A stretch of DNA of 30,908 nt, from positions 1-30,908 of IMG/VR virus record IMGVR_UViG_3300025093_001141, one strand, 5' to 3'. Each line of letters opens with the position of its first letter. The stretch's first letter is position 1. The stretch is from a virus. The notes below the pieces were generated by a model. It was not told where the DNA came from and ran no database searches. It saw only the letters and a program-made list of their open reading frames with translations. Below, in pieces: positions 1 to 30,908 of this stretch. The position numbers were made by a program, and so were the translations under genes.

Positions 1-7308: not shown

Positions 7309-8415
7309 ATGGCTCCTAAGCAAAGGCCTTCAGCAACTGATTTTTACGTACCAGAGAATATTCTGGATAGGGCTGAAGATATCCTAAGTCCTACTACTGG
7401 CAAAATTAGTGATGATAATCTACCTACAACTGGTGATGACCCAATTCAAACTACGGGTGATGCACTGCTAGGCGGATACATCAACACAATTCTTGGAACT
7501 ATTCCTGGTGCAAACCTGATAGCACCTGCAGTCACAAACTATATTGGTGGTCAACGTACTCAAGGTAAAGGCGTCAGCTTGCTTGACCCCTTTGGTATGA
7601 CGGGTGCACGTGATGAGAGGATTTCGGAGCTAGCGCAAGAAGAAGGTATTGGTGAGAAGTTTAATTCAGATACTGGTAGGTATAGCCATTTAGGTGGACT
7701 TGTTGACCGTTACGTGCATGGTATTACTGATGATGAAGTTACTTCTAGAGTTGTAAGAGACAACCATAGCAGAATTAAAGGGAGTAAAGAATACCAATAC
7801 CTTAAAGATGAGAAAGGACGTGAATATGTAGATCAAAATTATGGACCTCTTGTATCTGGCACTAAAGTCAGTAAAGATGGAAGAACCTTAGCTCAAACTA
7901 ATAAGCTAATTACAGAGATTGAAGGTATTGAAAATGGTAAGAAGCTTCTAGATGCAGCAAGAGCTGAAGGTAAAACCTTGAGCGTAGGTGAGTTGGAAGC
8001 TATTAAAGCTAAAGCAGATCGCTTAAAACCTCTAACAGAAACTGAGCAAGCTAACCTTGAGGGTACAAAACAACAGACTCAAGCTTCAAAAGATCGTACT
8101 AGGATTGCAGAAGAAACACTGACACAGCGTGGTAAAGAGCACTCAGACAGTAACTCACTTGCATTAGCCAAACTCGAACTTGCAGACCGCACTGCGCAGT
8201 ACAACGTAGATGTTGCAAACATCAAGATCCGCAACCAAGCTGCACAGGCTGAAGCTGATCGTGAACTACGTAAAGATCTTGCGTTACTTACTCGTGGAGA
8301 CAGGAAAGACGAACGTGAGTATCGTCGTGAACGTGATGAGCGAAAAGACCGTCAGCTTATGATTCTTCAGCTCATGAACGGTCTCAAGCAGATGGGCCAA
8401 TCATTTGCTCTTTAA
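7309..8415 (+). CDS. Hypothetical virion protein with C-terminal coiled coil
   Basis: A 368-residue protein. Residues ~50-85 contain a hydrophobic Gly-rich patch (ALLGGYINTILGTIPG, IAPAVTNYIGG). The middle is polar, and residues ~240-355 are strongly predicted helical coiled coil rich in Gln, Glu, Arg and Asp (RTRIAEETLTQRGKEH, AEADRELRKDLALL, DEREYRRERDERKDRQ). It ends in a hydrophobic tail (QLMNGLKQMGQSFAL). The stop codon overlaps the stop of the convergent hydrolase gene (TTTAA at 8411-8415). The function is unknown. The coiled coil following a hydrophobic patch resembles the organisation of internal virion proteins that oligomerise, which is inference. Confidence 0.55.
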   Translation: MAPKQRPSATDFYVPENILDRAEDILSPTTGKISDDNLPTTGDDPIQTTGDALLGGYINTILGTIPGANLIAPAVTNYIGGQRTQGKGVSLLDPFGMTGARDERISELAQEEGIGEKFNSDTGRYSHLGGLVDRYVHGITDDEVTSRVVRDNHSRIKGSKEYQYLKDEKGREYVDQNYGPLVSGTKVSKDGRTLAQTNKLITEIEGIENGKKLLDAARAEGKTLSVGELEAIKAKADRLKPLTETEQANLEGTKQQTQASKDRTRIAEETLTQRGKEHSDSNSLALAKLELADRTAQYNVDVANIKIRNQAAQAEADRELRKDLALLTRGDRKDEREYRRERDERKDRQLMILQLMNGLKQMGQSFAL

Positions 8416-9407
8416 GTCTGATGGGAGTAATGAAAGAAGTTACCTTTAGGGTGAAACATAGGATCTAACATTCCTCCTTTATTACCCTTACTAGAACGGT
8501 ACTTCAGCATAGTTTGGCCTTTAAAGTCAGTACGACCGTCAAGGACTTTCAGTGCCTTTAAGATTTCAGCACGTCCTTTATCGGAAGACAAGTCAGCAGC
8601 AATATCAGGTCTTTGTTTAGACAGACCTTTGTATACGCCTTCATACTGTCCATCTTGATAGATCACATCTTTAACAGTTCCAGGCCATTTGTCTGAAGCA
8701 ACCCTATTAAGAATAGATGCTGCGACACCATACCGGTCTTTACCAGGACCTGCTTCCGAGCTAATAGCATACGCCAAGTGATTAAAGTCCTCATCTGTTA
8801 ATTTTGAAAGATCCATAGATCCAGCAAGCGGTTGACTTTGATAAGTAGTTACTGGTGAAGAATCCCCACTAGTGTTAGAACTTGAACTACTGCTACCACT
8901 ACTACTACCAGTAGGCTGATCTGTACTAAGCGTAGGACGCTCTAACGTCGGTGCATCTGGAATCATCTCAGGCGTGGGGTTTGGCTGTGAAAGCCTGGTT
9001 TCCATAGCCTTAGTGCGCTCGTCAAACTTTTTCATCCATTCATCATGAGCAGCCTCGTCTTTCTTAGATTGCTGGCCAAGTACATAAGCACCAGACAAAG
9101 TACCTAAAGCACCTACAACACCCGCAAATCGACGTGCAGGTCTTTTGATACTTTCGACTTTTTCAGCAGTCTCTGCACGAGTCTTTGCGTACTTTGTTTT
9201 AGTAAATGCATCAAGACCAGCACTAGCAACTTCACCTTCTGCTTTAGTGACAGCACGACGTTCCAGTGAACGACCTTTAATAGCTTCCTTCGAAATCTTG
9301 GTGAAGTCAGGCTTGCCCGACATGGCAGCATCAAAGATTTGATCTGATGCACGCACAACAGCTTTAGCTGAAGTCGAATAATTACCAACTCTTCTAGATG
9401 TTGCCAT
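8412..9407 (-). CDS. SleB-like cell-wall hydrolase (Hydrolase_2) with shared virion module
   Basis: 331 residues on the minus strand. Residues ~200-331 match the SleB/CwlJ Hydrolase_2 family, which cleaves peptidoglycan glycan strands: LAYAISSEAG with candidate catalytic Glu218, RYGVAASILNRV, WPGTVKDVIYQDGQYEGV, GRTDFKGQTMLKY and DPMFHPKGNFFHYSHQ. Residues 32-66 carry the shared module PDFTKISK..ERRAVTKAEGEVASAG, also present at 5433 and 5852. Residues ~93-112 form a Gly-rich hydrophobic segment (FAGVVGALGTLSGAYVLG), and 165-186 are a Ser-rich linker. This suggests a virion-carried lysin acting during entry, although an endolysin role is possible. A back-to-back promoter with the next plus-strand gene supports the ATG at 9407. 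Its stop overlaps the convergent neighbour's stop. Confidence 0.82.
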   Translation of the reverse strand: MATSRRVGNYSTSAKAVVRASDQIFDAAMSGKPDFTKISKEAIKGRSLERRAVTKAEGEVASAGLDAFTKTKYAKTRAETAEKVESIKRPARRFAGVVGALGTLSGAYVLGQQSKKDEAAHDEWMKKFDERTKAMETRLSQPNPTPEMIPDAPTLERPTLSTDQPTGSSSGSSSSSSNTSGDSSPVTTYQSQPLAGSMDLSKLTDEDFNHLAYAISSEAGPGKDRYGVAASILNRVASDKWPGTVKDVIYQDGQYEGVYKGLSKQRPDIAADLSSDKGRAEILKALKVLDGRTDFKGQTMLKYRSSKGNKGGMLDPMFHPKGNFFHYSHQT

Positions 9408-9430
9408 AGTTATCTAATCTCTATAGTCCT

Positions 9431-9436
9431 ATTGTA
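9431..9436 (-). promoter_or_regulatory. Putative -10 box TACAAT for the cell-wall hydrolase
   Basis: Minus-strand TACAAT followed by AG, 23 nt before the ATG at 9407. It lies two bases from the opposing -10 box of the divergent gene at 9470. No TTGACA-like -35 is visible. Confidence 0.55.
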
Positions 9437-9438
9437 GT

Positions 9439-9444
9439 TAGAAT
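9439..9444 (+). promoter_or_regulatory. Putative -10 box TAGAAT for the repeat protein at 9470
   Basis: TAGAAT followed by AG, 25 nt before the ATG at 9470. It is back-to-back with the minus-strand box at 9431-9436 in a 62-bp divergent intergenic region. No -35 is visible. Confidence 0.55.
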
Positions 9445-9469
9445 AGTTTTGATAGCTATGCATATGTAA

Positions 9470-10447
9470 ATGGCCAAGAAGACAAAAGAGGGCGTTGCAG
9501 GCGGCATGTTCAATATGCGGGACATGTTCAATCAGTTCATGGCAATGGATCCTGGCGATACAGATGATGAGGGGCGTTCAATTAAGAACACCACGATGGC
9601 AGATATGTTCTCATCTGCTTTCCAGTCTGAGCTTTCAAAAGGAATGGCTGACTATCAGTCTGGTATTGCAAAAGACCAGATGACCCATCAGCAGAAGCTG
9701 GAACGGCAATCTGCTGGTGAAGCACGCAGGGAAGAATTTAACTATGGCATGGCCTCAATGGCCTCGCAGTTTGAACATCAAAATAACTTTGCCAACGCAC
9801 AGTACGATAGAGACATTGGAATTATTGGAGCACAAGGGCATCAGGATCGTCTGACGATTGGTGCTCAAGGTCATCAGGACCGTCTTACACGTATTGTGGA
9901 TGGTGAGCAAAACCGCCTTACTCGTGTTACTGATGGTGAGCAACGTAGATTGACTATTGGAGCACAAGGTGCTCAAGACCGTTTAAATATTGCAGCACAA
10001 GGAGACCAAGACGTTCGTAAAATTGACGCTCAAGGTTCGGTAGATAATCAGAACATTAAGACTCAGCAAACTGCTCAAGGTGCTAGAGAGCTAGCAAATA
10101 TTGGAGCTCAAGGTACTGCAGACCAAGCAAACATCTTGGCACAACAACGAGAGCAATCAAAACGTGAGCTGCAGAATATTCAAGCGCAGGGTGAGGCTGA
10201 TAAAGCAAACATCATTGCTCAACAGACCTCACAAGGTGCACGTGAGCAAGGGAACATTAAAGCTCAAGGGACGGAAGATCGCGCTACGATTAATACTCAA
10301 CAAGAAGCACAAGGTAACCGAGAGGTTAAAGTTATTGGAGCACAAGGCGACGATAACCGTAAGACGATGGAGAAAGAAGACGAGCTCACCGCGAAGAAAT
10401 CAAACCGGCAATCTGCTCGTGCCCGCTCTCTTGCACGTGCCTTCTAA
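9470..10447 (+). CDS. 11/15-residue repeat coiled-coil protein
   Basis: 325 residues. After a ~118-residue helical N-terminal region (FNMRDMFNQFMAMDPG, then Gln/Met-rich), residues 119-299 divide exactly into repeats: seven 11-residue units of type IGAQGHQDRLT, then four pairs of one 15-residue unit (type ILAQQREQSKRELQN) and one 11-residue unit. Each unit begins with Ile or another beta-branched residue (two begin with Arg), and the G/Q/D core is conserved. Eleven and fifteen residues correspond to three and four helical turns, so a long right-handed or nearly straight oligomeric coiled coil is expected. The C terminus is basic (KKSNRQSARARSLARAF). Function unknown; a virion needle, spacer or fibre shaft are options. 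The stop overlaps the next ATG as TAATG. Confidence 0.7.
   Translation: MAKKTKEGVAGGMFNMRDMFNQFMAMDPGDTDDEGRSIKNTTMADMFSSAFQSELSKGMADYQSGIAKDQMTHQQKLERQSAGEARREEFNYGMASMASQFEHQNNFANAQYDRDIGIIGAQGHQDRLTIGAQGHQDRLTRIVDGEQNRLTRVTDGEQRRLTIGAQGAQDRLNIAAQGDQDVRKIDAQGSVDNQNIKTQQTAQGARELANIGAQGTADQANILAQQREQSKRELQNIQAQGEADKANIIAQQTSQGAREQGNIKAQGTEDRATINTQQEAQGNREVKVIGAQGDDNRKTMEKEDELTAKKSNRQSARARSLARAF
9824..10366 (+). repeat. Protein-coding tandem repeat, 11- and 15-codon units
   Basis: 543 bp encoding 181 residues, exactly eleven 11-codon and four 15-codon units. The first seven units are 11-mers; the rest alternate 15 and 11. DNA identity between units is moderate (a recurring GGAGCACAAGG/GGTGCTCAAGG core), so the periodicity is mainly at protein level. 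Confidence 0.85.
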
Positions 10448-10983
10448 TGACTACAACTACGCAAACTGGGAAAGTCTATCTGACTGTTGTTGACCAATGG
10501 TTAGATACTATCCCAGCATCTGACAGTGAGGACTTCAGGGAATTTGCTGAGGCAACTCCCAGCATTATTGAAATTTGGGTATATGCTGGAATCGTAGGCT
10601 ACACCGGCTCTTTCAATGATTTGAGCCGTTGGGTAAAAATGAAGTTTAAGAAGTTAGACCGACGTGGAATACTTAATAGTGAGATTAGTGCTCTTCACTC
10701 CGATATACAAGAGCTTCGAATGGCAATTACCTCCGGTGAAATCAAAGGGAGTGATGGAGCCGCTCGTCTCGCTAGCCTTGAGAAAGAGCTTAGGTCACAC
10801 ATTGAAACGTCTGAACGTTTTAATAAGACAACTGATAAGCGGGGATTAATCCTTGCTGGTGCTGACCGAGTAATGCGTGAACTCACAAACATTTTTAAAG
10901 ACGACCCACAGTTTGCTGAACCTATTGATAATGCAATGAATGCTGTGTGGGCCAAGGTGTACTCAGAACTTACACAAAGCTAA
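10447..10983 (+). CDS. Candidate terminase small subunit
   Basis: 178 residues, coupled to the upstream gene by TAATG. The N-terminal ~65 residues have a compact pattern of aromatics and helix breakers (VDQWLDTIPASDSEDFREF, IWVYAGIVGYTGSFNDLSRW) that could be a DNA-binding helical domain. Residues ~75-130 form a coiled coil (SEISALHSDIQELRM, ASLEKELRSHIETSERF), and the C terminus is helical. Size, a DNA-binding-like head plus coiled coil, and position one gene before the large terminase fit a small terminase subunit, which recognises pac or cos DNA as a ring. I see no definite family signature, so this is a context-based call; an unrelated structural protein remains possible. Confidence 0.45.
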   Translation: MTTTTQTGKVYLTVVDQWLDTIPASDSEDFREFAEATPSIIEIWVYAGIVGYTGSFNDLSRWVKMKFKKLDRRGILNSEISALHSDIQELRMAITSGEIKGSDGAARLASLEKELRSHIETSERFNKTTDKRGLILAGADRVMRELTNIFKDDPQFAEPIDNAMNAVWAKVYSELTQS

Positions 10984-11441
10984 TGTTTTACGGAGCTCCT
11001 GTTACTGCTCCTATGGAGATACCTCCAGAGGTATACCGTAGTCCTAATGCGCCTGAACTACCTGGCTTACCTGAAATGCCAGAGTTAGTTGATGCTAAAA
11101 CTACAGGTCTACGTCTACAAGGCACATTGGCTAAAGCATTACCTCCAATGGCAAATGTTGGGTCTATGACCAACGTACGTCAGATAGAAGCAGAAGAATA
11201 TGCAAGAGATATTGGTGAAGCTTTTAGTATTTCAAAACAACAGGAGAAATATAGTCAAGCTGTAGCTCGTGCAAAAAATAGACAAGCTCAAAGGATTGCT
11301 GAGAAAAGCTCTACTGGCAACGGAAGGAGTGGAGTCAAGGTAACTCAACGTAATAACAGATACAGTAAATACTCCGGACAACGTGGAGCACAGAACTTAT
11401 CAGGACCTTCTGCATTCCCGTATTTAACACATATTAGGTAG
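10983..11441 (+). CDS. Hypothetical protein between candidate TerS and TerL
   Basis: 152 residues starting at the ATG that overlaps the upstream TAA (TAATG at 10981-10985). An in-frame ATG lies further upstream at 10947, but the coupled start is more likely. The N-terminal ~60 residues are rich in Pro, Leu and Glu (IPPEVYRSPNAPELPGLPEMPE) and likely extended. Residues ~80-115 are helical, and the basic C-terminal tail (NRQAQRIAEK, RNNRYSKYSGQRG) may contact nucleic acid. No family is recognised. Its place directly before the terminase suggests a packaging or head-related part, without further support. Confidence 0.55.
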   Translation: MFYGAPVTAPMEIPPEVYRSPNAPELPGLPEMPELVDAKTTGLRLQGTLAKALPPMANVGSMTNVRQIEAEEYARDIGEAFSISKQQEKYSQAVARAKNRQAQRIAEKSSTGNGRSGVKVTQRNNRYSKYSGQRGAQNLSGPSAFPYLTHIR

Positions 11442-11444
11442 ACT
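11439..11444 (+). promoter_or_regulatory. Weak candidate -10 box TAGACT before the terminase gene
   Basis: TAGACT overlaps the upstream stop codon, 20 nt before the ATG at 11465. It has one mismatch to the TAnAAT family. Weak evidence. Confidence 0.22.
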
Positions 11445-11464
11445 AAAACTAAAGTGTTAACTTT

Positions 11465-13003
11465 ATGGCAATACCTAGCGCAGCATTAGCGTATAAACGC
11501 TCGGCTTTAATGACGGCTACGAAAGTAACCACCAAACCACCGAGCGAAGAAGTACTTAGAGCAAGAGATAACTTTCAAGACTTTTGTGTATTTATGGGAA
11601 AGGCTCCAGCAAAGCATATGTTGGAGTGGCACAGCGAACTATGTACAGGAGAAGATAGCGAATGTCTATTAGGAATCGGAGGACCAAACACTGCAATCCT
11701 GGCACCGCGAGGATCTGCGAAAAGTACTGTCCTTGGTTTGTTTGCAGCTTGGATGATAGGCAGACACACTGCTGCTGGAAAAATGCTGAGGATTCTGTAC
11801 ATCGCGTACATGGTGGACATTAGTCGTGCAAAGTCAGCAACAATCAAAGGAATTCTCACGAGTAACAAATATCGCGAAGTATTTCCAATGGTGCGTTTAT
11901 CGAAGATCAAGCGCTCCGACGAATACTGGAGTATCGACTACGACTTCGCTGGAATTGATACTGCAGGCGAGGAAGCTTTCACTATTGCGTGTGGTGGTCT
12001 CAAAGGTGCAATCACCTCGAAGCGTTCCCAACTTGTTCTTATTGATGACCCTATCAAGTCAGCTGCCTCCATTAACAATCCGGACATACGTAGAGAGATG
12101 GAACAAACGTGGTCTAACGTTATCGCTCCAACTATGTTCCAAGGGGCCAGGGCAATTTGCCTCGGGACCCGCTTTCACTTTGACGATGTACACGCCACGT
12201 TATTTATTCCAAAAAATAATTGGAAGCAGATTATCCAAAAAGCTGTCATAACAGACGCTGACGGTAAGCAACGTTCGTACTGGCCAGAGTTCTGGTCAAT
12301 GAAATACCTGAACGAACGTAAGATGGAGGACCGTGTTGCATTTGCATATCAGTACCTCAATACCGCCGTTAAATCTACAGACGTTGGTATCTCACCAGAG
12401 TTGATTGTTAAAGCAGAAGTACCAGAAGACTACGACTGCCTTGGTGTAGGAATTGACCTTAGTGCAGGTCTGAAAGAGAAAAACGACTGGACTGTATTCA
12501 CACTTGGTGGAATTAAGGATGGCAAGATATATCTGATTGACCAGCGTCGCTCACGAACAATGGGTAACCTTGAAAAGATGGACATCTTATGTGAGATGTT
12601 GGCTGACTGGAACATCTTGCTTGAAAATGATGAAGGTCAGTTCTTCCCAACAATGTCACCATGCATCATCTGGCCTGAAGCTGTTGCATACCAAAACTCA
12701 TTTGAAGGTGACTTCAAACGAATAATGCTAGAGAACCGTGCTCTGTATAACCTCACAGTCTCACCAGTCAAAGGCTTTAAAGGAGACAAGCTTGCCAGAC
12801 TTCGCGGTGTACTAGGACTTTACGAGCACAAGAAAGTTATCTGGAACAAGTGGCGCAAGTGGGACATGCTCGAAGAAGAGCTTCTTAACTTTGGTCACTC
12901 AGCTCACGACGATACTGTTGACAGTATGGTGTTAACAATGGGCGGACTGTTGAGAAGAGGAAAATTAGAAATTGACTACAATAGTAACAGCTTTGACCTT
13001 TAA
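11465..13003 (+). CDS. terL: Terminase large subunit
   Basis: 512 residues, normal length for a phage DNA-packaging motor. The ATPase half shows a Walker A motif APRGSAKST (residues 80-88), a Walker B VLIDDP (191-196) and a coupling motif LGTRFH (233-238). The C-terminal RNase-H-like nuclease half shows the expected acidic residues at GIDLSAG (Asp331) and HDDTVD (Asp482/Asp483), which coordinate metal for headful or site-specific cutting. The protein docks on the portal and drives DNA into the prohead. The two genes before it could supply the small subunit. A TACAAT box for the following gene lies inside its last codons. No anomalies in length or key residues are seen. Confidence 0.95.
   Translation: MAIPSAALAYKRSALMTATKVTTKPPSEEVLRARDNFQDFCVFMGKAPAKHMLEWHSELCTGEDSECLLGIGGPNTAILAPRGSAKSTVLGLFAAWMIGRHTAAGKMLRILYIAYMVDISRAKSATIKGILTSNKYREVFPMVRLSKIKRSDEYWSIDYDFAGIDTAGEEAFTIACGGLKGAITSKRSQLVLIDDPIKSAASINNPDIRREMEQTWSNVIAPTMFQGARAICLGTRFHFDDVHATLFIPKNNWKQIIQKAVITDADGKQRSYWPEFWSMKYLNERKMEDRVAFAYQYLNTAVKSTDVGISPELIVKAEVPEDYDCLGVGIDLSAGLKEKNDWTVFTLGGIKDGKIYLIDQRRSRTMGNLEKMDILCEMLADWNILLENDEGQFFPTMSPCIIWPEAVAYQNSFEGDFKRIMLENRALYNLTVSPVKGFKGDKLARLRGVLGLYEHKKVIWNKWRKWDMLEEELLNFGHSAHDDTVDSMVLTMGGLLRRGKLEIDYNSNSFDL
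12977..12982 (+). promoter_or_regulatory. Putative -10 box TACAAT within the end of terL
   Basis: TACAAT followed by AG, 29 nt before the ATG at 13012 and inside the last codons of the terminase gene. It matches the recurrent box exactly. Being coding sequence, it is less certain than the intergenic copies. Confidence 0.4.
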
Positions 13004-13011
13004 TCTTTCAG

Positions 13012-13758
13012 ATGTCTGATATTAATTTGCCTGAAGATAGAAAATCACGGATGGCTGGTGATGTATTCTCTAAAGACTATCAACCGCCTTCTGAAGAGTA
13101 TTTAAAAAAGAAGCGTGAAAAACGTACTCAAGCCACGCTTAGTGCAATGAAAGAAGGTTATCGTGATAACGTTGAGAAAAACCGTGGAAAAGAATGGTAC
13201 GACAAAGCCCTTAATCTGGGCTTAGACCACGCTACTAAAGGCGGTGCATATACAGGTGGCGAAGTGAGAGCTGAGATGCGCCACGGACGTGGTGATAAAA
13301 CTGTTGATGAGATGCGTGACTACTATCAAGGTCTTATTGATGATGGCGTCAAGTTCAACGGCAATGCTCGTGACTTCTTAGCAGATAAGCATGGTCTAAT
13401 CTTCCCTGAATCTGGCGGAGGTAAAGGTGGAGGCGAAGGCGAAGGCGGAGGCGGAGGCGGCGACGATGGCGGAGGAAAAGATACTACTCCTACTCCAACA
13501 CCTACCCCTGATGGTCCTGACCAAAGCATTGACTATCGGCCTCCTCGTCTTGGTTATCCAGGCTTAGGCAATACTCAAGTTCAAAATGTAAACCAGGATA
13601 ATGACATTATTTCTAATGTGACTGGTGATAACAATACTGTTACTAATACTCAAGACAACAGTATTAGGCAGTATGGCGGTAGCTTCTCACCTGCTGCACG
13701 TAGTAAGTACTTGCGTGACAAGTACGTTGCTAACGTTTCACGATTCACGGGGGCTTGA
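13012..13758 (+). CDS. Virion protein with 37-residue QDNSIRQYGG motif, copy 1
   Basis: 248 residues. The N-terminal ~130 residues are charged and helical (EYLKKKREKRTQATLS, KGGAYTGGEVRAEMRHGRG). A Gly/Glu/Asp low-complexity linker followed by a Thr-Pro repeat spans ~135-170, and residues 187-223 hold the conserved block NTQ.QNVNQDNDI...GDNNTV....QDNSIRQYGG. That block has a regular N/D/V-I pattern that could form short beta-solenoid turns. The next gene carries a near-identical block. I associate such QDNSIRQYGG blocks with marine phage structural proteins, but their function is not known to me. It starts nine bases after the terminase stop. Confidence 0.6.
   Translation: MSDINLPEDRKSRMAGDVFSKDYQPPSEEYLKKKREKRTQATLSAMKEGYRDNVEKNRGKEWYDKALNLGLDHATKGGAYTGGEVRAEMRHGRGDKTVDEMRDYYQGLIDDGVKFNGNARDFLADKHGLIFPESGGGKGGGEGEGGGGGGDDGGGKDTTPTPTPTPDGPDQSIDYRPPRLGYPGLGNTQVQNVNQDNDIISNVTGDNNTVTNTQDNSIRQYGGSFSPAARSKYLRDKYVANVSRFTGA
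13570..13680 (+). repeat. Duplicated 111-bp coding block, copy 1
   Basis: Encodes a 37-residue block that matches the copy at 14236-14346 in 30 of 37 residues with no gap. DNA identity is lower because of synonymous changes, so the duplication is old or the motif is under protein-level selection. Confidence 0.85.
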
Positions 13759-13761
13759 TGA

Positions 13762-14778
13762 ATGTCTACTAGAGCAGATGCTAGAAAACAAGACCGCATT
13801 CGTCGAAGAAATCAACAGAGAAGTGATTTTAAAAACCAAAACATTGAGTCAGCAAGTGATTTTGATTTCAATCAGCATGGAATTAATGCGGTCTCTGGGC
13901 GAGAAGTAAGGTTCTTGCGTGAACGACACAAAGGTAACGGAGGCAGCCTGCGTGATACTTATGCTGCATTAACAAAGCAGAAAGAATCTGGAGCTACGTT
14001 TGGGAAACGCGCTCAAAGTCAATACGATCGTATGGGTAAGCGTATTGCAAAGATTGATGCACGTAAGGCTGCTAAAGCAAAAGCGAAAGCTGCTCAAGGT
14101 AGTACAGGACAGGCGACTAATCCTATTGACGACACACAGACTGGCAACAATGATAATGTTCCAGGTAATAAAGATATGCATCACGCAACAGTAGAGCCGG
14201 CTGATTATCATCAACGGAACACTACTGAAATTGAGAATACTCAAGAGCAAAACGTAAATCAAGACAACGATATTGAGACCAATGTCAATGGTGACAACAA
14301 TACTGTAATTACTGAGCAAGATAACTCTATCCGTCAATATGGTGGAGACAATCGTAGCTTTGTCTACAACAGTAATGGTGGTGGTGCTGGCTCTGATATG
14401 CCTGCTTCAATGGCAACTCTTGCTGGATTCTTTGCTCCTGATGATAGCCCTGCTGCACAAGCAAAGTTCAATGACATGTACGTCACAATGAACCGCGACA
14501 ATCAGAAGCGGTATGCAGGTGATGCAATGAAGACTTTTGCTAAGTACGGCAATCTTGATGCTCGTAGTTACACTGATGAGTCTATGGAAAATGCTCTTGG
14601 ACGTAGCACTCAGTACTCCTTTGACCGTGCCGACCGTCAAACTGGACACGTCTTCGGTGATATCTGGAATGATAACTACATTACTGAACGTTGGAAGATG
14701 CCATCACCTCCTAAAGAGATTAAATCTGAGGCAAAAGAAATTGCTGAAGATGCTAAGGATGATATCGAAGATATCTGA
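13762..14778 (+). CDS. Virion protein with 37-residue QDNSIRQYGG motif, copy 2
   Basis: 338 residues starting three bases after the previous stop. The N-terminal ~110 residues are strongly basic and helical (ARKQDRIRRRNQQRSD, KRIAKIDARKAAKAKAKA), suggesting nucleic-acid or scaffold contact. Residues 159-195 carry the block shared with the upstream protein (NVNQDNDIETNVNGDNNTV, then QDNSIRQYGG). The C-terminal half is a separate helical and aromatic domain (AGFFAPDDSPAAQAKFND, NDNYITERWKMPSPPKE), ending in an acidic tail. No enzyme motif is seen. The pair probably arose by duplication or exchange of the block, with unrelated flanks. The location between terminase and portal suggests a head- or connector-associated role. 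Confidence 0.6.
   Translation: MSTRADARKQDRIRRRNQQRSDFKNQNIESASDFDFNQHGINAVSGREVRFLRERHKGNGGSLRDTYAALTKQKESGATFGKRAQSQYDRMGKRIAKIDARKAAKAKAKAAQGSTGQATNPIDDTQTGNNDNVPGNKDMHHATVEPADYHQRNTTEIENTQEQNVNQDNDIETNVNGDNNTVITEQDNSIRQYGGDNRSFVYNSNGGGAGSDMPASMATLAGFFAPDDSPAAQAKFNDMYVTMNRDNQKRYAGDAMKTFAKYGNLDARSYTDESMENALGRSTQYSFDRADRQTGHVFGDIWNDNYITERWKMPSPPKEIKSEAKEIAEDAKDDIEDI
14236..14346 (+). repeat. Duplicated 111-bp coding block, copy 2
   Basis: Second copy of the 37-codon block, ungapped against 13570-13680, with 30 of 37 identical residues. Confidence 0.85.
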
Positions 14779-14779
14779 T

Positions 14780-14785
14780 TAGAAT
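14780..14785 (+). promoter_or_regulatory. Putative -10 box TAGAAT before the portal gene
   Basis: TAGAAT two bases after the upstream stop, 33 nt before the portal ATG at 14819. This is the longest spacing in the set. GAGGAAG (14796-14802) and AAGG (14806-14809) are possible ribosome-binding sequences in the leader. Confidence 0.45.
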
Positions 14786-14818
14786 GATTAAACTAGAGGA
14801 AGTACAAGGTAGACACTG

Positions 14819-17077
14819 ATGGACAATAGTGCAGTAAAAAGTCAATTTAATCAAATACTTACTGCTGCTAAAGAGCGCCGAGGTGACCTTTCTGTAGACA
14901 CAATGATTGTGTCTTCACACCTTGCACAGATGAAGACTTTTATGCTGCGTCGTGGCATTGAGTTCTTTGCTGAGCAAGACAGCTTCGGTTCACGTAAAGA
15001 TTTTATTCAGCGCGTGGTTGAAGACAACATGCTGGAGATGAAGCTCGACAGCATTGTTGACTACTTCCTTTGTGACGGTCAAGGTCTGTTCTACTTTAGA
15101 CCTACAGGTGACAACTATCAGCTGCTTTACTTCCCTAAAGATAGCTACCGTGCTTACCGTGACCAAACTGGTGAACTCGAATCAGTCGTACTGATTTACC
15201 ACTTCAACGTACGTCGTACTAATGCACTTGATGCATATCCTACGCAAGATGGACGTGGTGGTAAAAAGAAGTGGATTCAGCTTAAGGTCTACAAGGACCG
15301 CATTGAGCAAACCATTAGTGACGAGAAGATTGAGTTTGAGAATGAGATGGGAGCAGACATCTTCAAGATGCCTGGTCAAACCGAAACTTTAATCAACAGT
15401 CTCGGATACATCCCAGCAGTCGAAGTGTTCAATCACATGGACTGTACTGGTGAGGCCACTGGTAACGGTGAGTTTGATTGGCTCGCTCACCAAATTTTGT
15501 ATCACGATGAGCTGGTGCGTAACGTCCGCAAGAACATGAAGTTCTTCGGTAACCCAACTCTCGTATCTAGTAGGCCTAAGCACGACATTCTTGATAGTGA
15601 TGCAGAGAACACCTTCCGACCAACAATCAGCTCACAGGCTGGTTTTACCCCCTTGGCTGGTCTCGGCGGGAGTACTCGTGTTAGTCAGCCCTTTGGTAGT
15701 TCTAGCGTTGATGGACAGATTAAGGTCCCCCGCGTCATCGCAAACCTAGAACCTACTGACCGTGTTCAGTACATGACACCTGACGCTGTGTCTGGTGACC
15801 AGAACATGTACGTCAAACAATACCGTTCTGAAATTCGTCTCGCCCTTGGTGGTGTTGATGATATTGATATCGGTACCGCACAGACAGCGTATGAGATTAA
15901 AACTCTCTACGGTCGAGTTGCTGCCACAGCAGAGAAGAAAGCACGTGCCATGTTTACATATGGTCTGTGTAAGTTGTTCTCAATGATGATCTTTACGGAA
16001 GAAGATATGTTCCGTAGGTCATTTGCAGCAGCTCTTGGTATGGAAGAACCAGAGCAACCGTTGCCTGAAGACTTTGGTCAAGACCTTGATGCTTATGAAA
16101 AAGCATCTGTTAAGTACACCAAAGACTATCAGAAGTTTGTAGAAAAGAGAGACGAAACTCTCCGTGTTACACTTGATGGAGGGGATATTCCCCCCGGAGT
16201 AACTGGACTTATTCCTGACGGCAACACAAAAGTAAGTTGGCGTTGGATGGGTGAAGTATTTGAAGAAAGTACTGACGACATTCTCAATAACAGTATTGTC
16301 GTTCGCAACCTTCAAGAACTTGGAGTTGATTCTATTGAAGCTCTCAAGTATCTCTTCCCCGGCAAAACGGATGAAGAGAGGGCAGCAATGCTTTCTGGAT
16401 ATCCATTTAGAATGGTCCAACAAACACAACAAAGTATTAACAGCTTCATTGGATTACTAGGCAATCTTTATCAACTGCCTCATCCACAGATGCCTGACAA
16501 ACCATTGGCATCTGACCCGAACCTTGACCTAACAGGGTTCCTCTATCGATCTTTAGAATTCTTACGTAAGGAGTTAAGTTACAGTGGAAGGTACAAACCA
16601 GACAGCAGCAGTAGCAGCCCCGACCAGCTCAGCACCGCAGACCGGTTACGCGCAAGTCGCGGCACCCCAATACGCGACGAGCCAGTCACCAGTCTCCCAG
16701 GCATCGATGGCCCAACCAGTGGTGCCACAAATGCCGGCTTACCAGGCACCGGCCCAGGCAGCGCAGGCTTCGGCTCCGGCGGGCAATCCATGGCAGCAGG
16801 CGTTTCAGGCTCTCAGCGCCTCCCTGAATACAAGCAACCAATCCCAGGCCCAGGTTTCACCCTCGGCTTACCAAACAACCCCAACACCTCAGGCAGCTAC
16901 ACAGCCGAGCTGGGCTTCAATGGCGGCCCCGGCGGCAGCCCCGACTTACAGTCCCCAAGTTTCAACCCAGGGTTACTCGGAATCGGAGGTGACGCAGCTG
17001 GTGCAGCAGGCGGCTCAGCAAGGAGCGGCTCAGGCTCAGGACGGGTATCTAAGCGGAATCAGCGACGCAAGTCTTGA
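14819..17077 (+). CDS. Portal protein with long disordered, dual-coded C-terminal tail
   Basis: 752 residues. Residues 1-588 look like a phage portal: N-terminal helical part, a mixed wing region (CDGQGLFYFRPTGDNYQLLYFPKDSYRAY), the EFDWLAHQILYHDELVRNVRKNM helix region (split in two helices), and a later core with IGTAQTAYEIKTLYGRVAATAEKKA and RWMGEVFEESTDDILNNS. The dodecameric portal forms the head vertex for packaging and tail attachment. Residues 589-752 are Ser/Gly/Pro rich, probably disordered, and end in a basic stretch. This tail is encoded in the same DNA as the N terminus of the next gene, read in another frame. A stop near residue 590 would already give a normal-length portal, so the tail is likely a later addition. 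Confidence 0.85.
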   Translation: MDNSAVKSQFNQILTAAKERRGDLSVDTMIVSSHLAQMKTFMLRRGIEFFAEQDSFGSRKDFIQRVVEDNMLEMKLDSIVDYFLCDGQGLFYFRPTGDNYQLLYFPKDSYRAYRDQTGELESVVLIYHFNVRRTNALDAYPTQDGRGGKKKWIQLKVYKDRIEQTISDEKIEFENEMGADIFKMPGQTETLINSLGYIPAVEVFNHMDCTGEATGNGEFDWLAHQILYHDELVRNVRKNMKFFGNPTLVSSRPKHDILDSDAENTFRPTISSQAGFTPLAGLGGSTRVSQPFGSSSVDGQIKVPRVIANLEPTDRVQYMTPDAVSGDQNMYVKQYRSEIRLALGGVDDIDIGTAQTAYEIKTLYGRVAATAEKKARAMFTYGLCKLFSMMIFTEEDMFRRSFAAALGMEEPEQPLPEDFGQDLDAYEKASVKYTKDYQKFVEKRDETLRVTLDGGDIPPGVTGLIPDGNTKVSWRWMGEVFEESTDDILNNSIVVRNLQELGVDSIEALKYLFPGKTDEERAAMLSGYPFRMVQQTQQSINSFIGLLGNLYQLPHPQMPDKPLASDPNLDLTGFLYRSLEFLRKELSYSGRYKPDSSSSSPDQLSTADRLRASRGTPIRDEPVTSLPGIDGPTSGATNAGLPGTGPGSAGFGSGGQSMAAGVSGSQRLPEYKQPIPGPGFTLGLPNNPNTSGSYTAELGFNGGPGGSPDLQSPSFNPGLLGIGGDAAGAAGGSARSGSGSGRVSKRNQRRKS
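16567..16573 (+). promoter_or_regulatory. Ribosome-binding site TAAGGAG deciding the internal GTG start
   Basis: TAAGGAG lies 10 nt before the GTG at 16584, inside the portal coding sequence. It is one of the better Shine-Dalgarno matches in the window and supports independent initiation of the overlapping scaffold-like gene. Confidence 0.65.
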
Positions 17078-17573
17078 AGTTCTTGAGCACTTCGGTGCTG
17101 AAGCTCCTGCTCTCCTCAACCAGTATGCCTGTGCAGTTGAAGATGCTCTGATTGAGCAGGTTCAGCGTGGTAACAGCATGATTCACACTCTCGAAGCAGC
17201 AGCTGAAGAGCGTGGTGCAATGAACATTATGCTGACCAACCCCGACGTGCTTGCTGATTACGTCAACGATTTCTTTGGTCCTAACGGTCCTTATCCGACT
17301 GAAACCCCCGACGAAACCGCTGCACGTGAGCAGTATGAAGCCCGTGCTCAGTTCGAAGCTGAAATCGAAGCTCAAGAGCAAGGTCGTGTTCCCCAACAGT
17401 TCCAACGCCCTGTGCAAGAAATGCCGACCCCCGGTCGCGCTGCTAACCAGGCTCAGGACTTCTGGGGCAGCTTTAGCGAGATGATGGATAGCTCCCCCGA
17501 GAATGCTTGGAAGTACCTCTCCCAGGCCCCTCAGGGTGCCCTCTCCGCCAAGATGCTGGTCCAGGACCTCTGA
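16584..17573 (+). CDS. Scaffold-like head assembly protein overlapping the portal gene
   Basis: 329 residues from a GTG with a TAAGGAG site 10 nt upstream. The first ~130 residues are Ala/Gln/Pro/Ser rich and disordered (TSSAPQTGYAQVAAPQY, QAPAQAAQASAPAG). The rest is acidic and helical (LEVLEHFGAEAPALLNQY, EQYEARAQFEAEIEAQEQG) and ends in a short hydrophobic tail. Placement between portal and capsid genes, composition and length fit an internal scaffolding protein, which guides coat assembly and then leaves the head; this is inference. The first 494 nt overlap the portal in a +1-shifted frame. In that stretch T-ending codons are scarce and GCA/GCG/GCC dominate for Ala, while GCT is common downstream, as expected under two-frame constraint. 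Confidence 0.72.
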   Translation: MEGTNQTAAVAAPTSSAPQTGYAQVAAPQYATSQSPVSQASMAQPVVPQMPAYQAPAQAAQASAPAGNPWQQAFQALSASLNTSNQSQAQVSPSAYQTTPTPQAATQPSWASMAAPAAAPTYSPQVSTQGYSESEVTQLVQQAAQQGAAQAQDGYLSGISDASLEVLEHFGAEAPALLNQYACAVEDALIEQVQRGNSMIHTLEAAAEERGAMNIMLTNPDVLADYVNDFFGPNGPYPTETPDETAAREQYEARAQFEAEIEAQEQGRVPQQFQRPVQEMPTPGRAANQAQDFWGSFSEMMDSSPENAWKYLSQAPQGALSAKMLVQDL

Positions 17574-17581
17574 TAGTAAAC

Positions 17582-17605
17582 AAGGGGTACTAATTTGTAC
17601 CCCTT
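17582..17605 (+). other. Perfect 9-bp stem-loop after the scaffold-like gene
   Basis: AAGGGGTAC, a 6-nt loop TAATTT, then GTACCCCTT: a perfect 9-bp stem. It is followed by AAAATAG rather than a T-run, so it is a poor rho-independent terminator. It could protect the 3' end of the upstream mRNA, be a processing site, or be a palindromic protein-binding site next to the -10 box. Confidence 0.6.
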
Positions 17606-17610
17606 AAAAT
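17605..17610 (+). promoter_or_regulatory. Putative -10 box TAAAAT
   Basis: TAAAAT followed by AG, abutting the stem-loop and 24 nt before the ATG at 17635. It fits the TAnAATA motif and spacing. Confidence 0.45.
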
Positions 17611-17634
17611 AGTAATAACGAGATTAATTAAACG

Positions 17635-18117
17635 ATGGCTCAACAACTTCAATCCTACGGCCAAGGTCCATACGCAGAAGAAGCTCTACGTCTTGCAGAG
17701 ATTGGACGTGGGCAAGAAGGTATGAGCCGCACTGCTGCTCCCATTGGCCCTAACCTGGCTGACGGTGGCGGTATGTCTAAGCCAAACGTCAACACTCAAC
17801 CGTATAACAACACTCGGTTGATGGAACAGAACATGAGCGAGAATATTCGCGCTGCTGTTCCAGGACAACAAGCTAATGCTCTCGGGCAAGTTCGCAAAGG
17901 TATTGCTGAACAGTCTGGTGAAGAGTACAAAGCAAACGAATTTAAGAATGAGCGTGTTGCTCAAATGTTGTATGCCAACGATGGTGGCAACGCAACTTTC
18001 CAGATGAGCATTCCTGAAGTTGCTAATCAAGTTAAACAGCATGTTGCTGAGCAGAAGTTGATGGCTTACGGCATCAATCCTCAGGTGCCATTTACATCTA
18101 ACCGTTTCGCAGCTTGA
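17635..18117 (+). CDS. Hypothetical virion-region protein (160 aa)
   Basis: A 160-residue polar protein that I do not recognise. The N-terminal ~25 residues are helical (GPYAEEALRLAEIGRGQEG). Residues 30-65 are Gly/Asn/Pro rich, and the rest is helical (ENIRAAVPGQQANALGQVRKG, VANQVKQHVAEQKLMAYG). It ends in a short hydrophobic/aromatic tail. There is no membrane segment or enzyme motif. It has its own predicted -10 box, and the following -10 box begins directly after its stop codon. Position between scaffold and capsid genes suggests a head-related part. Confidence 0.55.
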   Translation: MAQQLQSYGQGPYAEEALRLAEIGRGQEGMSRTAAPIGPNLADGGGMSKPNVNTQPYNNTRLMEQNMSENIRAAVPGQQANALGQVRKGIAEQSGEEYKANEFKNERVAQMLYANDGGNATFQMSIPEVANQVKQHVAEQKLMAYGINPQVPFTSNRFAA

Positions 18118-18123
18118 TAGAAT
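18118..18123 (+). promoter_or_regulatory. Putative -10 box TAGAAT with flanking inverted repeat
   Basis: TAGAAT directly after the TGA stop, 26 nt before the GTG at 18150. Just downstream is the inverted repeat AGTACAG (18125-18131) / CTGTACT (18143-18149) with an 11-nt spacer reaching the start codon. It is a possible operator or a stem-loop hiding the start. Confidence 0.5.
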
Positions 18124-18149
18124 TAGTACAGGTTAATTAATACTGTACT

Positions 18150-18449
18150 GTGCGTAAAGCTGGAGAAAAACCTTGCGGATGTCAGCACTCTGAGCCTGAA
18201 GTTTTTCAGACTATTTGGAAGCATCTGAAGACAGACGGTATGCCTGACCAGGCTGCTAATCAACTGACTGCTGAGATGTTGACGCACGGCGAAGATATTG
18301 ATAGTTCAATTGAAGCGTATGAGCGTAACTACGCTAATTTTAAAGAGAAAGGATATAACGAACATGCTGCACAAGCCATGGCAGTTGAGTCATTAGAAAG
18401 TGGTGAAGAGCCACAAGAAAGTATTAGATTTGCTCGCATATATGGTTGA
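18150..18449 (+). CDS. Small helical protein with CGC motif, upstream of the sigma factor
   Basis: 99 residues from a GTG start. Residues 1-14 include a Cys pair and His (PCGCQHSEPE), which could bind metal or form a disulfide. The remainder is all-helical with two similar segments (DGMPDQAANQLTAEML and KGYNEHAAQAMAVESL), each followed by GE.......I, suggesting an internal duplication of a helical hairpin. The family is unknown. It lies directly upstream of the sigma gene and the sigma promoter's TTGACA overlaps its stop codon. A regulatory partner of the sigma factor is possible but has no direct evidence. Confidence 0.5.
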   Translation: MRKAGEKPCGCQHSEPEVFQTIWKHLKTDGMPDQAANQLTAEMLTHGEDIDSSIEAYERNYANFKEKGYNEHAAQAMAVESLESGEEPQESIRFARIYG

Positions 18450-18475
18450 CAATAAGTATACTTAAGGATTAGAAT
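18446..18475 (+). promoter_or_regulatory. Sigma70-type promoter of the phage sigma gene (TTGACA-18-TAGAAT)
   Basis: A perfect -35 TTGACA at 18446-18451, an 18-nt spacer, and -10 TAGAAT at 18470-18475, 24 nt before the ATG at 18500. It is the only promoter in the window with a consensus -35. The spacer holds the palindrome AAGTATACTT (18454-18463), and AAGTATAC recurs at 18478-18485 just past the -10. Confidence 0.7.
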
Positions 18476-18485
18476 AAAGTATACC
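18454..18485 (+). repeat. AAGTATAC direct repeat flanking the sigma-gene -10 box
   Basis: AAGTATAC occurs at 18454-18461 (extended to the palindrome AAGTATACTT) and again at 18478-18485, 24 bp apart, with the -10 box between them. The layout is that of a two-site operator. Confidence 0.5.
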
Positions 18486-18499
18486 CAAAAAAGAACTAT

Positions 18500-19441
18500 A
18501 TGTCACAGCCAAGAGCAACAGGAGATTCAGTACGAGCATATTTGAGAGACATCGGCAGAATTCCTCTTCTTGAGCACGACGAAGAGATTTTGCTTGGTCG
18601 TCAGGTACAACGACTGATGGAAATTAAAGGTATTCAAGAAGAGTTAGAGACCACTGATAAACAGCAACTGGCTAATAAATTAGGACTTACAATTAAAGAA
18701 TTAAGGAAGGAGATTCGTGCTGGAGAAAAGGCTAAGGACAAAATGGTCACTGCCAACCTCAGGCTCGTTGTTTCAGTCGCAAAGAAATATACCAAGCGAA
18801 ACATGGAACTCTTGGACATCATCCAAGAAGGTACCATCGGCCTCGTCCGTGGCGTGGAGAAGTTCGATCCTGGCCGTGGTTATAAGTTCAGTACTTATGC
18901 ATATTGGTGGATCCGACAAGGCATTACTAGGGCGATTGCGGAAAAAAGCAGAGCCATCCGCCTACCAATCCACGTTACAGAGAACCTCAACAAACTTAAG
19001 AAAGCCCAGCGTGAACTGAGCCAAATGAACGGCTATATGCCGAATGTCTTTCAACTGTCAGAGTACTTGGGTCTTACTGTAGATGAAATCAAAGACTTGA
19101 TGTGTAAGGCACGTCAGCCGACATCCCTTGAAATCAAGATTGGCGAGAACCGTGACACTGCTCTAATCGACTTGCTTGAAGATGAGACACAGTTGCCTGA
19201 CACGTTGCTTGACCAGCAGTTCATCAAAGAAGACATCCGTGAGTTAATTAAAGACTTGCCTGAAATGCAAGCTGCAGTCATCTCTATGCGTTACGGCATC
19301 GGTGATGAGATGCTTGAACCGATGTCTATGACTGCTATTGGGCAAGTCCTGAATATGTCACGTGACCGTGTGCGTACACTTGAGCACAAAGCATTGAAAG
19401 CACTTCGTGGTGAATCTGAAAAAATCAACGAGTATCTTTAA
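18500..19441 (+). CDS. RpoD-like RNA polymerase sigma factor (group 2, cyanobacterial type)
   Basis: 313 residues, close to cyanobacterial non-essential sigma70 factors, which have no large region 1.1. Region 1.2 spans ~8-40 (DSVRAYLRDIGRIPLLEHDEE). Region 2 spans ~80-150 with NLRLVVSVAKKY, LLDIIQEGTIGLVRGVEKFD and the -10-recognising YAYWWIRQGITRAI, where the Gln and Thr that contact the -10 element in E. coli sigma70 are kept. Region 3 spans ~153-235. Region 4 spans ~242-305 with SMTAIGQVLNMSRDRVRTLEHKA split over the HTH. It should bind host core polymerase and redirect it. T4-like cyanophages usually carry a short gp55-type sigma instead, so a full-length one among virion genes is unusual. 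Its promoter is the best sigma70 match here. Confidence 0.93.
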   Translation: MSQPRATGDSVRAYLRDIGRIPLLEHDEEILLGRQVQRLMEIKGIQEELETTDKQQLANKLGLTIKELRKEIRAGEKAKDKMVTANLRLVVSVAKKYTKRNMELLDIIQEGTIGLVRGVEKFDPGRGYKFSTYAYWWIRQGITRAIAEKSRAIRLPIHVTENLNKLKKAQRELSQMNGYMPNVFQLSEYLGLTVDEIKDLMCKARQPTSLEIKIGENRDTALIDLLEDETQLPDTLLDQQFIKEDIRELIKDLPEMQAAVISMRYGIGDEMLEPMSMTAIGQVLNMSRDRVRTLEHKALKALRGESEKINEYL

Positions 19442-19447
19442 TACAAT
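19442..19447 (+). promoter_or_regulatory. Putative -10 box TACAAT
   Basis: TACAAT directly after the sigma stop codon, 21 nt before the ATG at 19469. It fits the recurrent motif. Confidence 0.45.
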
Positions 19448-19468
19448 TAAAGAAACAGCTCAAATGAA

Positions 19469-20182
19469 ATGGATAGATCGTTAGGGACTACGGCACAGCC
19501 TAGGATTCAGAATGTCACTCCTCAGATCATTAAGACACACGAAATATACGGGGCTAGTAATAACACTAACCCTGCGTATGCGTCTGCTGATAAGTCGCTG
19601 AATTATGCAGTTGGTGGGTCTATCCAGCGCCCAGAACTAGATAAAGTCACTATCATTCCTTATACGATTAACTATAAAGACACTGTAGGTCTGTTTGGTA
19701 AAGAGAACCATTTTGTACGTGTCAATGTAAATATCAATACTGACTACGCATTCGCTTGCTTTGAAGAGCCAGGCTGGGAATGTGCACGTATGACCGATAA
19801 CGATATAGAAGTATTTAACACTTATTACACAGGTGTGGTAGATAACGATAAAGACCTAACAACTGTCAATACATATGACCCGGCGTTAATTAGTCGTCAA
19901 GGCCTTGCTACGTTGTTTGATGCGTATGTCAGTGTTGACTTAGAGAACCTCAAGACAGGCAATAAATATATTGATAGCTGGTTTGATGTGAGGCTGTACA
20001 GCAAAACAAGAGAAGAGCATCCATACGACAAGATGTATGTGCGTATGAATGATTATTTTTACATCGGCTTCCACGCACGGAATACAAAAAGATTGCCCTA
20101 CAACGTCAAGTGCGTCATAGGGCGAGAGTATATCTCTGGATTAGATAGTGAAGCTATGCGCTACAGAAACGTCAATATGTAA
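19469..20182 (+). CDS. Hypothetical beta-rich structural-region protein (237 aa)
   Basis: A 237-residue protein with a beta-rich, aromatic composition (KVTIIPYTINYKDTVGLFG, HFVRVNVNINTDYAFACFEE, YVRMNDYFYIGFHARNTK). It resembles a folded virion component such as a head-completion or tail protein, but I recognise no family. The N-terminal ~45 residues look extended and polar. The stop codon TAA (20180-20182) abuts the stop codon of the convergent minus-strand gene with no gap. Of the two ATGs nearby, the one at 19464 is out of frame and stops quickly, so 19469 is used. Confidence 0.55.
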   Translation: MDRSLGTTAQPRIQNVTPQIIKTHEIYGASNNTNPAYASADKSLNYAVGGSIQRPELDKVTIIPYTINYKDTVGLFGKENHFVRVNVNINTDYAFACFEEPGWECARMTDNDIEVFNTYYTGVVDNDKDLTTVNTYDPALISRQGLATLFDAYVSVDLENLKTGNKYIDSWFDVRLYSKTREEHPYDKMYVRMNDYFYIGFHARNTKRLPYNVKCVIGREYISGLDSEAMRYRNVNM

Positions 20183-20830
20183 TTAGGCGACAGTCAGAGT
20201 AATGACTGCGTCGCTATTGCCATCATTGATAGTGACAGTTTCGCCGTTGAGGTAGTCTTGACCACCGTCAACGAGAGTGATGCTGTTAATCACATCACCA
20301 TCAGTTGCGTAGTCAACTGACAGACCGGAGCCACTACCACCGACAGGGTTAACGCCGTTAGCACCTGCCAGGTACCCAGTACCACCATCAGTAATGGTCA
20401 CTCCAGTAACGACACCAGTAGGACCGCCGCCACCGGGAACAGGTTTAGCAGGAGCTCCAGCAGGAGTAACGGTCATTACTTTGCCGCCACTAATAACAGG
20501 GAACACATAGTGCTCAATCAGTTCGTAAGCTGAAGTAAACAACGCTGCTCTACGAACTTCGTTGATGCCGTAGAAACCAAACCCAAAAGCACCATCGTGA
20601 TCAATACGAAGGTTGGTGCTCATATTGGTATCAATGGCGAGCTTGCAGGTATCACCACCAACAGTTACATCGAACACAGTGCATTGGACATAGCACTTAC
20701 CAGCTCCACCTTTCCACCACTCTTTCAAGGCGTGAGTGTCGCCACCGCGCTTAGGACGAGTAAGCAGCATTTCAGTACCAGTGTGCTTTTTAACGTCCTT
20801 TACACCAGTAAGAACAAGACTATCAGCCAT
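20183..20830 (-). CDS. Structural-like protein with C-terminal Gly-rich beta repeats
   Basis: 215 residues on the minus strand. The N-terminal ~120 residues form a compact alpha/beta domain (CYVQCTVFDVTVGGDTCKLAID, FGFGFYGINEVRRAALF). After a Pro/Gly linker (~130-138) two similar beta segments follow: VTGVTITDGGTGYLAG and INSITLVDGGQDYLNGETVTI. Repeats of the form '..I...DGG.gY..G..' are common in phage and cyanobacterial surface or adhesion proteins. It could be a decoration or tail accessory protein. Five bases separate it from the upstream endonuclease stop, so the two share a transcript. It is convergent with the previous plus-strand gene. Its placement next to a homing endonuclease suggests that the pair may be a mobile insertion. 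Confidence 0.6.
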   Translation of the reverse strand: MADSLVLTGVKDVKKHTGTEMLLTRPKRGGDTHALKEWWKGGAGKCYVQCTVFDVTVGGDTCKLAIDTNMSTNLRIDHDGAFGFGFYGINEVRRAALFTSAYELIEHYVFPVISGGKVMTVTPAGAPAKPVPGGGGPTGVVTGVTITDGGTGYLAGANGVNPVGGSGSGLSVDYATDGDVINSITLVDGGQDYLNGETVTINDGNSDAVITLTVA

Positions 20831-20835
20831 TGTGT

Positions 20836-21207
20836 TTAGTTATCACTTTCTTCTATTTTAGTCCATTCAAGATTACGAACGCAGTTGTTAGTTTTACATC
20901 CATCGAGATGTTTAATTCTGCTGCAACCTTTAGTCTTACCAGGGCTAGCAGCAGGCTGGTCCAAAAAAGCTAGAGCTACTAATTTGTGAACAGTGACCGT
21001 AACCGTTTGCTTACGACCAATACGTTGAGTTAAATTAACCTGTGCATAGCCATTTTTATTGACACGCTGTTTTAGTATACGTTCAATAACACCTTTGGTA
21101 CTTTTAACTTGCCCTTTGTTGTTGACATAATACTCAATACAGCATTCGTAGCCTGGCAAAGTGTGGACTGGCTTCCACTTTTTGTCATCAATAAACTCCA
21201 TTACCAC
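20836..21207 (-). CDS. HNH homing endonuclease with NUMOD4-like domain
   Basis: 123 residues on the minus strand. The N terminus has the NUMOD4-type DNA-binding pattern (WKPV...GYE..Y.VNNKGQVKS), and the middle has an HNH_3 core: TVTVHKLVALAFLDQP, then SRIKHLDGCKTNNCVRNLEW, with the His-Leu-Asp...Asn...Asn residues of the HNH site. Such free-standing enzymes cut a defined target in related phages lacking them and spread by repair. The GTG at 21207 lies 24 nt after a minus-strand TATACT (21237-21232), matching the promoter spacing used elsewhere; an ATG at 21201 is the alternative start. It sits directly upstream of the major capsid gene, in the opposite direction. Confidence 0.87.
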   Translation of the reverse strand: MVMEFIDDKKWKPVHTLPGYECCIEYYVNNKGQVKSTKGVIERILKQRVNKNGYAQVNLTQRIGRKQTVTVTVHKLVALAFLDQPAASPGKTKGCSRIKHLDGCKTNNCVRNLEWTKIEESDN

Positions 21208-21315
21208 AATATATTAGGGTACATATACATAAGTATAACGTCACACAGTAATATCGTTATATGTGACTAAGTCGAAGTCACTTATAAACCTTTTAGCTTA
21301 CGGAGTTACGATCCT
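21208..21315. promoter_or_regulatory. Divergent control region between endonuclease and capsid genes, with competing stems
   Basis: A 108-bp AT-rich gap, the longest in the window. It contains GTCACA (21240-21245), TGTGACT (21262-21268) and AGTCAC (21276-21281). The central element can pair with either flank, giving two mutually exclusive stems. A plus-strand TATAAA (21283-21288) lies 27 nt before the capsid ATG, and CGGAG (21301-21305) is a Shine-Dalgarno candidate 10 nt from it. Confidence 0.5.
21232..21237 (-). promoter_or_regulatory. Candidate -10 box TATACT for the minus-strand pair
   Basis: Minus-strand TATACT, 24 nt before the GTG at 21207. It has one mismatch to TAnAAT. Weak to moderate support. 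Confidence 0.3.
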
Positions 21316-22464
21316 ATGTGGATTGATAATGATTTTCCGAAGCTCCTCGGCGCTGAACTCTATAGGCCCCATCCAGCTTACATCATTGAGATGGCAGTTG
21401 AGCCAGTAGTGGTCCACGATTTTAGTAAGCAGCCCGGCCAGACCGTGCAGCTTGATCGTTACCGCTTCTGGGGTAAGCCTGGCACCAAGGAGTCCCGTGA
21501 GCGGACTGCTGATCAAACACTTGGATCTGCCTCCGCACGCAACATCGTGAAGGACAAAGTGCTGGTTACTCTCCGTGAGTACACCGGTCCTGCTGATTCT
21601 CGCGATTCCACGCAGCCTTCTACCTTCAAGGTGGCTCGTGAAACCCTGATTACTGCTCAGCGTTTGCTGCTGGACACCGGAAACCTGAACGTCTTCCACC
21701 AGTCCATCGGTTCGCTGACCCTGCTTGATGACTATCGCCGCTGGCGCGACCGGGTGTTCGCTAACGAACTCCTGAAAGCCGAAGCTTGTGGCAAGGCCGA
21801 CCAAGAGCAAGGTGGTTACTACCTGCCCGGCGGCAAAGAGAAAGGCGCTACTGGCGGCACCCTCGGTGTCACCTACGAAGCTGGTGAATCCGCCAAGTTC
21901 GATGTCAAGACCGATCTGCTGGAAGTCGTTAAGGACATGCGTAAGCGCAACGTCCCGACCTTCGCAGACGGCTACTACCGCTGCATCGTGGATCCGACCG
22001 CGATGATGCATCTCCGCCAGAACAGCGACTTCCGTGAGATCGCCCGTTACCCCGGTACCGGCATGATCAACCCTATGGCCCCTGAAATGCATCCTGATGC
22101 AAACTTCTTCAAGGGTATGGGTCCTGCTTACGGACAAGCTGGCTTTGTGGCTGGTCAACCCGTTATGCCGACTGGCTTCCTCTTCGAGGGTGTCCGTTGG
22201 TTCGAGTCCACCAACCTGCCTGAGACCGAGTACAACTTGGTGATTACTGATGAGAACGCTGCTGCTGCCGATTACGGCGCTGCTCAGCTGATCTTCTTCG
22301 GTCCCCAAGCTGTCGGCGTGGGTATTGGTGGTAACAACGCTCAGATTCTGCTGAACAACAACGATGACTTCTCTCGTTTCATCATCATGATCTGGAGCTT
22401 GTTCGCCGGTTTTGAAACCCTGAATAAGGATTTCATTACGGTTGGTTACTCTTTCGTTTATTGA
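21316..22464 (+). CDS. Major capsid protein (HK97-fold, tentatively P22/N4-gp56-like)
   Basis: 382 residues. The N-terminal region (VHDFSKQPGQTVQLDRYRFWG), the helix set KVARETLITAQRLLLDTGN and RRWRDRVFANELLKAEACG, and the late segment YYRCIVDPTAMMHLRQNSDF with DFREIARYPGTGM are typical of phage coat proteins of the P22-coat/N4-gp56 group; I am sure of the capsid role by position, size and expression signs, less sure of the subfamily. Codons are shifted to C/G-ending forms (CTG, ACC, AAC, GTC) unlike the neighbours, as expected for the most abundant virion protein. A clear Shine-Dalgarno lies 10 nt upstream. It is followed at 17 nt by the decoration-like gene, and the pair ends at a strong terminator. 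An antisense open frame across it is a shadow. Confidence 0.85.
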   Translation: MWIDNDFPKLLGAELYRPHPAYIIEMAVEPVVVHDFSKQPGQTVQLDRYRFWGKPGTKESRERTADQTLGSASARNIVKDKVLVTLREYTGPADSRDSTQPSTFKVARETLITAQRLLLDTGNLNVFHQSIGSLTLLDDYRRWRDRVFANELLKAEACGKADQEQGGYYLPGGKEKGATGGTLGVTYEAGESAKFDVKTDLLEVVKDMRKRNVPTFADGYYRCIVDPTAMMHLRQNSDFREIARYPGTGMINPMAPEMHPDANFFKGMGPAYGQAGFVAGQPVMPTGFLFEGVRWFESTNLPETEYNLVITDENAAAADYGAAQLIFFGPQAVGVGIGGNNAQILLNNNDDFSRFIIMIWSLFAGFETLNKDFITVGYSFVY

Positions 22465-22465
22465 T

Positions 22466-22472
22466 AGGAGGT
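22466..22472 (+). promoter_or_regulatory. Strong ribosome-binding site AGGAGGT
   Basis: AGGAGGT starts two bases after the capsid stop codon and 8 nt before the ATG at 22481. It is a full match to the 16S rRNA tail and among the best in the window, where most genes have weak or no Shine-Dalgarno sequence. Confidence 0.75.
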
Positions 22473-22480
22473 AACTAACA

Positions 22481-23149
22481 ATGGCTACTTTTAGTTTTGA
22501 TGAAGAGACGCGGCGTCCTTGGAATAACAAAATTTTCCCTGGTAACTACGTTGCTCATCTGAATGCATACCGCGACCAAGGTGTGGTCGCTCTCCCCGGT
22601 GCAGTGTTCTTCCGTGGCGTTGGCGCAATCGTGCTCAACCCCGACACTGACGGCAACCTTGTCGATGGCGTCCTGCCTGCCGGTACCTACGACCTGAAGA
22701 TTCTGTCTCCCGACCTGCGTCAGGATGACAAGCCTCGTAAGGATCGTCCGTTCATTGTGCCCGCTGGCGCTGTGGTGTATCGCACCGCTGTCAACGCTCC
22801 TGGCGTGCGTGAAGAAACCGTGGCTGGTACCACAACTCTGGAAGTTGCTGGCATCACCACCCCTGCTGCTGCTCCTGCTACTGCAGAAGCTGATGGCTAC
22901 TTTGCTCCTGTTGGTGAGTTCTCTGCCTTCGTCTCCATCCTCGATGGAACTGGCCTTGCTTCCGACACGCAAATCCAAATCACCACCGACGCTGGTCTGG
23001 TTGCTAGCCAGAAGCCTTCCGCTGGTGCTTGCCGTAAAGCTCCTTCTGCCATTCTGGTTGAAGTGTGCTACTTCCTGCCCGACGCTGCCCCTGATGCAGA
23101 CGACGTGCACATCCCTTACGGTGTTGAAGCTGGTCAATCTGACGGCTGA
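22481..23149 (+). CDS. Head decoration-like protein downstream of the capsid gene
   Basis: 222 residues. Beta-rich composition (QGVVALPGAVFFRGVGAIVLN, GVLPAGTYDLKILSPDL) with Ala/Thr/Pro-rich connecting parts (TTPAAAPATAEADGYFAP) and no membrane segment. The gene shares the C/G-ending codon preference of the capsid gene and has a perfect AGGAGGT site, so it is probably made in amounts comparable to the coat. These facts and its place immediately after the capsid gene point to a decoration or stabilisation protein on the head; no family signature is certain. Alternatives are a minor capsid protein or a tail-tube-like protein. The transcript ends at the stem-loop terminator 16 bases after its stop. 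Confidence 0.65.
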   Translation: MATFSFDEETRRPWNNKIFPGNYVAHLNAYRDQGVVALPGAVFFRGVGAIVLNPDTDGNLVDGVLPAGTYDLKILSPDLRQDDKPRKDRPFIVPAGAVVYRTAVNAPGVREETVAGTTTLEVAGITTPAAAPATAEADGYFAPVGEFSAFVSILDGTGLASDTQIQITTDAGLVASQKPSAGACRKAPSAILVEVCYFLPDAAPDADDVHIPYGVEAGQSDG

Positions 23150-23164
23150 TAACTTCTCAAATAA

Positions 23165-23190
23165 AGGGCCTCTACGGAGGCTCTTTTTTT
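23165..23190 (+). terminator. Rho-independent terminator after the capsid/decoration genes
   Basis: An 8-bp stem AGGGCCTC / GAGGCTCT (one G-T pair) closed by a TACG loop on a C-G pair, the very stable UNCG type, followed by a run of seven Ts. It is the only convincing intrinsic terminator in the window and isolates the highly expressed capsid operon. Confidence 0.9.
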
Positions 23191-23195
23191 GTGCC

Positions 23196-23201
23196 TATAA
23201 T
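23196..23201 (+). promoter_or_regulatory. Consensus -10 box TATAAT right after the terminator
   Basis: TATAAT followed by AA, six bases after the terminator T-run and 23 nt before the ATG at 23225. It restarts transcription for the downstream genes. No -35 is seen because the terminator occupies that position. Confidence 0.65.
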
Positions 23202-23224
23202 AATGTTATGTGTACCCTAAAAAT

Positions 23225-23659
23225 ATGGCCGAGCACAAACTATTTCAAGATGAACGCACCGGTAAACTTGTAGAGTTTATCAGTAAGCACGATAAAGAAT
23301 ATGCAATGGTGAAAGACGCCGCTGGTGTCATCACTTATTTGTCACTAGAGCAGCTTGTGCCTTATGACAAAGACAAAGGACGTATGGCAAAGATTAAAGC
23401 TCCTGAGTTGCATATTCCCGAAGAGGAAGCACCAGCAGCTGTGGTACCTATTGAAGACACTCGTCTTAACCTGAATGCTGCACCGGCAGAGCAGATTGCA
23501 AAACGATTGCCTGGCGTAGGCTTTGCTACTGCTAAAAAGATTGTTGAGTTGCGGATGTCACTTAGTGGTGAGCGTTTTGCAAACCTCAAACAACTTGAGA
23601 ATATCCCTCGGGTGAACTGGGAACAGCTGATTGAAGAAGACCTTATCTTCATTAGTTAA
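23225..23659 (+). CDS. Helix-hairpin-helix (ComEA-like) DNA-binding protein
   Basis: 144 residues from the ATG at 23225, which fits the -10 spacing; a GTG five codons upstream at 23210 is less likely because it leaves almost no leader. Residues 1-60 form a small beta domain (KLFQDERTGKLVEFISKHDKE, GVITYLSLEQLVPYD). Residues ~82-144 match the ComEA-type helix-hairpin-helix repeat: LNLNAAPAEQIAKRLPGVGFATAKKIVELR, then FANLKQLENIPRVNW. This fold binds DNA without sequence preference through the backbone. Placement among virion genes suggests a DNA-contacting head or connector component, or a packaging or genome-end protein, rather than competence. Confidence 0.72.
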   Translation: MAEHKLFQDERTGKLVEFISKHDKEYAMVKDAAGVITYLSLEQLVPYDKDKGRMAKIKAPELHIPEEEAPAAVVPIEDTRLNLNAAPAEQIAKRLPGVGFATAKKIVELRMSLSGERFANLKQLENIPRVNWEQLIEEDLIFIS

Positions 23660-23662
23660 ACT
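23657..23662 (+). promoter_or_regulatory. Weak candidate -10 box TAAACT beside palindrome ACTAGTACTAGT
   Basis: TAAACT overlaps the upstream stop, 26 nt before the ATG at 23689, with one mismatch to TAnAAT. It overlaps a perfect 12-bp palindrome ACTAGTACTAGT (23660-23671), a possible binding site. Confidence 0.25.
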
Positions 23663-23688
23663 AGTACTAGTAATAAAGTAGAGTCACC

Positions 23689-24090
23689 ATGGCTGTTGGT
23701 ATTGAAGATATACTTCTAGCTCGTGCTATGCAAGATCAGCAGCAAAATCCTGATACAGGAACTGGTGCCGCTCTTGGTGCAGGTATTGGAGGAGCTGCTG
23801 GTGTAACTCTTGGTGCGTTGGCTCATCGTCTTACACCGATGACTCAGCAACGAATGATGCCACCTAATGTTGGTGCAAGAATGAAGCCAGGCATGCGTAT
23901 GGCTGGTGGACTTGTTGGTGCAATTCTTGGCGGAGCTCTAGGTGCTGGCGCATCTCAAATGATGCAAAAAGAATCGCCTGCTGCAAGTCTGCTGGCAAAA
24001 CTGCAAGTAGATGGTGAGCTAACAGCACAAGATCAGCAAGCGTTGAAAAATGTTCTTGCTGATACGTACAACAACGTCATTGGTATGTGA
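23689..24090 (+). CDS. Small glycine-zipper protein (133 aa)
   Basis: 133 residues. Residues ~23-46 (GTGAALGAGIGGAAGVTLGALAH split by Gly every third or fourth residue) and ~72-92 (GGLVGAILGGALGAGASQMM) are two glycine-zipper membrane segments joined by a Met/Pro-rich loop. The C-terminal ~40 residues are a soluble helix (LAKLQVDGELTAQDQQALKNV). This two-helix arrangement resembles the Gly-zipper outer-membrane/lipoprotein-like family and phage ejection proteins; a holin is possible but the lysis gene is far away. It is followed after one base by the next gene, so the two are co-translated. Confidence 0.6.
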   Translation: MAVGIEDILLARAMQDQQQNPDTGTGAALGAGIGGAAGVTLGALAHRLTPMTQQRMMPPNVGARMKPGMRMAGGLVGAILGGALGAGASQMMQKESPAASLLAKLQVDGELTAQDQQALKNVLADTYNNVIGM

Positions 24091-24091
24091 T

Positions 24092-24589
24092 ATGGAATTA
24101 GACGAGCATCTAAAATCTAAAGTTCGCTATCACCTGGGCTTCAACAGTGGAGCACAAATCCCTGCTGGTGACCGTGGTCGATTAGAAGAAGCTATGGCTC
24201 TGGTGCCTGATGAGCTTTGGTACAACGAAATTGTTTATCACATTAAACGCTGTGACATTGCTTGGAAAGCGAGTGCCGCCATTCCTGATGATTACTTTGA
24301 GCCTGGTGGTAGCCGCATCCTCAACCCTTCACGTCAGGAACTTATCAGTGGAGACGTGGAGCGCTCCATCAGCACATCAGACCCGCTGAAAGGTGACGAG
24401 TATTTCCGTGAAATCTACCTTAGAGAATGCGACCGTCTGGCTGAAACTCTTTACGTTCCTAACTATCGTCGTCCTGAAGTACGTCGTTACGCCTTCGAAC
24501 GTGCAGGTGCTGAGTTCATCATGGCAGTTCCAGGCCCTGCTGATACCGCTGTTGGCAGTCGTATTGCCCTAAATAATATGTGGCGGTAG
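24092..24589 (+). CDS. Hypothetical protein (165 aa), candidate connector/neck component
   Basis: 165 residues from the ATG at 24092, one base after the preceding TGA; a longer frame beginning at 24050 overlaps the upstream gene and is not supported. The sequence is all-helical with a compact fold (HLKSKVRYHLGFNSGAQIP, DRGRLEEAMALVPDELWYNE, YLRECDRLAETLYVPNYRR). Small all-helical proteins of this size beside capsid genes often serve as head-tail adaptors, so a connector role is a fair guess, not a family match. Its stop is followed by a TAGAAT box for the next gene. Confidence 0.55.
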   Translation: MELDEHLKSKVRYHLGFNSGAQIPAGDRGRLEEAMALVPDELWYNEIVYHIKRCDIAWKASAAIPDDYFEPGGSRILNPSRQELISGDVERSISTSDPLKGDEYFREIYLRECDRLAETLYVPNYRRPEVRRYAFERAGAEFIMAVPGPADTAVGSRIALNNMWR

Positions 24590-24592
24590 TTG

Positions 24593-24598
24593 TAGAAT
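24593..24598 (+). promoter_or_regulatory. Putative -10 box TAGAAT
   Basis: TAGAAT followed by AG, 26 nt before the ATG at 24625. The surrounding TGTAGAATAGTTTT resembles the promoter at 9439 (TTAGAATAGTTTT) over eleven bases. Confidence 0.55.
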
Positions 24599-24624
24599 AG
24601 TTTTAGGTATTGTCGTAAGTAATC

Positions 24625-25071
24625 ATGAGACCTGTACAAGGTGGCACTCAAAAACTTACTATGAACAGCGCTGAACGCGACTACCAGCAAAAGCTGCGTC
24701 AAGCTCAAGCGCAAGGCGATGGTAATCCATTTGTTGCCGGTGTTCAGGAAGTCTTTATTGAAGGTGCTGGTGAAGCAAGTAAAGAAAGTCGTACTCAATA
24801 CGGCAATGTGAATCTGATGCCTCAAGAGGTTATCCAAGGTTCTCTCAGTAACTTTGCACAGAAAGACGCTCCTTCTAATGCACCACAAGAAGATCCGCTG
24901 AATCAGTCAGGGACAATGGACTTAGGTGTATCTGCCACACGTGCTCCTAATAAAGACACTGATTTGATGGCAGTCGATAAGCTTGAAGAACGTCTGCAAA
25001 TGTATGCAAAAGCTGGCAGCAATGCAGGCTTTGGCAATAACAACCGTGCACAAACGATGAGGTTGAACTGA
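24625..25071 (+). CDS. Hypothetical virion-region protein (148 aa)
   Basis: 148 polar residues, unknown family. The N-terminal ~35 residues are helical (NSAERDYQQKLRQAQAQG), the middle is Gly/Ser/Asn rich, and a short helix lies near 115-130 (DLMAVDKLEERLQMYAK). There is no membrane segment. The stop overlaps the next start as TGATG, so it forms a co-translated series with the three following genes, each coupled in turn (25071, 25613, 26080). Membership in this coupled series with structural genes suggests a virion or assembly protein. Confidence 0.5.
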   Translation: MRPVQGGTQKLTMNSAERDYQQKLRQAQAQGDGNPFVAGVQEVFIEGAGEASKESRTQYGNVNLMPQEVIQGSLSNFAQKDAPSNAPQEDPLNQSGTMDLGVSATRAPNKDTDLMAVDKLEERLQMYAKAGSNAGFGNNNRAQTMRLN

Positions 25072-25613
25072 TGGCTAAAAGTAAAGCACAACAAAACGCT
25101 GTAGCTCTTGACCCTCAGCGTCAGATGATTGCCAAGAACATGGCAGTAATGCCTGGTGGTCCTCAGAACAATAATCCGATGAACGTTACTGATAATGCTT
25201 CTCCGCCAATTAATGGCACCAGCATTTATGGTGATTACGCTCAGGCTTATCCTCAGATGGGTACTGGCATTGTTAATCCTGGCATGGTTCCCAACTCAGG
25301 CCTTCAACAAAATATGCCGATGGGTCGTGGAAAGAATGCACAAGCTCCTTACGGAATGCAGCAACAGCCTGATGCCAGTGGCAAGTCTCCGATGCCTGAG
25401 ATGATGGAAGCTAGCCGACTAGGCATGAACATTCAAAAAGGATTGCCGCAAGGACCGATGGGTTATCAGGGTATGCCTGCAATGCAAATACCTGGACAAA
25501 TCCCCGGTGAAATGCCTGGTATGGGCGGACAAATGCTGCCTACTCTAGATAGCATGGTTCCAGGCTCTACGCCTCAGAAAACTGGTCAAAAGAAAAAAGG
25601 AGGTAAAAAATAA
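25071..25613 (+). CDS. Low-complexity Met/Gln/Pro/Gly-rich protein with Lys-rich tail
   Basis: 180 residues, mostly disordered: Pro, Gly, Met, Gln and Asn dominate, with short recurring PxxMxG elements (GYQGMPAMQIPGQIPGEMPGM broken by Pro-Gly turns), and the last nine residues are mostly Lys/Gly. No domain is recognised. The basic tail could bind DNA or membranes. The codons of that Lys/Gly tail also create the AAAGGAGG ribosome-binding site used by the next gene, whose ATG overlaps the stop as TAATG. It may be a flexible spacer, internal head protein or assembly factor. Confidence 0.5.
   Translation: MAKSKAQQNAVALDPQRQMIAKNMAVMPGGPQNNNPMNVTDNASPPINGTSIYGDYAQAYPQMGTGIVNPGMVPNSGLQQNMPMGRGKNAQAPYGMQQQPDASGKSPMPEMMEASRLGMNIQKGLPQGPMGYQGMPAMQIPGQIPGEMPGMGGQMLPTLDSMVPGSTPQKTGQKKKGGKK
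25596..25603 (+). promoter_or_regulatory. Ribosome-binding site AAAGGAGG within coding sequence
   Basis: AAAGGAGG lies 9 nt before the ATG at 25613 and inside the Lys/Gly-coding tail of the upstream gene. It indicates strong initiation of the 155-residue protein. Confidence 0.65.
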
Positions 25614-26080
25614 TGGCCGCAACAAGTACTAATAAACAACCTCTGCTGGTTGACCACGTACTACACTACGTCGTCAATCTCGATACATCCATCAACGATG
25701 GAATGGATATTGTCGGTACTAATACCGCATCATTGATTATTGATGGCACGAATAGTGATGGTGCAATTGTAGAAGACATCTACACCATCTCTCGTGGTAC
25801 GACTGGCTACAAAGTGAACCTGTACATTAGCTCTGCTCGTGACTATCTGCGTCCTAACGAAGCTGTGTTCGTTGGCTCTGTAACTTGCGCCACCACCAAA
25901 GGTGATGTCGTGCGTTGGGAAGAGATGCCTAAAACACTTGTCCCTGCTCCTCAGGTTGGCACTGAGCCTTTCAATCGTGCGTTCTATTTGCCTAAAGGTT
26001 ATGCACTGTGGGCAGCACGTGAGTCAACAGCAAACGTCACTGATGGTCCCCTTCTCGGCTGCCAAGGCGGCTGGTACTAA
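25613..26080 (+). CDS. Putative virion structural protein (155 aa)
   Basis: 155 residues, beta-rich (PLLVDHVLHYVVNLDTSIN, YKVNLYISSARDYLRPNEAVF, GTEPFNRAFYLPKGYALWA). It looks like a compact beta-sandwich, of the kind found in small cyanophage tail or baseplate-associated structural proteins. I recall similar 'PLL.D..L...V.L.T' openings in cyanophage proteins but cannot verify the match. It starts at an ATG overlapping the upstream stop, with a strong AAAGGAGG site, and its own stop overlaps the next start (TAATG). The strong site suggests a higher copy number than its neighbours. Confidence 0.55.
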   Translation: MAATSTNKQPLLVDHVLHYVVNLDTSINDGMDIVGTNTASLIIDGTNSDGAIVEDIYTISRGTTGYKVNLYISSARDYLRPNEAVFVGSVTCATTKGDVVRWEEMPKTLVPAPQVGTEPFNRAFYLPKGYALWAARESTANVTDGPLLGCQGGWY

Positions 26081-27861
26081 TGCCTCGAAAGCAGAACGGC
26101 TTTGGTAACCCCAAGTCGCTCGGCTTCAAGGGCGCAGGACGGGTAGACAAAGGTAAAGGCGTGGGAGCTCCCGGTAGCTACCCACGTAATCGTGGATATG
26201 GCAGCTCTGTAACTCGCACTGTAATTGAGAAGTACAATTTAGATAGCGACTGGACTAAATGGCGTAAAGGTTATGAGTATTACAACCAAGCTGTTTGGTA
26301 TCGCCTGCAAGACTTGGATGAATTTTCTGGAGAATATAAAGACGCACAAATCAAATCCAAACTATATCAAGGTACGCCGTACGAAGTTGATGTAGTCTTT
26401 GATGGTTTTAAGTTTGCTACTAAAGGTGCTGACAGTAATAACCATTATGTAATGAAGCGTACAACCGAAAGCTCACCTGACTTAGGTGTAGTGACTGGTG
26501 TATTTAACGACCCACTTAAGTATCCTGAGTACAAAGCAAATAAGGAAATACGTGTAGCAGGCAATGCTGGTGCTGATGCTCGTCTGCTATTGCAGATGGT
26601 TGGTGAGCGCATCACAGATGGTGAGACTGAAGCTACTCTGAACTACGTCCTTAACAGCAGTGAACACCCTGCTTTATACATAGGTAAGACATATCAAGAA
26701 CCAACAGAAGTCACAGTCAGAATTGATACATCAACCATCCTGCTCAATCAAGAGCTAACAGACCCTCAAGAGCTCGTTGGAAAGATTGTCTGGATTAAAG
26801 ACTTCTTTGTTGAGAAAGACATTGACCAGTTTACTGAGTTTGAGTTTATAGATGCGCCTAACTATTTCGGTGTACGAAGTGTAGACAAAGCGAGTAACGT
26901 AGAGCTAGAGGTACTTGACCCTAGCCAAGAGGTACTGCCGCCGTCTCTGTACGACATATCTACATTACCGTCAGTATTTACAACTGATAGTGCGACGTAC
27001 ACAGTTAGTGGATTACATATATTTCAGAAAGAGCTGTATCAAAGATACTTTGGCAAACAGTATCTAACCGGTGATGTCGTTGCTGGTGAAGTTAGTAGTG
27101 CGTCATATAGTATCTTTCCATTTACAATCCTTGGTGTAAAAGCTGGTGATGGTTTCTTAGAACTCACTTCAGTACCGTTTACATCAGAACTTAAGATGTA
27201 CTCACCCGCTGATGGGAATGCTGTGCTGGTGTTTACTGACTACAGCTTTACTAAGCTCAGCATTGATGAGTATGACGGTAACTACTATCACAACCTAGGA
27301 GCGCCTGGAAGCTCGCCTTGGATGCTCCTTGATACAGATGTAGACCCTTGGATGGATGAAGTGTTTACAACAGGTAATAGCCTTCGTCCAGCCACTGTAT
27401 ATACCTGTAGTTGCCCTAATCATTCGCACGCCATCCTTCGTGCTCCACAGTCAACACAAGATGATGGCACACGCAAAGTCAACAGACAGCGTCGTTATCC
27501 ACTGCCTACTGTCTTAGGTAAGTCTGACTTTGAATCAATTGGTACTAACCAAGCTGCTGGCTTGATGGAGAGTTGGGAAAGCAGAGAGCATCGTATGGGC
27601 TTCAAGATGTGTAAGCATAGTATCGCTGCGATGTTTATTGACAAAATAAAAGTCAAAGAACCTAACAGCTACCCAACATCTGAAGCAAGGCAAGACTTTG
27701 AGGAGAAGCTACGCAAAGAAATAGAAGAAGTGGCAGAAGAGTTTGCTTATTCATACAAACGTGGTGGTATTACAACGCTGGAAGTTATCTTTGCTCTTGC
27801 TCAAGGTCTAAACCTAGATGAAGTTGAGACCGCATATGTGATGCTAAATAGCAACTTCTAG
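26080..27861 (+). CDS. Large virion protein with SWIM-type CxC...CxH motif
   Basis: 593 residues. The N-terminal ~45 residues are basic and Gly-rich. The bulk is a beta-rich structural region with many aromatic residues (YEVDVVFDGFKFATKG, ELVGKIVWIKDFFVEKD). Near the C terminus lies Cys443-Ser-Cys445 (YTCSCPNHSH) and, after 65 residues, Cys511-Lys-His513 (FKMCKHSIAAMF), the CxC...CxH layout of SWIM zinc-binding domains, with an unusually long insert containing RRYPLPTVLG. The last ~60 residues are a charged helix. SWIM domains bind zinc and mediate DNA or protein contact. Its position before the fibre genes suggests a tail, baseplate or adsorption component. It starts coupled to the preceding gene and ends before a new promoter box. 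Confidence 0.65.
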   Translation: MPRKQNGFGNPKSLGFKGAGRVDKGKGVGAPGSYPRNRGYGSSVTRTVIEKYNLDSDWTKWRKGYEYYNQAVWYRLQDLDEFSGEYKDAQIKSKLYQGTPYEVDVVFDGFKFATKGADSNNHYVMKRTTESSPDLGVVTGVFNDPLKYPEYKANKEIRVAGNAGADARLLLQMVGERITDGETEATLNYVLNSSEHPALYIGKTYQEPTEVTVRIDTSTILLNQELTDPQELVGKIVWIKDFFVEKDIDQFTEFEFIDAPNYFGVRSVDKASNVELEVLDPSQEVLPPSLYDISTLPSVFTTDSATYTVSGLHIFQKELYQRYFGKQYLTGDVVAGEVSSASYSIFPFTILGVKAGDGFLELTSVPFTSELKMYSPADGNAVLVFTDYSFTKLSIDEYDGNYYHNLGAPGSSPWMLLDTDVDPWMDEVFTTGNSLRPATVYTCSCPNHSHAILRAPQSTQDDGTRKVNRQRRYPLPTVLGKSDFESIGTNQAAGLMESWESREHRMGFKMCKHSIAAMFIDKIKVKEPNSYPTSEARQDFEEKLRKEIEEVAEEFAYSYKRGGITTLEVIFALAQGLNLDEVETAYVMLNSNF

Positions 27862-27867
27862 TAAAGA

Positions 27868-27873
27868 TACAAT
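27868..27873 (+). promoter_or_regulatory. Putative -10 box TACAAT before the fibre genes
   Basis: TACAAT followed by AG, 27 nt before the GTG at 27901. The bases after it read AGGAGAAG, which could act as a distant Shine-Dalgarno element. Confidence 0.55.
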
Positions 27874-27900
27874 AGGAGAAGTAGTAAGAGAGTACGCGGC

Positions 27901-29736
27901 GTGACTTCTGCAATGCCACAAGAAAACGCTGAGGGACATGTAACATGGAACCCTAGTGTTGGATTACACCATACACCTGCCAAAGTAAAGCGTGAAAGCT
28001 ATGGCGGCATCATTGGTGCGCTACAGGACCAGATTGTCACTGCTGGCGCTACGGTCAAATCATATCCTGAAAACTTTGCTGGCATCATCGCAGCCATTCA
28101 AGATTTAGAAGGCGCACAGAATGAGCCTCCGGTAAGCATTGGACCTAAGCCACCTGGTGGTGATGTCATCATCAATCCTGATGGTGACTTTGAGTGGATT
28201 ATCACTATCAAACCAGACGACGGAACCCTGTGGTTTGATACACGTCAAGGGCGTCTGTTTACTTGGATTGATAGCGATTGGTATCAGACCAACGGCGGTG
28301 ATGGCATTCCCATCGTCACAGATGACGGCAACGCACCAGCGATTGATGTGGCCGTACCTGGCCAGATGTGGTACGACAAACAAGATAATAATCTGTTTAT
28401 CTTTAGTGGTGATTATCAAGCCGATGATGGGAGCATCAATACTAACGGTGATGGAGCATTAGTTTGGAAACTAGTTGCTGACTTAGACCAAGATTTTATT
28501 CAAACAACAGCTACTCTTCCGCTGTCTGTTATAGGACCAAAAATTCAAGCAGCTAGAGCTATTGATGAGCTTAACTATATACCAACTGATGACGCATCGC
28601 TGTTCACAGTTCAGAAAGACTACAACGAGTTTGTCTTTGCTTATCTCTCAAACCTAGACGCAGGTCTTACAGACTTAGAGCCAGTCTACGTCAGCGATAC
28701 ACCTCCAGGTGCACCTAAGCCTGGTCAGCTGTGGTACGACACTGAATCGCTAGAGATGAGCATCGCCTACGAAGACGATGACCACATTCAGTGGGTACCT
28801 GTTAGTGCTGCTTATAACTACGATGATGACTTAACTGACATCAGAGCACTCGTCAGTACAGAAACACGTCAGCGTGAGCGTGATATCCATCAACTTCAGG
28901 AGCGCCTCAATAGTATTGATATCAGTGATGCTGCTGAGATTACAAACATTCAAGCAGTATTAACTAGCCATCAACAGCAGATTAATGCAATCCCAACTGT
29001 TGACCTAGAGCCTTACCTTGAAGAGATTACATTTAATGCCGCTTTAGCCAACATTGACACCCGTATCAATGAAATCAAAGCAGAGACAGATACTCTTGAT
29101 ACCTACGCAACATCTGCAGCATTGACAACAGCAGTCAATCACCTACAGACAAGTATCAATAGTAAGGCTAGTACAGATGCATTGAACGCAGTACAATCTT
29201 CTATTCCTGATGTAAGTTCCTTTACTACTCAAGCTGATATCACAACTGCTATTGAGAACATCACAACTGAGTATCTCCCTCGTACCGGTGGAGTACTGGA
29301 CGGTAGCTTCATCATTCAGAAGACAAACTACGGCTTACCTGCTTTTGATTTCTCACAAGCCAGCTGGTATGGCAAAGACGCATTCAAGCTAACGGCTAAT
29401 GCTCCTACCACTGGTAACAATAGTACCTTTGGTACAACCGATAACTTCTGGGAGTATGCCTGGAACTTTGCAGCAGAGGAAGACTTCTGTTGGATTTACA
29501 ACGACACCAACAAGGTGTTTAGTATTACTAAAGAAGGACCTGCTTGCTCCACACTGGTGCTCGGTGACTTTGGTGATAACACCGCTAACGGTCGTGTCAT
29601 TCACAATAAAATAGATGTGAAGGAACGGCTGAATAATTATCAGACAGCGTTTGAACAGATGCGTCAAGGCGTATCTAACGCAACTGACTTTGATTCACTC
29701 AAAGCAAATATCCTTTCTGCATTAGCATCTGTTTAA
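27901..29736 (+). CDS. Putative tail fibre protein with LWYDT beta repeats and coiled coil
   Basis: 611 residues from a GTG start. The N terminus contains a duplicated motif, YGGIIGALQDQI and NFAGIIAAIQDL (~residues 37-65), which I associate with cyanophage fibres. Two or three beta-hairpin repeats follow: GTLWFDTRQGRLF, GQMWYDKQDNNLF and GQLWYDTESLEMSI, the last closing with QWVPVSA. Residues ~315-440 are a heptad-like coiled coil (RERDIHQLQERLNSID, NIDTRINEIKAETDTLD). Then comes YLPRTGGVLDGSFIIQKT, the shaft-like motif before a C-terminal domain. Such proteins trimerise and bind the host surface. It is followed four bases later by a second fibre gene with the same kind of repeat. Confidence 0.75.
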   Translation: MTSAMPQENAEGHVTWNPSVGLHHTPAKVKRESYGGIIGALQDQIVTAGATVKSYPENFAGIIAAIQDLEGAQNEPPVSIGPKPPGGDVIINPDGDFEWIITIKPDDGTLWFDTRQGRLFTWIDSDWYQTNGGDGIPIVTDDGNAPAIDVAVPGQMWYDKQDNNLFIFSGDYQADDGSINTNGDGALVWKLVADLDQDFIQTTATLPLSVIGPKIQAARAIDELNYIPTDDASLFTVQKDYNEFVFAYLSNLDAGLTDLEPVYVSDTPPGAPKPGQLWYDTESLEMSIAYEDDDHIQWVPVSAAYNYDDDLTDIRALVSTETRQRERDIHQLQERLNSIDISDAAEITNIQAVLTSHQQQINAIPTVDLEPYLEEITFNAALANIDTRINEIKAETDTLDTYATSAALTTAVNHLQTSINSKASTDALNAVQSSIPDVSSFTTQADITTAIENITTEYLPRTGGVLDGSFIIQKTNYGLPAFDFSQASWYGKDAFKLTANAPTTGNNSTFGTTDNFWEYAWNFAAEEDFCWIYNDTNKVFSITKEGPACSTLVLGDFGDNTANGRVIHNKIDVKERLNNYQTAFEQMRQGVSNATDFDSLKANILSALASV

Positions 29737-29740
29737 TACC

Positions 29741-30908
29741 ATGGCCGCATTTCAGTTTCCAGATCCCGCTGTACAGACGACTGTAACTAACCCAATTACT
29801 GGTAGTACTTATCAGTGGAAAGAGCCTCCTGGTAAATGGGTGGTCACGGTTAAGATGCGTGACGTTGGTGACATCATTTGGGAAGGTGATAATCCACCTG
29901 ACCCGATTGGTGATTACAAGCTGTGGTATAGCACTGATACTCTTGAGCTGTACTTCTACTACTGCGACGCTGCTGGCACCTGTGCTTGGGTTCCAACCTC
30001 AGCACCAATCACGATGCTTGAAGACTTAGACAATACTGTCTTTGAGCTGCGTAGAGATTTAAATGCTACTACTGTATCTGTAAGTGAGAACAAAAATCAA
30101 ATTGGTCGTACGATTTATTTTGGCGATACAGCACCAACAATTTATGACGATGTTGAAGTAACAACAGATGTTATTGGTATTGATGGTGTAACAGTTATTG
30201 ATCAGGTAACAGAATACTTTCCTAATGAACTGAACTATAAGTTCTGGTTTGATGATTCACGGCTTGAGTTGCTTATCCTCTTCAAGGATGCTGATGGTGA
30301 CTATAGTTATATGCCTGTCTCCATTCCGCTGGAGTCACTGCCTGAGCCTGGCGTTAGTGTAGAAACATTTACCTATACAACCGGCAGATTACAGACTGCA
30401 ATTGAAGAGAACTACTTACACAACCTCAATCAAGATGCTGCCCTTGACGACCGCGTTAAGAAGACTGGCGGCGACACTATGGAAGGTCAGCTCGTCATTA
30501 ACGGGCCACGTAAAGCTGGCGACGATCCTGACAATCCTAATCTCGTCTCATCAGTCAAAGTTCTCAACATTGATAACGCGCAAAACAGCTCGCTGCAGCT
30601 AAGGCACGGCGGTAACGCCAAGGTTTACATCGGAGACACTGATGTTTCATTTGCCAGTGACATCAAAGTCGTTCGCGCCGCTGGATCGGTCGTAAAAACC
30701 GACGATGCCGATCTCATAAACATTAAGGGAGAAGAAGTCTCCTACACAGGCAAAACAGAAAACGACACAAACTTAGTAACCAAAAAGTATGTAGACGATG
30801 CGGACGAAGCGCTGCGTCAGGACATCATCGAGCTTGAGGAAGAGATTGATGCTATCGCCCCTAGCGTTGAGTATGGTACTTGGGTGTGGAACAACCCATC
30901 AACACTCG
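29741..30908 (+). CDS. Putative tail fibre/structural protein, 3' end beyond the window
   Basis: An open frame of at least 389 codons starting at an ATG four bases after the previous stop and running off the window edge. It opens with FQFPDPAVQTTVTNP and ITGSTYQWKEPPGKWVV, an N-terminal signature I know from cyanophage structural proteins. It continues with LWYSTDTLELYFYY...AWVPTSAP and a second hairpin FWFDDSRLELLILF. A coiled segment and KKTGGDTMEGQLVING, the shaft repeat of many phage fibres, come later, then a TKKYVDDADEALRQDI helix. It should be part of the host-binding apparatus and parallels the preceding protein, probably as a paralogue. The C-terminal receptor-binding part is not visible. 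Confidence 0.78.
   Translation, partial: MAAFQFPDPAVQTTVTNPITGSTYQWKEPPGKWVVTVKMRDVGDIIWEGDNPPDPIGDYKLWYSTDTLELYFYYCDAAGTCAWVPTSAPITMLEDLDNTVFELRRDLNATTVSVSENKNQIGRTIYFGDTAPTIYDDVEVTTDVIGIDGVTVIDQVTEYFPNELNYKFWFDDSRLELLILFKDADGDYSYMPVSIPLESLPEPGVSVETFTYTTGRLQTAIEENYLHNLNQDAALDDRVKKTGGDTMEGQLVINGPRKAGDDPDNPNLVSSVKVLNIDNAQNSSLQLRHGGNAKVYIGDTDVSFASDIKVVRAAGSVVKTDDADLINIKGEEVSYTGKTENDTNLVTKKYVDDADEALRQDIIELEEEIDAIAPSVEYGTWVWNNPSTL

Follow-up and report, generated by a model that had tools for sequence, protein, structure and literature searches.

In phage lambda the protease and scaffold genes C and Nu3 are nested, with the scaffold made from an internal start, and in phiX174 (A/B and D/E) and the Rz/Rz1 pair two genes on the same strand are read in alternative frames with selection acting in both. 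A survey of 12,609 virus genomes put the median +1 overlap at 14 nt (PMC8903798). In P22 a complex of portal and scaffold starts procapsid assembly, with electrostatic contacts involved (PMC12005531; PMC13386823). The window studied here, the whole of a 30,908-nt stretch of viral DNA from IMG/VR (record IMGVR_UViG_3300025093_001141), carries a portal gene and a scaffold-like gene that overlap out of frame by 494 nt. The only isolate of its group within the phage collection is Synechococcus phage S-EIVl (KJ410740), which shares the scaffold with the window and has a portal 47% identical and a major capsid protein (MCP) 68% identical to the window's. S-EIVl has the same overlap, 554 nt long and with an ATG/AAGGAG start, yet its GenBank record does not show this and places a scaffold of 133 aa after the portal stop, whereas the conserved frame has 325 aa. 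From the comparisons described below we conclude that the 494 nt are almost certainly genuine and ancient dual-coding DNA, and it is very likely that this holds jointly with the identity of the two products as portal and scaffold.

The portal gene (14819..17077, + strand, 752 aa) extends about 164 codons beyond its folded core, with residues 1-588 forming the conserved core and residues 589-752 the dual-coded tail. The scaffold-like gene (16584..17573, + strand, 329 aa) starts inside it, directly after the portal's last conserved helix (KE-L/M/I-SY), and is read in the +1 frame relative to the portal. The overlap itself (16584..17077, + strand) codes for the portal tail and for the N-terminal half of the scaffold. 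The scaffold start codon is GTG (16584..16586, + strand), and its Shine-Dalgarno sequence TAAGGAG (16567..16573, + strand) lies 10 nt before the GTG and within the portal codons for the conserved K-E-L-S-Y; in most clades these codons double as the Shine-Dalgarno sequence. The coordinates, the frames, the start codon and the spacing given in the original prediction are all exact. Upstream of the portal lies the gene for the terminase large subunit (11465..13003, + strand) and downstream of the scaffold that for the MCP (21316..22464, + strand, matching phrog_1357), which gives the gene order terminase, portal, (scaffold), MCP.

The portal identity that had been proposed was confirmed by the fold. 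An AlphaFold2 model of modest confidence (mean pLDDT 62.6) gave a portal fold in Foldseek with an E-value of 7e-12, and over residues ~4-530 it aligned with the portals of phiCD508, 80alpha/SaPI1, SPP1, lambda, T7 and P22 with Z scores of 15-20 (best 19.9). The protein also matches phrog_20475, annotated "head and packaging", with E=3.5e-188. The second gene is most probably a scaffold, a reading that we base on its position and architecture. It sits between the portal and the MCP both in the window and in a provirus of Kovacikia, where it directly adjoins an MCP 46% identical to the window's. Its AlphaFold2 model (mean pLDDT 63) has nine helices and a disordered N-terminus, and the C-terminal half is all-helical and acidic, so that the protein has the elongated, mostly helical and partly disordered build of a scaffold. 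The "scaffold-like" label of the original prediction therefore fits in position and architecture, but no homologous scaffold was recognised in PHROGs, Pfam or the PDB and a fold search with the model returned nothing at E<=10. Both products had also been described as disordered in the overlap, in agreement with the pLDDT values, which are mostly below 50 at portal residues 622-752 and below 50 at scaffold residues 1-67 and 83-131.

Several other features of the window are of separate interest. A full-length, host-like sigma-70 factor (regions 1.2-4) is encoded among the head genes at 18500-19441, between the scaffold and the MCP. All 42 loci with sufficient flanking sequence from the window's group and the L144 group carry it at that site, and no such gene was seen close to the scaffold in the clades of S-EIVl, L308, L304 and Kovacikia. 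Compared with S-EIVl, the window's clade has extra genes, this factor included, between the scaffold and the MCP. Two adjacent proteins (13012-13758 and 13762-14778) carry a near-identical motif, NTQxQNVNQDNDIxxNVxGDNNTVxxxQDNSIRQYGG, suggestive of a local duplication. Three proteins (5433-5822, 5852-6577 and 8412-9407 on the - strand) have in common a related N-terminal segment of ~60-90 aa (RxxxTKAEGEVAxxG...), suggesting a common docking module; one of them has a C-terminal domain matching many tail-fibre families and another a cell wall hydrolase domain. The protein at 9470-10447 contains many degenerate repeats of the IGAQGxQDRLT type, which make up a coiled-coil-like region.

Relatives were drawn from scans of IMG/VR (hundreds), from binned genomes (11 more), and from a phage and a plasmid collection, and their portal identity to the window falls from 83% to about 32-35% in the most distant ones. 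Homologous portal, scaffold and MCP genes follow in the same order across the S-EIV1-like cyanophage group. The overlap is present in clades at 73-85%, ~70%, ~50-55%, ~48% and ~35% portal identity, the plasmid collection contributing a provirus on the Kovacikia minuta megaplasmid pA. Counting repeat fetches from the same contig, both frames are open in all but two of 443 judgeable loci, and among the 319 distinct overlap sequences with both frames open (446-638 nt long) there are no stops in the portal frame. The refuting condition set in the original prediction, relatives with such stops inside the overlap, did not come about in these sequences. The two exceptions look like broken or misassembled copies. 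One (L242) has an in-frame stop within the portal core; in the other (L520) both frames are disrupted and the scaffold frame enters a portal-type C-terminal sequence (...GKRGKS*) inside the overlap, probably through an indel or a chimeric assembly. The window's clade starts the scaffold with GTG and most others with ATG, at the same place after KE(L/M/I)SY, and AGGA, GGAG or GAGG lies upstream of the start codon in nearly all loci of each clade but L304, where this signal is weak. Judged by this distribution, the overlap is older than the divergence of all the sampled clades. Two of these loci have features of their own. The Kovacikia block (L470; NZ_CP083583.1, about 706-724 kb) is a provirus-like set of terminase, portal, scaffold and MCP genes on a 1.2-Mb Kovacikia minuta plasmid and is without annotation in the plasmid collection. 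In another relative (L471:5001-5900) the start of the portal gene is duplicated around an insert of ~850 nt that seems to encode an HNH-type endonuclease.

The GC content of the overlap is raised, as had been noted, to 0.628 from the 0.449 of the portal core; the remaining scaffold gene has 0.550 and the whole window 0.462. T-ending scaffold codons are indeed avoided in the overlap, where they make up 14.6% of the codons vs 32.9% after it in the window, and 14.5% vs 32.4% in 44 representatives. The shift in alanine codons that had been described exists as well, but it is mainly a matter of GCG, which in the scaffold frame occurs 10 times in the overlap and 0 times after it in the window and 363 vs 21 times in the 44 representatives; the claimed avoidance of GCT does not stand, as GCT still provides 10 of the 38 alanine codons of the scaffold frame within the overlap. 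T-ending scaffold codons yield portal stops solely when followed by AA, AG or GA. A G at the third position of a scaffold codon opens a portal codon for Gly, Ala, Val, Asp or Glu, so the bias appears to reflect the portal amino acids besides the avoidance of stops.

Changes per codon were counted in 22 independent pairs, both in the overlap and in the scaffold C-terminus. Scaffold position 3 (portal position 1) changed 0.106 times in the former vs 0.258 times in the latter, and position 2 (portal position 3) changed 0.083 vs 0.037 times; position 1 (portal position 2), where changes are nonsynonymous in both frames, was the slowest in the overlap at 0.042. Overlap-aware dN/dS was calculated pairwise with no correction for transition bias or multiple hits. 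In the window's clade it came to 0.34 (0.21-0.47) for the portal frame and 0.24 (0.15-0.32) for the scaffold frame; fake-frame controls in non-overlapping parts of the same genes, which guard against gross error, gave 1.27 and 0.76. In four clades taken separately the portal values were 0.37, 0.58, 0.43 and 0.35, with upper confidence limits of at most 0.72, and the scaffold values in the overlap were 0.29, 0.28, 0.26 and 0.24. Comparing dN/dS per frame across relatives was the check proposed at the outset, and it finds both frames below 1, i.e. under purifying selection. Scaffold-silent change alone would be expected to create 42, 60, 76 and 37 portal stops in the four clades; 0 were observed. 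Mean conservation within the overlap is similar for the two products (0.47 and 0.50), and each has its own conserved elements. In the scaffold these are residues 68-82 (NPWQQAFQALSASL; 16785..16829, + strand), the main predicted helix of the dual-coded half, which is conserved across clades. In the portal tail they are two motifs, E-Y/W/F-x-x-P-I/L-P-x-P-G at residues 670-679 (16826..16855, + strand), with P676 and G679 invariant in 58 portals, and D-L-x-x-P-S-x-N-P-G-L at residues 709-719 (16943..16975, + strand), with D709 conserved in 98% of them. Together E670, P676, G679 and D709 are 97-100% conserved in these portals, vs 40-88% for the overlapping scaffold residues.

Three explanations would do away with dual coding. 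One is that the thing conserved is an RNA or DNA element, such as a regulatory structure or a packaging site. RNA structure could also give high GC and reduced third-position change, but we reject this reading as grossly improbable, given that the overlap forms less stable structures than dinucleotide-shuffled versions of itself (z +1.9), is without a match in Rfam and takes substitutions that track the codon positions of both frames. It is also very hard to believe that only the portal frame is functional here and that the scaffold is a short downstream protein of 133 aa. The GenBank annotation of S-EIVl, in which the gene begins after the portal stop, speaks for this, but so short a protein would leave unexplained the low dN/dS of the scaffold frame in the overlap (0.24-0.29), a start position and Shine-Dalgarno sequence conserved in nearly all clades, and the conserved NPW-EAF-L helix within the overlap. 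Additionally, similarity to the S-EIVl protein itself reaches upstream of its annotated start.

The third explanation is that the scaffold frame alone is functional and that the portal simply reads through a frame left open by chance in Ala/Gln/Pro-rich, GC-rich sequence. Low-complexity, GC-rich DNA does favour alternative open frames. However, when we calculated the chance of meeting no portal stop with the scaffold amino acids fixed and codons drawn at their usual frequencies, it was 5.6e-4 for the window with a median of 1e-4 per sequence even at that composition, and the frame is open in 44 of 44 representatives. A portal dN/dS of 0.34-0.58 with the upper limits given above in four clades, and portal-frame residues that are invariant down to ~35% identity, argue in the same direction, and with the fake-frame controls added we rejected a chance open frame as next to impossible. 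The dual coding with a real portal tail that the original prediction proposed is thus strongly supported, by the open frames in 319 sequences and by selection on both.

How the two proteins may be made from this DNA can be pictured in simple terms. Ribosomes on the portal would traverse the region from end to end while others would initiate at the internal Shine-Dalgarno sequence and start, and one mRNA would then give the portal and, independently, the scaffold. The scaffold gene brings a start of its own, in most clades together with a Shine-Dalgarno sequence, and scaffolds are as a rule required in far greater numbers than the 12 portal subunits. With independent internal initiation, more scaffold than portal could come from one mRNA, and the matched expression suggested in the original prediction is not implied.

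Portals of this fold have their C-terminal end on the head-interior side, which would let the Gly/Ser/Pro-rich portal tail reach into the procapsid. The role that we prefer for it, tentatively, is that of docking the scaffold: the short motifs of the tail and its basic end could bind to the scaffold, which is acidic, and perhaps to DNA at a later stage, and the binding to scaffold could help to start head assembly at the portal vertex. Since the P22 scaffold binds the portal wing and not the C-terminal tail (PMC12005531), the analogy with tail docking is loose.

The main rival to scaffold docking is contact with packaged DNA, in which twelve flexible polybasic tails would touch the incoming genome during packaging, retention or ejection; we consider this rather unlikely, if clearly worth keeping in mind. 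The portal ends in a polybasic stretch (GRVSKRNQRRKS; 17039..17074, + strand), and a net charge of at least +4 over the last 20 residues is kept in 309 of 320 distinct sequences despite a varying stop position. A C-terminal tail should also face the lumen, going by the fold and by portals in general. Against DNA handling, the strongest conservation of the tail is in the E..P.PxPG and D..NPG motifs and not in the basic end, and some lineages are without that end (L144/L146/L231, L470 and L471). Being missing there, it cannot be strictly essential, and the internal motifs are better candidates for an essential contact. The small lineage of L144, L146 and L228-L231 lost the polybasic end (its tail ends GPGGGVSVPASS) and kept the rest of the tail and the motifs, which makes it a natural experiment on the function of that end.

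Returning to scaffold docking, its most far-reaching form is that the portal tail and the scaffold N-terminus are two halves of one binding interface, obligately co-inherited, that starts head assembly. We hold this to be doubtful, but if true it would mean a co-inherited interface that a cyanophage family of worldwide distribution has kept for as long as it has existed.

A further alternative concerns the origin of the overlap. The original prediction had the portal tail arise by overprinting, which was not upheld: the overlap is in every intact relative and codon usage leans weakly the opposite way. In ~79% of the representatives the codon usage found elsewhere in the two genes is matched better by the portal tail than by the scaffold N-terminus, a weak sign that the latter is the more atypical frame. 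It may be, then, that the scaffold N-terminus is the newer frame and that the scaffold start shifted upstream into a pre-existing portal tail, a proposal that we see as evenly poised between right and wrong. Besides codon usage, it is favoured by the ease of the step: with the portal tail given, an open scaffold frame comes readily (p 0.06-0.4), but with the scaffold given, an open portal frame does not (p ~1e-4). However, the codon-usage result is built on weak correlations (0.13 vs -0.01), whose order is inverted in the deepest clade (L470), and long co-evolution of both frames blurs the signal. A search of IMG/VR, the binned genomes and the phage and plasmid collections for an outgroup lacking the overlap, which reached down to ~35% identity, yielded none.

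These results have some practical consequences. They correct the annotation of the S-EIV1 scaffold to 325 aa, not 133 aa, and the overlap can serve as a gene-finding signature for a widespread and poorly known group of cyanobacterial viruses. The hundreds of natural variants provide material for studying the co-evolution of two proteins that are unable to mutate independently, and also let one ask whether shared coding links interacting partners.

Looking at the described systems again, there is no shared coding of portal and scaffold in P22. In the literature searched, with its partial coverage, we found no description of a ~500-nt overlap of two head-assembly genes. Lambda C/Nu3 is alike in that two head-assembly proteins, one of them a scaffold, come from one stretch of DNA. 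However, Nu3 is in the same frame as C and shares its protein sequence, whereas the pair in the window is read in different frames and gives unrelated proteins. The overlaps of phiX174 and Rz/Rz1 belong to small ssDNA genomes or to lysis genes, in contrast to the ~500-nt overlap of two morphogenesis genes seen here in a dsDNA phage of ~80 kb, and large dsDNA phages seldom have long out-of-frame overlaps. Overlapping genes themselves are already known, but a family-wide overlap of ~500 nt is unusual when set against the overlaps that have been surveyed.
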